A stretch of 64,000 nucleotides of DNA from Leucobacter rhizosphaerae (GTDB lineage: Bacteria > Actinomycetota > Actinomycetes > Actinomycetales > Microbacteriaceae), in the NCBI RefSeq assembly GCF_022919175.1, contig NZ_CP095043.1, positions 1,798,001 to 1,862,000 on the forward strand. Reading direction: 5' to 3'. The translations under genes were made by a program, and so were the position numbers. Position 1 is the first letter of the stretch; the number at the start of each line of letters is the position of its first letter. Below, in pieces: positions 1 through 64,000 of the stretch. Below the pieces are notes generated by a model. It saw nothing but the letters and a program-made list of their open reading frames with translations, did not search any database and was not told the origin of the DNA.

Positions 1-2
1 AC

Positions 3-893
3 ATGACCCGCTACGAGCCGGCGATCGACCTCGACGCGATCGTCGCGATCGACACCCACGTCCATATCGAACTCGGCGAGCACGGACACTCGTCGCTGCC
101 CGACGATCTCGCCGAGGCCGCGAGTGCGTACTTCCGCACCGACGGTCCGCGCCCGGCGCTCGACGCGATCGCGGAGTACTACCGGGAGCGGCGGATGGCC
201 GCGGTGGTCTTCACGGTCGACGCGGGCACAAACCTCGGACAGGAGGCGATCCCGAGCGAGGAGATCGCCGCGGGTGCCGCGCGCCACAGCGACGTGCTGA
301 TCCCGTACGGCTCGGTCGATCCCCGCACGGGCACGGCGGCGGTCGACCGCGCCCGGAGACTCGCCGAGGAGCACGGGGTGCGCGGCTTCAAGTTCCACCC
401 CACCGTGCAGGGCTTCGATCCGAGCGACGAGACGTACTACCCGCTCTACGCGGCGATCGAGTCCGCGGGTGCCGTCGCACTGTTCCACACCGGCCAGACC
501 GGGATCGGCGCGGGCATGCGCGGTGGGCGGGGGCTCCGGCTCGGCCTCTCGAACCCGATGCTGCTCGACGGCGTCGCGGCCGACTTCCCCGACCTGCAGA
601 TCGTGATGGCCCACCCCTCCGTGCCGTGGCAGGAGGAGGCGCTGTCGGTGGCGACGCACAAGCACAATACGTGGATCGACCTCTCCGGCTGGAGTCCGAA
701 GTACTTCCCGGCCGAACTGGTCCGGTACGCGGGATCGATCCTCAAGGACCGGGTGCTGTTCGGGTCCGACTTCCCCCTGATCACTCCCGACCGGTGGATC
801 CGGGACATCGCCGACACTGCGCTGAAGCCCGAGGCGCTCCCGGGGATCATGAAGGACAACGCGATCCGGCTGCTCGGGCTGGGGTCCGCGTGA
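3..893 (+). CDS. Amidohydrolase-2 family metal-dependent hydrolase or decarboxylase
   Basis: This 296-residue protein has the TIM-barrel amidohydrolase-2 (ACMSD-like) pattern. An N-terminal H-x-H pair sits in DTHVHIE (residues 18-24), later histidines lie in KFHPT and MAHPS, and a C-terminal aspartate lies in LFGSDFPL. Members hydrolyse or decarboxylate small carboxylic substrates using one metal ion. Its stop overlaps the GTG start of the acyl-CoA dehydrogenase by 4 bp (GTGA), so the two are co-translated and probably share a pathway that ends in CoA chemistry. The ATG lies 2 bp from the window edge, so upstream signals cannot be judged and a longer N-terminus cannot be fully excluded. The substrate is unknown. 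Confidence 0.85.
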   Translation: MTRYEPAIDLDAIVAIDTHVHIELGEHGHSSLPDDLAEAASAYFRTDGPRPALDAIAEYYRERRMAAVVFTVDAGTNLGQEAIPSEEIAAGAARHSDVLIPYGSVDPRTGTAAVDRARRLAEEHGVRGFKFHPTVQGFDPSDETYYPLYAAIESAGAVALFHTGQTGIGAGMRGGRGLRLGLSNPMLLDGVAADFPDLQIVMAHPSVPWQEEALSVATHKHNTWIDLSGWSPKYFPAELVRYAGSILKDRVLFGSDFPLITPDRWIRDIADTALKPEALPGIMKDNAIRLLGLGSA

Positions 894-2104
894 CCTCCCC
901 CGCACGGGAACCGGCCATCACCGCCGGATCCGCCATCGGCATCGACCCGCTCGGGTACGCGGAGTCGCACCTGAGCGAGCCCGCTCGGGCGGCACTCGCC
1001 CGGTTACAGCGGGTGCTGCGCGCCGAGATCCACCCGCTGCTCGCGGAGGCGTGGGAGTCCGCCTCCATGCCTCCGGCCGTGCTCGACGCGCTCGTGCCGC
1101 TCGACCCGATGCGCCCCGACGGCGTGAGCGTCGAAGAGGCGGAGTCGAGCCTGTACTCGGGCTTTCGCAACTACGTGCTCGCCCGCACCGACGTCTCGGT
1201 CGCGACGCTCGTCAACGCGCAGACCGGCCTCTTCCGCACCACCGTGCGCCTCGGCGGATCACCCGAGCAGGTCGCGGAGCTCGACCCCCGGATCCTGAGC
1301 TTCGATCTCACCGGCGTCTTCGCCCTCACGGAGCCCGAGCACGGCTCCGACATCGCCGGCGGCCTCAGCACCTCGGCGCGCCGCGACGGCGACGGCGACG
1401 ACTGGATCCTCGACGGAGCGAAGCACTGGATCGGGGGCGCCGTGAGCGCCGACGTGCTCGCCGTTTTCGCTCGCGACGCGGCCGACGCCCAGGTGAAGGT
1501 GTTCCTCGTGCCGCGCGATGCGCCGGGCGTCACGCTCGAGACCATCACGGGCAAGGTATCGCTCCGGCCGATGCAGAACGCCACGATCCGCCTCGATGGC
1601 GTGCGGGTGCCGGAGCGCGCGCGGCTGCAGCGGGTGAACGCGTGGCCGGACGTGGCGCGGATCCTCGGCGCCATGCGATCCGACGTCGCCTGGATCGCGA
1701 CCGGGCTGCAGGCCGGCGCCCTCGACGCCGCACTCGCCTACGTGCGCGAGCGCGAGCAGTTCGGCCGGCCGGTCGCCGGGTTCCAGCTCGTGCAGGAGAA
1801 GCTCGCCCGGATGCTCGGCAACCTGACCGCGTCGCTGGGGCTCGTGACCCAGCTCTCGGCCCGGCAGGACGCCGGGGTGCGCACCGACGAGAACTCATCG
1901 CTCGCCAAGATGTGGACCGCACTCCACGCTCGCGAGACCGTCGCGCTCGGTCGCGAGATCGTGGGCGGCAACGGCCTGCTGCTCGAGCACGACGTCGCCC
2001 GGTTCTTCGCCGACGCAGAGGCCGTCTACTCCTACGAGGGCACGCACGAGATCACCTCGCTCATCGTGGGCCGCGCACTCACGGGCGTCTCGGCCTTCAC
2101 GTAA
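890..2104 (+). CDS. Acyl-CoA dehydrogenase, glutaryl-CoA dehydrogenase-like
   Basis: The protein is a 404-residue FAD-dependent acyl-CoA dehydrogenase. Visible family features are the flavin-loop region FALTEPEHGSD, the C-terminal helical domain with REREQFGRPVAGFQLVQEKLA, and YEGTHEI with the glutamate used as catalytic base in the glutaryl-CoA dehydrogenase and isovaleryl-like subgroups. It would oxidise an acyl-CoA to the enoyl-CoA and pass electrons to ETF. I chose the GTG at 890, which overlaps the upstream stop by 4 bp; the frame is open further upstream, but that stretch is antisense-like and overlaps the amidohydrolase. The enoyl-CoA product fits the MaoC hydratase encoded 50 bp downstream. 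Confidence 0.9.
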   Translation: MTSPAREPAITAGSAIGIDPLGYAESHLSEPARAALARLQRVLRAEIHPLLAEAWESASMPPAVLDALVPLDPMRPDGVSVEEAESSLYSGFRNYVLARTDVSVATLVNAQTGLFRTTVRLGGSPEQVAELDPRILSFDLTGVFALTEPEHGSDIAGGLSTSARRDGDGDDWILDGAKHWIGGAVSADVLAVFARDAADAQVKVFLVPRDAPGVTLETITGKVSLRPMQNATIRLDGVRVPERARLQRVNAWPDVARILGAMRSDVAWIATGLQAGALDAALAYVREREQFGRPVAGFQLVQEKLARMLGNLTASLGLVTQLSARQDAGVRTDENSSLAKMWTALHARETVALGREIVGGNGLLLEHDVARFFADAEAVYSYEGTHEITSLIVGRALTGVSAFT

Positions 2105-2154
2105 CGGACCTTCGCACCTCCATCCACCCCTTTCCTCAACCACTCAGGAGACCC

Positions 2155-2607
2155 ATGACCACCACCGCCGCCTACTCCGACGCCCTGTCCCTCGCGGGCA
2201 CCGACCTCGGGGTCACCGACTGGCTCGAGATCACGCAGGATCGGGTGAACCTCTTCGCCGACGCCGTCGACGACCACCAGTGGATCCACGTGGATCCCGC
2301 TCGCGCCGCGGACGGCCCCTTCGGGGGCGCGATCGCCCACGGCTTCCTGTCGCTCTCACTCGCGACGAAGTTCTGGACGGACCTGTTCGATCTCGAGGGC
2401 GTGACGACGAAGGTCAACTACGGCCTCGACAAGGTGCGGTTCGTGTCGCCCGTCAAGGTCGGCGCGCGCGTCCGGATGAGCGCCGTGATCGCCGAGGTGA
2501 CCGAGGTGCCGGGCGGCTACCAGTTCACCGTCGACCAGGTCTTCGAGATCGAGGGCGGGTCGAAGCCGGCCGTCGTCGCGCGCGGCCTGTACCGTTTCTA
2601 CGCATAG
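2155..2607 (+). CDS. MaoC-like enoyl-CoA hydratase
   Basis: The 150-residue protein has a single hot-dog fold of the MaoC type, close to the short R-specific hydratases related to Mycobacterium HtdZ. The hydratase motif is visible as DAVDDHQWIHVD followed by GPFGGAIAHGFLSLSL, which supplies the Asp/His pair that adds water to trans-2-enoyl-CoA. The start is the ATG at 2155, preceded by CAGGAG. It follows the acyl-CoA dehydrogenase and precedes the CoA ligase, so the three form a ligation, oxidation and hydration sequence on a carboxylic acid. The chain-length preference cannot be read from sequence. Confidence 0.88.
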   Translation: MTTTAAYSDALSLAGTDLGVTDWLEITQDRVNLFADAVDDHQWIHVDPARAADGPFGGAIAHGFLSLSLATKFWTDLFDLEGVTTKVNYGLDKVRFVSPVKVGARVRMSAVIAEVTEVPGGYQFTVDQVFEIEGGSKPAVVARGLYRFYA

Positions 2608-2747
2608 CCTCCCGGGCGGCGTGTGATCCCGGATCGCGCGCCGTCCCACGGCTCTCGCTTCGCGGCGGTACCCCGCTCCCCGCACACCCACCCGCACCCC
2701 GCACTCCCGCACTGAACCCCCTGGCTCACCCTCAACGAAGAGACACC

Positions 2748-4322
2748 ATGCAGAATCACGGACTGGGCGCTTGGCTCTCCACGCGCCGGCAGAAGAACCC
2801 CGAGAAGGTCGCACTGATCACCGGAGACGGCCGGAGCATGACCTACCGGAAGCTCGCGGACCTCACGGACGCCATGTCGGGACTGCTGTGGCACCGTGGC
2901 GTGCGACGCGGCGACACCGTCGCGTTTCTCGGGGAGAACAGCCCCGAGTTCCTGATGACCCTGTTCGGGTGCGCGCAGCTCGGCGCGGTCTTCGTGCCGG
3001 TGAACACCCGCCTGGCACCGCCCGAGATCGCGCATGTGCTGCGGGACTCGGGGGCGCGGGTGCTGCTGCACGACGCCGCCTTCGGCGAGCGCGTGCGACC
3101 GCTCGTGGACGACGCGGGCCTGCCGCACCTGATCTGCACGGACGGTCAAGCAACGGACGATCCCGGCACCGACCATCCAAGCACTGACGATCCCGAACCG
3201 GACGCGGCACCCGGCTTGCGGGAGCAGCTCCGCACCGGGCTCCGCGGCCACGTGGACGTCGGCGTCGGCCCCGACGACCCCGCCGTGATCCTCTACACCT
3301 CCGGCACCACCGGGAAGGCCAAGGGGGCCGTGCTGAGCCACGGCAATCTGACCTGGGTGAGCCTCAACACCCTCGTCGACTACGACCTCGTCTCCTCCGA
3401 CGTCGCGCTGATGATCTCCCCGCTCTTCCACGCCGCTTCGCTCGGCATGGGTGCGCTGCCGATCCTCCTCAAGGGCGGCACCATGGTGCTCGAGCAGGGG
3501 TTCGACGCCGGACGAGCGCTGGAGCTGATCGAGCGCCATCGCATCACCATGCTGAGCGGCGTTCCCACGACCTACCAGCTCATGGCCGATCACCCCAGCT
3601 GGGCCGGTACCGACCTCTCCTCGCTCGCGAAGCTCACCTGCGGCGGCTCCGCCGTGCCGAGCCGGATCCTCGAGGCCTACGAGGCCCGCGGCCTCTCGTT
3701 CTCCCAGGGCTACGGCATGACCGAGACCTCTCCCGGCGCGACGAGCCTCGCTCCGGCGATGACCCGCGAGAAGCAGGGCAGCGTCGGGCTGCCGCACTTC
3801 TTCACCGAGGTGCGGATCGCCTCGGATGCCGACGGCACCGTCGCTCCGCGGGGGACCGTCGGTGAGATCGAGGTGCGGGGGCCCAACGTCTTCCTCGGCT
3901 ACCACAACCTCCCCGAACCGACCGCGGCCGCCTTCACCCCCGACGGCTGGTTCCGCTCCGGCGACCTCGGATACCTCGACGAGGACGGCTACCTCTTCAT
4001 CGCCGACCGCCTGAAGGACATGATCATCTCGGGTGGCGAGAACATTTACCCCGCCGAGATTGAGGACCAGCTGTACGGCCTCGACGGCGTCACCGGCGCC
4101 GCCGTGATCGGCATTCCCGATGCGCAGTGGGGCGAGGTACCGTGGGCGGTGCTCACCGTCATCGACGGCCACGAGGTGACGACCGAGGCGGTCCGCGCGG
4201 CGCTCGACGGCACGCTGGCGCGGTTCAAGCTGCCGAAGCGAGTGGTGGTCATCGACGAGCTCCCGCGCACGGCGTCGGGCAAGATCCGGAAGGCGGACCT
4301 GCGCGCCCGCTTCGGCGGGTGA
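2748..4322 (+). CDS. Acyl-CoA synthetase, AMP-forming (FadD-like)
   Basis: The protein is a 524-residue adenylate-forming ligase. The phosphate loop YTSGTTGKAKG lies near residue 182, the YGMTE motif follows, the hinge region reads DRLKDMIISGGEN near residue 420, and the C-terminal catalytic lysine lies in RTASGKIRK. It activates a carboxylate to its CoA thioester with ATP. The start is the ATG at 2748; the open frame further upstream overlaps the MaoC gene. A low-complexity Asp/Thr/Pro segment at about residues 136-151 (nucleotides 3154-3203) contains repeats of gacgatcc and is not part of the usual fold. The acid used is unknown; the neighbours suggest a branched, aromatic or short-chain acid rather than general fatty acids. 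Confidence 0.92.
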   Translation: MQNHGLGAWLSTRRQKNPEKVALITGDGRSMTYRKLADLTDAMSGLLWHRGVRRGDTVAFLGENSPEFLMTLFGCAQLGAVFVPVNTRLAPPEIAHVLRDSGARVLLHDAAFGERVRPLVDDAGLPHLICTDGQATDDPGTDHPSTDDPEPDAAPGLREQLRTGLRGHVDVGVGPDDPAVILYTSGTTGKAKGAVLSHGNLTWVSLNTLVDYDLVSSDVALMISPLFHAASLGMGALPILLKGGTMVLEQGFDAGRALELIERHRITMLSGVPTTYQLMADHPSWAGTDLSSLAKLTCGGSAVPSRILEAYEARGLSFSQGYGMTETSPGATSLAPAMTREKQGSVGLPHFFTEVRIASDADGTVAPRGTVGEIEVRGPNVFLGYHNLPEPTAAAFTPDGWFRSGDLGYLDEDGYLFIADRLKDMIISGGENIYPAEIEDQLYGLDGVTGAAVIGIPDAQWGEVPWAVLTVIDGHEVTTEAVRAALDGTLARFKLPKRVVVIDELPRTASGKIRKADLRARFGG

Positions 4323-4425
4323 TCGCGGGGCTTCGCCACGAAAGAACCGGGGCTTCGCTACGGTGGAGTCGGGCCACCCCGCGCGGCCCTCGGTGCACGC
4401 AGGTCGACGGGCAAAAGGAGCAGCA

Positions 4426-5046
4426 GTGGCACGAGGACGTCCGCGCACGGCGCGGCTCTCGAGCGAGATCATCGTCGATACCGCGATGCGCACGATCGAC
4501 GGCGGCTCCCCGCTCAGCATGAGCCACATCGCCCGCGAGCTCTCGGTGCACGTCTCCTCGCTCTACAACCACGTGGGTGACCGGGACGGCCTCATCGAGC
4601 TGCTCCGCGTGCGGATCTCGGAGGAGTACCCGGTACCGCCGCTCGACGGCCTGACCTGGCAGGACGCGGTGCGGACGGTCGCCACGACGATCCACACCGC
4701 GTTCCTCGCGCACCCCCGGCTCATCCCGTACCTCGCGGACACCCCGGTGAGCTCGCCCGGCATCGTGGAGATCTACGCGCGGCTCGCCGAGGCCATGGTC
4801 GACGCGGGCCACAGCGCGCAGCGCGCATCGATCACCATCCGCATGATCGACACCCTCGCGCTCGGCACCGCGATGGTGACCTCATCGAGCCCCGCGAAGT
4901 GGAACGATCGATCACCCGGAGGCCAGGCACTCATCGAGGCAGCCGAGACCTGGGACGACGATCGGGATCAGACCTCCGAGGCGTTCGAGCTGAGCCTCCG
5001 CTTCATCCTCGCCGGGCTGGAGGGGGAGCTCGCGGAGCAGGGGTGA
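4426..5046 (+). CDS. TetR-family transcriptional regulator
   Basis: The 206-residue protein has a TetR N-terminal helix-turn-helix (about residues 10-55, including LSMSHIARELSVHVSSLYNHV) and a helical TetR_C ligand domain. The GTG start at 4426 is preceded by AAAAGGAG with good spacing; an earlier in-frame start at 4363 has no such site. It lies 103 bp after the CoA ligase on the same strand and converges on the peptide ABC operon, with only 9 bp between the stops. It may sense an acyl-CoA or related ligand and control the CoA operon, the amidase/ABC operon, or both. The 13-bp palindrome at 12466-12478 is one candidate operator, but nothing here proves that link. Confidence 0.85.
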   Translation: MARGRPRTARLSSEIIVDTAMRTIDGGSPLSMSHIARELSVHVSSLYNHVGDRDGLIELLRVRISEEYPVPPLDGLTWQDAVRTVATTIHTAFLAHPRLIPYLADTPVSSPGIVEIYARLAEAMVDAGHSAQRASITIRMIDTLALGTAMVTSSSPAKWNDRSPGGQALIEAAETWDDDRDQTSEAFELSLRFILAGLEGELAEQG

Positions 5047-5055
5047 GGCAGAGCC

Positions 5056-5895
5056 CTACGCCCCCGCCCCGTCGAGCGCGAAGCCCGGCGCCCCCGGCAC
5101 CGACGCCAGGAGCCGCTGCGTGTAGGGGTCCTCGGGTGCGGTCAGCACCTGCTCGGCCGTACCGGCCTCGACGATGTCGCCGTGCAGCAGTACGATCACG
5201 TCGTCGCTCACCTGTCGCACGACCGCGAGGTTGTGCGACACGAAGAGCACGGTCAGCGAGAGCTCCGTGCGCAGCCGCTCGAACAGCTCCAGGATCTCGG
5301 CCTGCGTCGACAGATCGAGCGCGGAGGTGATCTCGTCGGCGATGATGAGCTCCGGTTCGACCGCGAGCGCGCGGGCGATCGCGATCCGCTGGCGCTGGCC
5401 GCCCGAGAACTCCCGCGGGTAACGGCCTGCGACACTCGGGTCGAGCGCGACGAGGCGCAGCAGCTCGTCGATGCGGTCGCGGTGTCTCCGGATCGATGCG
5501 CCGCTCGGGTCGAGCGCCTCGGCGAGCGTCTGACCGATGGTGCGGCGCGGGTCGAGCGAGGAGTAGGGATCCTGCGGGATGAGCTGGATCTTGCGGCGGA
5601 GCGCTGCACGATCCCGCCCCCGCGCCCCCACGATCGAGGCGCCGTCGAACCGGATCTCTCCGGCCGAGGGGTGATGGATCCCGACGATCGTCTTCGCGAT
5701 CGTGGACTTGCCGGATCCCGACTCCCCCACGAGCCCGACGGTGGTGCCCGCCGCGATGTCGAAGGAGATACCGTGCAAGACCCGCGTCGCCCGAGTGCCG
5801 CGACCCAGCACGACCTCGAGGTTCGCGACGGAGAGCCGAGACGGCTGCTCCGGGGCGCCGGGTGACGTCGGTACCCGGTCGTGTGCGGTGGTCAT
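5056..5895 (-). CDS. Peptide ABC transporter ATP-binding protein (OppF/DppF type)
   Basis: The 279-residue ATPase has Walker A GESGSGKST, Q-loop IPQDPYSSLDP, ABC signature EFSGGQRQR, Walker B ELIIADE and the H-loop histidine in FVSHN. These are typical of the second ATPase of dipeptide/oligopeptide/nickel importers. It ends at the convergent boundary with the TetR gene. The ATG at 5895 overlaps the stop of the upstream fused permease-ATPase by 4 bp. It is the last gene of an importer operon (binding protein, amidase, permease, permease-ATPase, ATPase) and would pair with the ATPase domain of the fusion protein. Confidence 0.93.
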   Translation of the reverse strand: MTTAHDRVPTSPGAPEQPSRLSVANLEVVLGRGTRATRVLHGISFDIAAGTTVGLVGESGSGKSTIAKTIVGIHHPSAGEIRFDGASIVGARGRDRAALRRKIQLIPQDPYSSLDPRRTIGQTLAEALDPSGASIRRHRDRIDELLRLVALDPSVAGRYPREFSGGQRQRIAIARALAVEPELIIADEITSALDLSTQAEILELFERLRTELSLTVLFVSHNLAVVRQVSDDVIVLLHGDIVEAGTAEQVLTAPEDPYTQRLLASVPGAPGFALDGAGA

Positions 5896-7673
5896 GAGCG
5901 AGCCTCCTCGGAGTGCTGGGGTGTCGGAGCGGCCTGCGGTGCATCTGCGGCCGCCGGCGGAGACGCCGACGCGGGATCGGTGCGGGTGCGGATCGGGGCG
6001 TCCATGCGGGGCGAGGCGGCGAGCAGCTGCCGGGTGTACGAGTGCTCCGCGCGGCCGGCCTTGAGGTCGGCTCCGGTGAGACGCTCGATGATCTCCCCGG
6101 AGCGCATCACCAGCACGTGGTCGCAGAGCTCCTGGACCACGCCGATGTCGTGCGAGATGAAGAGCATCGCGGTGCCCTGCTCCCGGTTGATGCGACGGAA
6201 CTGCCGCAGCACCTCGGCCTGCACCGTGACATCGAGCGCGGTCGTCGGCTCGTCGGCGATGATGAGCTTCGGATCGGTGAGAACGGCGGCCGCGATCGTC
6301 GCCCGCTGCAGCATGCCGCCCGACCACTGGAACGCGTGCTGCTTCATGCGGTTCTCGGAGTCGCGCACGTGGATCCGGTCGAGCGCCTCGCGCACGCGGG
6401 TGCGCGCGGCGCGACGTCCGAGTCCGAGGTGGATCCGCGCGACCTCCGCGAGCTGCCCGCCCATGCGGAGGGCGGGGTTGAACGTGGTGCCGGGATCCTG
6501 GTAGACCAGGCCGATCTCGGTGGCGAGTCGGCGCGGGTCGTTCCGGCCGGTGAGATCCATGTCGTCCAGCCGCACGGTGCGGGCCTCGGAGCGCACGCCG
6601 TCGGCGAGCAGCCCCGCGACGGCCATCGCGGTCATCGACTTGCCCGAGCCCGACTCGCCGACGAGGCCGAGCACCTCGCCGCGGCCGATCGCGAATCCGA
6701 CACCGCGCACCAGCTCGGTGCCGTTCGGTGCGAAGACGTGCAGGTCGTCGACCTCCACGAGCGCGTCGGGGCGCGGTGCGCTCGCCTCGCGCGGGGTCGG
6801 CGTCACGGCCGCGGCCTTCCGCGGCAGGCGGAGTCCGGGGTCGAGCGTCTGCGCCAGACCGTCGCCGATGAGCATCGCGGTGATGCCGGTGTAGACCAGC
6901 ATGATCGCGGGCGCGAGCGCCTGCCACGGCTGGGTGTAGATGCCCGTGAGCCCGTCGCTGAGCAGCTGACCGAAATCGAACTGCGGGCTCTGCACACCGA
7001 GACCGACGAACGACAGGCTCGCGATCTCGAGCAGCGCGAGCGCGAAGCTCGACGTCGTGAGCACGAGCAGCGGGCCGGAGATGTTCGGCAGGAGGTGCCG
7101 CGAGAAGAGCCGGAACCCCGGCACCCCGAGGAGCCGAGCCGTGGTCACGAAGTCGCGCTGCACGACGCCCGCCACCATGTTCGAGGTGAGACGCGCGAAG
7201 CTCGGGATCCCGGCGACACCGATCGCAATGACCGCGGACATCGAGCCCGGCCCGAGGATCGCGGCGATCACGAGCGCGAGCACCAGTGCCGGGAACGCGA
7301 CCGAGGCGTCGACGATCCGGAGCACCACCTCGCGCAGGCGGCGCGGCGCGAGCCAGATCATGCCGCCGAGCAGCACCCCGGCGACCACCGAGACCGCGGT
7401 CGCCCCGGCCGCCATGAGCAGCGTGAGCCGGGTCGCGACCAGGGAGCGCGCGAGCACGTCGCGACCGAGCGCGTCGGTGCCGAGGAGGTGCTCCGGGCTC
7501 GGCCCCTGGCGGGATCCGCCGCCGAGCGCTTCGGCCGCTTGGCCGAGCACCATCGGGGCGATGATCGCCACGAGCACCAGGATCCCGCCCAGGATGAGGC
7601 CGACCACGAGCGACGGGGTGAGCGTGCGGGATCGCCGGGCCGTGGGCCGCATGCGTGCGATCTGACTAACCAT
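5892..7673 (-). CDS. Peptide ABC transporter, fused permease (DppC) and ATPase (DppD)
   Basis: The 593-residue protein joins two importer components. Residues 1 to about 280 are a DppC-type permease with the EAA-loop region and several membrane helices (first helix about 21-42). Residues about 303-565 are an ATPase with Walker A GESGSGKS (339-346), signature WSGGMLQR, Walker B LIIADEPTTALD and an H-loop in FISHD. The fusion architecture is common in actinobacterial dipeptide/oligopeptide/nickel systems. It overlaps the upstream permease gene by 8 bp and the downstream ATPase gene by 4 bp. The C-terminal 30 residues are Ala/Pro-rich and look like a linker. Confidence 0.93.
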   Translation of the reverse strand: MVSQIARMRPTARRSRTLTPSLVVGLILGGILVLVAIIAPMVLGQAAEALGGGSRQGPSPEHLLGTDALGRDVLARSLVATRLTLLMAAGATAVSVVAGVLLGGMIWLAPRRLREVVLRIVDASVAFPALVLALVIAAILGPGSMSAVIAIGVAGIPSFARLTSNMVAGVVQRDFVTTARLLGVPGFRLFSRHLLPNISGPLLVLTTSSFALALLEIASLSFVGLGVQSPQFDFGQLLSDGLTGIYTQPWQALAPAIMLVYTGITAMLIGDGLAQTLDPGLRLPRKAAAVTPTPREASAPRPDALVEVDDLHVFAPNGTELVRGVGFAIGRGEVLGLVGESGSGKSMTAMAVAGLLADGVRSEARTVRLDDMDLTGRNDPRRLATEIGLVYQDPGTTFNPALRMGGQLAEVARIHLGLGRRAARTRVREALDRIHVRDSENRMKQHAFQWSGGMLQRATIAAAVLTDPKLIIADEPTTALDVTVQAEVLRQFRRINREQGTAMLFISHDIGVVQELCDHVLVMRSGEIIERLTGADLKAGRAEHSYTRQLLAASPRMDAPIRTRTDPASASPPAAADAPQAAPTPQHSEEARS

Positions 7674-8703
7674 GGGTGGCTCCTCCGAGCGTGCGGGGAT
7701 CGATCAGCCCGAGCACCACGTCGATCAGCAGATTCACGAGGATCGCGAGCAGGCCGATGACCAGGATGATGCCCTGGATGGTGGGGTAGTCCTTGTAGAT
7801 GATGGACTGCACGACCTCGAGCCCGAGACCGGGGTACGAGAACACGGTCTCGATGATGATCGTGCCGCCGATGAGGCCGGCCAGGATCAGTCCGGTGAGG
7901 GTGAGCGTGCTCGCCATGAGGTTGGGCAGCGCGTGCACGAGATAGAGCCGGATCGCGCGCAACCGGTGCCCCTTCGCGGTCCGCATGAAGTCCTGCTGCA
8001 GCACACTGTAGGTCTCCTGCCGCACCACGCGTGCGACGGCGAAGGTCGGTCCGAGCGCGAGGGCGAGCATCGGGAGCACCCAGAACCCTGCGGCATCCAC
8101 CCCGCCCGCGGGCAGCACCTTGAGGCCGATCGCGAAGACGATCACGAGCACCGTACCGGCGACGTACGCGGGGAACGACGCGAGGAAGCCGGCGGTGGCG
8201 CCGAAGGCGGTGCCGAGTGCGCTCCGGCGGCCGCCCCGGGTCAGCACGCCGACGAGCATGCCGAGCGGGATCGCCACGACGATCACGATGACGATCGAGC
8301 CGAGCGCGAGCAGTGCGGTGTAGGGCAGTTTGGTGGCGATGATGTCGGAGACGGGCACCCCGTACCGGAAGGATGACCCGAACTCCCCCTGGACGATGTT
8401 GCCCAGGAAGTGCACGAACTGCAGCCACAGCGGATCGTCGAGGCCGAGGCGCATCCGGAGCGCCGCAACCGCCTCGGGGGTGGCGTTCGTGCCGAGCATC
8501 GCCACCGCCGGATCGCCCGGGATCAGCGGCACGATCAGGAAGGTGACGATCACCAGCAGCGAGAGCGAGAGCACCAGACCGCCGAGTCGCCGGATGGCGA
8601 ACGCGGCCCAGTCGGAGCGGAGCCAGGCGAACCGATGCCCGCTCGCGCGAGTGATGGTGGCGATGTGCTGCGTGGAATCGCCCGGGGCGGGGATCGAGGT
8701 CAC
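7666..8703 (-). CDS. Peptide ABC transporter permease (DppB type)
   Basis: This 345-residue membrane protein has the DppB/OppB layout: an N-terminal helix (VLSLSLLVIVTFLIVPLIPG), the conserved PGDPAVAMLG region, the periplasmic segment with GEFGSSFRYG, and the loop RVVRQETYSVLQQDFMRTAK followed by KGHRLRAI, which contacts the ATPases. The start is the GTG at 8703, which overlaps the amidase stop by 4 bp; the frame stays open further upstream but runs antisense-like through the amidase. It forms the transmembrane pore with the permease half of the downstream fusion protein. Confidence 0.93.
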   Translation of the reverse strand: MTSIPAPGDSTQHIATITRASGHRFAWLRSDWAAFAIRRLGGLVLSLSLLVIVTFLIVPLIPGDPAVAMLGTNATPEAVAALRMRLGLDDPLWLQFVHFLGNIVQGEFGSSFRYGVPVSDIIATKLPYTALLALGSIVIVIVVAIPLGMLVGVLTRGGRRSALGTAFGATAGFLASFPAYVAGTVLVIVFAIGLKVLPAGGVDAAGFWVLPMLALALGPTFAVARVVRQETYSVLQQDFMRTAKGHRLRAIRLYLVHALPNLMASTLTLTGLILAGLIGGTIIIETVFSYPGLGLEVVQSIIYKDYPTIQGIILVIGLLAILVNLLIDVVLGLIDPRTLGGATHG

Positions 8704-10124
8704 GGCCTGCCCTCCTCGACTCCCGGCGCGAGGCGGTTCGGCCAGTCGAACACGGGCTCGAGCTGCGCGGCGACCCGGATGAGCGTGGCCTCGTCGAACG
8801 GGCCGGCCACGAGCTGCGCACCGACGGGCAGGCCGCGGTCGTCGACGTGCACCGGCAGCGAGATGGCGGGCAGGCCCGCGATGTTCACCCAGGCGGTGAA
8901 GGTGACCTGCCGCGCCTCCGTGAGGCGGGGAGCGGCGGGGGTCTCGTTGGCCTCGTCGTAGACGACCCCCACCCGCGGGGTCGCGGTCGCCATGGTCGGG
9001 GTGAGCAGCAGGTCGAAATCGCGCCCGAACTGGGCGTTCACCTGCCGGGTCTCCCACTGCAATTGGCCGGCGAGGGCCGCGTACTCGCCCGAGTGGTACG
9101 ACTTCGCCTGCTCGATCCGGTAGCGGATGTAGGGGTCGACCTTCTCGACGTCCTCGTAGGGCGAGGCGAACACACTCGCGCTGATCACCACGTCGACGAA
9201 CCCCTTGCCCGCCTCGGGGGTGAAGAGGAACGGCGACACCGGCTCGACGACGTGCCCGAGAGCCTCGAGCGCGCGGGCGGCCGCCTCCGCGGCTGCAATG
9301 TTCTCGGGGTCGACGGGCAGGCCCGAGGGACTCTGGAGGAGCAGACCGATCCGGAGTCGGCCCGGATCCGCGCCCACCTCGCGGGCGAACGGGCGCGCGG
9401 GGGCCGGAGCCGAGTACCAGGCGAGCGGGTCGAAGGGCGAGAGCACATCGAGCGCCGCCGCGCTGTCGGCGACGGTGCGGGTGATCACCCCGGAGGTGGT
9501 GGAGTGCTCCCAACCGCGCACCTCCGCGGGCACACGGCCGCGGCTCGGCTTCAGTCCGACGAGCCCCGTGACACTCGACGGGACCCGGATCGAGCCGCCG
9601 CCGTCGGAGGCGTGCCCGATGGGGGCGAAGCCCGCGGCGACCGCCGCACTCGCGCCCCCGCTCGAACCGCCCGACGTGAACTCGAGGTCCCAGGGGTTCC
9701 GGGTCTTGCCGTGACGGGCGTTCTCGGAGGCGGTGAGCGGACCGAACTCCGGGGAGTTCGACCGTCCGAGGAGCACGAAGCCCGCCTCCTCGAGCAGACG
9801 CACGTCGATGTCGGTCTCGGTCGCCGGGGTCTCCGAGATGGAGAGCGAGGACATGGTGTTGGGCTGCCCGGCGACGCTGCTGAGGTCCTTGACCGGGATC
9901 GGCACACCCTCGAACGGACGGACGTCCGATCCGGAGCGCAGCCTGGCCTCGGACTCCCGTGCGCGCCGCAGCGCGTCTTCGCGGTCGAGCCAGACGATCG
10001 CGTTCACCTCGTCGTTGCGGGCGTCGATCCGGTCGAGATACATGTCGGCGACTTCGACGGGGCTCACCGCTCCGGAGCGGATGGCGGCGGCGATGTCGAG
10101 CGCGGAGCTGGTGGGGGTGATCAT
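8700..10124 (-). CDS. Amidase signature family hydrolase
   Basis: The 474-residue protein carries the amidase signature region GGSSGGASAAVAAG. The catalytic triad is visible as Lys in PVKDLS, the cis-Ser in the GGSSGG segment, and the nucleophile Ser in DGGGSIRVPS. Members hydrolyse carboxamides to acids and ammonia. No signal peptide is seen, so it acts in the cytoplasm. The ATG at 10124 is preceded by AGAGGA on its strand. Its position inside a peptide ABC importer operon, right after the binding-protein gene, suggests it cleaves an imported amide or short peptide. It is not gatA: GatB and GatC partners are absent. Confidence 0.9.
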   Translation of the reverse strand: MITPTSSALDIAAAIRSGAVSPVEVADMYLDRIDARNDEVNAIVWLDREDALRRARESEARLRSGSDVRPFEGVPIPVKDLSSVAGQPNTMSSLSISETPATETDIDVRLLEEAGFVLLGRSNSPEFGPLTASENARHGKTRNPWDLEFTSGGSSGGASAAVAAGFAPIGHASDGGGSIRVPSSVTGLVGLKPSRGRVPAEVRGWEHSTTSGVITRTVADSAAALDVLSPFDPLAWYSAPAPARPFAREVGADPGRLRIGLLLQSPSGLPVDPENIAAAEAAARALEALGHVVEPVSPFLFTPEAGKGFVDVVISASVFASPYEDVEKVDPYIRYRIEQAKSYHSGEYAALAGQLQWETRQVNAQFGRDFDLLLTPTMATATPRVGVVYDEANETPAAPRLTEARQVTFTAWVNIAGLPAISLPVHVDDRGLPVGAQLVAGPFDEATLIRVAAQLEPVFDWPNRLAPGVEEGRP

Positions 10125-10188
10125 GGGGAGTCCTCTGCAGTTGGGGGTGAGGGCGCCGGACCGTTCCGTCCGACGCCCTCGCGGGGAG

Positions 10189-11748
10189 TTAGCCGACGAT
10201 GCGGAAGAGGTGATCGTCGAGCGATCCACCGAGCATCGACACCTGGAACCCGGGCCGCTGCGCGTAGATGAACGAGTCGGTGATGAGCGGCACCGCGTGC
10301 GCGTCTCCGATGAGCGAGTCCGCGGCCTCGTTGACGAGGTTGCAGCGTTCGGTCTCATCCGCTGCGGAGAGCGACTCCTCGAACAGGGCCGCGGCCTCGG
10401 GCGCGTTCGTGCCACCGATGTTCGGTCCGCCCTCGAGGATCCCGGGCCCGCGGAAGTTGTCGAGCGGGTTCGAGAGGGAGCCGACGAAGTTGAGGTCGGC
10501 GTAGATCGTCATGTCCCACGCGTCAGGTTCGGTGAACACGGTGGAGATCCAGGTGCCGACGTCGACGTTGTCGAGCTCGACCTCCGCTCCGGCGGCGCGC
10601 AGCACCTCCTGGAGGTACGTGTTGCCGGCGCCGTTCGTGCCCACGATCTGCGGGGCGACGAAGCGGATCTTCATGCCCTGCAGCACCTCGGCCGCGGCGG
10701 CGGGATCCTCGGGGATCAGCGCCCCGTCGTCACCCGTGACGCAGAGCGCGGTCGAGTTGGCGAGGGTGGTCGCGAGCTCGCCGGTGCCCTGCGAGGTGGT
10801 CGAGTCGAAGTCCGCGCGGTTGATCAGCTGCGCGACCGCGGTGCGGGCCTCCTGGTCGACGAACGGGCTACCCTCCCGCTCGTTGAAGAGCAGGTAGAAG
10901 TCGCTGAAGAGGAAGGGGCTCACCTCGTAGCCCGACTGGCCCTCGAAGCGGCTCATCGACTCGGGCATGATCTTCGCGATGTCGAGCTGGCCGTCGAGCA
11001 CCAGGTTGGTCGTCGCCGAGGTGTCCGGGGAGATCACGAATTCGAGGTTCTTGGCCGGTTCGCCCGCGACCTCGGAGGTCCACTCGGGCCACAGCTCGTA
11101 GTCATCGCGCAGTTCGTAGGTGTAGCGGACGCCGGGCTCGGCCGCGGTCTGGATGTACGGCCCGGACTCGGCACCCTCGACGTGACCCGCCGCGAGCCCC
11201 TCGGGGTCGGCGAGACCGGGCGCGCAGACGATGCCGGTGGCCGAGATCGAGAGCGCCTGCACCATCGTCGGCCAGGGCGACGCGAGCGCGATATCGACGG
11301 TGCCCGCGGTGTCGTCGGCGACGATCGTCGGCACCTGCGAACCGAAGGCCTGGGCGACGACGGAGCCGCCGCTGTTCGCGAAGGCGTCGAGCGAGTTCTT
11401 GACGGTGGTCGCGGTGATGGGGGCGCCGTCGGAGCAGGTGGCGCCGTCGCGCAGTGTAAAGGTCGCGGAGGTAGGCGTCGACTCCCAGCTCGCCGCGAGG
11501 CCCGGCACGAGACCGCTCTCGTCCTTGCGGACGAGCGTGTCGAAGCTCTGCCGTGCGAGCACGAAGTCGGGGAGCGAGAGCCCGACCATCGGGTTGAACG
11601 TGGCGGGGATGTCGAGGGTGGTGCGGATCGTGTCGGTCGGGGTGAACTCGGCGCCCTCGCCGGTGTCACCGCCGCCCGCGCTGCACGCGCTCAAGGCGAG
11701 CACGGCGACGGCCGCGACCGCGCCGCCTCGGATGATCGATCGTTTCAT
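10189..11748 (-). CDS. ABC transporter solute-binding lipoprotein, family 5
   Basis: The 519-residue protein starts with a lipoprotein signal (MKRSIIRGG, hydrophobic core, lipobox LSAC), with lipidation expected at Cys21. The rest matches the DppA/OppA-type family SBP_bac_5: the ATFNPMVG segment near the N-terminus, a long two-lobe body, and a C-terminal region with LVNEAADSLIGDAHAVPLIT. It would capture the substrate outside the membrane and deliver it to the downstream permeases. It is the second gene of the minus-strand operon, about 220 bp after the DUF3237 gene, and 64 bp precede the amidase start. The ligand is unknown. Confidence 0.92.
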   Translation of the reverse strand: MKRSIIRGGAVAAVAVLALSACSAGGGDTGEGAEFTPTDTIRTTLDIPATFNPMVGLSLPDFVLARQSFDTLVRKDESGLVPGLAASWESTPTSATFTLRDGATCSDGAPITATTVKNSLDAFANSGGSVVAQAFGSQVPTIVADDTAGTVDIALASPWPTMVQALSISATGIVCAPGLADPEGLAAGHVEGAESGPYIQTAAEPGVRYTYELRDDYELWPEWTSEVAGEPAKNLEFVISPDTSATTNLVLDGQLDIAKIMPESMSRFEGQSGYEVSPFLFSDFYLLFNEREGSPFVDQEARTAVAQLINRADFDSTTSQGTGELATTLANSTALCVTGDDGALIPEDPAAAAEVLQGMKIRFVAPQIVGTNGAGNTYLQEVLRAAGAEVELDNVDVGTWISTVFTEPDAWDMTIYADLNFVGSLSNPLDNFRGPGILEGGPNIGGTNAPEAAALFEESLSAADETERCNLVNEAADSLIGDAHAVPLITDSFIYAQRPGFQVSMLGGSLDDHLFRIVG

Positions 11749-11790
11749 TGGGGGTTCCTCTCATCGGACTGCGGACGACCCGGCGGGTCG

Positions 11791-11820
11791 TCGAACATCG
11801 TGGTGTCGAACATCGTGGTG
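11791..11820. repeat. Tandem 15-bp repeat in the intergenic gap before the binding-protein gene
   Basis: Two perfect adjacent copies of tcgaacatcgtggtg fill these 30 bp, in the 222-bp space between the DUF3237 gene and the binding-protein gene. The rest of that gap (11880-11960) holds several irregular copies of gggatccggg-like sequence. No reading frame with coding character is seen there. The repeats could be a minisatellite or a regulatory spacer. Confidence 0.6.
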
Positions 11821-11970
11821 GGGTGGGGGCATCGCCCGACGGCGGGGTCGCCGTCGATGGGACGCGGGCGGGGAGGGGTTCGGGTGATCCCGGGACACGG
11901 GATCCGGGGCCGCGGGATCCGGGCCTCGGAGATGCATGGCGCGGAGATCCCGGCTGCGGAGTTCCCAGGC

Positions 11971-12411
11971 CTAGGAGATGACCTCGAAGACGTCGATGGT
12001 CGTGTGCGTGCCGAAGGCCTCGGCGCGGCCGATGAAGACGCGCTGCGTGAGCCACTGCAGCGCGGGGGCGGTGGTGCGGAACTGCGGGGTCGACATGAAG
12101 ATCCCATCGACCGCGTCGGGGCTGGATCCCGGGCTGATGCGCCCAACATTCACGACATCGACGATGTCGCCGTCGTCGGTGCGAATCCAGTAGCGGGCCT
12201 CGACATTGAAGGCGCCGTCGTTGCGGTACAGGCACCAGTCGGCTCCGCCCGGCTGCACCTCGCCTGAGATCGCGCCGGTGACGCGACCGCCCGTGATCGG
12301 GATGATCTCGAGCGACTCGTCGGTGCGCCGGTCGATCGGCAGGCCGGGATCGACCTCGGCGACGATCGTGAACGAGAACTGCAGTTGGGGCAGCGGGGGC
12401 GTGGAAGTCAT
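11971..12411 (-). CDS. DUF3237 domain protein
   Basis: The 146-residue protein matches the DUF3237 family, a small beta-barrel-like protein common in catabolic operons. It has a QFSFTIVAEVD strand, a PITGGRVTGAISGEVQPGGADW segment and RYWIRTDDGDIVDVVNVG. I chose the ATG at 12411, preceded by AGGTGACGC, rather than the longer frame starting at 12486, because the longer N-terminus is not family-like and runs over the palindrome at 12466. It is the first gene of the amidase/ABC operon. The biochemical role of the family is not established; association with substrate isomerisation or hydrolysis is only suggested by context. Confidence 0.82.
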   Translation of the reverse strand: MTSTPPLPQLQFSFTIVAEVDPGLPIDRRTDESLEIIPITGGRVTGAISGEVQPGGADWCLYRNDGAFNVEARYWIRTDDGDIVDVVNVGRISPGSSPDAVDGIFMSTPQFRTTAPALQWLTQRVFIGRAEAFGTHTTIDVFEVIS

Positions 12412-12465
12412 TGCGTCACCTGATTCTTCGTCGAGTCGTGTCGCCCGGTCGGATTCGTGTGAAAT

Positions 12466-12478
12466 CCAAACCGTTTGG
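12466..12478. promoter_or_regulatory. Candidate operator of the amidase/ABC operon
   Basis: The sequence ccaaaccgtttgg is a perfect 6-bp inverted repeat around one central base. It lies 55 bp upstream of the DUF3237 start, in AT-rich sequence expected to hold the operon promoter. The size and symmetry suit a TetR- or GntR-family repressor. No second copy was noticed next to the TetR gene at 4426, so the regulator is not identified. Confidence 0.4.
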
Positions 12479-12609
12479 TTTATCAATTATCGTGAACCAC
12501 AACGAAGCTGATGTCAAGCGCGAGTCGTCGATGAAACAGAATGTTTACGCATGGCGCGATGCGGGGTGCTCGTCCTCCCCCTCACCGCCCCCGCCCTCCC
12601 CGGTCTTGT

Positions 12610-12733
12610 GTGAGCGATTTCTGGTGCCGCGCACCCCTATGCTCAACTGAAATCGCTCACACCCTCGGGTCAGGCGAGGCAATGTGAGCGTTTTCTGGGG
12701 TGGCGCGGGTGATTGGGGACAGAAATCGCTCAC
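12610..12733. repeat. Pair of 50-51 bp inverted-repeat elements (copy pair 1)
   Basis: Two elements lie at 12610-12660 (51 bp) and 12684-12733 (50 bp), separated by 23 bp. Each begins with gtgagcg[a/t]tttctgg and ends with the complement, [a]aatcgctcac, so each can fold into a stem with an 11-13 bp paired foot. The same arrangement recurs at 26711-26833 with the same unit sizes and nearly the same gap, and a single arm occurs at 29312-29328. The elements resemble REP-type extragenic palindromes. No T-run follows, so a simple terminator role is less likely. Confidence 0.75.
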
Positions 12734-12846
12734 GCACCACAGGAAAGCAGCAACGCCCCCGTGCGCGGCGAAGAGGATCGCGGCGCACCGGGGCGTTGAA
12801 TGATTGATGCGGGCTCACGACCCGCATCGCGTGTCACGAGCCTCCA

Positions 12847-13998
12847 CTACCAGCCGTAATAGAAGTTGTGCCGGCTCAGCCGTTCCGCGCCATCCTCGGT
12901 GATGAGGTAGGTGTATCCGGCCGTGAATCCGGCTCCTCCGATTTCGGTGAGCGCCGCCGGATGCACCGCCATGGTCATTCCGACCTCCAACGGGACATCG
13001 CTCTGGTCTCCGAGCACCCAGCCGTCAGACACGTCCAGCCCGATGGCGTGACCGTGCGAGAACGGGTTGATGGCGCCGTGCTCCGCGATCCGCGCCCGCA
13101 TCGCCTTCGACACGTCCGATACCACTGCACCAGGTCGCAGCATCGATTCACCGAGCGTGAACCCCTCATGCCACGCCGCAGCGAGTCGCTTCAGATCCGG
13201 GCTCAGCTCGTCGACCGGCATCGAGACGGGCAATTGCGCGTAGTAGCCTCCATAGCCCGGGGTGATCTCCATGAACAGGGTGCCTCCGGATTCGAGCACG
13301 TCGCCCGTCGGGTTCCGATCGAAGTTCAGGAACGGTCCGTCCGCGTCGATGACCTCGAGGGAGTACGGCGATTCGTGCTCGAAGAGGAACTTCTTCGTTT
13401 CCGCGTACACCGTGTAGTCGCTCACCCCGGGCGCAACGAGCTCGGTCAGCATGTCGTAGCAATCGTCCGCGATCGCCGCGGATCTCCGCATGAGCTCGAT
13501 CTCGTTGGGGCTCTTCACCGCTCGCAGCTTCCAGAAGATGTCGCTCGCGTCGACGATGCGATCCTCCCCGACCGCGGCCCGAAGCGCGTTGTACACGCTC
13601 ACTCCGATCGCCGATCCCCCGACGTAGCCGACCTTGCCCCTCACGGCCATCCGCTCGATGAGCCCGACGGAGTCGTTCGCAAAGCCGTACGCGCCATCAC
13701 CGAACGGGCGGACGTCGATGAACTCCCGAATATCCCCCACCTTGTCGATCTTTGGTGAGCCCGCGAGCACCGGGTGGATGAAGTGCGTCAGATTCCCCTC
13801 GAGCGGCAACACGATCATGCCGCCGCCGCCGAGATTCGAGACGTAGCGCACGTGGCCTCGGTTGAAGATGTCCTGCAGCCCCGCGACGAGCAGCACATCG
13901 ATGCCCCGGGCGCGCATCTGGTCACGGATCCTGCTGATCCGGTCCTTGAGTTCGGAGACGGGGATCTGGGTGATTCGATCGGTTACCGCAGAGGTCAT
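12847..13998 (-). CDS. M24 (creatinase/aminopeptidase P-like) family protein lacking canonical metal ligands
   Basis: The 383-residue protein has the two-domain layout of M24B proteins: a creatinase-N domain (about 1-155) and a pita-bread catalytic domain (about 165-380). The His of the conserved motif is present (SHGHAIG, His315/His317). The metal-binding Asp, Asp, Glu and Glu positions of true metallopeptidases are replaced: MEI (Glu244), YYAQ (Gln255) and VHP (His346) stand where D, D and E are expected. That pattern resembles metal-free members such as creatinase. A C-N hydrolase or lyase role in the neighbouring catabolic island is inference. The ATG at 13998 has only a weak ribosome site. 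It lies 118 bp downstream of an alcohol dehydrogenase gene on the same strand. Confidence 0.82.
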   Translation of the reverse strand: MTSAVTDRITQIPVSELKDRISRIRDQMRARGIDVLLVAGLQDIFNRGHVRYVSNLGGGGMIVLPLEGNLTHFIHPVLAGSPKIDKVGDIREFIDVRPFGDGAYGFANDSVGLIERMAVRGKVGYVGGSAIGVSVYNALRAAVGEDRIVDASDIFWKLRAVKSPNEIELMRRSAAIADDCYDMLTELVAPGVSDYTVYAETKKFLFEHESPYSLEVIDADGPFLNFDRNPTGDVLESGGTLFMEITPGYGGYYAQLPVSMPVDELSPDLKRLAAAWHEGFTLGESMLRPGAVVSDVSKAMRARIAEHGAINPFSHGHAIGLDVSDGWVLGDQSDVPLEVGMTMAVHPAALTEIGGAGFTAGYTYLITEDGAERLSRHNFYYGW

Positions 13999-14116
13999 GG
14001 TGGTGTGCTCGCTTTCTCGTGTTCGGTGTGGTCGTGCAGTGGTCAGTGTGCTGATGCCGTCGTCCAAGCGAGGTGCAGAGACCGTCGGCGCTGTCTTCGT
14101 CAGGGAATCCCGACGC

Positions 14117-15229
14117 TCAGGACTCGGGGGCCGAGAAGTCAGTGATGACGGCTCGAGCGCCGCCGTTAGCGGGCTCCGCGTATGCGCGGTTGATCTCGGC
14201 GATGCCGATGCGCTCGGAGATGAGCAGGTCCAATGGGAGGCGTCCTTCGAGCGCGAGAGACGCATATCGCGGGAGGTCTCGGCAGGGCACCGTTCCTCCC
14301 ATGTAGACCCCGCGGATCCCGCGCTGCGCTCCGATGAGGTCGCGCATCGTGTCGATGGCGAGCGCTGGGCCGGGCTTCGGGATCCCGATCAGATAGCAGG
14401 TACCACCCCTGGCAGTACTCGCGATCGCGCTGATGGTGACCTCCGGGATCCCGACGGCGTCGAAGGTGTGGTCGACCCCGGACCCGGCAACCGCGCGCAT
14501 GCGCTCAGTGGTCTCGCCGTCGGCGGCCGTCACGACGTGCGTTGCCCCCAACCGCCGGGCGAGTTCGAGCTTCGCCGGGTCGATGTCGATCGCGATGACG
14601 GTTCGTGCGCCCGCGAGAACCGCGCCGATGACAATGCTCAACCCGACCCCGCCGAGCCCGAACACCGCGACCGTCTCGCCCTCCTGCACTCTCGCCACGT
14701 TGTCCACGGCACCGAGACCGGTCGTGATCCCGCATGCCAGCAGGCTCGCCTGCGGGAAGGGGAGCTCGGCCGGAACGGCGACGAATTGGCGTTCATCAGC
14801 GAGAGATACACCCGCGAAGGCCGACACTCCGAGCGTGTGCACCGCGTCGCCTCCTCGGGTCACCCGTGGTCGTTCACGCGGATCGCGTTCGAGGCTGTCG
14901 GGGATCTCACACAGCGTCGGCCGCCCCGAGGCGCAGCGAGCGCAGGTGCCGCACGCGCGCACCTCCGTGCCGATCACATGATCGCCAACACGCAGACCGC
15001 GAACCTCGGGGCCGACCTCCACGACCACCCCGGCAAGTTCGTGCCCGGCGATGAGCGGGAGCGATCTCCCCCGATCGATGCCGGCCACGTTGAGGTCCGA
15101 GTGGCAGAGCCCCGCTGCGCGCACCTCCACGAGCACTTCCCGCGCGATCGGTCGGTCGAATGCCACCTCCTGGACCTCGAAGCGACCGTTCAGCCGCTCC
15201 ACGACCGCCGCTTGAGCCGTCACCTGCAT
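14117..15229 (-). CDS. Zinc-dependent alcohol dehydrogenase (MDR superfamily)
   Basis: The 370-residue protein is a medium-chain dehydrogenase. Catalytic-zinc ligands appear as Cys in GLCHSD and His in AGHELAG; the structural-zinc cysteines are CGTCARC plus a following Cys in PTLCE; the nucleotide fold reads FGLGGVGLS with a downstream Asp (AIDID), favouring NAD. It oxidises an alcohol to aldehyde or ketone. It is divergent from the LysR gene (107 bp between starts) and followed by the M24 gene, so the LysR protein probably controls it. It is a paralogue of the dehydrogenase at 16331-17434 (shared GLGAV-N-ARVQ and GGVGL segments). The alcohol is unknown. Confidence 0.92.
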   Translation of the reverse strand: MQVTAQAAVVERLNGRFEVQEVAFDRPIAREVLVEVRAAGLCHSDLNVAGIDRGRSLPLIAGHELAGVVVEVGPEVRGLRVGDHVIGTEVRACGTCARCASGRPTLCEIPDSLERDPRERPRVTRGGDAVHTLGVSAFAGVSLADERQFVAVPAELPFPQASLLACGITTGLGAVDNVARVQEGETVAVFGLGGVGLSIVIGAVLAGARTVIAIDIDPAKLELARRLGATHVVTAADGETTERMRAVAGSGVDHTFDAVGIPEVTISAIASTARGGTCYLIGIPKPGPALAIDTMRDLIGAQRGIRGVYMGGTVPCRDLPRYASLALEGRLPLDLLISERIGIAEINRAYAEPANGGARAVITDFSAPES

Positions 15230-15336
15230 GTCGTATTCCTCTCCGTCGCAGCGATCTCGCCGCGGTCCTGTTCGCCCGCGAGACTCCCGCCGGCCCCACC
15301 CACGCGCCCACCCGCCGTCAGCGTTAGGGTGTGTCC

Positions 15337-16302
15337 ATGAGCCAGCAGCCGATGAAGTTCCGCCTTCCGAACGTCACCGCAAAGCAATTGCTCCATTTCG
15401 TCGTCGCAGCGGAGTCCGGGAAACTCGCCGAGGCCGGCCGCACCCTGCGCATGGCACCCTCTGCGATCTCGCACTCCATCGATCAGTTGGAAGCCACCCT
15501 CGGCGTGCAACTCTGCGTGCGGCACAAGGCCAAGGGGCTCGTTCTCACGTCGTCGGGCGAGGCCGCGTTGACGGTCGCCCGCAATCTGCTCACCGACTTG
15601 AACGACTTCGAGACCCTGTTCGGAAGCGAGGGATACAGCAATTCCGGCCGAATCATCGTCGGCTGCAGCACCCCTATCGCCCCGAAGATGCTGCCGACGA
15701 CCCACAGCGACTTCGCGCTCAAGTTCCCCAACGCGACCGTCGCGTTCCTCGAGGAGCACCACGCGGTCCTCCAGGAGCAACTGCTGCAGGGGCGTCTCGA
15801 TCTCGCGTTCATGTACGACATCGACCTCGATCATCGTCTGGAGCGCATTCCGCTGATGACGATGACTCCCCGGGTCCTGTTGCCGGTCGATCACCCGCTG
15901 GCCGGGCCTGACACACCCGCAGTGCTGTCGCTCGAGATGGTGGCCGACGAACCCTTCGTGATCTTCGGCGGCACGCCGATGTACGAGCGCTACCTCAAGC
16001 TCTTCGCCGCCGAAGGGATCACCCCGAACATCGCCTACACCTGCCGCAGCATGGCCACCCTGCGTTCCTTCGTGGGCCGCGGCACCAATTTGGGCCTGCA
16101 GTTCGAGAACTACGGTCTCGCGATGTCCGTCGACGGCCTGGAGGTCGTGGCCAAACCGCTCGCTGCCGGCGCCGAGCAGTCGGTCAGCATCTGCATCGCA
16201 CTGCCACGGGATTCGAAGCCGAGTGTGCTCAGCCGGGAGTGGATCGTCTCGGCGAGAGAGATGTTCGGCGGCGGAGCCGAGGCCGCCGATGCTCACGTAT
16301 GA
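15337..16302 (+). CDS. LysR-family transcriptional regulator
   Basis: The 321-residue protein has an N-terminal winged helix (about residues 14-72, with LLHFVVAAESGKLAEAGRTL and AISHSIDQLEATLG) and a LysR substrate domain from about residue 98. The ATG at 15337 is preceded by AGGG at 7-nt spacing; a GTG 6 bp earlier is possible. It is divergent from the dehydrogenase at 14117-15229 and convergent with the one at 16331-17434, with 28 bp between stops. LysR proteins usually activate the divergent promoter in response to a pathway metabolite, so it most likely controls the dehydrogenase and M24 genes and perhaps the large operon as well. Confidence 0.9.
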   Translation: MSQQPMKFRLPNVTAKQLLHFVVAAESGKLAEAGRTLRMAPSAISHSIDQLEATLGVQLCVRHKAKGLVLTSSGEAALTVARNLLTDLNDFETLFGSEGYSNSGRIIVGCSTPIAPKMLPTTHSDFALKFPNATVAFLEEHHAVLQEQLLQGRLDLAFMYDIDLDHRLERIPLMTMTPRVLLPVDHPLAGPDTPAVLSLEMVADEPFVIFGGTPMYERYLKLFAAEGITPNIAYTCRSMATLRSFVGRGTNLGLQFENYGLAMSVDGLEVVAKPLAAGAEQSVSICIALPRDSKPSVLSREWIVSAREMFGGGAEAADAHV

Positions 16303-16330
16303 GCGCCGTGTCGAAATCATGCGCCGTCGA

Positions 16331-17434
16331 TCAATCGAAGACGATGACTGAGCGGGCGACCCCACCTCGGCGAAGTCTCTCGAACCCATCATTCACCTCG
16401 TGCAGTGCGATGCGGTTGGCAACGAGCGGCTCGAGTTGCAGCCGCCCTTGCAGATAGAGATCGGCGTATTCGGGGATATGCAGATGGGGGATCGAGGATC
16501 CCATCGCGACGCCGTGCACCGACTTCTGCGCGAAGAAGTGGCGGAACGGGATCCCGAGCACAGCGTCAGGCTTCTGCACCCCCACGAGATAGACCTGACC
16601 TCCGGTGCGGAGCGCGTCCAGGGCGGTGTCGAGCGTCTGAGGTAGCCCGATGACTTCGAATGCGTGCGAGACCCCCTCGCCGCCGTTCGCCGCACGCACC
16701 CTCGCGACGGGATCGTCCTCGCGCGCGTTGACGACGTCGGTGGCTCCGAGTTGCAGGGCCAGGTCGAGCGCTGCATCGTTCGTGTCGAGCCCGATGATCC
16801 GCCGAGCACCGGCGAGCCTCGCTCCCTGGATGGCGTTCAACCCGACCCCGCCGCATCCGACCACGAGCACCGAGTCGCCGTGCTGCACGCGAGCGGTGTT
16901 CAGTACGGCTCCCAGCCCCGTCGACACCCCGCACCCGAGCAGGCAGGCGATCTCGAACGGGACCTCCGCAGGAACGCGTACGACGAGGTTCTCGTGCAGC
17001 ACGGCGTGGGTCGCGAACCCGCCGATCCCGATGAACTGGGTTGCGGGAGATCCGCCGGACGTCACCCGAGCCGGGAGCCCCGCCGCACGCTGCGTCGCCC
17101 CGTGGTTCGAGCACTGGAACGGTCGCCCCGAACGACACGAGTCGCACCGTCCGCAATGGTTGACGGGGCAGCCCACGACGTGGTCGCCGACGCTCAGCCC
17201 CTGCACCCCGGCCCCGACCTCCTCGACCACGCCGGAAACCTCATGCCCGAGCAGGAGCGGCACGGGAAACCCGTGGTTCGTCGCGGCGACGGTCAGGTCG
17301 CTGCGGCAGATACCGCTCGCCCGCACTCGGATGCGCACCTCGTGACGCTCGAGCTCATCGAATCGGATCTCCTCGATCTGGAGCGGCCCGCCGAACTCGT
17401 GCAGCACGGCTGCGGTTGCAGTCATCTGACTCAT
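16331..17434 (-). CDS. Zinc-dependent alcohol dehydrogenase (MDR superfamily), second copy
   Basis: The 367-residue protein has the same architecture as the dehydrogenase at 14117-15229: catalytic-zinc ligands in GICRSD and LGHEVSG, structural-zinc cysteines in CGRCDSCRSGRPFQC, and the dinucleotide fold VGCGGVGLN followed by an Asp (IGLDTN). The start at 17434 lies 3 bp after the stop of the FMN monooxygenase gene, so the two are translated from one mRNA; an ATG at 17425 is an alternative. It is the last gene of the nine-gene minus-strand operon that starts at the MmgE/PrpD gene. It may handle the alcohol or hydroxymethyl product formed by the monooxygenase step. Confidence 0.92.
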   Translation of the reverse strand: MSQMTATAAVLHEFGGPLQIEEIRFDELERHEVRIRVRASGICRSDLTVAATNHGFPVPLLLGHEVSGVVEEVGAGVQGLSVGDHVVGCPVNHCGRCDSCRSGRPFQCSNHGATQRAAGLPARVTSGGSPATQFIGIGGFATHAVLHENLVVRVPAEVPFEIACLLGCGVSTGLGAVLNTARVQHGDSVLVVGCGGVGLNAIQGARLAGARRIIGLDTNDAALDLALQLGATDVVNAREDDPVARVRAANGGEGVSHAFEVIGLPQTLDTALDALRTGGQVYLVGVQKPDAVLGIPFRHFFAQKSVHGVAMGSSIPHLHIPEYADLYLQGRLQLEPLVANRIALHEVNDGFERLRRGGVARSVIVFD

Positions 17435-17437
17435 GCC

Positions 17438-18760
17438 TCAACTCCGCGCGATCACTGGTGCGGGGTCGTCGAGGCCCAGGTGGTCGCGGAGCGTGTCCCC
17501 CGAGTAGTCCTCGCGGAAATAGCCGCGCTCTTGGAGCTCCGGGATCAGCCGCTCGCACATCATCTGCATGCCTCCGGGCATGAACGGAGCGTTCACGTTG
17601 AACCCGTCGCACGCCCGGTCGTCGAACCAATCGATCATGTACTCGGCGGCCTGCCCCGGTGTGCCGATGAAAAAACCGTGGCCGGTGCCTCGGGCGTCCT
17701 CGATGATGAGTTCTCGCAACGTGAGCCCGTCGTCGAACGCTCGTCGCCGGAAGATCTCGGATCGACTTGTCGCGAGCTTCGCCGGGAACCGCTCGACCGG
17801 CACCCGGTCGTCGAGATCGACGCCCGTCAGATCGATGCGATGCGAGGCCTCGAGCTGCCGCACGCCGAACTCCATGTTCACCTGCGCAGCGAGGTGGTCC
17901 GCCAGCTCCTGGGCTTCAGCAACCGTATCCCCCATGATCGGAACGAGCCCGGGCAGGATCTTCACCTGTGCGGGGTTCCGCCCTTTCTCCGTGACGATCC
18001 GTTTATAGTTCGCGTAGTACTCCTGAGCGAGACGTTTGTCGGGCTGCGCCGTGTAGATGCAGTCCGCGAATGACGATCCCAGGTCGATCCCGGGACCGGA
18101 GGAGCCGGCCTGCACCAAAATCGGGCGCCCTTGCAACGACGGGCGCATGTTCAGCGGCCCCTGCACGGTGAAGAACTCTCCCCGATGATCGATGCGGTGC
18201 AGTTTTTCCGTGTCCGCCCACACCCCCGATTCCCGATCGGTGACCACGGCATCCGCGTCCCAGCTGTCCCAGAGCTTCGTCACGACATCGAGATACTCAG
18301 TGGCGCGGCGGTACCGGTCGGCGGGATCCGGCATCTCCTCGAGGCCGAAGTTGGAGTTGCCGCGGGAGCTCGTGACGATGTTCCATCCGGCCCGTCCGCC
18401 GCTCATGTGATCGATCCCGAGAATCTGGCGGGCCGTGTTGTACGGCTCGGAGAACGTCGTCGAGATGGTGCCGATGAGCCCGATCTTCGTGGTCCGAGCG
18501 GCAAGTGCCGCGAGCACCGTGACCGGCTCGTAGAGGCCGTTCATCTTCACATCGTTGCGCAGGATCGTGTCGGCGGTGACGATGTCGCCGAAGAACACGG
18601 CGTCGAGCTTCGCGGCCTCTGCCATGAGCGTGAGCTCCAGGACGAAGTCCAGGTAACCCAGTTCCTCGGCTCGACTGCCGGGGAGCCGCCAGCTGTCCTT
18701 GTGGTACCCGGCGGGCAGCATAAAGGTGGTGATGTTCATCTGTTCAGAGCGACGTTCCAT
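17438..18760 (-). CDS. FMN-dependent monooxygenase of the NtaA/SnaA/DszA family
   Basis: The 440-residue protein belongs to the bacterial luciferase-like group that includes nitrilotriacetate and EDTA monooxygenases, DszA and SnaA. Typical segments are MLPAGYHKDSWRLPGS near the N-terminus, FFGDIV, SEPYNTARQ, HMSGGRAGWNIVTS and RPILVQAGSS. These enzymes use FMNH2 supplied by a separate reductase to oxygenate C-N, C-S or ketone substrates. The reductase is very likely the fused protein encoded at 23848-24990 in the same operon. The ATG at 18760 is preceded by GAAGGACG; an ATG at 18739 is less well served. The substrate cannot be read from sequence; an importer of the sulfonate/nitrate type lies immediately upstream. 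Confidence 0.93.
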   Translation of the reverse strand: MERRSEQMNITTFMLPAGYHKDSWRLPGSRAEELGYLDFVLELTLMAEAAKLDAVFFGDIVTADTILRNDVKMNGLYEPVTVLAALAARTTKIGLIGTISTTFSEPYNTARQILGIDHMSGGRAGWNIVTSSRGNSNFGLEEMPDPADRYRRATEYLDVVTKLWDSWDADAVVTDRESGVWADTEKLHRIDHRGEFFTVQGPLNMRPSLQGRPILVQAGSSGPGIDLGSSFADCIYTAQPDKRLAQEYYANYKRIVTEKGRNPAQVKILPGLVPIMGDTVAEAQELADHLAAQVNMEFGVRQLEASHRIDLTGVDLDDRVPVERFPAKLATSRSEIFRRRAFDDGLTLRELIIEDARGTGHGFFIGTPGQAAEYMIDWFDDRACDGFNVNAPFMPGGMQMMCERLIPELQERGYFREDYSGDTLRDHLGLDDPAPVIARS

Positions 18761-18793
18761 GTTTCGTCCTTCATTCGCGTACGGGTGCGGTGC

Positions 18794-19606
18794 TTAGTGG
18801 TGGCCGAGGAGCTCGAGGATTTGCGTCCGTGCCTGACCGAAGCGGGGATCCGCTTTGGTGGCAGCCTGATCCCGGTGGTCTCCGAAGTCGGTGTCGAGCA
18901 CGGTGACGACCGACGCGGGCTTCCCCGCGAGGACCACCACCCGGTCGGAGAGATACAGCGCCTCGTCGATGTCGTGGGTGACGAGGATGATCGTGAGACC
19001 CAAGCGCTTCTGTAGGTCGGCCACGAGATCCTCAAGGCTGAAGCGGGTCTGGGCGTCCACAGAAGCGAACGGCTCGTCCATCAGCATGATCTTCGCCTCG
19101 TACGCGATCCCTCGAGCGATCGCGACCCGCTGCTGCATCCCGCCCGACATCTCCCAGGGGTACTTCTTCCCCTGGCCCCCCAGGCCCACACTCGCGAGCG
19201 CCTCCTCGGCGAGCGCGAGGCGCTTCTTCTTGTCGAAGCGACCCTCGAGCGGGAACGCGACGTTCTCGATCGTGGTCATCCACGGCAGCAGCGACCTGCT
19301 GTAGTCCTGGAACACCACCCCGACGGACGGGTGGGGTTGGCGGATCATCTCCTCTTCGACATACACGTGACCCGCCGTCGGTTGAATCAGCCCGGAGAAG
19401 ATCCGCAGCAGCGTGGTTTTGCCGACCCCGGACGGGCCGACGATGGAGACGAACTCTCCCGCCTCCACCGAGAGGTTGAGGTTCTCGAGCACTCGGTTCT
19501 CGTGCTCTCCGCCGCCGAAGCGCATCGAGACCTGCTCGACGCGTACCGCGGGGTTGTCGTGTTCCCGTCGCAAGCTCGTGGGTTCCATGAGAGTCTCCGT
19601 GTTCAT
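18794..19606 (-). CDS. ABC transporter ATP-binding protein (SsuB/TauB type)
   Basis: The 270-residue ATPase has Walker A GPSGVGKTT, Q-loop FQDYSRSLLPW, signature EMSGGMQQR, Walker B IMLMDEPFASVD and the H-loop in VTHDIDEAL. The LPW and DEPF segments are typical of nitrate/sulfonate/taurine importers. The ATG at 19606 overlaps the upstream permease stop by 4 bp. It energises the pair of permeases encoded at 19603-21184 for the solute captured by the lipoprotein at 21224-22228. Confidence 0.93.
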   Translation of the reverse strand: MNTETLMEPTSLRREHDNPAVRVEQVSMRFGGGEHENRVLENLNLSVEAGEFVSIVGPSGVGKTTLLRIFSGLIQPTAGHVYVEEEMIRQPHPSVGVVFQDYSRSLLPWMTTIENVAFPLEGRFDKKKRLALAEEALASVGLGGQGKKYPWEMSGGMQQRVAIARGIAYEAKIMLMDEPFASVDAQTRFSLEDLVADLQKRLGLTIILVTHDIDEALYLSDRVVVLAGKPASVVTVLDTDFGDHRDQAATKADPRFGQARTQILELLGHH

Positions 19607-20370
19607 TTGGCCATCGCTCCTGATGTGAAGTACCACCGCAGTGGGATCCGCTCGATGCGGGAGAAAATGAGGGTGATCGCGTACCCGATGATCCCGACAA
19701 GCACCGCTCCGGCCCAGGTCTGCGCCATCTGGAAGGTGCTCGAGGAGTTGAGAATGTAGAAGCCCACACCGCGGTTCGCGGCGAAGAGCTCGCTGACGAC
19801 CATCACGGTGATGCCGATGGGCAGCGCCACTCGGATGCCCGCGAAGATCTGAGGCAGGGCGCCCGGCAGCACGACCCTGCGGAAGTAGCGAGCCGGCGGG
19901 ATGCGATAGACCTTGCCGAAGCGCCGGATCGTGGGTTCGATGCCCCGCACGCCGTCGATGGTGTTCAGCAGGATCGGGAAGACGCAGGCGAACGCGATCG
20001 TATAGATTTTCGGACCGGGACCGAGCCCGAACGTTCCGACGATCAGCGGCACCAGCGCCGCCTGGGGTACCGAGCGAGCGAAATTCACGAAGGGATCGAG
20101 CGCTTCGCGCAGCCACCGGATCTCTCCGATGAGCAGCCCGAGCGCCACCCCGATGACGATCGCGAACGTCAGGCCGAGGAGGAGGTTGCCGAGACTGAAG
20201 CCCAGGTACCCGATGAGCAAACCGTTAGCGAGGTCGCGCCAGAGCGTCTCGAGGATCGTGGCGAGCGGCGGAAAGAAGACGTTCTCGCTCCCCGCCGACG
20301 TGAACCACCAGAGCAGCACGAGCACGACGACCAGCCAGCACTTCTCGGCTGTTGTACGGATGAATCTCAC
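19603..20370 (-). CDS. ABC transporter permease (SsuC/TauC type)
   Basis: The 255-residue protein has about six membrane helices and the EAA loop visible in FGKVYRIPPARYFRRVVLPGALPQ, the standard SsuC/TauC layout. The start chosen is the GTG at 20370: it follows AGGAGG at 7-nt spacing, inside the last codons of the upstream permease gene. The longer frame to 20403 has no comparable site. The next gene in the operon is a second, divergent permease, so the pore is probably a heterodimer, unlike the homodimeric SsuC arrangement. Confidence 0.9.
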   Translation of the reverse strand: MRFIRTTAEKCWLVVVLVLLWWFTSAGSENVFFPPLATILETLWRDLANGLLIGYLGFSLGNLLLGLTFAIVIGVALGLLIGEIRWLREALDPFVNFARSVPQAALVPLIVGTFGLGPGPKIYTIAFACVFPILLNTIDGVRGIEPTIRRFGKVYRIPPARYFRRVVLPGALPQIFAGIRVALPIGITVMVVSELFAANRGVGFYILNSSSTFQMAQTWAGAVLVGIIGYAITLIFSRIERIPLRWYFTSGAMAK

Positions 20371-20371
20371 G

Positions 20372-21184
20372 CTAGGCCTCCTGTCGGTTCCACTTGAGTG
20401 CACGCGACTCCACGGCGGCGATGGCAGAGTTGAGCGCCCAGCCGACGAGGCCCGCGAAGATGATGTACGCGAATGCCACGTCCCAGCGCGATGCCTCTTG
20501 GGCCATCGTGATCTGGCGCCCCAGTCCGGGAGTCTGGCTCAGCACCCCGACTCCGACGGCGACCAGGATCGAGATCGACGCCGCGATCCTGAGCCCCGTG
20601 GAAATGAGCGGCAGCGCGCCGGGTACCGTCACTCGCCAGAATCTGCGGAGCGGCGAGATTCGGAACACGGCGACCGTATCGGCCACCGCCTGGTCCTGTC
20701 GACGGCTCCCGGCAATCGCTTGGATCAGGATCGGCCACAGGCAGGACAGGAAGACCATGAGGATCTCCATTCGCGCGTTGACCCCGATGACGAGCACGAT
20801 CACCGGCATGAGCGCCAGCATCGGGAAGGATCGTCCGAACTCGACCACCACCCCGACCGAGCGGGAGAGGAACCCGTTCGTGCCGATCGCGACGCCGAGC
20901 ACCACCCCGACGACGGCGGCGATGCCCCAGCCGGAGAACGCTCCGAAGAGCGTCTGCCCCACCGCGACCCAGAAGGCAGCGGAGAGGAGGACTGCGGCGA
21001 GCGCGGTCACGATCTGCCCGATATCGGGCGCGACCTCGGGGAGTGCTCCGCTCCAGTAGAGCAGTTGCCAGGTACCCGCGAGCACCACGAGCACCAGCAG
21101 ACGGGACAGGATCAGCCGGGCCCGGCGCGAGAGCCCCCTGCTCTTCGCACCGGGCACTGTGATCGGAATGGTGAAGGTCGTCAT
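20372..21184 (-). CDS. ABC transporter permease (SsuC/TauC type), second subunit
   Basis: The 270-residue membrane protein has the same fold as the permease at 19603-20370, including the EAA loop TVAVFRISPLRRFWRVTVPGALP. The two are only moderately similar by eye, which suggests a heterodimeric channel. It starts at the ATG at 21184, about 40 bp after the binding-protein stop, and its last codons contain the ribosome site of the next permease. Confidence 0.9.
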   Translation of the reverse strand: MTTFTIPITVPGAKSRGLSRRARLILSRLLVLVVLAGTWQLLYWSGALPEVAPDIGQIVTALAAVLLSAAFWVAVGQTLFGAFSGWGIAAVVGVVLGVAIGTNGFLSRSVGVVVEFGRSFPMLALMPVIVLVIGVNARMEILMVFLSCLWPILIQAIAGSRRQDQAVADTVAVFRISPLRRFWRVTVPGALPLISTGLRIAASISILVAVGVGVLSQTPGLGRQITMAQEASRWDVAFAYIIFAGLVGWALNSAIAAVESRALKWNRQEA

Positions 21185-21223
21185 CTCAGTACGTCCTCGA
21201 CGGCTCGATCGGCTTCGGGTGGC

Positions 21224-22228
21224 TCATCGCAGTGGCGTTCCGCTCCACAGGATCTCTTCGATCGTCACCGGCTTCTGGACAATGCCGTAGGTCGAGAAGG
21301 CCTTGGCCTGCACCCCGGCCTGGGCCTCGTCGATCGCCACCGAAACGGGAATGAGCGCCTGCGCCGTGAGCGAGGCCCGGTCGACCTCGGAGATCTCCGC
21401 GGTGATGTCGAGGATGGCGTCGACGTTCGCGGGATCCTCGTAGAACGCCTGCGCCTTCTCCATCGCACGAACGAAGGCCGCGGCCGTGTCCTCGTTGTCG
21501 GAGACCCACTGCTTCGTCGCGGCCCACAGCGTGACGGGGGTGCCTGCCATGTACTCGGTGGACGGGTTTGAGACGAGGTGCACGTCATCCCGCGCCATGA
21601 GCTGCTGGTAGTACGGCGCGGAGGCCAGGACCGCGTCGATCGTCCCCTCGCTGAGCGCCGTCTCCATGCCGGTCGAGGCGAGCTCGACGCGCTCGATCGA
21701 CAGCGGATCGATACCGAAGTCCTCGGCTGCGAGGAACATCGGGATCTCGGATCCGGTGTTCAGGCCCTGGATCCCGACCGTGCGCCCCGCAAGATCTGCG
21801 GGCGTCTCGATGTCACTCGACGCGAGCGTGATGATTCCGGAGGTCGGGTTGTCCGGGCTCGTGTAGCCGTTGCCGGCGATGGTCACGATCGGGACTCCGG
21901 CCGCGGCCGAGGTGATCAGGGTGCCCAGCGATCCCGTCGTGATATCGACTTCTCCGCTGACCGCCCTGGCGATGTTCGAGGTCGGGTCGGCGCCGCGAAT
22001 AATCTCGACGTCCAGCCCCTCCTCCTCGAAGTACCCCTCACGGTCGGCGATATAGGCGGGCTCGAAGTGGATCGGGGCGACCACGAGGGAGAGCGGCGTC
22101 AATTCCGACGATCCCGCCCCTCCGGTCTCGGCAGCAGCGTCGCCGCCGAGCGGGTCTGCGCTGCAGCCGGCGAGCGCGAGCCCGGCAGCGGCGAGGACGG
22201 CAATGGTTCCGATCAGTCTCTTCTTCAT
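21224..22228 (-). CDS. ABC transporter solute-binding lipoprotein (SsuA/NMT1 type)
   Basis: The 334-residue protein has a lipoprotein signal with lipobox LAGC (Cys22) and an NMT1/SsuA-type body. Family features include IADREGYFEEEGLDVEII near the N-terminus, SGEVDITTGSLGTLI, and GRTVGIQGLNTGSEI. It binds an organic anion or heterocycle outside the membrane; known relatives bind sulfonates, taurine, nitrate, thiamine precursors or aromatic acids. AAGGAAG precedes the ATG at 22228 on its strand. It is the fourth gene of the minus-strand operon, 135 bp after the aldehyde dehydrogenase gene; a short hairpin in that gap (about 22242-22263) could modulate readthrough. Confidence 0.91.
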   Translation of the reverse strand: MKKRLIGTIAVLAAAGLALAGCSADPLGGDAAAETGGAGSSELTPLSLVVAPIHFEPAYIADREGYFEEEGLDVEIIRGADPTSNIARAVSGEVDITTGSLGTLITSAAAGVPIVTIAGNGYTSPDNPTSGIITLASSDIETPADLAGRTVGIQGLNTGSEIPMFLAAEDFGIDPLSIERVELASTGMETALSEGTIDAVLASAPYYQQLMARDDVHLVSNPSTEYMAGTPVTLWAATKQWVSDNEDTAAAFVRAMEKAQAFYEDPANVDAILDITAEISEVDRASLTAQALIPVSVAIDEAQAGVQAKAFSTYGIVQKPVTIEEILWSGTPLR

Positions 22229-22363
22229 GCGTAACTACTTCCTTGTAGCGCACACCAGCGGTGCGGGTTTATTGGGTGTTGGGTGGAACATGATCCGCTC
22301 CCGGAGCAGGTGATCCCGGTGCGGAAGAATGCGCAGCGGCGATGTGTGCCGGCTGCATCGGAC

Positions 22364-23851
22364 TCAACCGTCGAGGTCGATCACGACGGTCTTGACCTCG
22401 GTGTACTGCTCGACGCCCTCGATGCCGTTCTCGCGACCAATGCCTGACTGCTTCACACCGCCGAAGGGAATGGCGGGGTCGATCCCGACCGCGCTGTTCA
22501 AGCGGATCGTGCCGGCGTCGATGCCGCGAGCCATGCGGAGCGCGGTGGTCATGTCGCGCGTCCAGACGGAAGCGGAGAGGCCGTAGTCGGTGTCGTTCGC
22601 GCGGTCGATCAGGTCCTCGATCGATGCCGAGTCATCGAATCGCTGCACGGCGAGCACCGGTCCGAAGATCTCCTCACGGGCGAAGCGCATCTCGGGTCGC
22701 ACGTCCGTGAACACCGTCGGGCGCACAAAGAACCCCGGCCCGTCGACGCCGCCGCCGCACTCGAGGGTTGCTCCGTCGGACTCCGCCGAGGCCACGTACG
22801 CCAAGACTCGTTCCTTCTGCACTGCCGAGATCAGGGGGCCGAGATCCGCGTCCGGCTCTCCGCCGACGCGAAGCGATTCAGCGATCCGAACGAGCCCTGC
22901 GACGAACTCGTCGTGGATGCGCTCGTGCAGAAAGAGCCGCGATCCGGCGGCGCACACCTGACCGCTGTTGCCGAAGACGCTCATGGCGGCAGCGGGGATC
23001 GCCCGCGCGAGATCCGCGTCCGCGAAGACGAACACGGGGGACTTCCCACCCAGTTCAAGCGAGCAGCGGGTCATCGTCGCAGCGCACAGCTGTCCGATCT
23101 CGGCTCCGACCCGGGTCGAGCCCGTAAAAGAGATCTTCGCGACATCGGGGTGCCGCACCAGCGCATCTCCGGCGACGGTGCCGAAGCCTGGGACCACGTT
23201 CACGACCCCGGCCGGAATACCCGCGTCGTGGATCAGCTCGGCGAACCGGAGCGCCGTGACGGGAGTCAGCTCGGAGGGTTTCAGCACGACCGTGCAACCG
23301 GCCGCGAGCGCCGCAGTCACCTTGTTCACGGCCATCGGCAGTGGCGCATTCCAGGGCACGATCGCGCCCACGACGCCGAGCGGCTGCCGCAGCGTCATCG
23401 CGTGCCACGTGCCGGGCCTCGACATGTCCCGTGTCTCGCCGTGCAGCCGCGTCGCCCATCCGGCGTTCGCGATGGCGGTCTCGGCGGCGTGAGCGACGTC
23501 GAAGGCCCGGGCGACTCCGAGCGGTTTGCCCGTGTTCCGGGACTCCATCAGCGCCAGTTCCTCGAGGTGCTCCTCGAGGAGCTCGCCGAGCCGGTGGATC
23601 AGTCGCCCGCGCGTCGCCGGAGCGAGCGCAGCCCAGGGTCCCCGCGCGAGGCGAGCTGCACGGACGGCATCGTCGACGTCCTCGGCGGAAGCGAGTTCGA
23701 CCTGCGCGAACGCCTCTCCGCTGCGAGGATCGATCAGGTCGGCTGGCCCCCCACGCCCCGCGACGAACTCGCCTCCGATGAACGGCCGCAGCGGTGACGC
23801 GAGGAATGCATCGGCACCGGCCTCGGCCGTTGCCGCGGTGATCCCGCTCAC
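22364..23851 (-). CDS. NAD(P)-dependent aldehyde dehydrogenase
   Basis: The 495-residue protein is a typical aldehyde dehydrogenase of the betaine-aldehyde/class-1 group. The cofactor region VPWNAPLPMAVNKVTAALAAGC, the general-base Glu in LELGGKSP and the catalytic Cys in GNSGQVCAAGSR are all present. It converts an aldehyde to its acid. The start is the GTG at 23851, overlapping the stop of the fused reductase-regulator gene by 4 bp; the open frame beyond it is antisense-like. In this operon it probably removes an aldehyde released by the monooxygenase or by the alcohol dehydrogenases. Confidence 0.93.
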   Translation of the reverse strand: MSGITAATAEAGADAFLASPLRPFIGGEFVAGRGGPADLIDPRSGEAFAQVELASAEDVDDAVRAARLARGPWAALAPATRGRLIHRLGELLEEHLEELALMESRNTGKPLGVARAFDVAHAAETAIANAGWATRLHGETRDMSRPGTWHAMTLRQPLGVVGAIVPWNAPLPMAVNKVTAALAAGCTVVLKPSELTPVTALRFAELIHDAGIPAGVVNVVPGFGTVAGDALVRHPDVAKISFTGSTRVGAEIGQLCAATMTRCSLELGGKSPVFVFADADLARAIPAAAMSVFGNSGQVCAAGSRLFLHERIHDEFVAGLVRIAESLRVGGEPDADLGPLISAVQKERVLAYVASAESDGATLECGGGVDGPGFFVRPTVFTDVRPEMRFAREEIFGPVLAVQRFDDSASIEDLIDRANDTDYGLSASVWTRDMTTALRMARGIDAGTIRLNSAVGIDPAIPFGGVKQSGIGRENGIEGVEQYTEVKTVVIDLDG

Positions 23852-24990
23852 ACCGAGCCTCCGTTGCTCTGCAGGAGTTCGCGCACCAGCGTTGTCGTCG
23901 CTGCGGCGTGCGCCTGCACCGCGCGGCAGGCCGCTTCCACGTCCCGGCGCTCCAGCGCCGCGACGAGGTTTCCCTGACTCGTGCCGTCGAAGAACTCGTC
24001 CCAGGCTTCCACGGGAACGGTGTGCGACCACACGGCCCCGATCCCCATGCGGTTAAACGCACGGGTCAGCTCGAGTGAACCGGCAAGGCCGGTGATACGA
24101 TCCTGCAGCATCGTGTTCAGATCGAGGAACTCGCGCATCGCTCCCGGGACCGAACGAAGCTGCTGCATGCGTGAGTAGATGTCCCTGATCTCGCGCGCGA
24201 CATCATCGGTGAGCGCACTCATTTGCGTCGTGAGCACTCCGCACTCGATGGCAGCGCGCCCCTCGACGCAGTCGCGCATGAGCTCCGCGGTAATGGGCAG
24301 GATCAAGATCCTATTGCCCGGTTCCACTGTGACCAGCCGATCGACAGCGAGTTTCGCGATCGCTCGACCCAGGGTTTCTCTCGAGAGTTCCAGGGCGCCT
24401 GCCACAAGGTCGAGGTCGATCGAGTCTCCGCGGAGCTCTCGATGCTCGAGCACCCACCGCCGGACGGTGAGGTACGCGTGCTCTTCTGCCTCGGAGTGGA
24501 ACGAGCCGAACGCACCCCGATAGTAGGTCAGCGGCTGGGCCGAAGACGCGCGCGCGTCGAGCACTCGTCCGAGGAATACCGTGTGCGTGCCTCCGGTCGC
24601 TTCTTCGTCGACCGAGCACACGATGCGTGCGAGCGCCCCCTCGAGCGTGGGCACACCGAGCACCTCTTCAACCGCGACACCCGCAAACTTGTCGTCGGAC
24701 TTCTTGGCGAAGCGGAAGGCAAGTTCGGTCTGTTCCGCGCTCAGCACATTGATCGCGAACCGCTGCGCGCGCTGCACCTGGTCGTGCGTGTGGCTCGAGC
24801 GATTCAGACAGACGAGCATCATGGGCGGATCCATCGACAGCGAGCTCACCGCGGACACGGTGGTGCCGAACGCGACCCCGTCGACCGTCGTCGTGACCAC
24901 CGCCACGCCACTGGCGAAGTGTCCGACGACGTGGCGGAAGACGTCGTCATCGACCCGGGGTTCCGCGTCGTCGAGTGCTGGGGTGCTCAC
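23848..24990 (-). CDS. Flavin reductase fused to a GntR/FCD-like regulatory region
   Basis: The 380-residue protein has two clear parts. Residues about 17-163 are a flavin reductase-like domain (HFASGVAVVTT, AVSSLSMDPPMMLVCLNRSS, FAINVLSAEQ), the type that supplies FMNH2 to two-component monooxygenases. Residues about 170-235 resemble a GntR winged helix, and 238-372 an FCD-type helical ligand domain, including RAAIECGVLTTQMS. Ordinary reductase partners are about 165-190 residues long and lack these parts. A frameshift artefact is unlikely because one frame is open throughout. It starts the electron supply for the monooxygenase at 17438-18760; the second half may bind DNA, bind ligand, or both. 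It lies 45 bp after the MmgE/PrpD gene. Confidence 0.88.
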   Translation of the reverse strand: MSTPALDDAEPRVDDDVFRHVVGHFASGVAVVTTTVDGVAFGTTVSAVSSLSMDPPMMLVCLNRSSHTHDQVQRAQRFAINVLSAEQTELAFRFAKKSDDKFAGVAVEEVLGVPTLEGALARIVCSVDEEATGGTHTVFLGRVLDARASSAQPLTYYRGAFGSFHSEAEEHAYLTVRRWVLEHRELRGDSIDLDLVAGALELSRETLGRAIAKLAVDRLVTVEPGNRILILPITAELMRDCVEGRAAIECGVLTTQMSALTDDVAREIRDIYSRMQQLRSVPGAMREFLDLNTMLQDRITGLAGSLELTRAFNRMGIGAVWSHTVPVEAWDEFFDGTSQGNLVAALERRDVEAACRAVQAHAAATTTLVRELLQSNGGSV

Positions 24991-25035
24991 GGGTGTGACT
25001 CTCTTTCTGTGGTGCGGGATGTGGGATGCGACGGG

Positions 25036-26436
25036 TCAGGCGATCAGCGCGACCAGCGCACGCATGCTGTCGAGATCCTCGAGGTGGTCGACGGCGTCCT
25101 GCACTCGTCGCGCGTCTGCAGTGGAGATCCGGCCGCCGAACTCGACGTTGAGGAAGAACTTCTCGGCCACCTGATCCCGTGTGAGCGGGTTCCGGTGCAG
25201 ATCCCCCAGTACAGCTTCGACCCTTGTGCGAAACGTCTCCCCCGAACGGGTCCGCACCACCGCTTCTGCGGTCTGGTACTCGTGCGGCGACAGACTGTCG
25301 ACGAGTGTGACGCGATCCAGGAGATCGCGCACCTCGGCGCGTGCCATGTACGCGGCGCTGAGATGCTCGGGACGGACGGTTCCCTCAAGAAGCCCGACCG
25401 CAACGTTGTAGGGAATGCTGAAGAGCCCATCCACCTCGGATCCCGGTGCAGCGGCGAACTCCTGTCCGGTGAAGCCGCGTTTGGTCGTCGGCGTCACGTG
25501 GATCTCCACGGCTTCGATGTCGCGCGCCTCGAGCCGATGGGCGTGCTTGAGACGAATCACCGCGTCCAGGGCGGGATGGGCGGCCCGGCACGACGCCCAC
25601 GGCTTGATGATCATGTCGCCGAAGTAGCTCCGGCCGAGATCCTCCAGCATCCGCTCCGGATGGGGGTCCGGGCTGAAGAGAGTGAAGAAACCGAACGAGG
25701 ACGTCAGTGCGTCGTGCACTCCCGAGAAACCCGCTGCGGCGAGATCCGCCGACACAACGGCGTTGCGCGCGGCCATCGCCTGCGGCAGTTTGAAGGAGGA
25801 GGCCTTGTCGAAGAGGTTCTGCACCGTTCCGGACATCTGGTTGAGCGCGTGTCCGAGCGCATCGCGATACTGCTGAGCACCGAAGCCGGCGAGCTTGCCG
25901 ACGATGGCGGCGCCACCCATCACGTTCACGGTTCCGGTGTTGTCCCCGCCGCTCGCGGTGTGGAAGCCGGAGGCAACGGCCAGTCTTGAAGCCAGATCAT
26001 CTCCGAGTACGAGCGCCTCGAGGAATTGCGCTCCGGAGGCGTCTGCCCGCTCGCTCGCGGCGAGGGCGACCGGGACCGTCGTGCCACTGATGTGCGCGGC
26101 CACCATATTCGCGTCGCCGGCTTCTGCGCCGACGGCCTCGAAGTCGTAGGAGCGCATGGACAGCGCGTTGAGCATCGCGGCGTGCGGGGCCGGGAGAGCG
26201 GTCCCCGTTCCGATGACGGTCGACTCGGCGCTGCCGCCGTACGAGGCGAACACCGACCGTGCAGCAGCGTTCCCTGTGGCGTCGACGCCTGCGAGGATGT
26301 TGCCGATGCTGTCGAGCACTCGCTCCTTGGCGCGTGCGATGGTGGCCTGCGGAATCATGGCGAGTGCCGCCTCTTCCAGATGAGATGCGATGACGCCCGC
26401 GTAGTCGCGGTCCGTGGACTCGATCTGCTGCTGCAT
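25036..26436 (-). CDS. MmgE/PrpD family protein
   Basis: The 466-residue protein matches the MmgE/PrpD family, with DSIGNILAG near the N-terminus, the central GGDNTGTVNVMGGAA region, and IKPWASCRAAHPALDA followed by VEIHVTP. Characterised members include 2-methylcitrate dehydratase, cis-aconitate decarboxylase and iminodisuccinate epimerase, so the fold serves several dehydration, decarboxylation or epimerisation reactions on polycarboxylates. No other methylcitrate-cycle gene is nearby, so a PrpD role is not supported. It is the first gene of the nine-gene operon ending at 16331 and stands directly behind the AT-rich inverted repeat at 26552-26573. Confidence 0.9.
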   Translation of the reverse strand: MQQQIESTDRDYAGVIASHLEEAALAMIPQATIARAKERVLDSIGNILAGVDATGNAAARSVFASYGGSAESTVIGTGTALPAPHAAMLNALSMRSYDFEAVGAEAGDANMVAAHISGTTVPVALAASERADASGAQFLEALVLGDDLASRLAVASGFHTASGGDNTGTVNVMGGAAIVGKLAGFGAQQYRDALGHALNQMSGTVQNLFDKASSFKLPQAMAARNAVVSADLAAAGFSGVHDALTSSFGFFTLFSPDPHPERMLEDLGRSYFGDMIIKPWASCRAAHPALDAVIRLKHAHRLEARDIEAVEIHVTPTTKRGFTGQEFAAAPGSEVDGLFSIPYNVAVGLLEGTVRPEHLSAAYMARAEVRDLLDRVTLVDSLSPHEYQTAEAVVRTRSGETFRTRVEAVLGDLHRNPLTRDQVAEKFFLNVEFGGRISTADARRVQDAVDHLEDLDSMRALVALIA

Positions 26437-26551
26437 GTGTGCGCACCTTTCCTCGGCGGCACCATTGCCGGCGGGCTCTCATGGCCTCTGGTGGGCCGAT
26501 GATCCTCAGTCTTCCAGGAGCAGACGGTCTCGAAAAGACTGATGTTTTGGA

Positions 26552-26573
26552 TCAATAAGCTCAAGATTATTGA
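26552..26573. promoter_or_regulatory. Candidate operator of the catabolic operon
   Basis: The arms tcaataa (26552-26558) and ttattga (26567-26573) form a perfect 7-bp inverted repeat with an 8-bp spacer. They lie about 115 bp upstream of the MmgE/PrpD start in unusually AT-rich DNA. The dimensions would suit a LysR- or GntR-type dimer, so both the LysR protein (15337-16302) and the GntR-like half of the reductase fusion are candidates. Confidence 0.45.
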
Positions 26574-26710
26574 GGTTATCCGCGTGAGCTGCACCGACGT
26601 CTCGGTCGCCCGGGCCCAACCCGCTCCCGAGCAAGCAATGCCCTCCCGGCTCACGCCCCGCCCATCCTGGCTCCTCACCCCCGCGGCCCCCGCGGCACCC
26701 GGCCCCCCGC

Positions 26711-26833
26711 GTGAGCGATTTCGGGGGCGCCCCGTCCACTTTCACAACAGAACGCGCTCACGCCCCCTCGCTACGGGCGTCGCGTGAGCGATTTCCGGGG
26801 CGCACGGCGCGCGTCAGCACAGCATTCGCTCAC
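26711..26833. repeat. Pair of 50-51 bp inverted-repeat elements (copy pair 2)
   Basis: Elements at 26711-26761 (51 bp) and 26784-26833 (50 bp) begin with gtgagcgatttc[c/g]gggg and end in ..cgctcac. They match copy pair 1 (12610-12733) in unit length, gap (22 bp here, 23 bp there) and parts of the interior, such as the GGGGCGC-like stretch and acag before the closing arm. The closing arms are less perfect here (acgcgctcac, attcgctcac). Confidence 0.75.
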
Positions 26834-26881
26834 GCCCAAAAAGAGGAGCGAGGGGTGGGAATGCAAAGCAGGCGCGGAGGA

Positions 26882-27949
26882 TCAGGTCAGCTCGACAACC
26901 ACCCGGGCCATGCGCCCCGTGGGGCGGTACTCGGCCGACGCCGGGCTGGAGGGAGACGCGGCACGGTCCAGAGGCGGGGATCCAGCACCAGCACGATCAC
27001 CACCACCCGCCACCACCCGCGATACACACCCGCACATCTTCGAGTTCGGCGCCTTCTGCCGCTCCGAGTAGAACACGTCCCGGTGATCCACGGCCCCCTC
27101 AAGCCCCAGGATCCGCATCTCGCACAGTCCGCACTCCCCACGCCGGCAGTCGTACATCATGTCGACCCCGGCCCGCTCGAGCGCTTCGAGCATCGACTCG
27201 CTCGGCTGCACCTCGATCGTCACCCCGTACTGCGGCACCTCGACCTCGAACGGCTCCGCCTCGAACCACCCCGAGTTGCCGAACGTCTCGTACCGCAGCG
27301 CCGTGATGTCGCGGTCGCTGCGCTCCCAGCTGCGCCGGATCGCCTCCATGAGCCGGATCGGCCCGCACATGTACAGCTCGGCGTCGGCAGGCACCGTCGC
27401 GAGCAGCGCGTCGACGCTCATGCGCCCCGATTCCTCGGTCACGTGGGCCACCAACCGGTCCCCGTGCGCGGCCTCCAGCTCGGCGAGATACGCCATCCGC
27501 TCGCGCCGGCTGCCGACGTAGTGCAGCACGTAGTCGAAGCCGAGCCGCTGCAGCAGCGACGCCATCCCGAGGATCGCGGTGATCCCGACCCCGCCCGCGA
27601 CGAGCACGTACGACGGCGCCCCCACCCGCAACGGGAAGTCCTGGAGCGGCTGGGTGATCCGGAGCACGTCGCCCGGCTGCAGCCCGTGCATGAACAGTGA
27701 TCCTCCGCGCGACATCGGGGCGCGGAACACGCTCAGGGCGATCCGGTCGCCGTCAGCGCTCGCATCGACGACGGAATATGACCGCTCGTCCTCGCGCTCC
27801 CCCTCGAGCCGCACCACGACGTCGACGTGCGCACCCGGCTTCGCGGGCGCGGGCCGCGACGGGGCGAGCACGATGCGCCGGATCCCGAGCGCGACGTCCG
27901 CGCACTCCACGACCGTCGCGTCCTGCCACTCGACGTGCTTGTCCGCCAC
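26882..27949 (-). CDS. vanB: Vanillate O-demethylase reductase subunit
   Basis: The 355-residue protein is a phthalate dioxygenase reductase-type flavoprotein: an FMN-binding and NAD-binding ferredoxin-reductase module (ERSYSVVDAS near residue 60, VAGGVGITAILGMASLL), then a C-terminal plant-type 2Fe-2S domain with YDCRRGECGLCEMRI and the fourth Cys region KMCGC. It passes electrons from NADH to the Rieske oxygenase encoded just upstream. The GTG at 27949 lies 4 bp after the vanA stop. After the last cysteines, about 30 Gly/Ala/Pro/Ser-rich residues (about 26915-27007) separate the usual end strand (RVVVELT) from the cluster; relatives end shortly after the cysteines, so this is an insertion. 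Confidence 0.9.
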   Translation of the reverse strand: MADKHVEWQDATVVECADVALGIRRIVLAPSRPAPAKPGAHVDVVVRLEGEREDERSYSVVDASADGDRIALSVFRAPMSRGGSLFMHGLQPGDVLRITQPLQDFPLRVGAPSYVLVAGGVGITAILGMASLLQRLGFDYVLHYVGSRRERMAYLAELEAAHGDRLVAHVTEESGRMSVDALLATVPADAELYMCGPIRLMEAIRRSWERSDRDITALRYETFGNSGWFEAEPFEVEVPQYGVTIEVQPSESMLEALERAGVDMMYDCRRGECGLCEMRILGLEGAVDHRDVFYSERQKAPNSKMCGCVSRVVAGGGDRAGAGSPPLDRAASPSSPASAEYRPTGRMARVVVELT

Positions 27950-27953
27950 GGCG

Positions 27954-29195
27954 CTACCCCGCCGCCGGAGCGGGCGCCGCGGCGGGCACCGCGGCCGGCA
28001 CCGCGGCCGCAGCACCAGCGGACGCCGAACCCGCAGCACCAGCGGACGCCGAACCCGCAGCACCCCCGCCCGACCCGGTCAGCCGGTACTCCTTCGCCCG
28101 CTGCGGCGGCGCATCTCCCCGCCCCTCGGCCGCCAGCCCCCGCTCGAGCATCCGGCGCACCCACATGCCGCCCGCGTCGATGTTCAGGTTGTAGAACTCG
28201 TAGTCCGGGTTCGCATCGATCGCCTCCTGCTGCGCCTTGAGCATCGCCTCGTCCTCCCCGAACACCCCGTGCACCCCGTTGCGGAGCTGCGTCGTGATGA
28301 CCTGGCTGTCGAGCCGGTAGTTGCGCATGAACGCCCAGAAGTAGTGGCAGCTGCGATCCTGCTCGGGGCTGATCGTGTTCATGACGTACCCGTTCACGCC
28401 CTGGGATCGGTCGCCCTCATACGCCCCGGTGCCGGCCGCGGCGACCCCCACGTCGATGCAGATGGTCGAGGGGTAGGAGTAGTGGATGATCTGCCAGCGG
28501 TCGACCTTGCCCGAGAACCCGGGGAACTTGTCGCGCATGTTCTTGAGCCAGAAGGGCGGCGGATCGATGTTGAGCATCCACCGTGTCACGGTCACCGAGT
28601 GCTCGTCGTGCGTCACGAAGAACTCCGATTCGCTGAGCTCCTCCTGCCCGATCGACGACGAGTGCACGAACTCCTCGTGCGTGAGGTCCATCAGGTTGTC
28701 GAGCACGAGCTGGTAGTTGCAGGGCGCGTAGATGGTCTCGCCATCGCCCGCCCACTCGGCGGAATCGAGCTGGTGCATGTCGGGGATTCGGGCGGGATCG
28801 GCGAGCGTCGGGTCTCCGAGCCACACCCACAGGTAGCGGTAGCGCTCCACGATGGGGAACGACGGCACGACCGCCGACGGGTTCAGCGTCTCCTGCGCGG
28901 GCATGCCGGTGCAGCGACCGGCCGGGTTGTAGCGGAGCCCGTGGTAGGGGCACTGGATCTCGTCGTTGCCGACGAGCGTGCCCTGCGAGAGCGGGGCGAG
29001 CCGGTGCCAGCACGCGTCGGCGAGCGCCACGGGCCTGCCGTCCTGGGTGCGGTAGAGCGCGAGCGGGCGCCCGGCGATGGTGCGGGCCAGGATCCCCTTC
29101 GCGGTGATCTCGTAGTCCCAGGCGGCGACGTACCAGGCGTTCAGCGGATACGTGAGCAGTTTCGCGGTGGATGTCGAGGATGCTTCGACGGTCAT
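27954..29195 (-). CDS. vanA: Vanillate O-demethylase oxygenase subunit
   Basis: The 413-residue Rieske oxygenase has the 2Fe-2S motif C62-x-H64 (ACWHRLAPLSQG) and C82-x2-H85 (CPYHGLRY), and mononuclear-iron ligands in NLMDLTHEEFVHSS. The sequence matches VanA, which converts vanillate to protocatechuate and formaldehyde. AAAGGAG precedes the ATG at 29195; the longer frame is not family-like. The neighbouring PadR gene is divergent, as in other vanillate loci. The C-terminal 38 residues are an Ala/Gly/Ser/Pro tail (SASAGAAG repeats) encoded by tandem repeats, absent from typical VanA. Related aromatic-methoxy substrates are possible. Confidence 0.9.
   Translation of the reverse strand: MTVEASSTSTAKLLTYPLNAWYVAAWDYEITAKGILARTIAGRPLALYRTQDGRPVALADACWHRLAPLSQGTLVGNDEIQCPYHGLRYNPAGRCTGMPAQETLNPSAVVPSFPIVERYRYLWVWLGDPTLADPARIPDMHQLDSAEWAGDGETIYAPCNYQLVLDNLMDLTHEEFVHSSSIGQEELSESEFFVTHDEHSVTVTRWMLNIDPPPFWLKNMRDKFPGFSGKVDRWQIIHYSYPSTICIDVGVAAAGTGAYEGDRSQGVNGYVMNTISPEQDRSCHYFWAFMRNYRLDSQVITTQLRNGVHGVFGEDEAMLKAQQEAIDANPDYEFYNLNIDAGGMWVRRMLERGLAAEGRGDAPPQRAKEYRLTGSGGGAAGSASAGAAGSASAGAAAAVPAAVPAAAPAPAAG
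28009..28056. repeat. Tandem 24-bp repeat inside the 3' end of vanA
   Basis: Two perfect adjacent 24-bp units occupy 28009-28032 and 28033-28056, and a partial third begins at 28057. Each unit keeps frame and encodes eight residues of Ser, Ala and Gly (read on the minus strand). A shorter duplicated unit with ggcaccgcggcc lies at about 27986-28007. Together they generate the low-complexity VanA tail. Confidence 0.75.
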
Positions 29196-29235
29196 CAGGC
29201 ACTCCTTTGTGTCATGGACCCCTCGGCCGAGGGGC

Positions 29236-29259
29236 AAATAGCTATCGAGATAGTTATTT
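29236..29259. promoter_or_regulatory. PadR/VanR-type operator in front of vanA
   Basis: The arms aaatagctat (29236-29245) and atagttattt (29250-29259) form a 10-4-10 inverted repeat matching at 9 of 10 positions, in the AT-rich divergent region between vanA and the PadR gene. The known 24-bp operator of the Corynebacterium glutamicum PadR-type regulator VanR has the same 10-4-10 geometry with A/T-rich arms. It lies about 40 bp upstream of the vanA start, where it could block the vanA promoter. Confidence 0.7.
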
Positions 29260-29311
29260 ACGGTGGTTCCACTGTACAGCCGCGGGATACGCTTGCCAAC
29301 AACCGCTCACC

Positions 29312-29328
29312 CCAGAAATCGCTCACAC
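29312..29328. repeat. Single arm of the 50-bp inverted-repeat family
   Basis: The 17-bp sequence ccagaaatcgctcacac equals the closing arm of the elements at 12610-12733. A partner arm is not seen on the other side, so this is a solitary or decayed copy. It lies in the vanA/PadR divergent region. Confidence 0.55.
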
Positions 29329-29417
29329 CGCAACCGGCACGCACCCAAATGCGCTCGCACCCGCAACCCGCTTGCACCACCACCCACCCGCACCCCGATC
29401 GTGAAAGCCCCCGTCAC

Positions 29418-29999
29418 ATGAGTCTGCGCTCCGCACTCCTCGCCCTCATCTCGGGCGGCCCGCTCACCGGCTATGACGTGGTGAAGCACTTCCGCTCGTC
29501 CGTCGGCCACCTCTGGCACGCCCCCGACTCCCAGATCTACCCCGAGCTCCGCAAGATGCAGACGGCGGGACTGCTCGAGGGAACCCCGGTGCCGTGGGGC
29601 TCCGCGGGCGCCACCAAGACCCAGTACTCGCTCACCGATGCGGGGCGCGACGCGCTTGCGGACTGGCAGGCCACCTCGCTGCCCTACGCGCCGGAGCGGG
29701 ATCAGGCCCACCTTCTCGCCGCGTACTTCGAGTGGGGGACGCCCGACACCGCGCGCGACCGACTGGTCGAGCACATCGCGTTCTTCACCGCGGCGAAGCG
29801 CAGCGCGGAGCAGCAGGTGCAAGAGATTCGGGATCGCACGAGCGCCACACTCCAGCGCCGGTTCACGGCGACGGACCCGGCGGACTGGGATCGCATCGCC
29901 GCGTTCAAGCTCTTCGCCTACGAGGGCAAGATCGCCCGCGCCGACGCCGAGATCGCGTGGGCGGAGCGGGGAATCGCGCTGCTGGCGTCGGCGGAGTAG
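29418..29999 (+). CDS. PadR-family regulator, probable vanillate repressor (VanR-like)
   Basis: The 193-residue protein has a PadR winged helix (MSLRSALLALISGGPLTGYDVVKHF, PDSQIYPELRKMQTAGLL, TQYSLTDAGRDAL) and a C-terminal coiled helical part (about 95-190) for dimerisation. It is divergent from vanA, and the 10-4-10 operator-like repeat lies between them. By analogy with C. glutamicum VanR it should repress vanAB until vanillate binds. The ATG at 29418 is the only good start of the family; the frame is open upstream but is antisense to vanA. Its ribosome site is weak. Confidence 0.88.
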   Translation: MSLRSALLALISGGPLTGYDVVKHFRSSVGHLWHAPDSQIYPELRKMQTAGLLEGTPVPWGSAGATKTQYSLTDAGRDALADWQATSLPYAPERDQAHLLAAYFEWGTPDTARDRLVEHIAFFTAAKRSAEQQVQEIRDRTSATLQRRFTATDPADWDRIAAFKLFAYEGKIARADAEIAWAERGIALLASAE

Positions 30000-30018
30000 C
30001 GGAGCGACGGAGCGGAGT

Positions 30019-30084
30019 AGCGGAGCGGCAGACACGGAGCAGCGGAGCGGCAGACACGGGGCAGCGTAGCGGCAGACACGGAGC
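30019..30084. repeat. Three tandem 22-bp repeats between convergent genes
   Basis: Three units of agcggagcggcagacacgg plus three bases lie at 30019-30040, 30041-30062 and 30063-30084, with 1-3 substitutions between units. They fill most of the 96-bp gap between the convergent PadR and FUSC-exporter stops. No strong hairpin is formed, so a terminator role is unproven. Confidence 0.7.
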
Positions 30085-30095
30085 GACGGGCAGCG

Positions 30096-31160
30096 CTACC
30101 GCGCGGGATTCCGCTTCCGATGCACGAACCCCGTCAGCATCGCGATCAGCGAGCCGATCAGCGTATCGAGCACACGCTCCCCGGCCGTGCCGAAGAGATC
30201 GGCGTTGCCCGTCGCGGCGCTCGTGAGGAGCAGCACCAGCGGCGTGATGAACACGAGCGCCAGCGCGTAGTTGCGCACCACCACGATCTCGATCATGAAC
30301 TGCAGCAGCGGGAAGAGCAGCACGAGCGCGATGGGCACCTGCGCGAGCGGGGCGATCGCCAGGTAGACCGCGGCCCCGAGCACCGTGCCGACGGTGCGGT
30401 GGAGCCCCCGCCCGAAGGAGTGGAGGCGCACGGCGCTCAAGCCGACGACCGCGACGCCGGCCGACACGGTCCAGTACGCGCGGTGCGGATCGAGCAGCCA
30501 CACGCTGATGGCGGCGCCGAGCACGGCGACGAGGGCGATCCGGAGCACGAGCTGCTGCTCGCCGCGACCGAGCCAGGGCCCCGGCAGCACCTCGCGCAGG
30601 GGCCGCACGGGTCGTGCACGCTCCGTACGGCGCACGAGCGGGGTGAGCGCGACGAGGTACGAGAACACCATGCCACCCGCGAGCGCGCACAGGAAAGTGC
30701 TGGGCGGCGTGATCCTCTCGCCATCGACCACCCCCGTGATGTTCGCCGCGAGCCCGAAGATGAGCACGAAGAACACCGGCCCGGGCGGCCCGAGCCGGTA
30801 GGCAAACGCGAGCGCCGCGCTCCCGACCGCGACCACAACGAGCCCCGCCGTGAGCAGCCACGGCCAGGGGGTCAGGATCGTGCCGAGTGCGGCGCACGCG
30901 AGCAGCGCGGCACCGACGATCGGCAGCACCTTTGCGCGCTCCCCCGCCGCCGCACCCGCCGCGAAGAGTGCGACGAACGCCCCGGCGGCCGTCTGCAGGC
31001 CGATCCCTTCGTGGCCGAGCAGGGTGAGCACGCCGAAGGGCACCGCGATCGAGACCGCGGCGCGCACCGCGATCGCGAGGCGGGGACCGGGTCCGGGCGG
31101 CAGCTGCACGAGGCTGCGCACCGCCTGCACGACACCGGTCGACGGGGAGAAACGGGTCAC
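30096..31160 (-). CDS. FUSC-family aromatic acid exporter-like membrane protein
   Basis: The 354-residue protein has two sets of membrane helices, with a cytoplasmic connecting region and the repeat-related segments GIGLQTAAGAFVALFAAGAAAGERAK and YWTVSAGVAVVGLSAVRLHSFGRGLHRTVGTVLGAAV. The latter is the hallmark of fusaric-acid-resistance/AaeB-type transporters. Its GTG or ATG region overlaps the pcaC stop by 4 bp (31157-31160), making it the last gene of the pca operon. It probably exports aromatic acids or relieves their toxicity when protocatechuate accumulates. The substrate is inferred from the operon only. Confidence 0.82.
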   Translation of the reverse strand: MTRFSPSTGVVQAVRSLVQLPPGPGPRLAIAVRAAVSIAVPFGVLTLLGHEGIGLQTAAGAFVALFAAGAAAGERAKVLPIVGAALLACAALGTILTPWPWLLTAGLVVVAVGSAALAFAYRLGPPGPVFFVLIFGLAANITGVVDGERITPPSTFLCALAGGMVFSYLVALTPLVRRTERARPVRPLREVLPGPWLGRGEQQLVLRIALVAVLGAAISVWLLDPHRAYWTVSAGVAVVGLSAVRLHSFGRGLHRTVGTVLGAAVYLAIAPLAQVPIALVLLFPLLQFMIEIVVVRNYALALVFITPLVLLLTSAATGNADLFGTAGERVLDTLIGSLIAMLTGFVHRKRNPAR

Positions 31161-31615
31161 TCGACCTCGCCGAGGTCGCGGAGCACCCGCTCCGCGAGCT
31201 TGAAGGCGGTGTTCGCCGCTGGCACGCCGCAGTAGAGCCCCGCCTGCAGGATCACCTCCTTGATCTCCGCAACGGTGAGGCCGTTGCGGCGGGCAGCGCG
31301 CACGTGCATCTCGAACTCGTCGTGGTGCCCGAGCGCGATCATCGCGGTGAGCACGGCGACGGAGCGGGATCGGCGATCCAGGCCGGGACGCGACCAGATG
31401 TCCCCCCAGGCAGTGCGGGTGATGAAGTCCTGGAAGTCTGCGGTGAACTCGGTCATCGACGCATTCGCGCGATCGACGTGCGCGTCGGAGAGCACCTCGC
31501 GACGCACCGCCATGCCGCGCTCGGTGCGCTCGGCGTCGCTGAACCCACTGGCGTCGCTGAACCCGTCAGCGTCGCCGAATCCGCCGGCATCACGCACTCC
31601 GCCCGCGCCGCTCAC
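31157..31615 (-). CDS. pcaC: 4-carboxymuconolactone decarboxylase
   Basis: The 152-residue protein has the PcaC core: GMAVRREVLSDAHVDRANA, ITRTAWGDIWSRPGLDRRSRS, MIALGHHDEFEMHVRAARRNGLT and ILQAGLYCGVPAANTAFK. It decarboxylates 4-carboxymuconolactone to 3-oxoadipate enol-lactone. The GTG start at 31615 overlaps the pcaD stop by 4 bp. Usual PcaC proteins begin close to the GMAVRREV segment; here about 30 extra residues made of six-residue repeats (DAGGFG, DADGFS, DASGFS) precede it. If the true start lies downstream, the repeat would be untranslated, but no other start is well placed before GMAV. Confidence 0.92.
   Translation of the reverse strand: MSGAGGVRDAGGFGDADGFSDASGFSDAERTERGMAVRREVLSDAHVDRANASMTEFTADFQDFITRTAWGDIWSRPGLDRRSRSVAVLTAMIALGHHDEFEMHVRAARRNGLTVAEIKEVILQAGLYCGVPAANTAFKLAERVLRDLGEVE
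31533..31604. repeat. Four 18-bp tandem repeats in the 5' end of pcaC
   Basis: Units of gcgtcgctgaacccactg type occupy 31533-31550, 31551-31568, 31569-31586 and a more diverged 31587-31604. They are in frame and encode the DASGFS-like repeat. Confidence 0.7.
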
Positions 31616-32391
31616 GCCGCCACCTCCGCGAAGAACTCGAGCAGCGCGGCGCTCACGGCGTCGGGCTGCTCGGCCGGCGGCTGGTGCCCCGCATCGGCGA
31701 TCATCACCTTGCGACCGTTCGCGACCCCGGCCACGGTCTCGTCCTGCCGCTCCTCCGGGGCGACCCCGTCGAACGCACCGCCCATCGCGAGGATCGGGAT
31801 CCGGATCTCGCCGAGGCGATCCCGCAGATCGTAGCCCGCCAGTGCCTCCGCGCAGCGCGCGTACCCCTCGTCGGAGACGCTCTGCAGCACCCGGAGGATC
31901 CGGCCCGTGATCTCCGGCTGGTTCGCGATCGAGTCGGGGGCGAACCAGGCCTGCGCCGAGGCCGTCACGAGCGCCGACGTCGACTGCTCGCGCACGAACG
32001 CGGCCCGCGCGATCCAGTGCTCCGCGGTGCCGAGCGACGCGGCCGAGGCGATGACCGCCGATCCGGCGAAAAGATCAGGATGGCGCAGCGCGAGCGCCAG
32101 CCCGAGCGCGCCTCCGATGGACACCCCGGCGTAGAGCGCCGGCCCGGGGGTGAGCTCCCGCACGGCGGCCGCGACGGCGTCGGCGAGCTCCTCGATCGTG
32201 AACGGCTCCGTGGGCACCGGCGCCGCGTCATGCCCCGGGAGCGACAGCAGCGTCACCCGGTAGTGCGCGGCGAGCACGGGCACGACCCGTTCCCAGATGA
32301 GGGGACCGGTGCCGAGGGAATGGCCCAGCACCACGAGCGGGCGGCTCGGGGCGCCGACCGGTTCGGTGAGGGCGATCTCGGGCAGGGTCAT
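31612..32391 (-). CDS. pcaD: 3-oxoadipate enol-lactonase
   Basis: The 259-residue alpha/beta hydrolase has nucleophile Ser91 in GVSIGG, an acid in GAFDGVAPEE and a C-terminal His in AGHQPPAEQP. It hydrolyses 3-oxoadipate enol-lactone to 3-oxoadipate, the last step before CoA transfer. It overlaps pcaB by 4 bp (ATGA) upstream and pcaC by 4 bp downstream. PcaD and PcaC are separate proteins, not the fused PcaL of some actinobacteria. Confidence 0.93.
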   Translation of the reverse strand: MTLPEIALTEPVGAPSRPLVVLGHSLGTGPLIWERVVPVLAAHYRVTLLSLPGHDAAPVPTEPFTIEELADAVAAAVRELTPGPALYAGVSIGGALGLALALRHPDLFAGSAVIASAASLGTAEHWIARAAFVREQSTSALVTASAQAWFAPDSIANQPEITGRILRVLQSVSDEGYARCAEALAGYDLRDRLGEIRIPILAMGGAFDGVAPEERQDETVAGVANGRKVMIADAGHQPPAEQPDAVSAALLEFFAEVAA

Positions 32392-33809
32392 GGCAGCTCC
32401 TTCTCGGGGGTCGCGGGGTATCCGGGGGGCTCGGGACGTTCGGGGGACGCGGGGCGCTCGGCGGTCAGGGCGTCTGCGGCGAGCGCACCGTCGACGAGGT
32501 CACCGGCGAGGCCGAGGTAGTGCGCGGGGTCGAGGATCTCGTCCACATCGATGCCGGCGGAGGCGAGATCCGGCTCGGCTCGGAGCAATTCCGCGAGATC
32601 CGCACTCCGTCCGGCCTTCGCCACCAGGCCCCGCACCCGCTCCGCGCCGAGCACCGGGCCCAGCACGATCGCGAGCCGCTCCGACACGATGAGCCCACGG
32701 GTGAGCGCCAGGTTGCGCGCCACCGCGTCGGGATCGACGCACAGCCCGTCGAGGAGCACCGCAGCGTGGGCGCTGGCACCGCGTGCGAGTCGGAGCAGTT
32801 CGCGCAGCGTCGGCCACTCCGCGTGCCACGCGCCATCCGGGCGCTCATCGACGGCGAGCGCCGCCGCGGTGTGCAGCGTCGCGGCGAGCCCGGGGGCGCG
32901 CAATGCGGCCGACCGGATCAGCACCGATCGTGCGGGGTTGCGTTTCTGGGGCATGGCCGAGGACCCGCCGCCGGAGCGCTCCGCCAACTCGCCGACCTCG
33001 GTGCGGCTGAGGGTGGCCACGTCGGCCGCGACCACCCCGAGCGCGTCGAGGGCGCGGGTCAGCGCGTCTCCGAGCTCCGTGACGGGCCAGCGCTGCGTGT
33101 GCCAGGGGCCGTCCGGCACCGCGAGCGCGAGCTGCGCGGCGAAGGCGGCCGGGAGCGCGCGTGCCGCGTCGACCCCGCCGATCTGGACGAACGAGGCGAG
33201 GGTGCCGCCCGCCCCTGCGAGCTGCGCGGGGAGCGTGGCGATCGTGCGGTCGAGGTGATCGGCCGCACGCCGGATCCCGCGCAGCCACCCCGCGGCGCGG
33301 AGCCCGACGGTCGTCGGTACGGCGTGCTGCGTGAGGGTACGAGCTGCAGCGACCTCGTCGCGGTGCTCGGCCGCGAACCGTTCGAGCGACGCAGCCGCTG
33401 CGCGCAGCTCTCCGAGGGTGGCGGTCGCGGAGCGGTGCGCGAGGAGCATGAGGGCGGAATCGAGCACGTCCTGGCTGGTCGCGCCGCGGTGCACCCACGT
33501 GCGGGCCTCGGCCGCGACCCGGTCGCGGAGCAGCCCGACGAGCGGGATCACCGGGTTGCCCCCGGCCACGGCATCCGCCGCGAGCTGCTCGAGCGGGGCG
33601 TCGGGCCAGGCGCACCCTTCGCCCGGACCGCGCCATCCGAGCGCCGTGGAGATCTCGTCGGCCGCGGGTCGCGGGGCCACCCCCACGTCGGCCCACGCTC
33701 GCGTGAGCGCCACCTCGGCCGCCACCAGCGCCTCGAGCACAGCGGCGTCGCTCAGCTCTGCGTCGGTGCCGACGGTCACGGGCGAGAGCAGACCGACGTC
33801 ACCGATCAC
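32388..33809 (-). CDS. pcaB: 3-carboxy-cis,cis-muconate cycloisomerase
   Basis: The 473-residue protein belongs to the fumarase/aspartase superfamily and carries the signature GSSAMPQKRNP. Other expected segments are TWVHRGATSQD, DSALML and the N-terminal DVGLLSPVTVGT. It cyclises 3-carboxy-cis,cis-muconate to 4-carboxymuconolactone. No ATG is well placed; the GTG at 33809 gives the family N-terminus, starting 22 bp after the pcaG stop, with a weak ribosome site. The frame is open to 34184 but that stretch is antisense-like over pcaG. The C-terminus has a Pro/Glu-rich tail of about 20 residues. Confidence 0.92.
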   Translation of the reverse strand: MIGDVGLLSPVTVGTDAELSDAAVLEALVAAEVALTRAWADVGVAPRPAADEISTALGWRGPGEGCAWPDAPLEQLAADAVAGGNPVIPLVGLLRDRVAAEARTWVHRGATSQDVLDSALMLLAHRSATATLGELRAAAASLERFAAEHRDEVAAARTLTQHAVPTTVGLRAAGWLRGIRRAADHLDRTIATLPAQLAGAGGTLASFVQIGGVDAARALPAAFAAQLALAVPDGPWHTQRWPVTELGDALTRALDALGVVAADVATLSRTEVGELAERSGGGSSAMPQKRNPARSVLIRSAALRAPGLAATLHTAAALAVDERPDGAWHAEWPTLRELLRLARGASAHAAVLLDGLCVDPDAVARNLALTRGLIVSERLAIVLGPVLGAERVRGLVAKAGRSADLAELLRAEPDLASAGIDVDEILDPAHYLGLAGDLVDGALAADALTAERPASPERPEPPGYPATPEKELP

Positions 33810-33831
33810 CCGGCGGCCGGACTCGGACGAC

Positions 33832-34410
33832 TCAAAAGGCAATGAACACGGTCTCCTTCTCACCCTGCACGGAGATGTCGTGAGTGAGATACCCCTCGGG
33901 TGTGCGCGTTGCAACGAGCGTAGCGCGCTCCTCCGACGTGAGCGAGGAGAGGAATGGATCCGCGGCGAGCGCGGCAGCGTTCTCCGGCAGGTAGATCCGG
34001 GTGTGCAGCTTGTCGGGCAGCCCGCGCGCGAAGACGACTGCGGCGAAGAACGGCGCCTCGCCGGCGACGGAGCCCGGGTTCCGCGTCCAGAATTCGAAGT
34101 GCCCCTCGTCGCTCGTGAACGCACGGCCGAACCCGGTGAAGGAGTGGTCGTCGCGGGTGAGCGTGCCGCGGACGCGGGGCACACTGCCGTCGGTGTCCGC
34201 GGCGAAGATCTCGACCATCGCGTCGGGGATCGGGTTGCCGGCGCCGTCGAGCACCCGGCCGCTCAGCACGATCGCTCCCGGCGAGTGCGGGAAGGCCACC
34301 TGGTGCTGCTTCGGGAAGGTCGTGCCGTAGGCGAAGAACGGTCCGACGGTCTGTCCCGGCGTCGGCTCGTGGGTCTTGGCGGGAACTCCCGCGGGGGTCG
34401 GTGCGGGCAT
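33832..34410 (-). CDS. pcaG: Protocatechuate 3,4-dioxygenase, alpha subunit
   Basis: The 192-residue protein has the intradiol dioxygenase alpha-subunit fold: GQTVGPFFAYGTTFP, a strand with VLDGAGNPIPDAMVEIFAAD and GHFEFWTRNPG. As in PcaG proteins, the iron ligands are not in this subunit. It pairs with PcaH to cleave protocatechuate to 3-carboxy-cis,cis-muconate. The ATG at 34410 shares one base with the pcaH stop (TGATG), giving tight coupling of the two subunits. Confidence 0.94.
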   Translation of the reverse strand: MPAPTPAGVPAKTHEPTPGQTVGPFFAYGTTFPKQHQVAFPHSPGAIVLSGRVLDGAGNPIPDAMVEIFAADTDGSVPRVRGTLTRDDHSFTGFGRAFTSDEGHFEFWTRNPGSVAGEAPFFAAVVFARGLPDKLHTRIYLPENAAALAADPFLSSLTSEERATLVATRTPEGYLTHDISVQGEKETVFIAF

Positions 34411-35234
34411 CAGTGATCTCCCTCCTCGGGCTCGAACCAGGTCGCGTCGGGGCCGTCGACCACGATGTCGAAGCGGTAGCCCATCGAGAATTCCGGCACA
34501 GTCAGGTCGTGGTCGTAGGCGCCGATGAGACGATCCCGGTCGCGCTGATCGCGGATCGTGTTGTAGATCGGGTCGAGCGGGAAGAGCGGGTCGCCCGGGA
34601 AGTACATCTGGGTGACGATCCGCTGCGTGAACGACGGGCCGAAGACCGAGAAGTGGATGTGGGCCGGTCGCCACGCGTTGACGTGGTTCTTCCAGGGGTA
34701 CGGGCCCGGTTTGATCGTGGTGAACGCGTACGCGCCGTCATCGTCGGTGATCGCGCGCCCCGCGCCCGTGAAGTTCGGGTCGAGCGGCGCCGGGTGCTGA
34801 TCGCGCTGGTGGATGTATCGCCCGGCGGAGTTGGCCTGCCAGATCTCGATGAGCTGGTTGCGAAGCGGCCTCCCCCAGGAGTCGAGCAGCCGGCCCGTCA
34901 CGGTGATGCGCTCACCGAGCGGCTCCCCGCTGTGCTGGAGCGTGAGGTCGGACTCGATCGCGGCGACGTCGCGCTGGCCGTAGGCGGGCGACCAGAGCTC
35001 GATGGTCTCGGGATCGACGAGCTTCAGGTTTTTGGTCGGGTGGCGGAGCAGGCTCGAGCGGTACGGCGGGAAGTCGTGCATCGTGCGCGGGAGGGGCTCG
35101 CCCGCGCGCACGCGGTCGGCATAGGACGCGTGAAGCGCGGCGGTCTCGGCCGTGATCTCGGCCTGGCTGGCCTGATCCGGGGCCGCGAGCAGCGATTCCG
35201 GGGCGGCCGCCGTTGGCGGGGTCTGAGTGGACAT
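34410..35234 (-). CDS. pcaH: Protocatechuate 3,4-dioxygenase, beta subunit
   Basis: The 274-residue protein carries the iron(III) ligands of intradiol dioxygenases: Tyr in SAGRYIHQ, Tyr in PGPYPWKN and two His in PAHIHFSVFG. With PcaG it forms the enzyme that opens the protocatechuate ring. GAAGGAGA precedes the ATG at 35234. It is the first gene of the pcaHGBDC-exporter operon, and the IclR gene on the same strand lies 150 bp upstream. The N-terminal 30 residues are variable and Ala/Pro-rich. Confidence 0.95.
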   Translation of the reverse strand: MSTQTPPTAAAPESLLAAPDQASQAEITAETAALHASYADRVRAGEPLPRTMHDFPPYRSSLLRHPTKNLKLVDPETIELWSPAYGQRDVAAIESDLTLQHSGEPLGERITVTGRLLDSWGRPLRNQLIEIWQANSAGRYIHQRDQHPAPLDPNFTGAGRAITDDDGAYAFTTIKPGPYPWKNHVNAWRPAHIHFSVFGPSFTQRIVTQMYFPGDPLFPLDPIYNTIRDQRDRDRLIGAYDHDLTVPEFSMGYRFDIVVDGPDATWFEPEEGDH

Positions 35235-35304
35235 TGGGGGCTCTCCTTCGAGGTGAATCCTGACGTCCAGGGTGCCAGCGACGGCGGGATCCCACCGCAC
35301 CGAG

Positions 35305-35319
35305 TCTCACTGAGTGGGA
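35305..35319. promoter_or_regulatory. Candidate operator before pcaH
   Basis: The sequence tctcactgagtggga is a partial dyad with 6 of 7 pairs matching around a central g. It lies about 70 bp upstream of pcaH and just downstream of the IclR gene. The size fits an IclR-type site, but a single match is weak evidence. Confidence 0.3.
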
Positions 35320-35384
35320 GTTCGGGATCCGCGCCGTCTCGCGGCACCTGGCCTCTGGGGTGCCGTCCGGGCTTTCACGCGCCG

Positions 35385-36137
35385 TCAGCCCTCCCGCACC
35401 GCCGCGAACAACTCCCGCGCCGACTGCTGCACCAGCGCCGCGAGCTTGCGCTCGTCCGCGCGGTCGATGTGCACGACGAGCCCGAGGGCTGCGGCCGGCA
35501 GGCCCGGGATCGGCGGCAGGGCGGCCGCAACGGAGATGTTGCCGAGGGTCATCTCCTCGCGCGTGAGGGCGTAGCCGCGGGCGCGGGTGCGGTCGAGGTC
35601 CGCGCGCAGTGCTCGCTCGTCGACGATCGTGTGCACCGTCTCGCGCTCGCGGGTCGTCGTGAAGTAGCGCCCCAGCCACGCCGCGTCGCGGGTGGCGAGC
35701 AGCGCCCTGCCGACCCCGGTGGCGTGCAGCGGATCCCGACCCCCCGCGCGGCTCAGCGTCGGAATGGCCCGCTGCCCGGTGACCCGCCCGACCTGCAGCA
35801 CCGTGGCGCACTCGGGCTCGCCGTCGAGCACCCCGAGGTGCACGTTCTCGCCCGTCGCCTCGTAGAGCCGCACGAGGTGCGGGATCGCGGGCTCGCGCAG
35901 GCGCAGCGCGAGCGGGGAGCGCTCGCCGAGCTCCCAGAGGCGGGAGCCGACGGCGTAGCGGTGGCCCGGGGTGCGCACGAGCAGGCCGCGATCGAGCAGC
36001 GTGCCCAGCAGACGGTGCAGCGTCGATGCGGGGAGCCCGGTGCGCTCGGCGAGGCGGGCCGCGGTGAGTTCGGGCTCGTCCTCGCTGAAGCATCCGAGCA
36101 CGGCGAGCGCGCGATCCAGGATCCCCGCACCGGCCAT
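35385..36137 (-). CDS. IclR-family regulator, likely of the pca operon
   Basis: The 250-residue protein has an IclR winged helix (about 6-65, with AARLAERTGLPASTLHRLLGTLLD) and a C-terminal ligand domain. It lies upstream of pcaH on the same strand, as PcaR-type regulators often do. PcaR proteins activate the pca genes in response to beta-ketoadipate or protocatechuate; which ligand applies here is not known. The ATG at 36137 follows GAGGGGC; a GTG at 36146 is possible. It is divergent from a second IclR gene (95 bp between starts). Confidence 0.87.
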   Translation of the reverse strand: MAGAGILDRALAVLGCFSEDEPELTAARLAERTGLPASTLHRLLGTLLDRGLLVRTPGHRYAVGSRLWELGERSPLALRLREPAIPHLVRLYEATGENVHLGVLDGEPECATVLQVGRVTGQRAIPTLSRAGGRDPLHATGVGRALLATRDAAWLGRYFTTTRERETVHTIVDERALRADLDRTRARGYALTREEMTLGNISVAAALPPIPGLPAAALGLVVHIDRADERKLAALVQQSARELFAAVREG

Positions 36138-36232
36138 GCCCCTCACCCCGCTCGCCTCGTTTGTGCTCCTGTGTGCCCGTTCGGACCGAGACTACCGCGC
36201 GTCGCGAACCGGGCGCGTGGCAAGCTGGGCGC

Positions 36233-36991
36233 ATGGCGAACTCTCCGAGCGGCGACTCCGTGATCGGCCGCGTCGTGCGGATCCTCGACACGTTCTCCGC
36301 CGACCGCACCGTGCAGACGGCCAGCGACATCGGCCGCCGCGCCGGGATCCCCGTCTCCACCGCCCACCGCCTCGTCGACGAGTTGGTCACCGCGGGAGTG
36401 CTCGAGCGCGACGACGAGCACCGCGTCCGCCTCGGCATGCGGCTGTGGGAGCTGGCACTCCGCGGGTCGACGGCGCTGCGGCTGCGTCAGGCCGCGCTCC
36501 CCCACATGGAGGCGGTCCAGGCGGCGATCCGCGAGCACACGCAGCTCGCCGTGCTCGAGCAGGGCGAGGCGCTCTTCCTGGAGCGATTGTCGCATCCCGA
36601 CGCGGGCGCCAACATCACGCGCGTGGCCGGGCGGCTGCCGCTGCACGCGTCCTCTTCCGGACTGATCCTCCTGGCGCACGCCGACCCCGCGGTGCGGGAT
36701 CGCATCCTGTCGCAACCGCTGCGCCCCCTCGGCCCGGGCACGGTCACCGACGCCGCCACGCTCGGTCGTCGCCTCCGCGAGATCCGGCGCAGCGGCGTCG
36801 TGATCGCCCCCGGGTCCATCGAGGCCGTTTCGACCGGCGTGGCCGTGCCGATCCGCGACGCGGGCTCGGTCATCGCGGCCCTCTCGATCGTGCTGCCGCG
36901 GGACGCGGATCCCGCACCCGCCGTCTCCGCACTCCAGTCCGCGGCCACCCGCATCGAGGCCGATCTGAAATTCAGTTTTCCCATTCAATGA
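36233..36991 (+). CDS. IclR-family regulator, likely of pobA
   Basis: The 252-residue protein has an IclR-type winged helix (about 8-70, with ASDIGRRAGIPVSTAHRLVDELV) and ligand domain. It lies 73 bp upstream of pobA on the same strand and is a paralogue of the divergent IclR gene. PobR-type regulators of 4-hydroxybenzoate hydroxylase are also IclR members in some bacteria. The ATG at 36233 gives the family N-terminus; the frame is open 72 bp further but with unlikely sequence. AT-rich sequence spanning its stop (about 36960-37010) may hold the pobA promoter. Confidence 0.85.
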   Translation: MANSPSGDSVIGRVVRILDTFSADRTVQTASDIGRRAGIPVSTAHRLVDELVTAGVLERDDEHRVRLGMRLWELALRGSTALRLRQAALPHMEAVQAAIREHTQLAVLEQGEALFLERLSHPDAGANITRVAGRLPLHASSSGLILLAHADPAVRDRILSQPLRPLGPGTVTDAATLGRRLREIRRSGVVIAPGSIEAVSTGVAVPIRDAGSVIAALSIVLPRDADPAPAVSALQSAATRIEADLKFSFPIQ

Positions 36992-37064
36992 GAATCTTCG
37001 AACGACGAACGCGACGGGATCCCACACTGGTCTGAACACGCCATCCCTCAACGGAGAAGGACCC

Positions 37065-38252
37065 ATGACCCTCGAACGCACCCCCGTGACCATCGTCGGA
37101 GCGGGCCCGGCTGGCCTCCTGCTGTCGCACCTCCTCGCAGAGAGCGGCATCGAGTCCATCGTGCTCGACCTCCGCAGCCGCGACGAGATCGAGCAGACGA
37201 TCCGCGCCGGGATCCTGGAGCAGGGCACCGTCGAGCTCCTCGACGGGATCCCGGGCAGCCGCGCCCGCACGGTGGGGCACCGCCACGACGGCATCGAGCT
37301 CCGCTTCGCGGGCGAGGGCCACCGGATCGACTTCCCGGGACTCGTGGGTCGCAGCGTCTGGCTCTACCCGCAGCACGAGGTGCTGAAGGACCTCATCGCG
37401 GCCCGTCTCGCAGCGGGCCAGGACCTGCGCTTCGGCGCCACGGTCGAGCGGGTCGAGGACGCGGGCACGACGTCGCCACGGGTCATCGGCCGCCACGACG
37501 ACGGCACAGCGTTCGAGATCGTCTCGGACTTCGTGGTGGGCGCCGACGGCTCGCGCAGCGTCGTGCGCCCGACCGTCACCGGATCCTCGACCGGCGGGTA
37601 CTTCCGCGAGTACCCGTTCGCGTGGTTCGGGATCCTCTGCGAGGCCCCACCGAGTTCCGAGGAGCTCATCTACAGCAATTCTCCCGAGGGCTTCGCCTTG
37701 ATCAGCCAGCGTTCGGAGACCGTGCAGCGCATGTACTTCCAGTGCGACCCGGATACCGACGTCGACGCGATGAGCGAGGCCGATCTGTGGGAGACGCTCC
37801 AGGCGCGCGTCCCCGGCACCGACCTGGCCGAGGGCCCGATCTTCCAGCGCGACGTGCTCCGCTTCCGCAGTTTCGTGGCGCACGAGCTGCGGCACGGCCG
37901 CGCGGCGCTCGTGGGCGATGCCGCCCACACCGTGCCGCCGACGGGCGCCAAGGGCATGAACCTCGCGATCGCCGACGTGGTGCTGCTGCATCGCGCGCTC
38001 GACGCGCTGCTGCGTCACGCCGACGAGCGCGCGCTCGACGCCTACGCCGAGACCGCGCTCCGCAGGATCTGGAAGGCCCAGCACTTCTCCTGGTGGATGA
38101 CGAGCCTGCTGCACCTCAGTCCCGAGGCGAGCGACTTCGACCGGCTGCGCCAGCTCGGCGAGCTCCGCTCCGTGGTGGAGTCGGAGGCCGGCCAGCGGTA
38201 TCTCGCCGAGGCGTACACCGGCTGGCCGCTCGAGACCGGAGCGCACGGCTGA
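37065..38252 (+). CDS. pobA: 4-hydroxybenzoate 3-monooxygenase
   Basis: The 395-residue FAD monooxygenase has the Rossmann motif VGAGPAG (residues 11-17), the DG motif VVGADGSRSVVR, and the GD motif GDAAHTVPPTGAKGMN near residue 283. Its length and sequence match PobA, which hydroxylates 4-hydroxybenzoate to protocatechuate with NADPH or NADH. AACGGAGAAGGAC precedes the ATG at 37065. With VanAB it feeds the pca operon on the other side of the two IclR genes. The next gene (coproheme decarboxylase) is 48 bp downstream and is probably not functionally linked. Confidence 0.95.
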   Translation: MTLERTPVTIVGAGPAGLLLSHLLAESGIESIVLDLRSRDEIEQTIRAGILEQGTVELLDGIPGSRARTVGHRHDGIELRFAGEGHRIDFPGLVGRSVWLYPQHEVLKDLIAARLAAGQDLRFGATVERVEDAGTTSPRVIGRHDDGTAFEIVSDFVVGADGSRSVVRPTVTGSSTGGYFREYPFAWFGILCEAPPSSEELIYSNSPEGFALISQRSETVQRMYFQCDPDTDVDAMSEADLWETLQARVPGTDLAEGPIFQRDVLRFRSFVAHELRHGRAALVGDAAHTVPPTGAKGMNLAIADVVLLHRALDALLRHADERALDAYAETALRRIWKAQHFSWWMTSLLHLSPEASDFDRLRQLGELRSVVESEAGQRYLAEAYTGWPLETGAHG

Positions 38253-38300
38253 TCCCGAGGCGCCCTTGCGCCCGGCCGCACGGGTCGAGAGGATGAAGGC

Positions 38301-39035
38301 ATGAGCATCTCGGATCCCACCGCCACCGCCGTTCCCGCCCACGCCACGGAGGCCGAGGAGGCTGTCCCGGCATACACACTCTTCGCGGTCTTCCGCGTGA
38401 GTTCGAGCCACCCGGAGGTGCTCGACGGCCGGGACGTCGTCGGCGCCGTGCGGGAGTTCGAGGACGTGGTGGAGGTCATCGGCGGCGAGGACGTCACCCT
38501 CCGCGGCTGCTACGACGTGAGCGGCATGCGCTCCGACGCGGACCTCATGCTCTGGCTGCACGGCACCTCCGCCGAGGATCTCCAGTGGGCGCTCCGCGAG
38601 CTGCGCCGCACCGCACTGCTGCGGCCGCTCGTGCGCGTCTGGGGTGCGGTCGGCGTGCACCGCGAGGCCGAGTTCAATCGCGAGCACGTGCCCGGATTCG
38701 TGCGCGGCGTCGAGGCGAAGCAGTGGCTCGCCGTCTACCCCTTCGTCCGCTCGACCGACTGGTATCTGCTCGACGCCGCGGACCGCAGCCGCATGCTGGC
38801 GGAGCACGGCCGGGCGGGGGCGCAGTACACCGGCGTCGTGGCGAACACGGTCGCCGCATTCGGGCTCGGGGAGTACGAGTGGCTGCTGCCGATGGAGGCC
38901 GACGACCTCACGGAACTCGTCGACATGATGCGCGCGCTCCGCGGGGTCGACGCCCGACGCCACGTGCGCGAAGAGGCCCCGTTCTTCACCGGAAGACGCC
39001 TCGAGATCGCCGAGATCATCGAGGTGCTGCAGTAG
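38301..39035 (+). CDS. hemQ: Coproheme decarboxylase (HemQ/ChdC), chlorite dismutase family
   Basis: The 244-residue protein matches actinobacterial HemQ: it has WLAVYPFVRSTDWYLL with the family YPF segment, and the proximal heme His in RMLAEHGRAG. It makes heme b from coproheme using peroxide, the last step of the coproporphyrin-dependent heme pathway in Gram-positive bacteria. The N-terminus is longer than usual by about 20 residues, Ala/Thr/Glu-rich. No other heme gene is in the window. Confidence 0.9.
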   Translation: MSISDPTATAVPAHATEAEEAVPAYTLFAVFRVSSSHPEVLDGRDVVGAVREFEDVVEVIGGEDVTLRGCYDVSGMRSDADLMLWLHGTSAEDLQWALRELRRTALLRPLVRVWGAVGVHREAEFNREHVPGFVRGVEAKQWLAVYPFVRSTDWYLLDAADRSRMLAEHGRAGAQYTGVVANTVAAFGLGEYEWLLPMEADDLTELVDMMRALRGVDARRHVREEAPFFTGRRLEIAEIIEVLQ

Positions 39036-39142
39036 GGCGAGCCGCTCACTCGGTGTTGCCGTTCGTGACGGGTCGGCGCATTCGACTCTTGACAGCGCCG
39101 GAACTTCCCCGGAGGATAGGCCGAAGCTTCGAGCGCTCCCGT

Positions 39143-39166
39143 GCACGGTCCAGAGTCGGACCGTGC
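39143..39166. terminator. Hairpin downstream of hemQ
   Basis: Perfect 9-bp arms gcacggtcc and ggaccgtgc enclose a 6-base loop. It lies between hemQ and the malic enzyme gene. No T-run follows, so it may be a terminator or a leader structure of the next gene. A TTGACA box stands at 39089-39094 upstream of it, with no clear -10 box. Confidence 0.4.
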
Positions 39167-39232
39167 CGAGGGGTCACCCGCCCTCGACGGCCCTCCCCGG
39201 ACTCCGGTCCCCGATTGTGAGAGCGAGACCCC

Positions 39233-40429
39233 GTGACCACGCATTCCGCCGTACCCACCGCACCCGCTGACACCGCCGACGCAGCATCGCCGATCCCCAT
39301 CTCCGAGGAGGAGATCTTCGCCGCGCACGAGGGCGGCAAGCTCTCGGTCGGGGTCGTCCGCCCGATCGACTCCAAGCGGGATCTCTCGATCGCATACACC
39401 CCGGGCGTCGCCCAGGTGAGCCGGGCGATCGCCGCCGATCCCGCGCTCGCGCAGAGCCACACCTGGGCCTCCCGGCTCGTCGCGGTCGTCTCCGACGGCA
39501 CCGCGGTGCTCGGGCTCGGCGACATCGGCGCGAGCGCATCGCTCCCGGTGATGGAGGGCAAATCGGCCCTCTTCAAGACGTTCGCGGGGCTCGACTCGAT
39601 CCCCATCGTGCTCGACACGACCGATACCGACGAGATCGTCGAGACGCTCGTGCGCATCGCGCCGAGCTTCGGCGCCGTCAATCTCGAGGATGTCGCCGCC
39701 CCGCGCTGCTTCGAGCTCGAGCGCCGGCTCATCGAGGCCCTCGACATGCCCGTCATGCACGATGACCAGCACGGCACCGCGGTCGTGGTGCTCGCGGCCC
39801 TCACCAACGCCGCGAAGGTCGTGGGCAAGGAGCTCGCCGAGCTCCGCGTCGTGATCTCGGGTGCGGGATCGGCGGGCGTTGCGGTCGCCGAGATCCTCCT
39901 GGCCGTGGGCCTCACCGATGTCATCGTGCTCGATTCCCGGGGTACCCTGCATCCGGGCCGCACCGACATCTCCGGCGTGAAGCGGGATCTCGCGGAGCGG
40001 ACCAACCCGCGCCGCATCGAGCACGGCACGACCGCGGCGCTCGCGGGCGCTGACGCCTTCGTCGGCGTATCGTCGTCGACGGTGCCGGAGGCCGACGTGG
40101 CCGGGATGGCCGAGGACGCGATCATCTTCGCCCTCTCGAACCCCGACCCGGAGATCACCCCGGACGTGGCGCGCCAGTACGCGGCCGTCGTCGCGACCGG
40201 GCGCAGCGACTTCCCCAATCAGATCAACAACGTGCTCGCGTTCCCCGGGATCTTCCGCGGCGCACTCGACGCCGGCGCGAAGGGCATCACCCTGCAGATG
40301 AAGATCGCAGCCGCTCACGCGATCTCGGAGCTCGCGCTCGAGGGGCTTTCGGTCGACCGCATCGTGCCGAGCCCGCTCGACCCGCGCGTGGCGCCCGCCG
40401 TGGCCGCCGCGGTGATCGCCGCAGTGTGA
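39233..40429 (+). CDS. NAD(P)-dependent malic enzyme
   Basis: The 398-residue protein is a short malic enzyme without the phosphotransacetylase-like domain. It has the N-terminal region SIAYTPGVAQVSRAI, the metal/substrate segment VNLEDVAAPRCFEL followed by MHDDQHGTA, and a dinucleotide fold ISGAGSAGVAVAE. It decarboxylates malate to pyruvate. It could recycle carbon skeletons from the aromatic pathway, but it is a general housekeeping enzyme. The GTG at 39233 has only a weak ribosome site. Confidence 0.93.
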   Translation: MTTHSAVPTAPADTADAASPIPISEEEIFAAHEGGKLSVGVVRPIDSKRDLSIAYTPGVAQVSRAIAADPALAQSHTWASRLVAVVSDGTAVLGLGDIGASASLPVMEGKSALFKTFAGLDSIPIVLDTTDTDEIVETLVRIAPSFGAVNLEDVAAPRCFELERRLIEALDMPVMHDDQHGTAVVVLAALTNAAKVVGKELAELRVVISGAGSAGVAVAEILLAVGLTDVIVLDSRGTLHPGRTDISGVKRDLAERTNPRRIEHGTTAALAGADAFVGVSSSTVPEADVAGMAEDAIIFALSNPDPEITPDVARQYAAVVATGRSDFPNQINNVLAFPGIFRGALDAGAKGITLQMKIAAAHAISELALEGLSVDRIVPSPLDPRVAPAVAAAVIAAV

Positions 40430-40477
40430 TCGGACCGGTCGAGCGCGACACCACCGCGCGGCCTGATCGGTCCGGTC
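40428..40477. terminator. Bidirectional hairpin between malic enzyme and thiolase genes
   Basis: Arms gatcggaccg (40428-40437) and cggtccggtc (40468-40477) match at 9 of 10 positions, and a smaller gcgcg...cgcgc dyad lies between them. The genes on either side converge, so a shared terminator is plausible. Confidence 0.45.
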
Positions 40478-40499
40478 CGGAAAGCCCGGTCCTGCGCGA

Positions 40500-41669
40500 C
40501 TACACCGCGCGGAGGATCACCGCGCTGCCCTGACCGCCACCGCCGCAGATCCCGACCGCGCCGAGCGAACCCGAGCCGAGCGCCGCGAGCTGACGAGCCA
40601 GGGTGCCGACGATCCGAGCCCCGGAGGCCCCGATCGGGTGGCCGAGCGCGATCGCGCCGCCGTGCGTGTTGACGATGGCGGGATCGAGTCCGAGCTCTCT
40701 CGTCGACTGCACGCCGACCGCGGCGAAGGCCTCGTTGATCTCGACGGCAGCGAGGTCCGTCGTCTCGGCGTCGGTCTTCGCGAGCGCCGCCGCGATCGCG
40801 CGCGCGGGCTGCGAGTGCAGGTGGGTGTCGGGGCCGGCCACGAACGCGGTCGCCTCCACACGCGCGAGCGGGGCGAGTCCGAGACGCTCTGCGGCGGCCT
40901 CGCTCACGATCACGAGGGCGGCGGCGCCGTCGGTGATCTGCGACGCGTTGCCGGCGGTGATGGTGCCGTTCGCGGCGAAGGCGGGACGCAGCCCCGCGAG
41001 CGTCTCGGCGGTGGTGTCCGCGCGGATCCCATCGTCGGCGGACACGACCGTGTCACCGCGGCGGGACGTCACCGTGAACGGCGCGATCTCACCGGCGAAG
41101 AACTCCGCGGAGGCCGCGGCGCGCTGGTGGGACGCGGCGGCGAAGGTGTCCTGCTCCCCGCGGGTCAGGGCGAGCGGTGCGTTGCCCTGCTCGGTCAGCG
41201 CGCCCATCGCGATCTGGTCGAACGCGTCGGAGAGCCCGTCACGATCCACGGTGTCGACGAGCTCGGCGGCCCCGTACTTCGTGCCCGCGCGCAGCGGGAT
41301 CACGTGCGGCGCCAGCGACATCGATTCCTGGCCGACCGCGACGACGATCTCGGCCTCGCCGGCGTTGATGAGCCGCACCGCCTGCGAGACCGCCTCGGTG
41401 CCCGACAGGCACACGGCGTTCAGGGTGATCGCGGGGACCCCCATCGGGATGCCCGCCGCCACCGCGGTCTGCCTGGCCGGGTTCTGCCCGGCACCCGCCT
41501 GCAGCACCTGCCCGGCCACGACGGTGTCGACCTGTTCTGCGGCGACGCCGGCGCTCTCGAGCGCCGCACGCACCGCGTGCGCACCGAGCACCGTGGCGGG
41601 CTGCCCGGCCAGCTGTCCGGTGAAGCGGGTGAACGGGGTGCGGGCGTATCCCGCGATCAGTGCGGTCAT
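40500..41669 (-). CDS. Acetyl-CoA acetyltransferase (thiolase)
   Basis: The 389-residue thiolase has the acylated Cys in NAVCLSGTEA, the His in ALGHPIGASGAR and the C-terminal Cys in GICGGGGQG. It condenses or cleaves acyl-CoA thioesters. It could supply the 3-oxoadipyl-CoA cleavage step of the beta-ketoadipate pathway, but no pcaIJ genes are adjacent, and the closest length match is biosynthetic or degradative acetoacetyl-CoA thiolase. The role is left open. Confidence 0.92.
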   Translation of the reverse strand: MTALIAGYARTPFTRFTGQLAGQPATVLGAHAVRAALESAGVAAEQVDTVVAGQVLQAGAGQNPARQTAVAAGIPMGVPAITLNAVCLSGTEAVSQAVRLINAGEAEIVVAVGQESMSLAPHVIPLRAGTKYGAAELVDTVDRDGLSDAFDQIAMGALTEQGNAPLALTRGEQDTFAAASHQRAAASAEFFAGEIAPFTVTSRRGDTVVSADDGIRADTTAETLAGLRPAFAANGTITAGNASQITDGAAALVIVSEAAAERLGLAPLARVEATAFVAGPDTHLHSQPARAIAAALAKTDAETTDLAAVEINEAFAAVGVQSTRELGLDPAIVNTHGGAIALGHPIGASGARIVGTLARQLAALGSGSLGAVGICGGGGQGSAVILRAV

Positions 41670-41832
41670 CGAGCGGACTCCTCACGGGAAGCGGTGGATG
41701 GTGGCGCGGACGCGAAACGTGCGCGTCCGGAGCCGTGCCTCCAGTGTGACGCATGCGACGGCACCGCGACGGAGCAACCTCGCACAGTGGTCCGGGCTTC
41801 AGGTGTGCGCGTGCGCGCCCGGACACCACAAA

Positions 41833-41858
41833 GGCCCCCGTCACGAATGACGAGGGCC
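41833..41858 (-). terminator. Rho-independent terminator of the tRNA-Thr gene
   Basis: Read on the minus strand, an 11-bp stem (ggccctcgtca and tgacgggggcc, 10 of 11 pairs) with a 4-base loop is followed by tttgtg. It lies 6 bp after the end of the tRNA gene, on its downstream side. Confidence 0.7.
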
Positions 41859-41863
41859 AGGAG

Positions 41864-41935
41864 AGCCGCCTGTCGGATTTGAACCGACGACCTGTTCTTT
41901 ACGAGGGAACTGCTCTACCCCTGAGCTAAGGCGGC
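41864..41935 (-). tRNA. tRNA-Thr (anticodon CGT)
   Basis: The 72-nt sequence folds as a cloverleaf on the minus strand: acceptor stem gccgcct paired with aggcggc, D-arm with gctcaggggtagagc, anticodon loop ctcgtaa giving CGU, and T-arm with ggttcaaatcc. One mismatch (C-A) closes the anticodon stem. The discriminator base is T and CCA is not encoded. CGU reads ACG codons, common in a GC-rich genome. Confidence 0.93.
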
Positions 41936-42056
41936 GTGGTGCGAAATTGCTCTCGCACACGAGGGTCCACTCTAGCACGATTGCCACCCCGATCTCGACG
42001 CCGCCGACGCCGGGCGAAGCTGCCCCGGCGGCACGGGACCCGGCGACGCACACCCC

Positions 42057-43634
42057 CTACGAGCAGGTGACGCCGCTCCGGGGCATGACGCCCTCGAGCA
42101 GGTAGGCGTCGACCGCGGAGTTGATGCACGCGTTCTCGCCGTAGGCGGTGTGCCCCTCCCCCTGGTACGTGAGCAGCGTCGCGTTCTCGAGCTGGTCCGC
42201 CAACGACTCCGCCCAGCGGTACGGCGTCGCGGGATCCCCCGTGGTGCCGACGACAAGGATCGGCGCGGAGCCCGCCGCCGTCACCGCGGTGCGCTCCTCG
42301 ACACCCGGGAACGGCCAGCCGGCGCAGGCGAGATCACCGTAGCCCTGGAACCGTCCGATCGTCGGCGCGATCTCCTCGAGCTCCTGGGCGTCGGCGCGCA
42401 TCTGATCGACGTCCGGGTCATTCGGGTAGTCGAGGCAGTTGATCGCCGAGAATGCCTCGGTCGAATTGCTCAGGTACTCGCCGCCCTGGCGATCGTAGTA
42501 GAAGTCCGCCAGCGACAGGGCCACGTCCGCGTCGCCGTCGGCGGCGGTCTCGAAGAGCTGGTCGAGATAGCCCCAGTTGCTCTGCGAGTAGAGCGGCGTG
42601 ATGATCGCGGTGAGCATCGTGCTCGACGACAGCATCCGGCCGTCGGAGCCCTGCAGCGGATCCGCATCGATCCGGTCGAGGAGCACGCCGATCGCGGTCA
42701 TCGACTCCTCCACGTCGCCCGTGAACGGGCAGTCGCGGCGCTCGATGCAGTCGGTGACGTAGGCGCGCAGGGCGAGCTCGAACCCGCGGGTCTGCTCGCG
42801 CACCACCTCGCTGAGACTGGCCGCGGGATCCATCGCCCCGTCGAGCACCAGGCGGCCGACCTTCTCGGGGTACGCGTCCGCGTAGCGCGCCCCGATGTAG
42901 GTGCCGTAGGAGTAGCCCAGGTAGTTCAGCGTCTCGTCGCCGACGATGCCGCGCAGCATGTCCAGATCCTGCACCGTCGAGCCGGTATCCACGTGCGCCA
43001 GCAGGTCGCCCGTGCTCGCCGCGCAGGCCGAACCGAACTCCTCGGATTCCGCCTGTGCGGCGGCGATCCACGTGTCGCTGCCGACCTCGCCCACGTCCTC
43101 GCCGAGGCCGAAGAGGTACTCGTCCATCGCGGCGGCGTCGAGGCAGCTCACCGGCGACGACTGCCCCACCCCCCGCGGGTCCCAGCCGATCACGTCGTAC
43201 GCGCGTGCCACCTCGGGCTGCACCGCGGAGGCGATGCTGTTCGCCACGTAATCCGCGCCCGATGCCCCGGGACCGCCCGGGTTCACGAACAGCGTGCCGA
43301 TCGGATCGCCGCCGGTGGCGGGGTGCTTCACGAGGTGGAGCGTGATGCGCTCGCCGGCCGGGTCCGTCCAATCGAGGGGGGCGTAGACGTCGGCGCACTG
43401 CATGCCGTCGAGGCACGGCTGCCACCCGGGCTCCTGCTCGGCGAAGCTCTCGACGGTGTTCTCGGGCTCGGCGGGCAGGCTGGGCGCGGGGGTACCGCGG
43501 TCCTCCCCTTGGCCGAGGAAGGCGAGCGGCACGCAGGCGCTCACGACCAGTGCGATCGCGAGCGTCACCGCGATGGCGACGGGTCGTCGACGCAGCCCGC
43601 GCGTCACGGGGCCCTCCGATTCGACGTCGCTCAC
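42057..43634 (-). CDS. Secreted alpha/beta-hydrolase, tripeptidyl aminopeptidase-like
   Basis: The 525-residue protein has an N-terminal membrane segment ending in the lipobox-like VSAC, so it is secreted and probably lipid-anchored. The catalytic serine lies in GYSYGTY, the acid in GTTGDPATPY and the His in GEGHTAYG, matching the S33 peptidase-like SlpD/E and TAP proteins. These release short peptides from the N-terminus outside the cell. The GTG start at 43634 overlaps the holB stop by 4 bp. The tRNA-Thr gene follows. A shorter start (VTRGLRRR) at about 43607 is possible. Confidence 0.88.
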   Translation of the reverse strand: MSDVESEGPVTRGLRRRPVAIAVTLAIALVVSACVPLAFLGQGEDRGTPAPSLPAEPENTVESFAEQEPGWQPCLDGMQCADVYAPLDWTDPAGERITLHLVKHPATGGDPIGTLFVNPGGPGASGADYVANSIASAVQPEVARAYDVIGWDPRGVGQSSPVSCLDAAAMDEYLFGLGEDVGEVGSDTWIAAAQAESEEFGSACAASTGDLLAHVDTGSTVQDLDMLRGIVGDETLNYLGYSYGTYIGARYADAYPEKVGRLVLDGAMDPAASLSEVVREQTRGFELALRAYVTDCIERRDCPFTGDVEESMTAIGVLLDRIDADPLQGSDGRMLSSSTMLTAIITPLYSQSNWGYLDQLFETAADGDADVALSLADFYYDRQGGEYLSNSTEAFSAINCLDYPNDPDVDQMRADAQELEEIAPTIGRFQGYGDLACAGWPFPGVEERTAVTAAGSAPILVVGTTGDPATPYRWAESLADQLENATLLTYQGEGHTAYGENACINSAVDAYLLEGVMPRSGVTCS

Positions 43635-44782
43635 GCGCTCAGCTCCGATCGCGACAGGGTTCCGGCGACGGCACCGGCGAACAGCGCTTCGAGCACCAGC
43701 CCCGGGGTGATGCCGCGCGCGAGGCGCTCGCGTGCGGTCTCGAGAGACGTCACCATGCCGAGGGCGCGCACCGCGGACCAGCGCTCGGCGAGCTGCCGGA
43801 TCCGCGCTCCCTGCTCACGGTTGACGAGCTCCGGATCGGCGCCGAGCGCGGTCAGCAGGACGTCGCGGTAGAGCGAGAGCAGGTCGGTGAGGATCCGATC
43901 GATCCCGTCGCGCAGGCTGCGGGTGGCGCGGCGCTTCTGATCCTCTTCGAGCGCCTTGATCTGCGAGCGCATCTGCGGCGGGATCGCGGCCCCCGGTGCC
44001 AGTCCGAGGCTCCGGATCGCGTCCTCCCGCTCCCGCGCGTCGAGTTGCTCGGTGATCGCCGCCGCGTCGGCCTCGGCGACCTTCACGAGCGACGCCGCAG
44101 CGCGCATCGCCTCACCCAGGGTCTCGATGCCGAGCGCGATCTCGATGGTGCGGTCGCGGCGCTCCAGCGACTCGGCGTCGGACGCCAATCTGCGGGCCAT
44201 GCCGATGTGACTCTGGGCCAGCCGCGCGGCGCGTTCCGCGGCGTCGGCGTCGATCCCGTCGCGCTCGTGCAGGAGGCGCGCGATGTCCGCGGTGCTCGGG
44301 GTCACGAGACGGAGCGAGCGCGCCCGCGAGCGTATCGTGGGCAGCAGGTCCGCCTCGCTCGGGGCGCACAGGATCCAGATCGTGCGCTCCGGCGGTTCCT
44401 CCAGTGCCTTGAGCAGCACGTTCGAGGTGCGCTCGGGCATCCGATCCGCGTCCTCGATCACGATGACGCGGTAGCGGCCCTCGGCCGGCGAGTAGTGCGC
44501 CGTCGTGACGATTTCTCGGGCAGCCTTGATGTCAATGAGGAGCTTCTGCGTGCTGAGCACGCCGAGGTCGGGATGCGTGCGGGCGCGGACCTGCTCGAAG
44601 ATCCGCTCGCGGTCTTCGACGGTCCGCGAGATCAGCGCGGCGGCGAACCGGAACGCGAGGTTCGAGCGCCCCGAACCCGGGGGACCCGTGATCAGCCAGG
44701 CGTGCGCCCCGGGAGCCTCGGCCTCGAGATGCAGGGTGCGCACGGCGTCGGGTTGGCCGACGATCTCTGCCCAGAACTCCAT
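43631..44782 (-). CDS. holB: DNA polymerase III subunit delta-prime
   Basis: The 383-residue clamp-loader protein has Walker A GPPGSGRS (residues 33-40), the Walker B-like IVIEDADRM, and sensor segments with LLKALEEPPERTIWIL and SRARSLRL. It acts with tau/gamma and delta to load the sliding clamp. The four-cysteine zinc module usually found between Walker A and the THPDL segment is absent here; a short cysteine-free stretch takes its place. The 3' end overlaps the secreted hydrolase gene by 4 bp. The usual upstream neighbour tmk is not present; an IMPACT-family gene stands there. Confidence 0.9.
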   Translation of the reverse strand: MEFWAEIVGQPDAVRTLHLEAEAPGAHAWLITGPPGSGRSNLAFRFAAALISRTVEDRERIFEQVRARTHPDLGVLSTQKLLIDIKAAREIVTTAHYSPAEGRYRVIVIEDADRMPERTSNVLLKALEEPPERTIWILCAPSEADLLPTIRSRARSLRLVTPSTADIARLLHERDGIDADAAERAARLAQSHIGMARRLASDAESLERRDRTIEIALGIETLGEAMRAAASLVKVAEADAAAITEQLDAREREDAIRSLGLAPGAAIPPQMRSQIKALEEDQKRRATRSLRDGIDRILTDLLSLYRDVLLTALGADPELVNREQGARIRQLAERWSAVRALGMVTSLETARERLARGITPGLVLEALFAGAVAGTLSRSELSA

Positions 44783-44825
44783 TCGGCCAGGATAGCGTGA
44801 GCCCCTGACAGTGCGGGTGGGCCGG

Positions 44826-45458
44826 TCACTCCGCGAGGTCGACGTACCGCACGTCTCCCGAGCGCACGCGGGCGGATCCCGCGCTCACCTCGGCGGCCAG
44901 CGATCGCAGTGACTCGACCTCGTCCTCGGGCACGGAGAACCGCTGCACGACGGCGTCGCTGTAGGCCGCGGCACCGACAGCGTACCCGCGCCGTCGGCAC
45001 TCCGATTCGAGCACGGCCGCGACGTCGTAGGCGAGCTCGACTGCCACCTCACGGCGGGGCGCCCGGCGCACCAGGCGAGCCTCAGCGACCGCACCGGCCA
45101 CGGCGGCCCGGTACGCGCGGGTGAGCCCGCCCGCGCCGAGCAGCACCCCGCCGAAGTACCGCGTGACCACCGCGACCACATCGCTCAGCCCGGCCGAGGT
45201 GAGCGCATCGAGCATCGGCGCGCCCGCGGTGCCGCTCGGCTCGCCGTCGTCGTTGGAGCGCTGGATCCGACCGTCCGGGCCGATCACGAACGCCGTGCAG
45301 TGGTGCCGGGCGCGAGGATGGCGAGCGCGAGCCTCGGCGATCGCGTCTCGCGCCGCGGACTCGTCGTCGACGCGCTCGAGCCGCGTGAGGAAGCGGGAGC
45401 GCGACAGTTCGATCTCGGTATCGACCGCTCCGGCGATCGTGCGGTACTCGGCGCTCAC
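44826..45458 (-). CDS. IMPACT/YigZ family protein
   Basis: The 210-residue protein has the YigZ/IMPACT N-terminal domain: RSRFLTRL, the conserved SNDDGEPSGTAGAPML and TRYFGGVLLGAGGL. The C-terminal half is an EF-G-like domain. The family is linked to translation or to proline-related peptide processing, but the bacterial activity is not settled. It lies 43 bp upstream of holB on the same strand and is divergent from the S4-domain gene, with 50 bp between starts. Confidence 0.88.
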   Translation of the reverse strand: MSAEYRTIAGAVDTEIELSRSRFLTRLERVDDESAARDAIAEARARHPRARHHCTAFVIGPDGRIQRSNDDGEPSGTAGAPMLDALTSAGLSDVVAVVTRYFGGVLLGAGGLTRAYRAAVAGAVAEARLVRRAPRREVAVELAYDVAAVLESECRRRGYAVGAAAYSDAVVQRFSVPEDEVESLRSLAAEVSAGSARVRSGDVRYVDLAE

Positions 45459-45508
45459 CCCTCCATTCTGCCGTGCCCGGTGTCGAGCGGCGCGCTATCC
45501 TTGCGAGC

Positions 45509-45895
45509 GTGAGCGTTCGAATCGACAGCTGGGTCTGGGCCGTGCGGCTCGCGAAGACCCGCAGCCAGGCCACGACGCTGTGCCGGGGCGGACACGTGCG
45601 CATCAACGGCAACGCCGCGAAGGCCGCGCAGCAGGTGAAGGTCGGGGACGAGGTGCGGGTCCGCCTGCACGGCTTCGACAAGATCTACCGCGTCGCGGGG
45701 CTCGCCACCCGGCGCGGCAGCGCCACCGAGGCGGCGCAGTACTTCGAGGATCTCACGCCGCCGCCCCCGGCGCGCGTCGATCGGCCCGCCGACATCGTTC
45801 GGGATCGCGGGGCCGGTCGGCCCACGAAGCGCGAGCGCCGCGACCTCGAGCGCCTCCGCGGGCGCGACGCCGAGGCGTCCTTCACCGACGAGTAG
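45509..45895 (+). CDS. S4-domain RNA-binding protein (Hsp15-like)
   Basis: The 128-residue protein starts with an S4 domain (residues about 2-65): RIDSWVWAVRLAKTRSQA, GGHVRINGNAAKAAQQVKVGDEV. The basic C-terminal tail (RPTKRERRDLERLRG) is typical of Hsp15, which binds stalled 50S-nascent-chain complexes. The GTG start at 45509 follows gagc and gives the family N-terminus; an open frame further up is not family-like. It ends at a strong hairpin. Confidence 0.88.
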   Translation: MSVRIDSWVWAVRLAKTRSQATTLCRGGHVRINGNAAKAAQQVKVGDEVRVRLHGFDKIYRVAGLATRRGSATEAAQYFEDLTPPPPARVDRPADIVRDRGAGRPTKRERRDLERLRGRDAEASFTDE

Positions 45896-45900
45896 GGCAG

Positions 45901-45953
45901 TCAACGGGTTCGCCCCGCCCCGCACGATCGGCGGGGCGGGGCGAACCCGTTGA
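45901..45953. terminator. Strong bidirectional terminator hairpin
   Basis: The two 23-bp arms at 45901-45923 and 45931-45953 are perfectly complementary and enclose a 7-base loop. They sit between the convergent S4 gene and the giant wall-protein gene (stop at 45965). No T-run is present on either side, as is common in GC-rich actinobacteria. Confidence 0.85.
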
Positions 45954-45964
45954 CGCGGTGACGC

Positions 45965-48900
45965 TTACGCGGCCGTCTTGCGCCTCCGGCTCAGCAGGAC
46001 GCCGGCACCGCCGAGCAGCAGGAGCAGCGCCGCGAGTGCCGCGAAGGCCCCGAGGTCGTTGCCCGTGACCGCCAGCGGGTCGGCAGCCGCGACCGGCACG
46101 GTCACCGCGTCGCTCAGCACCGAATCCGGCGTCTTCTCCGCCTGGGAGTCGACCGAGACGGTGTTCGTCGCGGTCGGGTAGGCGGCCTGCCCGATGTTCA
46201 CCTCGAGGGTGAGCTCGACGGTCTCGCCGACCTGCAGCCCCTCCTCGAGCGTCCACGTCACGGTCTGATCCCGCACCGAGACCCCCGCGTCCGGCGACGA
46301 GCGGAAGCTCATGCCGTTCGGCAGCACGTCGGTCACCGTGATCGGGCCCGGGTCCTCGGTCGGGCCGAGGTTCGAGACCGAGATCGTGAAGGTTCCGGTC
46401 TTGCCGACCTGGAACGTTCCGACCGCGCGCTTCTCGGTGACGAGAGTGACGAGCGGCGGCACGACGACCGGGTCCTCGGCACGATCGTTCTCCGGGTTCG
46501 GATCGATCTCCCGCTCATCGAGCGGCGACACGACGGCCACGTTCGTCACGCCCGGGTAGGCGTCCGTCATCACCGTGGTCGAGATGACCAGGTCGGGCGT
46601 CGTGGCCGCGACCTCGATGGTGCCGGTGTAGACGGCGGTGACCGTGGCCGCACCGTTCTCCGGCGTCACCGACTCGATGACCCAGCCGTTGCCGAGATCG
46701 CCCGGCTCGCTCGTCACGAAGAGCCCCTCGGGCACCGTGTCCACCACTCGGGCGCCCGACGAGACGGACGGGCCGCCGTTCGTGACGGTGAGGGTGAAGT
46801 CGAGCGGATCGCCGATCCGCACCGCGTCGGCGCTGTGGCGCTTCGCGACGGACAGGTCGGCGACGTGCCCCACCGAGAGCTCGGCCGTGTCGGTGTTGCT
46901 GTGCTCCTCCTCCGCTGGTTCGGGGGTGCCCGAGACCACCGTGGCGGTGTTCACGAGCGGCGTGACCTCCACGCCGTCCGTGATCGGCAGCGCCGCGTCG
47001 AGCAGCACGTCGAACACGATGGCGGGTGCGTCACTCGCGTTGGCGAGCCCCGACGTCGTCGGCTGCAGGGTGAACACGACCTCCTGCGGATTCTCCGGGT
47101 TCACCTCGGCCGACCAGTTCGCGGAGGTCTCGGCGGCGAGGCCGACGAAGCTCACTCCGGCGGGCAGCACGTCCGTGACCACGATCGGGCCGACCGCGTT
47201 GCTCGGACCGTAGTTGTGCGCGTCGATGCGGTACCGCGCCTGCTCGCCGGCGACTGCCGTCGTCACCTCGGCACCGGTCTCGTCGATCGCGGTCTTGGTG
47301 AGCCCGAGATCGGCGATCGTCGACACCGTGATGGCGGCGTCCGCGTCCACGGAGTGCGGGCCGCGGCTGTCGACCCAGTCCTCGTCCACGACGTTCGTGA
47401 GCACGGTGTCGCTCGGCACCGCCGCGTCGAGCGCTGCGACCACGGTGATGACCGTGGGCGCGCCGTCGGGCTGCGCGTTCACCGGGTGCTGCGGGTAGGT
47501 GCACTCGACGCTCGACGCGCCCTCGACCGCGGTGCTGCAGTCCCACACGTCGCTGCTCGCCGACACGAGCGTGAGCCCGGCGGGAAGCGTATCCGTGATG
47601 GTGGCATCGGCCACGGACGGGCCGTTGTTCCAGACATTGACCGTGTACGAGACGTTCGTCCCGGCGATCCACGGGCCCTCCTCGACCGACTTGGCGACGA
47701 CCATATCGGACTGGGTCACGACCTCGGTCGGATCGGTCCAGGTGTCATCGCTCGGGTCCGGATCGTTCGGTGCGGACACCGTCGCCGTGTTGACCAGCCC
47801 GACCTGGGCGGCCACGTCGGGCGCGATCGCCGTGGTGAGCGTGATCGAGATCGTCGCCCCCACCGGGAGGGTGTCGGGCACGGCCACGGGCGTCCAGCTC
47901 AGCGTCTGCCCCGAGATCGTGGGTTCGATCTGGGTCGAGGCGGCACCGGCGACGCTGACCTGCGCCGATCCCGCGACGTAGCTGAAGCCATCGGGGAGTG
48001 CATCGGACAGCACGATCGGTCCGTCGGACACGCTCGGCCCGTGGTTCGTCGCGACGATCGTGTAGTCGAGCGAGCTGCCCGCGGTCGCGACCCCGGTGTG
48101 GGACTTCTCGACCGAGAGGTTCGCGACGCGCGTCGACCCGGTGTTGTCGTCGTCGATCGACGGCTCGGCGTTGTCGGCCTGTGCCACGGCGAGGTTCAGG
48201 ATGTCCGTGTCGGGATCCATCGTCGAGTCCGTCGCGTAGGTGACCACGAACGAGCGTGCCTGCGCCGCGCCGACCTGCTGCGCGCCGTCGAGGGCGAAGG
48301 TGTCCCACGCGGGATCGGTGGCGCCGGTCTCATCGGTGCCGCCGCTCGTGTGGGTCCAGGTGCCCTGTTCCGAGACGTGGCTGACGTAGGTCAGACCGGC
48401 CGGTGCCTTGTCGACCACGGTGACGTTCCGGGTGTTCGCCGGGCCGGCGTTCACCACCGTCAGACGGTAGCTCACGTCGTCGCCCCACTCGACGGTGCTC
48501 CCCTCGGCGGCGGGTACCCACGTGCTCGTCTCCGCGTCCCAGACCACGCGGGTCTTCGAGAGGACGTGCGTCGCGGCATCGCCCGGCGTCACGGTGACCG
48601 TGCCCAGGTTGTTCTGGGAGTCGTAGCCGTCGGACTCGGGATCGGCGACGTAGTCGGGATCCGGCGTCTCGCCCGGGTTGATGAGCGCGGCGTTCGTGAT
48701 GTCGCCTCCGGTCCAGCCTGCGTCGATGGTGCCGGTGAGGGTGATCGCCGGAGCGGCCCCCGTCGGCATGGACGCACCTGAGTAGGTCCAGGTGATCGTG
48801 TCGCCGGCGTTCCAGCTGCCCGCCTCCGGCGGGGTGGCCGTCCACGTGCCGCTGGCCTCGGTGAAGGTGACACCGTTGACGCCGGCCGGCACCGTGTCGG

Positions 48901-51900
48901 TGATCGTGATCGGGCTGCCGTCGGTGCTGAGCGACACGGACGGTCCGACGTTGCGCGGGGTGAGCTGCCAGGTGATGGCCGCACCCGCGGTCGGGGTCGT
49001 CGTGTTGCTCGACTTCGTCAGCGCGAGATCGGCGCTCGTGGTCGTCCCGATCGTCGCGTCGTCCTCGTTGTTCGAGAGCACGGGATCGAAGGTGCGATCG
49101 GAGGCCACGCTCGCGGTGTTGCCGACCTCGGCCGGAGCCTGGTCGTCCGCGACGGCCACCTGCACGTTGATCGTCGGGAACGACGCGCCGCTCGCGAGCG
49201 ACTCGCTGGTGTTGATCCGCTCGCACGCGAAGGTCGTCACGCCGTCGGCGGCCCGGTTCGGCACGTCACAGGTCCAACCGGTGCCGCTCGCCCCGGTGAC
49301 GGTGATGCCCGTGGGCAGCGCGCCGGTGGTGTCGGTCACGGTGATGGGGCCTTCGGCGGCGTCCGGTCCGAGGTTCGAGACGTCGATCGTCCAGCCGACG
49401 CCGGATGTGCCGGCCTCGAACGGATCCTCGGCGCCCTGCTTCACGATCGCCAGGTCCGCGGAACCGAGGTAGGCGTTCGCCGTGGTCGGATCTGCGACGT
49501 AGGACGCACGTGAGCCGTTTCCGGTGGCGCCGGTGGTGTCGGTCGCCGACCCCCGCAGGGTGTTCACGTGGGGGTTGACGTTGATCCCGACCCCCGAGTC
49601 GGTGGTCGCCGCGGCACTCGGGGTCGCGGTCAGCGTCACCACGATGGTGCGCTGGGCGGGCGTCGCGCCGGATGCCGTGCCCGGGAGGATCGGCGCGCTC
49701 GGCGCGCTGGATCCCAGGTCCCAGGTGAGCGTGGTCTTGCCGTCCTCCTCACCCAGCACCGGCTCGGCAAGCGGCACGGATGCCGCGCCGCCGACGCTGA
49801 TGCGCGCGGAGTTCGCGTCGTAGCTCCAGTTCTGGGGCAGCACGTCCGCGATCTGCACGGTCTGGGCCGAACCCTGGCCGGTGTTCACGAGCGTGAGGCG
49901 CCAGCCGAAGGACTCGTCGACGCGCGCGAGCGAATCATCACTCACGGACTTCGCGAGGGTCACGATCGGGAAGAGCGCGCGCGCCACGGCAGTGTCACTC
50001 ACCGCGGGCGCTCCGCCGGTCCCCGGCTGGTACACCCGACCACCCGACGGGAACGACTCGAAGCGGGTCACCCGTGCGGTGTTCGTGAGCGTCGCTCCGA
50101 GGCCCGCGGCCGACGAGGTGAGGGCGCTGGAGTCAGCGAACTCCGCACTGTAGGTGAGCTCGATCGACTTCGTGGTGCCGGTCCCGCTCTGGTGATCCAG
50201 CGGTCCGGTGAGCGTCCACGTGATCGTGCCGCCGCCGTTGGCTCCGGCGCCGGCGAGGGTGCCGCCGTTGGAGATGGTCGCGGGATCCACGACCACACCC
50301 GTCGGCACCGCATCGGTGACCGTGATGTTGTGGGCCGGAGTGCCACCGGTGTTCGTCACCGTGAGGCGATAGGGCAGCGTCGCATCGGGGTTGCGGTTCA
50401 CCGAGTCCTGACCGTCGACCTTCTTGGTGATGGCGAGGGCGGGGTTCAGCACACTCACGGTCGCCGAGCGGTCGATCGACTCGCGGGACGTGCCTGCGGC
50501 CGTGTTCGCCCACTCGAAGGTCGCGGTGTTCGGCAGCGCGTTGACGTTGGCCGGGACGGTGTTGGAGAGCAGCACGTCGTATCGCAGCGTGAGCGTGCGC
50601 TCCTCCGTGCTCCGCGGGAAGTCGCCGTTCGTGCCGGTGTAGGTCCAGCGCTGCAGGGTGCCGGACGGGTTCGTCCGCTGCCAGTTCGCCGGGTTGTTGA
50701 TCTGCGCGTCCGCCGGCGTCACGGTGGGCCCCGAGATCGTGGCGTTCTGCAGCACGGCGCCCGCGGGCAGCACGTCCTCGATCACCACGTCGTAGTAAGT
50801 GACGTTCGGGTAGAGGGTGACCTCGACCTCGTACTGCGCGGTCGCGCCGATGGGGGCGCTCGCGGTCTCGGCGTACTCACCGGTCGACGGAGAGATCCGC
50901 ACACCCTTCTCGAGTCCGGCGGTCACCGCGGTGACGGTGGCCGAGCTCGCGTCGGTGCGGACGCCGCGGCGCGGATCCGGATCCTCAGCCGACACCGGGA
51001 GCGTGTACCCCGTGACGTCGACGTCGTTGACGTAGTCCTGTCCACCGCCGGTGTCAGGGTCGATCGTCGCGACGTAGGTGAGCGTGGCGCTCGTCGGGAT
51101 GGTCGCGAGCTCGGGGAACGCGTCGGGGGTCCAGGTGATCGTGCCGCCGAGGCCGTTCTGGAGGTTCGTGGCGTTGTCGAAGGTGGCGCCGTCGAGGGAC
51201 GGCTGCGTCGTGTCGATCAACAGGCCGGCCGGAACCGTGTCCACCACGACGTTGTCGTGGATCTGCGGGCGGCTGCCCGTGTTCTGCACGAGGATCGAGT
51301 ACTCGATCTCCTGCTCTGCGGTCACATCGGTGGACGGGTCCGCCGACTTCACGATGTCGAGATTCGGCTCCAGGTAGCGCACCTGAGCGTCGTCAGAGAG
51401 CGAGACCTCACCGGTCTGCGTGTTCGGGTTGCTGAACTCGAAGCGGGCGGTGTTCGTGAGCGCGGTGTTGTGCGCGAGATTCGGCACCGGCGCGGGGTGC
51501 GCTGCGTCGCGATCCTGCACCCAGACCGTGATCTGCACGGAGAAGGTCTGCGGATCCGCAGTGGTGTTCGTATAACTCGAGGGGAATACGAGTGTGCCCG
51601 GGGTCTCGGAGCCCGAGGCGTCCTCGACGAGCGTGAAGCCCTCGGCGTCGAAGTCGTAATCCGCGGTGGGACCGGAGAACGTCGCGCTGCCGGGGACGAA
51701 CTCGTAGTCGAAGGTGTGGCCACCGCCGACGAACTGCCCGTCGTCGGCGAGTTTCGCGCCCGACACCGACGTGCGTGCCGGGATCGTCACGGAGTACTCG
51801 AACGTCGCGTGCTCGCCCTGGACGATCGCATCATCGGGTCGCGAAGCCGGCGAGCCGGTCGTCACGGACGAGTTGAACTCGTCGTCCGCCGGGGTGATCT

Positions 51901-54900
51901 CGGTCGACACGAGGTTCTTCTCCATCGTGGCGTTGGGGAGGTAGATCGACGCGTCGTCGTACGTGTCGGCGTCATCGAAGCCGACCTCGCCCGCCTGCAC
52001 CGTGCGGTTCGTGAGCTCCTGCCCGCCGCCCTCGCGCTGCGGCACGACGGTGGTGGTTCCGGCGCCGATGGCGCTCGGGATCTCGTAGCTGATGATGCCC
52101 GCGGTGTTGTCGTAGCGCTGCGTCAGTCGAGCGGCAGCACCGCCAGCACCCTCGGGCACGGTCAGCGTGTAGCCGAGCGTCAGACCGCGCACGACCGCCG
52201 GGTCGGCGTCCGAGCCCGGAACCTCGGCCGAGACGTTCCACACGATGACGGAGCGGTCGGCGTAGGCGTCATTGAGGTCCAGCCCGCCCGGCAGCGTGTC
52301 GGTCGGGTCATACACGACCGCGGAGAAATCGGCGCCGCCGGAAAGGGGCGACTCCGCCCCGTTGTCGACGAGCGCGGCGGTGACCGTGCCGACGTCGGCC
52401 GCGGTGACCCCCTCGGGCAGCACGTCCCAGACGACGTACCCGCTCGTGGTGTTCTGCGGGGCCGTCACGTCGAGGCGGTAGACGACCTCGTCGCCCTGCA
52501 CGACGAGTTCGTTCGTGCCACCCGCATTGAACGGTGCGTCGGTGCTGCCGCCGGGGTGCGGGTTCGTGCGGATCCCCTTCTGCAGCGTCGAGCCCCAGTC
52601 GAGGTCGATGAGCGCCTCGCGCCGGAGGAACGAGATCTCGCCATCGACGTTGACCTGCTGGTACTTCGCCTGGTTCGCGGGGCTGTCGATGTCGTCCGCG
52701 GAGACGGACTGCGTGGCGATGCGACCCTGGATGAAGAATGTCACCTGGCTGTCGAGCGGCATAAAGCGGTCGCCGTTGCCGTCTTCCAGCTCCCGACCGA
52801 GCTCCCAGGTGATATGGGTCGGCGCGCCGGCCGGGGTGAGCGTCGCATCGGGAATGAACTCCGCCGGGAAGCTCGCGTCGCCCGACCAGGCTGCGGGCTC
52901 GGTCGCCTCGGCGAAGCCGGGGATCCCGCTGTACGTGTACAGCACCTGCTCGAAGTCGACGCCGACCGGCAGGTAATCGTCGAGGATCGGGTTGCGCGTG
53001 TCGATGCCCTTCGCGAACGGCACCTCCACCCGGTACCAGACGAGGTCGCCGGGTGAGAACGGGGTCTCGGCATGCGTCGTCCAGTCCGCATCCTGTGCGT
53101 CGGCGAGCTCGATGCCGCGACCGAGCACGGTCTTGGTGAGCTCCGAGAATCGTGAGGTGATCGTCGCCCGCGACTCGTCCTTCGGATACCGATCACCGCC
53201 CACTCGCTCTGCGAGTTCGGGATCCCCTGCGATCGCGTCGATCGGCGAAGTGATGCCCGTGATCTCCACCCGGTTCGTCAGGCGGTCGCCGGAGCTCGTG
53301 CTGCCCTTGTCGCCCGAGTAGAACGGGCGCTGCATAGCGGTGTAGTCGATGGTCACCCGATCGAGCGCTGCGAGCGGCTCGACCGTGAAGACCGATGTGA
53401 AGGTGCCGGAGTTGACGTCGTACTCGATGGCGGTGACGGTGGCACCGTCGGAGCGCGCACCGGCTTCCGTGCTCGGGTAGTTGCAGGCGGTGCCGCCGGC
53501 GACGAGGCTGCTCCACTGCGCGGGGTTGTCCGTGAGGTCCTGCACGACCTGGCCGTTGCGGATCGTGAGGCTCGGCGCCTCGGGCTGCGCGGGGAAGGCC
53601 GGGCAGAGGCCGTTGGGCATGACATCGGTCAGCGTGATCTCGCGCGCGTCGACGTACTCGCTGACTGAGACGTCGAGTGAGTAGGTCGCGAGTTTGCCGG
53701 TGGCGAACGCGTTGCCCGAGTCGTCGGTCGCGACCGACTTCAGGACTCGGAGATCGACGGCGTAGATCTCCTCGGTGTCGGTGTCGGACGTGGTGCGGAG
53801 CGACTCGTCGCCGTCCTGCACCTCTCCGGCGTAGGTGCCGGTGGCCACCACGGCGTTCCGCATCATCTGGCCGGTGGCGGGATTCGCAGGGTCCTCACTG
53901 CCGTGGCGCGTCGATGCCCCGGTGTTGTTGTCGAGGTTCGCCGCCTGCAGCCCGCTCGCCGGATCGGGCGCGGTGCCATCGGCCCACAGCTCATTCGCGA
54001 AGAGAGGCACCGCGGCCTCGTAGGTGAACGAACTCGTCCCGGGCGTGCCGACGGTGGCCGGCAGCTCCTGCGGCGTGCCGCCCGTGAGCGGTGCGGGCAG
54101 GGTCCAGGTGACCTTGGTGTAGACACCGGCGCCCTGCAGCCCGAGCGCCGTGGCCTCGGTCGCGGAGAGCTGCACGGTCTCGACCATTTCACCGCTCGGG
54201 GTCCAGGTGCCCGGGATCGGACCCGAACCGGGGTATTCCTCATCGGCCGAGTGATCTCCCCCGGAGACCCCGAGATACTCGAGACCGGCAGGGAGGTAAT
54301 CGGTGACGATGACGTCGCCGGTCACGCCCTCACCCGTGTTCTCGAGCTCGATCGTGTACGTGGTCACGCTCGTGTGCACACCGCGGAGCAGCTTCTCCTC
54401 GGGGCTCGGCTCGGTCTTCGTGACGCGCAGGGCCTTCACCGGAATCGGGGCGAAGTCGGCATCCTTGCCTCCCCCGGAGGTGTGGCCGGAGGTGCGCGCC
54501 TTGCTCGGCGAGCCGTCGAAGGTCGGGAGGCGCGTCGGGTCATCGCTCGTGTAGGCGGTGACGTCGAAACCGATCTCAGCACCCACGGGGTAGACCGACG
54601 CGTCCGGGCGGACCGTGACCGGCTGGGTGACCGTCGCCCCGTCCGGCAGGTCATCGACGTTCGACCACACCCACAGCTGCAGACCCTCGGGGACGGCGCA
54701 CTTGGTGGACGGCCCGGGAGGCGTGAGGGCCGATGCGGGGATCAGTCCGGCGTCGACGCAGGTGGTGGCGGAGGTGCGTGAGACGTTGGGGAGCACCGAA
54801 CCTGCGGGGTACGCCGTCGGGGTGCCGAAGGAGCCGGCGCTCACGAAGTCGACCGCGTCGGGGAGCAGTGCGGTGAGCCCGAGGTTGAACTGCTTGCCAC

Positions 54901-55150
54901 CGCCGGAGTTGGAGATCGAGATCTCGAAGGTCGCGTCCTCTCCGGCCAGGATGAAGTCCTTGCCGCCGGTGCCGGACGCGCTGATGCCCACCTCGGGGCT
55001 GAACGGGTTGGCGAGCGCCGTCTGCGCCCCGATCCCCACGGCAACCAAGGATCCGGCGATCAGCGTTCCGACCGCGGTTCCCGCGATCCACGAACGCCAC
55101 CGCGAACGGTGTGACGATGCTGCAACAACTGAACGGTTCTCGAAACGCAC
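45965..55150 (-). CDS. Giant cell-wall-anchored DUF11/isopeptide-repeat protein
   Basis: About 3,061 residues. An N-terminal signal of about 47 residues (basic HRSRWRSW, hydrophobic core, cleavage after QTALA) leads to a long array of beta-sandwich repeats. At least 16 copies of a D-x-(L/V/A)-P-x-G motif are seen (DYLPAGLEYLG, DTVPAGVNG, DALPDGFSYVAG, DVLPNGMSF and others), typical of DUF11 and fimbrial isopeptide-type domains. The C-terminus has LAVTG (nucleotides 46061-46075), a membrane segment and RRRK: a class E-type LAxTG sorting signal. The GTG at 55150 follows GGGGAGT at 9 nt; ATG at 55189 or 55207 are alternatives. It is likely an adhesin or wall filament. No sortase gene is in the window. 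The stop adjoins a strong hairpin. Confidence 0.9.
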   Translation of the reverse strand: MRFENRSVVAASSHRSRWRSWIAGTAVGTLIAGSLVAVGIGAQTALANPFSPEVGISASGTGGKDFILAGEDATFEISISNSGGGKQFNLGLTALLPDAVDFVSAGSFGTPTAYPAGSVLPNVSRTSATTCVDAGLIPASALTPPGPSTKCAVPEGLQLWVWSNVDDLPDGATVTQPVTVRPDASVYPVGAEIGFDVTAYTSDDPTRLPTFDGSPSKARTSGHTSGGGKDADFAPIPVKALRVTKTEPSPEEKLLRGVHTSVTTYTIELENTGEGVTGDVIVTDYLPAGLEYLGVSGGDHSADEEYPGSGPIPGTWTPSGEMVETVQLSATEATALGLQGAGVYTKVTWTLPAPLTGGTPQELPATVGTPGTSSFTYEAAVPLFANELWADGTAPDPASGLQAANLDNNTGASTRHGSEDPANPATGQMMRNAVVATGTYAGEVQDGDESLRTTSDTDTEEIYAVDLRVLKSVATDDSGNAFATGKLATYSLDVSVSEYVDAREITLTDVMPNGLCPAFPAQPEAPSLTIRNGQVVQDLTDNPAQWSSLVAGGTACNYPSTEAGARSDGATVTAIEYDVNSGTFTSVFTVEPLAALDRVTIDYTAMQRPFYSGDKGSTSSGDRLTNRVEITGITSPIDAIAGDPELAERVGGDRYPKDESRATITSRFSELTKTVLGRGIELADAQDADWTTHAETPFSPGDLVWYRVEVPFAKGIDTRNPILDDYLPVGVDFEQVLYTYSGIPGFAEATEPAAWSGDASFPAEFIPDATLTPAGAPTHITWELGRELEDGNGDRFMPLDSQVTFFIQGRIATQSVSADDIDSPANQAKYQQVNVDGEISFLRREALIDLDWGSTLQKGIRTNPHPGGSTDAPFNAGGTNELVVQGDEVVYRLDVTAPQNTTSGYVVWDVLPEGVTAADVGTVTAALVDNGAESPLSGGADFSAVVYDPTDTLPGGLDLNDAYADRSVIVWNVSAEVPGSDADPAVVRGLTLGYTLTVPEGAGGAAARLTQRYDNTAGIISYEIPSAIGAGTTTVVPQREGGGQELTNRTVQAGEVGFDDADTYDDASIYLPNATMEKNLVSTEITPADDEFNSSVTTGSPASRPDDAIVQGEHATFEYSVTIPARTSVSGAKLADDGQFVGGGHTFDYEFVPGSATFSGPTADYDFDAEGFTLVEDASGSETPGTLVFPSSYTNTTADPQTFSVQITVWVQDRDAAHPAPVPNLAHNTALTNTARFEFSNPNTQTGEVSLSDDAQVRYLEPNLDIVKSADPSTDVTAEQEIEYSILVQNTGSRPQIHDNVVVDTVPAGLLIDTTQPSLDGATFDNATNLQNGLGGTITWTPDAFPELATIPTSATLTYVATIDPDTGGGQDYVNDVDVTGYTLPVSAEDPDPRRGVRTDASSATVTAVTAGLEKGVRISPSTGEYAETASAPIGATAQYEVEVTLYPNVTYYDVVIEDVLPAGAVLQNATISGPTVTPADAQINNPANWQRTNPSGTLQRWTYTGTNGDFPRSTEERTLTLRYDVLLSNTVPANVNALPNTATFEWANTAAGTSRESIDRSATVSVLNPALAITKKVDGQDSVNRNPDATLPYRLTVTNTGGTPAHNITVTDAVPTGVVVDPATISNGGTLAGAGANGGGTITWTLTGPLDHQSGTGTTKSIELTYSAEFADSSALTSSAAGLGATLTNTARVTRFESFPSGGRVYQPGTGGAPAVSDTAVARALFPIVTLAKSVSDDSLARVDESFGWRLTLVNTGQGSAQTVQIADVLPQNWSYDANSARISVGGAASVPLAEPVLGEEDGKTTLTWDLGSSAPSAPILPGTASGATPAQRTIVVTLTATPSAAATTDSGVGINVNPHVNTLRGSATDTTGATGNGSRASYVADPTTANAYLGSADLAIVKQGAEDPFEAGTSGVGWTIDVSNLGPDAAEGPITVTDTTGALPTGITVTGASGTGWTCDVPNRAADGVTTFACERINTSESLASGASFPTINVQVAVADDQAPAEVGNTASVASDRTFDPVLSNNEDDATIGTTTSADLALTKSSNTTTPTAGAAITWQLTPRNVGPSVSLSTDGSPITITDTVPAGVNGVTFTEASGTWTATPPEAGSWNAGDTITWTYSGASMPTGAAPAITLTGTIDAGWTGGDITNAALINPGETPDPDYVADPESDGYDSQNNLGTVTVTPGDAATHVLSKTRVVWDAETSTWVPAAEGSTVEWGDDVSYRLTVVNAGPANTRNVTVVDKAPAGLTYVSHVSEQGTWTHTSGGTDETGATDPAWDTFALDGAQQVGAAQARSFVVTYATDSTMDPDTDILNLAVAQADNAEPSIDDDNTGSTRVANLSVEKSHTGVATAGSSLDYTIVATNHGPSVSDGPIVLSDALPDGFSYVAGSAQVSVAGAASTQIEPTISGQTLSWTPVAVPDTLPVGATISITLTTAIAPDVAAQVGLVNTATVSAPNDPDPSDDTWTDPTEVVTQSDMVVAKSVEEGPWIAGTNVSYTVNVWNNGPSVADATITDTLPAGLTLVSASSDVWDCSTAVEGASSVECTYPQHPVNAQPDGAPTVITVVAALDAAVPSDTVLTNVVDEDWVDSRGPHSVDADAAITVSTIADLGLTKTAIDETGAEVTTAVAGEQARYRIDAHNYGPSNAVGPIVVTDVLPAGVSFVGLAAETSANWSAEVNPENPQEVVFTLQPTTSGLANASDAPAIVFDVLLDAALPITDGVEVTPLVNTATVVSGTPEPAEEEHSNTDTAELSVGHVADLSVAKRHSADAVRIGDPLDFTLTVTNGGPSVSSGARVVDTVPEGLFVTSEPGDLGNGWVIESVTPENGAATVTAVYTGTIEVAATTPDLVISTTVMTDAYPGVTNVAVVSPLDEREIDPNPENDRAEDPVVVPPLVTLVTEKRAVGTFQVGKTGTFTISVSNLGPTEDPGPITVTDVLPNGMSFRSSPDAGVSVRDQTVTWTLEEGLQVGETVELTLEVNIGQAAYPTATNTVSVDSQAEKTPDSVLSDAVTVPVAAADPLAVTGNDLGAFAALAALLLLLGGAGVLLSRRRKTAA

Positions 55151-55249
55151 TACTTTTGACTCCCCAAAACGGCCGTTGGGGCGATGCATCGCGACGCCGC
55201 ACCCCACGGTTCAATCGTGTGCTCCCCAAGAACACACAAACGGCTACAA

Positions 55250-55310
55250 CCTACTAGAACTCCCTCTTATATTTCAACGCATAGATTGAAACGTTATATC
55301 GCGTCCTGCG
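55250..55310 (-). promoter_or_regulatory. Probable promoter region of the giant wall-protein gene
   Basis: This AT-rich stretch stands out from its GC-rich surroundings and lies 100-160 bp upstream of the GTG. It contains the inverted repeat tttcaa (55272-55277) and ttgaaa (55286-55291) and a tataag-like box on the minus strand. The leader to the start codon is about 110 bases. The divergent gene at 55348 may share this region. Confidence 0.4.
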
Positions 55311-55347
55311 GCGCCGGCCGCACCGCGCACTCGGATACGCTCGAGGA

Positions 55348-56262
55348 ATGACCGCAATGGCACAGGACCGTCGGCGGGCGACGCACCTGTCTGAGCCGGA
55401 GTGGCGGCCGCGCGCAGCCGAGCATCGTGCGCGTGCCGACGCCCTCACGGCCGGGCATCGTGCGCGCCGACAGCGCGGGGAGACCCACGCGGTGGAGGAC
55501 TTCCTCTTCACCTACTACTCCTGCAGCCCGGCCGAACTGCGGCGGTGGCACCCCGGCGCCGGGATCGTCCTGCACGGAGCCGCCGAGGAGCGGGGCGCCT
55601 GGCGGCACTACACGACCGTCGACGGCACCGACGCCCGCGTTGACCTCACCGCATACTTCGCCAAGCGAGGCGGCACCGTCGACTACGTCGAGCGCCTGCT
55701 CTCGGCGACCCTCGAGCGCCCGCCGCGCTTCGGGTGCTTCGGACTGCACGAGTGGGCGATGGTCTACCGCATGACCCCCGAGGAGCTGCGGCACCGCTCC
55801 CTGCCGCTCCGCATCGGGCACCGTGAGACGGACGCCGTGGTCGAGTCCCACCCCATCGCCTGCACCCACTTCGACGCTTATCGATTCTTCACCCCGGCGG
55901 CGGGGCCGCTCAACGAGCTCCGCCCGACGCGCGAGTCGCAGTCCGCCATGGAGCAGGCCGGCTGCCTGCACGCGGGCATGGACGTGTACAAGTGGGCCGC
56001 GAAGCTCGGCCCCATCGTGCCCGGCGCACTGCTGCTCGACTGCCTGGTGCTCGCGAGCGACATCCGTCGGGTCGACATGCGCGCGTCGCCCTACGATGTC
56101 AGCTCGTTCGGACTCCCGGCGATCCCGATCGAGCGCCCGGAGGGCAAGCGCGAGTACGCCCGGCTCCAGCGCGGCTTCACCGAGCGCGGCAACGGACTGC
56201 GCGAGCGGATCCTCGAGGCGATCACCACGGCGCGGCGCGTGCACGCCGCCGTAGCCGCTTAG
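55348..56262 (+). CDS. 3-methyladenine DNA glycosylase-like actinobacterial protein
   Basis: The 304-residue protein matches a conserved actinobacterial family often annotated as 3-methyladenine DNA glycosylase. It has EDFLFTYYSCSPAELRRWHPG near the N-terminus, GLHEWAMVYR in the middle and GMDVYKWAAKLGP..GALLLDCLVLA in the C-terminal half. The catalytic activity of this family is not confirmed by sequence alone: no classic helix-hairpin-helix with its Asp is seen. The ATG at 55348 is close behind GAGGA; an ATG at 55357 has better spacing. The gene converges with and overlaps the radical SAM gene by 4 bp. Confidence 0.78.
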   Translation: MTAMAQDRRRATHLSEPEWRPRAAEHRARADALTAGHRARRQRGETHAVEDFLFTYYSCSPAELRRWHPGAGIVLHGAAEERGAWRHYTTVDGTDARVDLTAYFAKRGGTVDYVERLLSATLERPPRFGCFGLHEWAMVYRMTPEELRHRSLPLRIGHRETDAVVESHPIACTHFDAYRFFTPAAGPLNELRPTRESQSAMEQAGCLHAGMDVYKWAAKLGPIVPGALLLDCLVLASDIRRVDMRASPYDVSSFGLPAIPIERPEGKREYARLQRGFTERGNGLRERILEAITTARRVHAAVAA

Positions 56263-57299
56263 AACAGCGTGGGTGCCGGCGCGCTCACCGGCTCTGCCCG
56301 CGGCGGCACGACGGCACGGGATCGCCCCGCCTCACGCTCGAGTCCGTAGCGCCGGATCAGCGGACGGATCCGCCCCGCGAGCTCCATGCGGTACGCCTGC
56401 GGCGCCCGGCTCGCGCTCCCCGGGTACAGCGACCGATAGGCCGGCACCAGCTCCGGGTGCGCGCGCTCGAGCCACTCGAAGAACCACGGCTTCACGTGGC
56501 TGCGCAGGTGCAGCGGGCCGTACAGGACCGCGTTCGCCCCGGCGTCGCGCACGTCCCGGAGCAGCGCCGAGAGCTGGGCGACCGAGTCCGTGAGGTGGGG
56601 CAGCACCGGCATGAGGAAGACGTCGCACGGCAGTCCGGCGTCCCGCGCAGCCGCCACCGTGTCGAGCCGCGCCCGGGTGGTCGGTGTGCCCGGCTCAAGA
56701 GACTGCTGGAGCTCGGGATCACCGATCGCGATCGACATCGCGAGGTCGACCGGCACGCGTTGCGCGACCTCGGCGAGGAGGGGCAGGTCGCGGCGCAGCA
56801 AGGTGCCCTTCGTGAGGATCGAGAGCGGGGTCGCGGCTCGACCGAGCGTCTCGATGATGCCGGGCATGAGCCGGTAGCGGCCCTCGGCACGCTGGTAGGG
56901 GTCCGTATTGGTGCCGAGCGCCACGGTGTGGTGCTGCCACGACGGCCGCGCGAGCTCTCGGGCCAGCACCTCCGCGACATTCACCTTGACGATGATCTGG
57001 GAGTCGAAGTCCTCCCCCGTGTCGAGGTCGAGATAGCGGTGGGATCCGCGCGCGAAGCAGTAGACGCACGCGTGCGAGCAGCCGCGATACGGATTGATCG
57101 TCCAGGAGAAGGGCATCGAGGACTCCCCCGGCACCCGGTTGAGGGCGCTCTTCGCGAGCACCTCGTGGAACACGATGCCGTCGAACTCCGGCGCGCGCAC
57201 CGTGCGGAGGTGCCCCGGCACCGCCGCGACCTGCGCCAGCCCGAGCCCGGGCAGCGCTGCGTCGACGACCCCGCTCGTCTTCTGCCCACTCCACCTCAT
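56259..57299 (-). CDS. Radical SAM protein of the Rv2578c family
   Basis: The 346-residue protein has the cluster motif CSHACVYC, in INPYRGCSHACVYCFAR, that binds the 4Fe-4S cluster for SAM cleavage. The surrounding sequence matches the Rv2578c-type radical SAM family, related to spore photoproduct lyase, which suggests DNA or nucleotide repair chemistry. A perfect LexA-type palindrome stands 5 bp upstream of the ATG at 57299, with no Shine-Dalgarno site between, so the mRNA may be leaderless and SOS-inducible. The gene overlaps the downstream convergent glycosylase-like gene by 4 bp at its 3' end, itself consistent with a repair function. The exact reaction is unknown. Confidence 0.88.
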   Translation of the reverse strand: MRWSGQKTSGVVDAALPGLGLAQVAAVPGHLRTVRAPEFDGIVFHEVLAKSALNRVPGESSMPFSWTINPYRGCSHACVYCFARGSHRYLDLDTGEDFDSQIIVKVNVAEVLARELARPSWQHHTVALGTNTDPYQRAEGRYRLMPGIIETLGRAATPLSILTKGTLLRRDLPLLAEVAQRVPVDLAMSIAIGDPELQQSLEPGTPTTRARLDTVAAARDAGLPCDVFLMPVLPHLTDSVAQLSALLRDVRDAGANAVLYGPLHLRSHVKPWFFEWLERAHPELVPAYRSLYPGSASRAPQAYRMELAGRIRPLIRRYGLEREAGRSRAVVPPRAEPVSAPAPTLF

Positions 57300-57304
57300 G
57301 GAGT

Positions 57305-57326
57305 CATTCGAACATATGTTCGAATG
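57305..57326. promoter_or_regulatory. LexA (SOS) box
   Basis: The core TCGAACATATGTTCGA (57308-57323) fits the actinobacterial LexA box TCGAAC-N4-GTTCGA. The dyad extends perfectly over 22 bp. It overlaps the expected promoter of the radical SAM gene. This indicates induction on DNA damage. Confidence 0.9.
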
Positions 57327-57344
57327 AAGTGCAACCGTCAGCGG

Positions 57345-57647
57345 CTAGTCGCGCGACTGCTCCGCGAGGTGGTTGTGGTGCTGGATCACCTCGGCGACCA
57401 CGAAGTTGAACCACTTCTCGGCGAACTCGGGGTCGAGGTGCGCGTCCTCCGCAAGGCTTCGCAGCCGGGCGATCTGGCGCGCCTCCCGCGAGGGATCCGA
57501 CGCGGGCATCTCGTTCTCCGCCTTCAACTCACCCACCTCCTGGGTGCAGCGGAAGCGCTCGGCCAGCATGTGCACGAGCGCCGCATCGATGTTGTCGATG
57601 CTGGAGCGCAGGCGCTCGAGACGCTGCTGCGGTGCGAGGTCGGCCAC
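57345..57647 (-). CDS. Chorismate mutase, AroQ type
   Basis: The 100-residue protein is an all-helical chorismate mutase: it has RLRSSIDNIDAALVHMLAERF near the N-terminus and DPSREARQIARL in the middle, with the expected Arg and Lys/Glu residues. It converts chorismate to prephenate for phenylalanine and tyrosine synthesis. The GTG at 57647 follows GGAGGG, 13 bp after the purA stop, so it is co-transcribed with purA. It is not fused to a dehydrogenase or dehydratase. Confidence 0.9.
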   Translation of the reverse strand: MADLAPQQRLERLRSSIDNIDAALVHMLAERFRCTQEVGELKAENEMPASDPSREARQIARLRSLAEDAHLDPEFAEKWFNFVVAEVIQHHNHLAEQSRD

Positions 57648-57660
57648 GATCCAGCCCTCC

Positions 57661-58947
57661 TCAGTCGAGCAGATCGTGGCGCACCACGACCTGCTCCCGC
57701 TCGGGGCCGACGCCGATGGCCGAGATCCGGGATCCGCTCATCGCCTCGAGCGCGAGGATGTAGTCCTGCGCGTTCTTCGGCAGATCCTCGAAGCGGCGCG
57801 CGCCCGAGATGTCCTCGGTCCAGCCCGGGAACTCCTCGTAGATCGGGGTCGCGTGGTGGTAGTCGCTCTGGTTCACCGGCATTTCGTCGTGCCGCACGCC
57901 GTTGACGTCGTAAGCGACGCACACCGGGATGGTCTCGAGGCCCGAGAGCACGTCGAGCTTCGTGAGCACGAAGTCCGTCACGCCGTTGATCCGCGCCGCG
58001 AACCGCGCGATCGGGGCGTCGTACCAGCCGCAGCGCCGCGGGCGCCCGGTCGTGGTGCCGAACTCGAAGCCCTGCTTGCGGAGGTACTCGCCCGAGGCGT
58101 CGAAGAGCTCGGTCGGGAACGGGCCGGCGCCGACGCGTGTCGTGTACGCCTTGATCACCGAGATGACCCGGTCGAGCTGGGCCGGCGGCAGGCCCGAGCC
58201 GGTGCTCGCACCACCCGCGGTCGCGTTCGACGAGGTGACGAACGGGTAGGTGCCGTGGTCGATGTCGAGCATCGTCGCCTGGCCGGCCTCGAAGAGCACG
58301 TTCTTGCCGGCCTGCATCGCCTCGTGCAGCAGAAGCCCGGTGTCGCAGACCATCGGCTCCAGCATCTCGCGGTAGGAGAGCAGATCCTCCACGATCTCGT
58401 CGGCCGAGATCGCGCGGCGGTTGTAGATCTTGACGAGCACCTGATTCTTGAACTCGAGCGCGGCCTCGACCTTCTGCCGCAGGATGCCCTCGTCGAAGAT
58501 GTCCTGGATCCGGATCCCGACCCGGTTGATCTTGTCGGCATAGGCCGGCCCGATCCCGCGGCCGGTGGTGCCGATCTGGCGCTTGCCGAGGAAGCGCTCG
58601 GTGACCTTGTCGAGCGTGCGGTGGTAGGCCGTGATGACGTGCGCGTTGGCGCTCACCTTGAGGCGCGAGACGTCGACGCCGCGGCCGCCCAGGGCCTCGA
58701 GCTCGCCCTTCAGCACCTCGAGGTCGACGACGACGCCGTTCGAGATGACGGGGGTGACCCCCGGGGTCAGAATGCCGGAGGGCAGGAGGTGCAGCGCATA
58801 CTTCTCCTGGCCCACGACGACGGTGTGGCCGGCGTTGTTGCCGCCGTTGAACTTGACGACGTAGTCGACGCGGCTTCCGAGCAGATCGGTCGCCCGACCC
58901 TTGCCCTCATCGCCCCACTGGGCACCGGTGATGAGCACTGCGGGCAT
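57661..58947 (-). CDS. purA: Adenylosuccinate synthase
   Basis: The 428-residue enzyme starts with the P-loop-like [11 protein letters not shown] and contains [27 protein letters not shown] and [11 protein letters not shown]. It makes adenylosuccinate from IMP, aspartate and GTP in AMP synthesis. Its length is typical. A ribosome site (GAAGGAAGGGG) precedes the ATG at 58947, and a TAGACT box on the minus strand (58985-58990) may be the -10 element. The chorismate mutase gene follows. Confidence 0.97.
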
Positions 58948-59059
58948 TTCAGCCCCTTCCTTCGGAGTCGGCAGTTACCGGGACAGTCTACCGAGCCGCC
59001 GGCTGCGGACACGGAGCGGGGCCATGATCCGGGGATCGCGGCGTGCGTGTCGCGCCGCG

Positions 59060-59473
59060 TCACCCGGCTTCGATGACGGCGATCGCCTCGGGATCCGCGC
59101 CGTCCAGGAACTCGGTGAGCCGCTCGACCTCGGCGGTCTCGCCGATCGTGCCCGCGGCGCGACGAAGCGCATAGAGCGCACGCAGCACCCCGCGGTTGGG
59201 CTCGTGCGACCACGGCACGGGGCCCGCGCCGCGCCAACCGGACTTGCGGAGGCGATCGAGCCCGCGGTGGTACCCCACCCGCGCGAAGGCGTAGGCTTCG
59301 ATCTCACGCCCTGCTGCGTCGGCCTCGTCCGCGAGCTCCGCCCAGGCGAGCGGCGACTCCGGGTGCGCGCGCACGAGGCGCTCGGCCGACACCCCCTCGG
59401 CGAGGGCGGCGACGACGTCCGTCTCCGGGGCCAGCAGAGTGGGTTCGGGTCCGAGCAGGTTCGCGCCGATCAT
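59060..59473 (-). CDS. DUF3151 family protein
   Basis: The 137-residue protein matches the actinobacterial DUF3151 family: NLLGPEPTLLAPETD, SPLAWAELADEA, AYAFARVGYHRGLDRLRKSGWRGAGPVPWSHEPNRG are partly visible as conserved blocks. The helical, repeat-like sequence suggests a small structural or binding protein. No enzymatic motif is seen. It lies 112 bp upstream of purA on the same strand, as in many actinobacteria. Confidence 0.88.
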   Translation of the reverse strand: MIGANLLGPEPTLLAPETDVVAALAEGVSAERLVRAHPESPLAWAELADEADAAGREIEAYAFARVGYHRGLDRLRKSGWRGAGPVPWSHEPNRGVLRALYALRRAAGTIGETAEVERLTEFLDGADPEAIAVIEAG

Positions 59474-59525
59474 GCCGCCAGTCTACGGGGGTGGGGTGGC
59501 GTGTGGGCGAAGCGCGCAGTCGGGG

Positions 59526-60230
59526 CTAGCCGATGCGGAGCGATCGCAGGATCCGCTGCAGCGTGGCGTACTCCTCGGTGTCGACGAACGCGCGCGCCTC
59601 GTCCATCGACGCGAAGGTGCGCGGCGGGAAGTTCGCGCTGACCTGGGTCGAGTCCGCAAAGGTCATCGGACCCGCGGCCGGATGCAGCAGGTTGTAAATG
59701 AAACAGGCGTCGATCGGTTGCGTGTCGTCGAGCGCGATGCTCCCGATCACCCCCGACTCCGTCTCCGCGGCGCGGAAGACGACGCGCGGTGGCACGAGCG
59801 GAGTGAAGCTGGTGTCGGCCGCCGGCACATACCCCGGGATCTCCGCGGGCACGACGTCGAGTTCTTCGAGCCCGAGTGCCGGGAGCGACTCGCAGGATCC
59901 GCCGAGGCCGATCACGGCGCTCGAGAAATACAGCTGTTCGGCACCATCGGAGTCACGGATCACGTACTGCAGGAGCTCTTCAGGGGCGTAGGCCGACGGC
60001 ACCTCCTCGACCGTCCACCCGGGAGGGGTCTCGAAGGAATACACCATGCGGTCGTCCACGAAGCGCACCCACGGCTCCTCGGTCGGCGGGGCAGGCGTCG
60101 GTGTCGTCGTCGCGGGCGGAGCGCTCGTCGTGGGCGCGACGGACGGGCTCTCGGGTTCGGGCGCACACCCCATCGCCCCGAATGACAGCGCGAGCACCAC
60201 GAGTGCCGCCGAACCCAGCCTGCGCGTCAT
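59526..60230 (-). CDS. Lipoprotein of unknown function
   Basis: The 234-residue protein begins with a lipoprotein signal (MTRRLGSAALVVLALSFG, lipobox GAMGC), then a Thr/Pro/Ala-rich linker (residues about 25-50) typical of surface lipoproteins. The body has no recognised family. The ATG at 60230 follows GGAGGC; the longer frame is not coding-like. It lies between DUF3151 and the YajQ gene with moderate spacing. Confidence 0.8.
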   Translation of the reverse strand: MTRRLGSAALVVLALSFGAMGCAPEPESPSVAPTTSAPPATTTPTPAPPTEEPWVRFVDDRMVYSFETPPGWTVEEVPSAYAPEELLQYVIRDSDGAEQLYFSSAVIGLGGSCESLPALGLEELDVVPAEIPGYVPAADTSFTPLVPPRVVFRAAETESGVIGSIALDDTQPIDACFIYNLLHPAAGPMTFADSTQVSANFPPRTFASMDEARAFVDTEEYATLQRILRSLRIG

Positions 60231-60294
60231 CGACGCCTCCGATCCCACTCGTCCACCCGGGTGCCGTGCAGCCGATGCGCGGCCGAGGAACCGC

Positions 60295-60783
60295 CTAGCG
60301 GTAGTTGACGAACTGCAGCGCGACATCCACGTCGGCGCCCTTGAGGAGCGCCATCGTCGCCTGCAGATCATCGCGGCTCTTCGAGCTGACACGCAGCTCG
60401 TCGCCCTGGATCTGGCTCTTCACACTCTTCGGGCCCTCGTCGCGGATCAGCTTGTTCAGCTTCTTCGCCGTCGCCTGGTCGATGCCCTCCTTGAGCTTCG
60501 ACTCGATGCGCGTCTCCTTGCCGCTCGGGAACGGATCGCCGCTGTCGAGCACCTTCAGCGACATCCCGCGCTTGATGATCTTGGACTGCAGCACGTCGAG
60601 CACTGCGAGCGCGCGCTCCTCGGTGCTTGCCTTGATCAGGATCGCCTCGCCGCTCAGCGACACGTCGGCGCCGACGCCCTTGAAGTCGTAGCGCTGCTCG
60701 ATCTCTTTCCGAGCCTGGTTCACGGCATTCTCGACTTCCATGCTGTCGATCTTGCTCACCACGTCAAATGAAGAATCAGCCAT
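60295..60783 (-). CDS. YajQ family nucleotide-binding protein
   Basis: The 162-residue protein matches Yaj[21 protein letters not shown] at the N-terminus, [12 protein letters not shown], and [15 protein letters not shown] in the second half. The family binds RNA or cyclic di-GMP in some bacteria; the role in actinobacteria is not settled. The length is typical. It stands alone between the lipoprotein gene and the CPBP protease. Confidence 0.92.
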
Positions 60784-60854
60784 GCGCTCAGACTATCGCG
60801 GATCGGCGCGAGGGGGCAGGATCCAGCGCGGGATCGCCACTGCCTCGCCGCGGG

Positions 60855-61571
60855 TCAGCCACCCAGGGCGGTCGCGATCGTCGGGATCAGGATTGGGGCG
60901 TTGAGGCAGAAGTGCAGCAGCATGCAGGCCGGCAGATTGCGCGTCCGGGCGTAGAGGACGTAGAGGGCGATCGTGCCGACGCCCGCGGTCCACAGCCACT
61001 GCACGCCGAAGAAGACGAGGTGCGGGGCGACGAAGAGCGGAATCGTCAGCGCGAACGCGAGCCACCTGCGCCCGGTCAATTCGGTCAGCCGCTCGATCGG
61101 GTAGCCCCGGTAGAGGATCTCCTCGAAGATCGCCGACGAGAAGATCATTCCGATGACGGCGACGATCGGCAGCGCGGCGATCGTCGCCGTGCCCGGATCG
61201 TTAGCCGGCGGGAAGAACGTGCGCACGACCCACTGCCAGGCCATGACGATGCCGAAGAGAATCAGCGCCCACTCCAGGTCCTTTCCCCGCGGGCGACGCA
61301 GGCCGAGGGACGCGAGCGGGCGGCGCTCGACGATGAGCACATACGCCAGGAGCGGGACCACCGCGAGCACGTTCCAGACGATCGACGAGGCGGGTCCGCC
61401 GAACTCCGGGACGATCCCGACAGCTTCGACCACCCTCGGGAGCCACATGGGTGAGTAGGCGAGTGCGATCCCGACGATGGAGATGACCCACAAGCGCGTC
61501 GAGCCGCGCACCACCGGCACCTCCGCTCGGGGCTCCGCCGATGGTGTCCGGGATCGAGACGTGGGTTCCAT
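60855..61571 (-). CDS. CPBP family intramembrane metalloprotease
   Basis: About 238 residues with several membrane helices and the CPBP (Abi) motifs: EEILYRGY with the EExxxR pattern, a His in FVAPHLVFFG and a His in LLHFCLNA. These form the membrane-embedded catalytic site. The ATG at 61571 is chosen because the ATG at 61586 lies within the operator palindrome; a TACTCT box (61578-61583) would then allow a leaderless mRNA. It is divergent from a TetR gene that probably controls it. Substrates are unknown; some members mature bacteriocins or process peptides. Confidence 0.85.
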   Translation of the reverse strand: MEPTSRSRTPSAEPRAEVPVVRGSTRLWVISIVGIALAYSPMWLPRVVEAVGIVPEFGGPASSIVWNVLAVVPLLAYVLIVERRPLASLGLRRPRGKDLEWALILFGIVMAWQWVVRTFFPPANDPGTATIAALPIVAVIGMIFSSAIFEEILYRGYPIERLTELTGRRWLAFALTIPLFVAPHLVFFGVQWLWTAGVGTIALYVLYARTRNLPACMLLHFCLNAPILIPTIATALGG

Positions 61572-61584
61572 GTCAGTAGAGTAC

Positions 61585-61598
61585 ATGCTCTAGAGCAT
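61585..61598. promoter_or_regulatory. Candidate TetR operator in the divergent promoter
   Basis: The 14-bp palindrome atgctctagagcat lies between the CPBP and TetR genes. Partial copies of its half-site (actctag, ctagag) flank it. It overlaps likely promoter elements of both genes and suits autoregulation by the divergent TetR protein. Confidence 0.5.
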
Positions 61599-61627
61599 TC
61601 ACTCTAGTGTGGGGTAGACTGGAGCAC

Positions 61628-62236
61628 GTGACCCGAGCCCTCCGCCACCGCAGTTACGACGCGAAACGCGCCTCCATCGTGGACACCGCATCGGGCCTGT
61701 TCGCAGCGCACGGCTACCGCGGCACGAGCACCGCGCTGATCTGTCGCACCGCCGGGATTTCGTCAGGGACCTTCTTCCACTACTTCCCCACCAAACTCGA
61801 CGCGCTCGTCGCCGTGCTTGACGCGGGATGCGAGGCTCTCGGCGCTCACCTGGCAGAGATCGACGGGCGAACGAGCGGACTCGAGGCGATCACCGCCTAC
61901 GCGGACGCCCTCGCGTCCGAGATCGAGGACCGCTCATATGCGGGGTTCGTCGCCGGCATCGCGGAGGTCGAGTCGGAGCCGCGGGTCGCCGAAGCGCTCC
62001 GCGCCGAGGCCGGCCTCGTGTCGGAGTTCCTCGCGCGGCAGGTCGAGGCGGGCCAGCACGCCGGGAGGATCCGCCAGGATCGCTCGGCCTCCGAGCTCGC
62101 GCGGTGGGCGGCCTGGCTGCTCGACGGTGCTGCTGGGGCTGCTGCCCAGGCCGCCGCCGGGTCCGCTGCGACCGAGCCTGCGCCCAGCCGTAAAGCCCTC
62201 ACGACGGGACTGCTCGCGCTGCTCGAGGCGCGCTGA
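61628..62236 (+). CDS. TetR-family transcriptional regulator
   Basis: The 202-residue protein has a TetR helix-turn-helix (about 12-58, with ICRTAGISSGTFFHYFPTKLDAL) and a helical C-terminal domain. The GTG at 61628 gives a normal TetR N-terminus. A TAGACT box at 61615-61620 lies 7 bp upstream, so the transcript may start at or next to the GTG (leaderless). It probably represses itself and the divergent CPBP gene. The ligand is unknown. Confidence 0.85.
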   Translation: MTRALRHRSYDAKRASIVDTASGLFAAHGYRGTSTALICRTAGISSGTFFHYFPTKLDALVAVLDAGCEALGAHLAEIDGRTSGLEAITAYADALASEIEDRSYAGFVAGIAEVESEPRVAEALRAEAGLVSEFLARQVEAGQHAGRIRQDRSASELARWAAWLLDGAAGAAAQAAAGSAATEPAPSRKALTTGLLALLEAR

Positions 62237-62374
62237 GCACGCCGGGTCTCGAGCACGTCGCGGATGGCGACTGAGCAATGCCTGGCATAACTTGAGCGAA
62301 AGTATTGTTAGGCTCTTCGACGGCCCGGACGCGATCCGACCGGGCTCCCGCACTCCCCGTCGAAAGGACCGTAC

Positions 62375-63772
62375 GTGTCGACCCCCACCGCAGCGCCCAC
62401 CCGGCGCCGCCTCCCCCGTTGGATGACCTCGTTCGGCTGGCAGATCCTCGCCGCGCTCATCCTCGGCCTCCTCCTCGGCGCACTCGCCATCTCGATCGGC
62501 CCCGACGCCGAGGACAACCCGAACGGCCTGCACGCCACCCTCGCGACCATCGGCGGCAGCTACGTCTCGCTGCTGCGCGCCGCGGTGGTCCCCCTCATCT
62601 TCACCGCGATCGTCTCGAGCATCGTCGGCCTGCGCCAGGTCACGAACGCCGCCCGGCTCGCGGGCCAGACGCTGCTGTGGTTCGCGATCACCGCGCTCAT
62701 CGCGGTCACGATCGGCATCGTGCTCGGCGTCACGCTCCGGCCCGGCGCCGGCGTCTCCGACGCGGGGCTCGAGCCCTCGGACCCGTCCACGGTCGGCACC
62801 TGGTGGAACTTCCTGACCGGGCTCGTGCCCTCGAACTTCCTGGGTCTCGGCGTCGGCGGCTCCGTCGACCTCGAGACGGGCGCGCTCGACGCCAGCCCGA
62901 GCTTCAACGTACTGCAGGTGATCGTCGTCTCGGTCGCGGTCGGGATCGCCGCGCTGAAGATCGGCGAGAAGGCCGAGCCCTTCATCCGCCTCACCGAGTC
63001 GGCTCTCGCGATCATCCAGAAGGTCCTCTGGTGGATCATCCGGATCGCGCCCATCGGCACCCTCGGCCTCATCGGCAACGCGGTCGCGGAGTACGGCTGG
63101 ACCAAGATGGGATCGCTCACCTGGTTCGTGGCGGTGCTCTACATCGGTCTCGCCCTGGTGCTGTTCGTCGTCTACCCGATCCTCATCAAGACCAACGGCC
63201 TCTCGATCCGCCAGTACTTCTCGGGCGTCTGGCCCGCGGTGCAGCTCGGGTTCGTGAGCCGCTCGTCCATCGGCACGCTGCCGCTCACCGAGCGGGTGAC
63301 CGAGCGCAACCTCGGCGTGCCGCGCAGCTACGCGTCCTTCGCCGTGCCGCTCGGCGCGACCACCAAGATGGACGGCTGCGCCGCGGTCTACCCGGCCGTC
63401 GCCGCGATCTTCATCGCGCAGTTCTTCGGCATCGAGCTCACAATCGTGCAGTACCTGCTCATCGCGCTGGTCTCGGTGGTGGGATCGGCCGCCACCGCCG
63501 GCACCACCGGCGCGACCGTGATGCTCACGCTCACCCTGTCGACGCTGGGGCTTCCCCTCGAGGGAGTCGGCCTGCTGCTCGCGGTCGATCCGATCATCGA
63601 CATGGGCCGCACGGCGGTCAACGTCGCGGGCCAGGCCCTCGTTCCGGCGATCGTCGCGAAGCGCGAGGGGATCCTCGACCTGGATCGCTACAACGCCCCC
63701 CGCGAGGGTGTCGCCTTCGACAACGGCGACGATGCGTCCGCGGAGGCTCCGGAGCTGAGCGCGAAGGCCTAG
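62375..63772 (+). CDS. Dicarboxylate/amino acid:cation symporter (DAACS)
   Basis: The 465-residue protein has the DAACS (glutamate/C4-dicarboxylate carrier) architecture: about eight membrane helices, the reentrant serine-rich region SRSSIGTLPLT, and the segments TKMDGCAAVYPAVAAIFIAQ and DMGRTAVNVAGQALV, which form the substrate and ion sites. It imports glutamate, aspartate or a C4-dicarboxylate with Na+ or H+. GAAAGGA precedes the GTG at 62375. The substrate choice cannot be made from sequence. Two hairpins follow the stop. Confidence 0.93.
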   Translation: MSTPTAAPTRRRLPRWMTSFGWQILAALILGLLLGALAISIGPDAEDNPNGLHATLATIGGSYVSLLRAAVVPLIFTAIVSSIVGLRQVTNAARLAGQTLLWFAITALIAVTIGIVLGVTLRPGAGVSDAGLEPSDPSTVGTWWNFLTGLVPSNFLGLGVGGSVDLETGALDASPSFNVLQVIVVSVAVGIAALKIGEKAEPFIRLTESALAIIQKVLWWIIRIAPIGTLGLIGNAVAEYGWTKMGSLTWFVAVLYIGLALVLFVVYPILIKTNGLSIRQYFSGVWPAVQLGFVSRSSIGTLPLTERVTERNLGVPRSYASFAVPLGATTKMDGCAAVYPAVAAIFIAQFFGIELTIVQYLLIALVSVVGSAATAGTTGATVMLTLTLSTLGLPLEGVGLLLAVDPIIDMGRTAVNVAGQALVPAIVAKREGILDLDRYNAPREGVAFDNGDDASAEAPELSAKA

Positions 63773-63804
63773 GTCCTCGCCGACCGAGCGAGGCTCGGAG
63801 TGCC

Positions 63805-63864
63805 GAGCACCCCAAGCGGTGCTCACCGTTCAGGCGGTCGGGATCCGAGGATTCCGACCGCCTG
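63805..63864. terminator. Two hairpins downstream of the symporter gene
   Basis: The first has arms gagcacc and ggtgctc (63805-63811, 63818-63824). The second has perfect 11-bp arms at 63831-63841 and 63854-63864. They lie within 95 bp of the symporter stop and facing the convergent truncated gene, so a shared terminator is likely. Copies of the motif ccgcctgaggtg follow at about 63859 and 63876. Confidence 0.65.
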
Positions 63865-63902
63865 AGGTGTTTGCACCGCCTGAGGTGCACCTGTCGCCGT
63901 GC

Positions 63903-64000
63903 CTACCTGACCGAGGCTCGCCGCATCGCCACCCAGGTGCACCCGAGGGCCACCACGATGATCCCGAGCACCGTCAGCGCCAGCCCCTCCCGCGTCACCG
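63903..64000 (-). CDS. C-terminal fragment of a small membrane protein (cut by window edge)
   Basis: A reading frame on the minus strand ends in TAG at 63903-63905 and is open to the window edge. It encodes at least 31 residues with one membrane segment (LALTVLGIIVVALGCTW) and a basic end (MRRASVR). A GTG at 63998 could even be its start. The family cannot be named from this piece. Confidence 0.5.
   Translation of the reverse strand, partial: VTREGLALTVLGIIVVALGCTWVAMRRASVR

Follow-up and report, generated by a model that had tools for sequence, protein, structure and literature searches.

A single open reading frame in the analyzed stretch of Leucobacter rhizosphaerae DNA (64 kb, hereafter the window) encodes a protein of 380 residues, composed of a flavin reductase domain, a GntR-type winged helix and an FCD domain (Table 1). 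This fusion is real and recurrent, and it is undescribed in the literature surveyed, mostly titles and abstracts. Because key residues with which related regulators grip DNA are missing from the regulator-like half, this half is likely a built-in enzyme switch; we favor, with a probability of about 0.6, a model where the GntR/FCD half acts as an allosteric, ligand-sensing switch on the reductase rather than as a gene regulator, by analogy with C1, the reductase of p-hydroxyphenylacetate 3-hydroxylase (HPAH) from Acinetobacter baumannii (PDB 5zc2, 5zyr).

Table 1. Features of the window that are discussed in the text (window coordinates)
Feature	Position	Strand	Evidence or remark
Flavin reductase - GntR winged helix - FCD fusion	23848..24990	-	ORF, Pfam, predicted structure
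Flavin_Reduct domain (residues 23-163)	24502..24924	-	
GntR-like winged helix (residues 170-229)	24304..24483	-	Pfam 20.9 bits, secondary structure of the model, alignment with TM0439
FCD domain (residues 243-363), pocket residues N292, Q296, Q339, H361	23902..24264	-	E 1.6e-7
MmgE/PrpD-family gene, directly upstream of the fusion	25036..26436	-	Pfam; cluster in 19/78 fused loci
Aldehyde dehydrogenase, likely start overlapping the fusion stop by 4 nt	22364..23851	-	Pfam
ABC solute-binding protein (NMT1/THI5-like)	21224..22228	-	4.9e-32
Two overlapping ABC permease genes (19603-20403, 20372-21184)	19603..21184	-	BPD_transp_1 2.6e-22 and 5.5e-17
ORF with an ABC-type ATPase in its second half, true start further in	18794..20116	-	ABC_tran residues 210-351, 3.2e-31
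NtaA/DmoA-family FMN-dependent monooxygenase	17438..18760	-	TIGR03860 465 bits, cut-off 280
Zinc-type alcohol dehydrogenase	16331..17434	-	Domain search
LysR-type regulator	15331..16302	+	HTH_1 2.3e-14, LysR_substrate 2.3e-27
25-bp palindrome, T-N11-A core (LysR-box type)	26555..26579	+	Lies about 120 bp before the first operon gene

The flavin reductase (PF01613, 140.5 bits, cut-off 27) and FCD (32.2 bits, cut-off 24.3) domains were identified by Pfam above threshold, while the GntR segment fell below its cut-off of 27 bits. Despite this sub-threshold score the structure model displays a complete winged helix in the second half of the protein, and the architecture proposed in an earlier note on this DNA, i.e., three domains in one frame, is borne out by the reading frame, Pfam and the model. 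With a pTM of 0.61 the model does not fix how the reductase packs against the regulator half. A chance or broken reading frame was ruled out, as the Flavin_Reduct and FCD domains occur together in 120 of the 120 matches listed, out of 280 homologues at E <= 1e-20. The open reading frame 24223-25989 (+), antisense to the fusion gene, was set aside. Compared to the window protein, a database copy (P0001) has a single substitution, Ile in place of Asn341, beside the pocket residue Q339.

The fusion is the second gene of a leftward operon composed of genes for MmgE/PrpD, the fusion, aldehyde dehydrogenase, an NMT1/THI5-like binding protein, two permeases, an ATPase, an NtaA-type monooxygenase and a zinc alcohol dehydrogenase; it lies 45 bp from the upstream gene and its stop codon overlaps the downstream start by 4 nt. 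Membership in an operon with an FMN-dependent monooxygenase, as proposed earlier, is supported, and this monooxygenase is the likely oxygenase partner of the fusion. In Arthrobacter sp. Edens01 (L030) the set of NtaA, binding protein, permeases, ATPase, MmgE and fusion recurs by cluster label, where cluster names are taken from one representative per cluster and the reductase gene was forced in gene calling. A check suggested in the earlier note, for NtaA-type genes near the fusion in other genomes, found them in 16 of 78 fused loci, counted within about 8.5 kb of the fusion. Oxygenases in the examined flank of these 78 loci are of the HpaB (31), LLM-class (19), NtaA (16) and HsaA-like (8; acyl-CoA-dehydrogenase type) clusters, with HpaB also present in 11 of the 16 NtaA loci and none of the four clusters in 15 of the 78. 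An HpaB-type oxygenase followed by MmgE and the fusion is the gene order in 17 further loci. Separate regulators were found in the DNA examined near the fused loci, of a LysR cluster in 12/78 (identity confirmed on the window member) and of the PucR type in 15/78. A Bacillus-type operon, found in L035, L036, L039, L041, L044, L052, L055, L066 and L076, contains the fused reductase, an HpaB oxygenase, an FAD-synthetase-like protein, Rid and DUF1028, i.e., a pathway that carries its own flavin-nucleotide gene. In many bacillus loci the reductase has a divergently oriented neighbor that encodes a 441-residue protein (L039:5278-6603 (-); cluster 19, 12 loci); this protein has no Pfam match above cut-off and a weak helix-turn-helix hint at residues 380-412.

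In NanR, Arg69 and Arg73 of the recognition helix are among the likely base contacts, as described in part of ref (PMC8012715); by alignment spacing these residues correspond to columns 204 and 208 of the fusion. We compared 88 aligned fusions (78 from the genome-scan loci and the window, 10 from phylum, order and family draws; the partial L088 was left out) with the 20 other FCD proteins of the window genome (21 matches, one being the fusion), i.e., a control set from one genome. Arg is found at column 208 in 19/20 of these stand-alone regulators, but in 1/88 fusions (L062), and the R/K204-R208 pair in 14/20 versus 0/88; the window protein has R204 and a Gly at 208. At column 203, 20/20 controls have Ser, Gly or Ala and 69/88 fusions have Asp or Glu, and the mean net charge of the winged helix drops from +0.7 to -2.8 (Mann-Whitney p 2.5e-8, for related rows that are not independent). 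The wing Arg-Gly of the stand-alone regulators (R 12/20, G 18/20) is Asn-Arg in the window protein. Other contacts are retained in part of the family (R/K204 29/88, Arg226 24/88, Gly227 34/88). The loss of R208 and of the pair, the acidic column 203 and the drop in charge make DNA binding by the family as a whole unlikely, as judged from these alignments. Of the fusions, that of the window is one of the less degraded, with Ser203-Arg204, Arg209 and a recognition-helix charge of +2 (control mean +1.5, fusion mean +0.3). Because its subclade keeps R204 (8/9) and R209 (9/9), with R208 in 0/9, DNA binding by this subclade is conceivable.

The palindrome upstream of the operon, ATAA-N-CTCAA-N5-TTGAG-N-TTAT, has a single match in the window (26555-26579), even with three mismatches allowed, and none in 100 shuffles; as the pattern was written from this site, the count shows its uniqueness only. 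It reads T-N11-A, the pattern of a LysR box. TCAA-N5-TTGA, the core of the palindrome, is present at a single place in the window, where 0.08 occurrences are expected. When 11 loci were first scanned for palindromes of the type CAA-N5-TTG with at least 8/10 arm pairs, four matches were obtained, two of them at LysR gene starts (L020, L073). Between 400 bp before and 150 bp after the called LysR start, TCAA-N5-TTGA is present in 4 of 12 LysR loci (L010, L020, L028, L073), where about 0.01 per locus is expected from the loci's own density, and absent from the other eight LysR starts, including that of the window; the four genera are close kin and make up one line of support rather than four. In L074 the core lies 61 bp into the locus, and the called LysR start there looks too early. 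Upstream of HpaB, MmgE or NtaA genes the core was found only in L020, L073 and the window, in the former two ahead of NtaA; palindromes at L020:3334 and 932 and at L073:3352 and 950 lie ahead of the LysR gene as well as of NtaA, and likely represent a LysR regulon box in these Micrococcaceae relatives. FadR-type TNGT-N0-3-ACNA patterns number zero in 26437-26881. Taken together, the palindrome, its core at LysR genes of kin and this null result make the LysR protein of the window a likelier controller of the operon than the fusion. In the intergenic DNA at 26708-26880, GCGTGAGCGATTTC-like words occur in direct and inverted copies.

These data bear on a protein with two jobs, a reductase that is also the DNA-binding regulator of its own operon. 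We consider such a dual role quite unlikely: the complete winged helix of the model, R204 and R209 of the subclade and the recognition-helix charge of +2 are compatible with it, but R208 is missing from the window protein and 87/88 fusions, the wing Arg-Gly is replaced, the promoter region lacks a FadR-type site, and the LysR gene with its palindrome, whose core recurs at kin LysR genes, accounts for control. The claim in the earlier note that the fusion might control the operon thus finds no support. A version restricted to the window subclade appears very unlikely; there the protein would be a trigger enzyme whose winged helix grips DNA through R204 and R209 as long as the metal-free Asn-Gln-Gln-His pocket is empty, and a pathway compound would cause both release and flavin work, such that one ligand event switches enzyme and operon.

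The preferred reading, i.e., an on-enzyme switch, would place the ligand site in the FCD half. A metal site made of three His residues is present in FCD regulators, for example in LldR and in TM0439 (His134, His174 and His196 in the latter; described in part of ref (PMC4746285)). At the corresponding columns 296, 339 and 361, matched by spacing, three His residues are present in 16/20 controls versus 29/88 fusions, the middle column being the least sure (His in 9/55 in one alignment and 33/88 in the other). The window protein has Q296, Q339 and H361, i.e., lacks the three-His site. Column 292 is Asp or Asn in 16/20 controls and Asn in 82/88 fusions. The resulting four-residue signatures differ by subclade: bacilli and most loci of the HsaA type have NHHH, most loci of the LLM type have NHQY, loci with HpaB and MmgE have NH[IV]H, and the window, L009 and L030 have NQQH. 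The latter is found in 9/9 members of the window subclade, at an FCD identity of 50-68%. Because the distribution of the signatures mirrors the tree, the link between signature and oxygenase type does not count as independent evidence. Residue 245 is Arg in 54/55 fusions. Near the FCD start, CitO Arg97 and NanR Arg128 are ligand-binding residues (parts of refs (PMC4746285, PMC8012715)), and from its position R245 would be their equivalent, at a place where FCD regulators seem to bind carboxylates. In our reading the FCD half holds a putative ligand site that is poor in metal and adapted, clade by clade, to the respective pathway.

In known structures, dimers are formed by FCD bundles as well as by reductase barrels. 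It is therefore conceivable, though unlikely, that the GntR/FCD half only dimerizes or docks the oxygenase without sensing a ligand, where R177 and Y173 (both 55/55) and W330 (54/55) could form an interface; such a plain structural role would leave much of the same sequence trace. On the other hand, NQQH in 9/9 of the subclade and R245 in 54/55 resemble a kept ligand site, and the same operon type runs without the half in some bacilli. Four oxygenase types near the fusion could also be explained by a common signal, with the C half sensing flavin, NAD or redox state instead of a pathway compound, but the pocket residues vary between subclades with different neighbors, as different ligands predict, and we regard this as highly unlikely.

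In the on-enzyme switch that we favor, the reductase half would use NADH to supply the operon's NtaA-type monooxygenase with reduced flavin. No longer engaged with DNA, the winged helix would pack on the reductase or its dimer and keep flavin reduction slow. A pathway substrate or product would then enter the FCD pocket (N292, Q296, Q339, H361, R245), and the ligand-bound helical bundle would move the winged helix and accelerate flavin reduction, while operon transcription would be under separate control, most probably that of the LysR protein. Domains, predicted fold, distribution, residue losses, operon and family tree are observed here, whereas we infer the reductase activity, its inhibition, the ligand, the direction of the switch and the packing. 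If flavin reduction is sped only by ligand, NADH would not be wasted and no peroxide would form without an oxygenation substrate. The earlier proposal that one protein both supplies reduced flavin and senses a ligand is, as an inference, supported.

A close precedent is C1, whose C-terminal domain acts as an inhibitor of flavin reduction until 4-HPA lifts the inhibition, as described in part of ref (PMC10816480); a regulatory domain of this kind is mentioned in general terms in parts of refs (PMC11795597, PMC6165268). C1 carries a MarR domain, whereas the window protein carries GntR and FCD domains instead and no C-terminal MarR domain, and it scores 110.8 bits against the C1-type HPAH reductase model NF045919, for which the cut-off is 340. 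The view that flavin reductases normally lack such parts holds for PheA2, HpaC, StyB, HsaB and other short flavin reductases, which have the catalytic domain in common with the fusion, but not for C1. Compared to the GntR/FCD regulators TM0439, NanR and CitO, the fusion has a broken base-contacting Arg pair, its metal His set is altered to N/Q/Q/H and the half sits behind an enzyme domain. A flavin reductase on plasmid pACHL02 of Pseudarthrobacter chlorophenolicus A6 (WP_012623561.1), in a catabolic cluster (L128:5953-6732 (+)), likewise has a GntR-like winged helix at its C-terminal end (21.7 bits, sub-threshold), but unlike the window fusion is 259 residues long and has no FCD match. By context it is probably CphB of the 4-chlorophenol cluster described in part of ref (PMC3975901). 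The partial L088 from Arthrobacter nitrophenolicus resembles this 259-residue reductase.

The fusion is sporadic in occurrence, and it recurs in related genomes, as the earlier note had thought possible, both among the homologues and in the scanned loci. A genome scan gave 153 relatives, of which the best 80 loci (Actinomycetota and Bacillota) were kept; five of these are unfused and one is partial (L088). Matches at E <= 1e-40 were found in 5/396 phylum, 2/396 order and 10/398 family genomes, counting the window genome each time, and three of the ten family genomes (L123, L126, L127) carry an unfused reductase. Among the 40 nearest-relative genomes, full-length fusions occur in two other members of the genus (two in G004, one in G011). 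Four of 72,556 plasmid records match P0098 at E <= 1e-30, one of them a full-length fusion. No close stand-alone relative of the C half (query residues 165-380) was found among 3138 candidates at E <= 1e-3, the sole match (P0012) being itself annotated with both domains. A literature search, mostly of titles and abstracts, yielded no description of a GntR- or regulator-fused flavin reductase; for SadC of sulfonamide degraders, a candidate characterized member, the domain structure is absent from the available parts of the papers' text.

A tree of reductase domains (103 rows, built with a quick method; L088 was left out of all trees) places the 88 fused and nine unfused proteins in one clade (SH-aLRT 99). 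The fused/unfused label requires four changes (shuffled mean 14.2), of which strong branches force at least two; with four PDB reductases added and L092 removed, four changes are again needed and strong branches force only one. The simplest reading is that a single fusion was likely followed by about three losses, in five bacilli (four Bacillaceae, one Fictibacillaceae), in L118 and in three genomes of the window's family. Since strong branches force two changes in one tree and one in the other, the loss in bacilli is not firm, and unfused forms are under-sampled as the patterns used for sampling were derived from fused proteins. In four of the five unfused bacilli an HpaB gene directly follows the short reductase (165-171 residues), as in the fused bacilli; L077 lacks it. 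The reductase half of C1 is not part of the 97-row clade of the fused family (support 99), such that the MarR and GntR/FCD fusions look like separate events, with the caution that C1 lies on a long branch.

If the proposed switch is correct, flavin reductases have on at least two occasions, with MarR in C1 and GntR/FCD here, captured a bacterial regulator fold as an on-enzyme switch, which would point to a rule by which two-component monooxygenases avoid burning NADH and forming peroxide without substrate. The family would then offer naturally occurring fused and unfused forms within one operon type for direct comparison, and ready-made ligand-gated reductases for biocatalysis. The window genome also harbors a second longer flavin reductase of 351 residues (L092:6888-7943 (+); G000 C1:2379387-2380442), composed of the reductase domain and about 160 residues without a Pfam match, and adjoined by a divergent stand-alone GntR/FCD gene.
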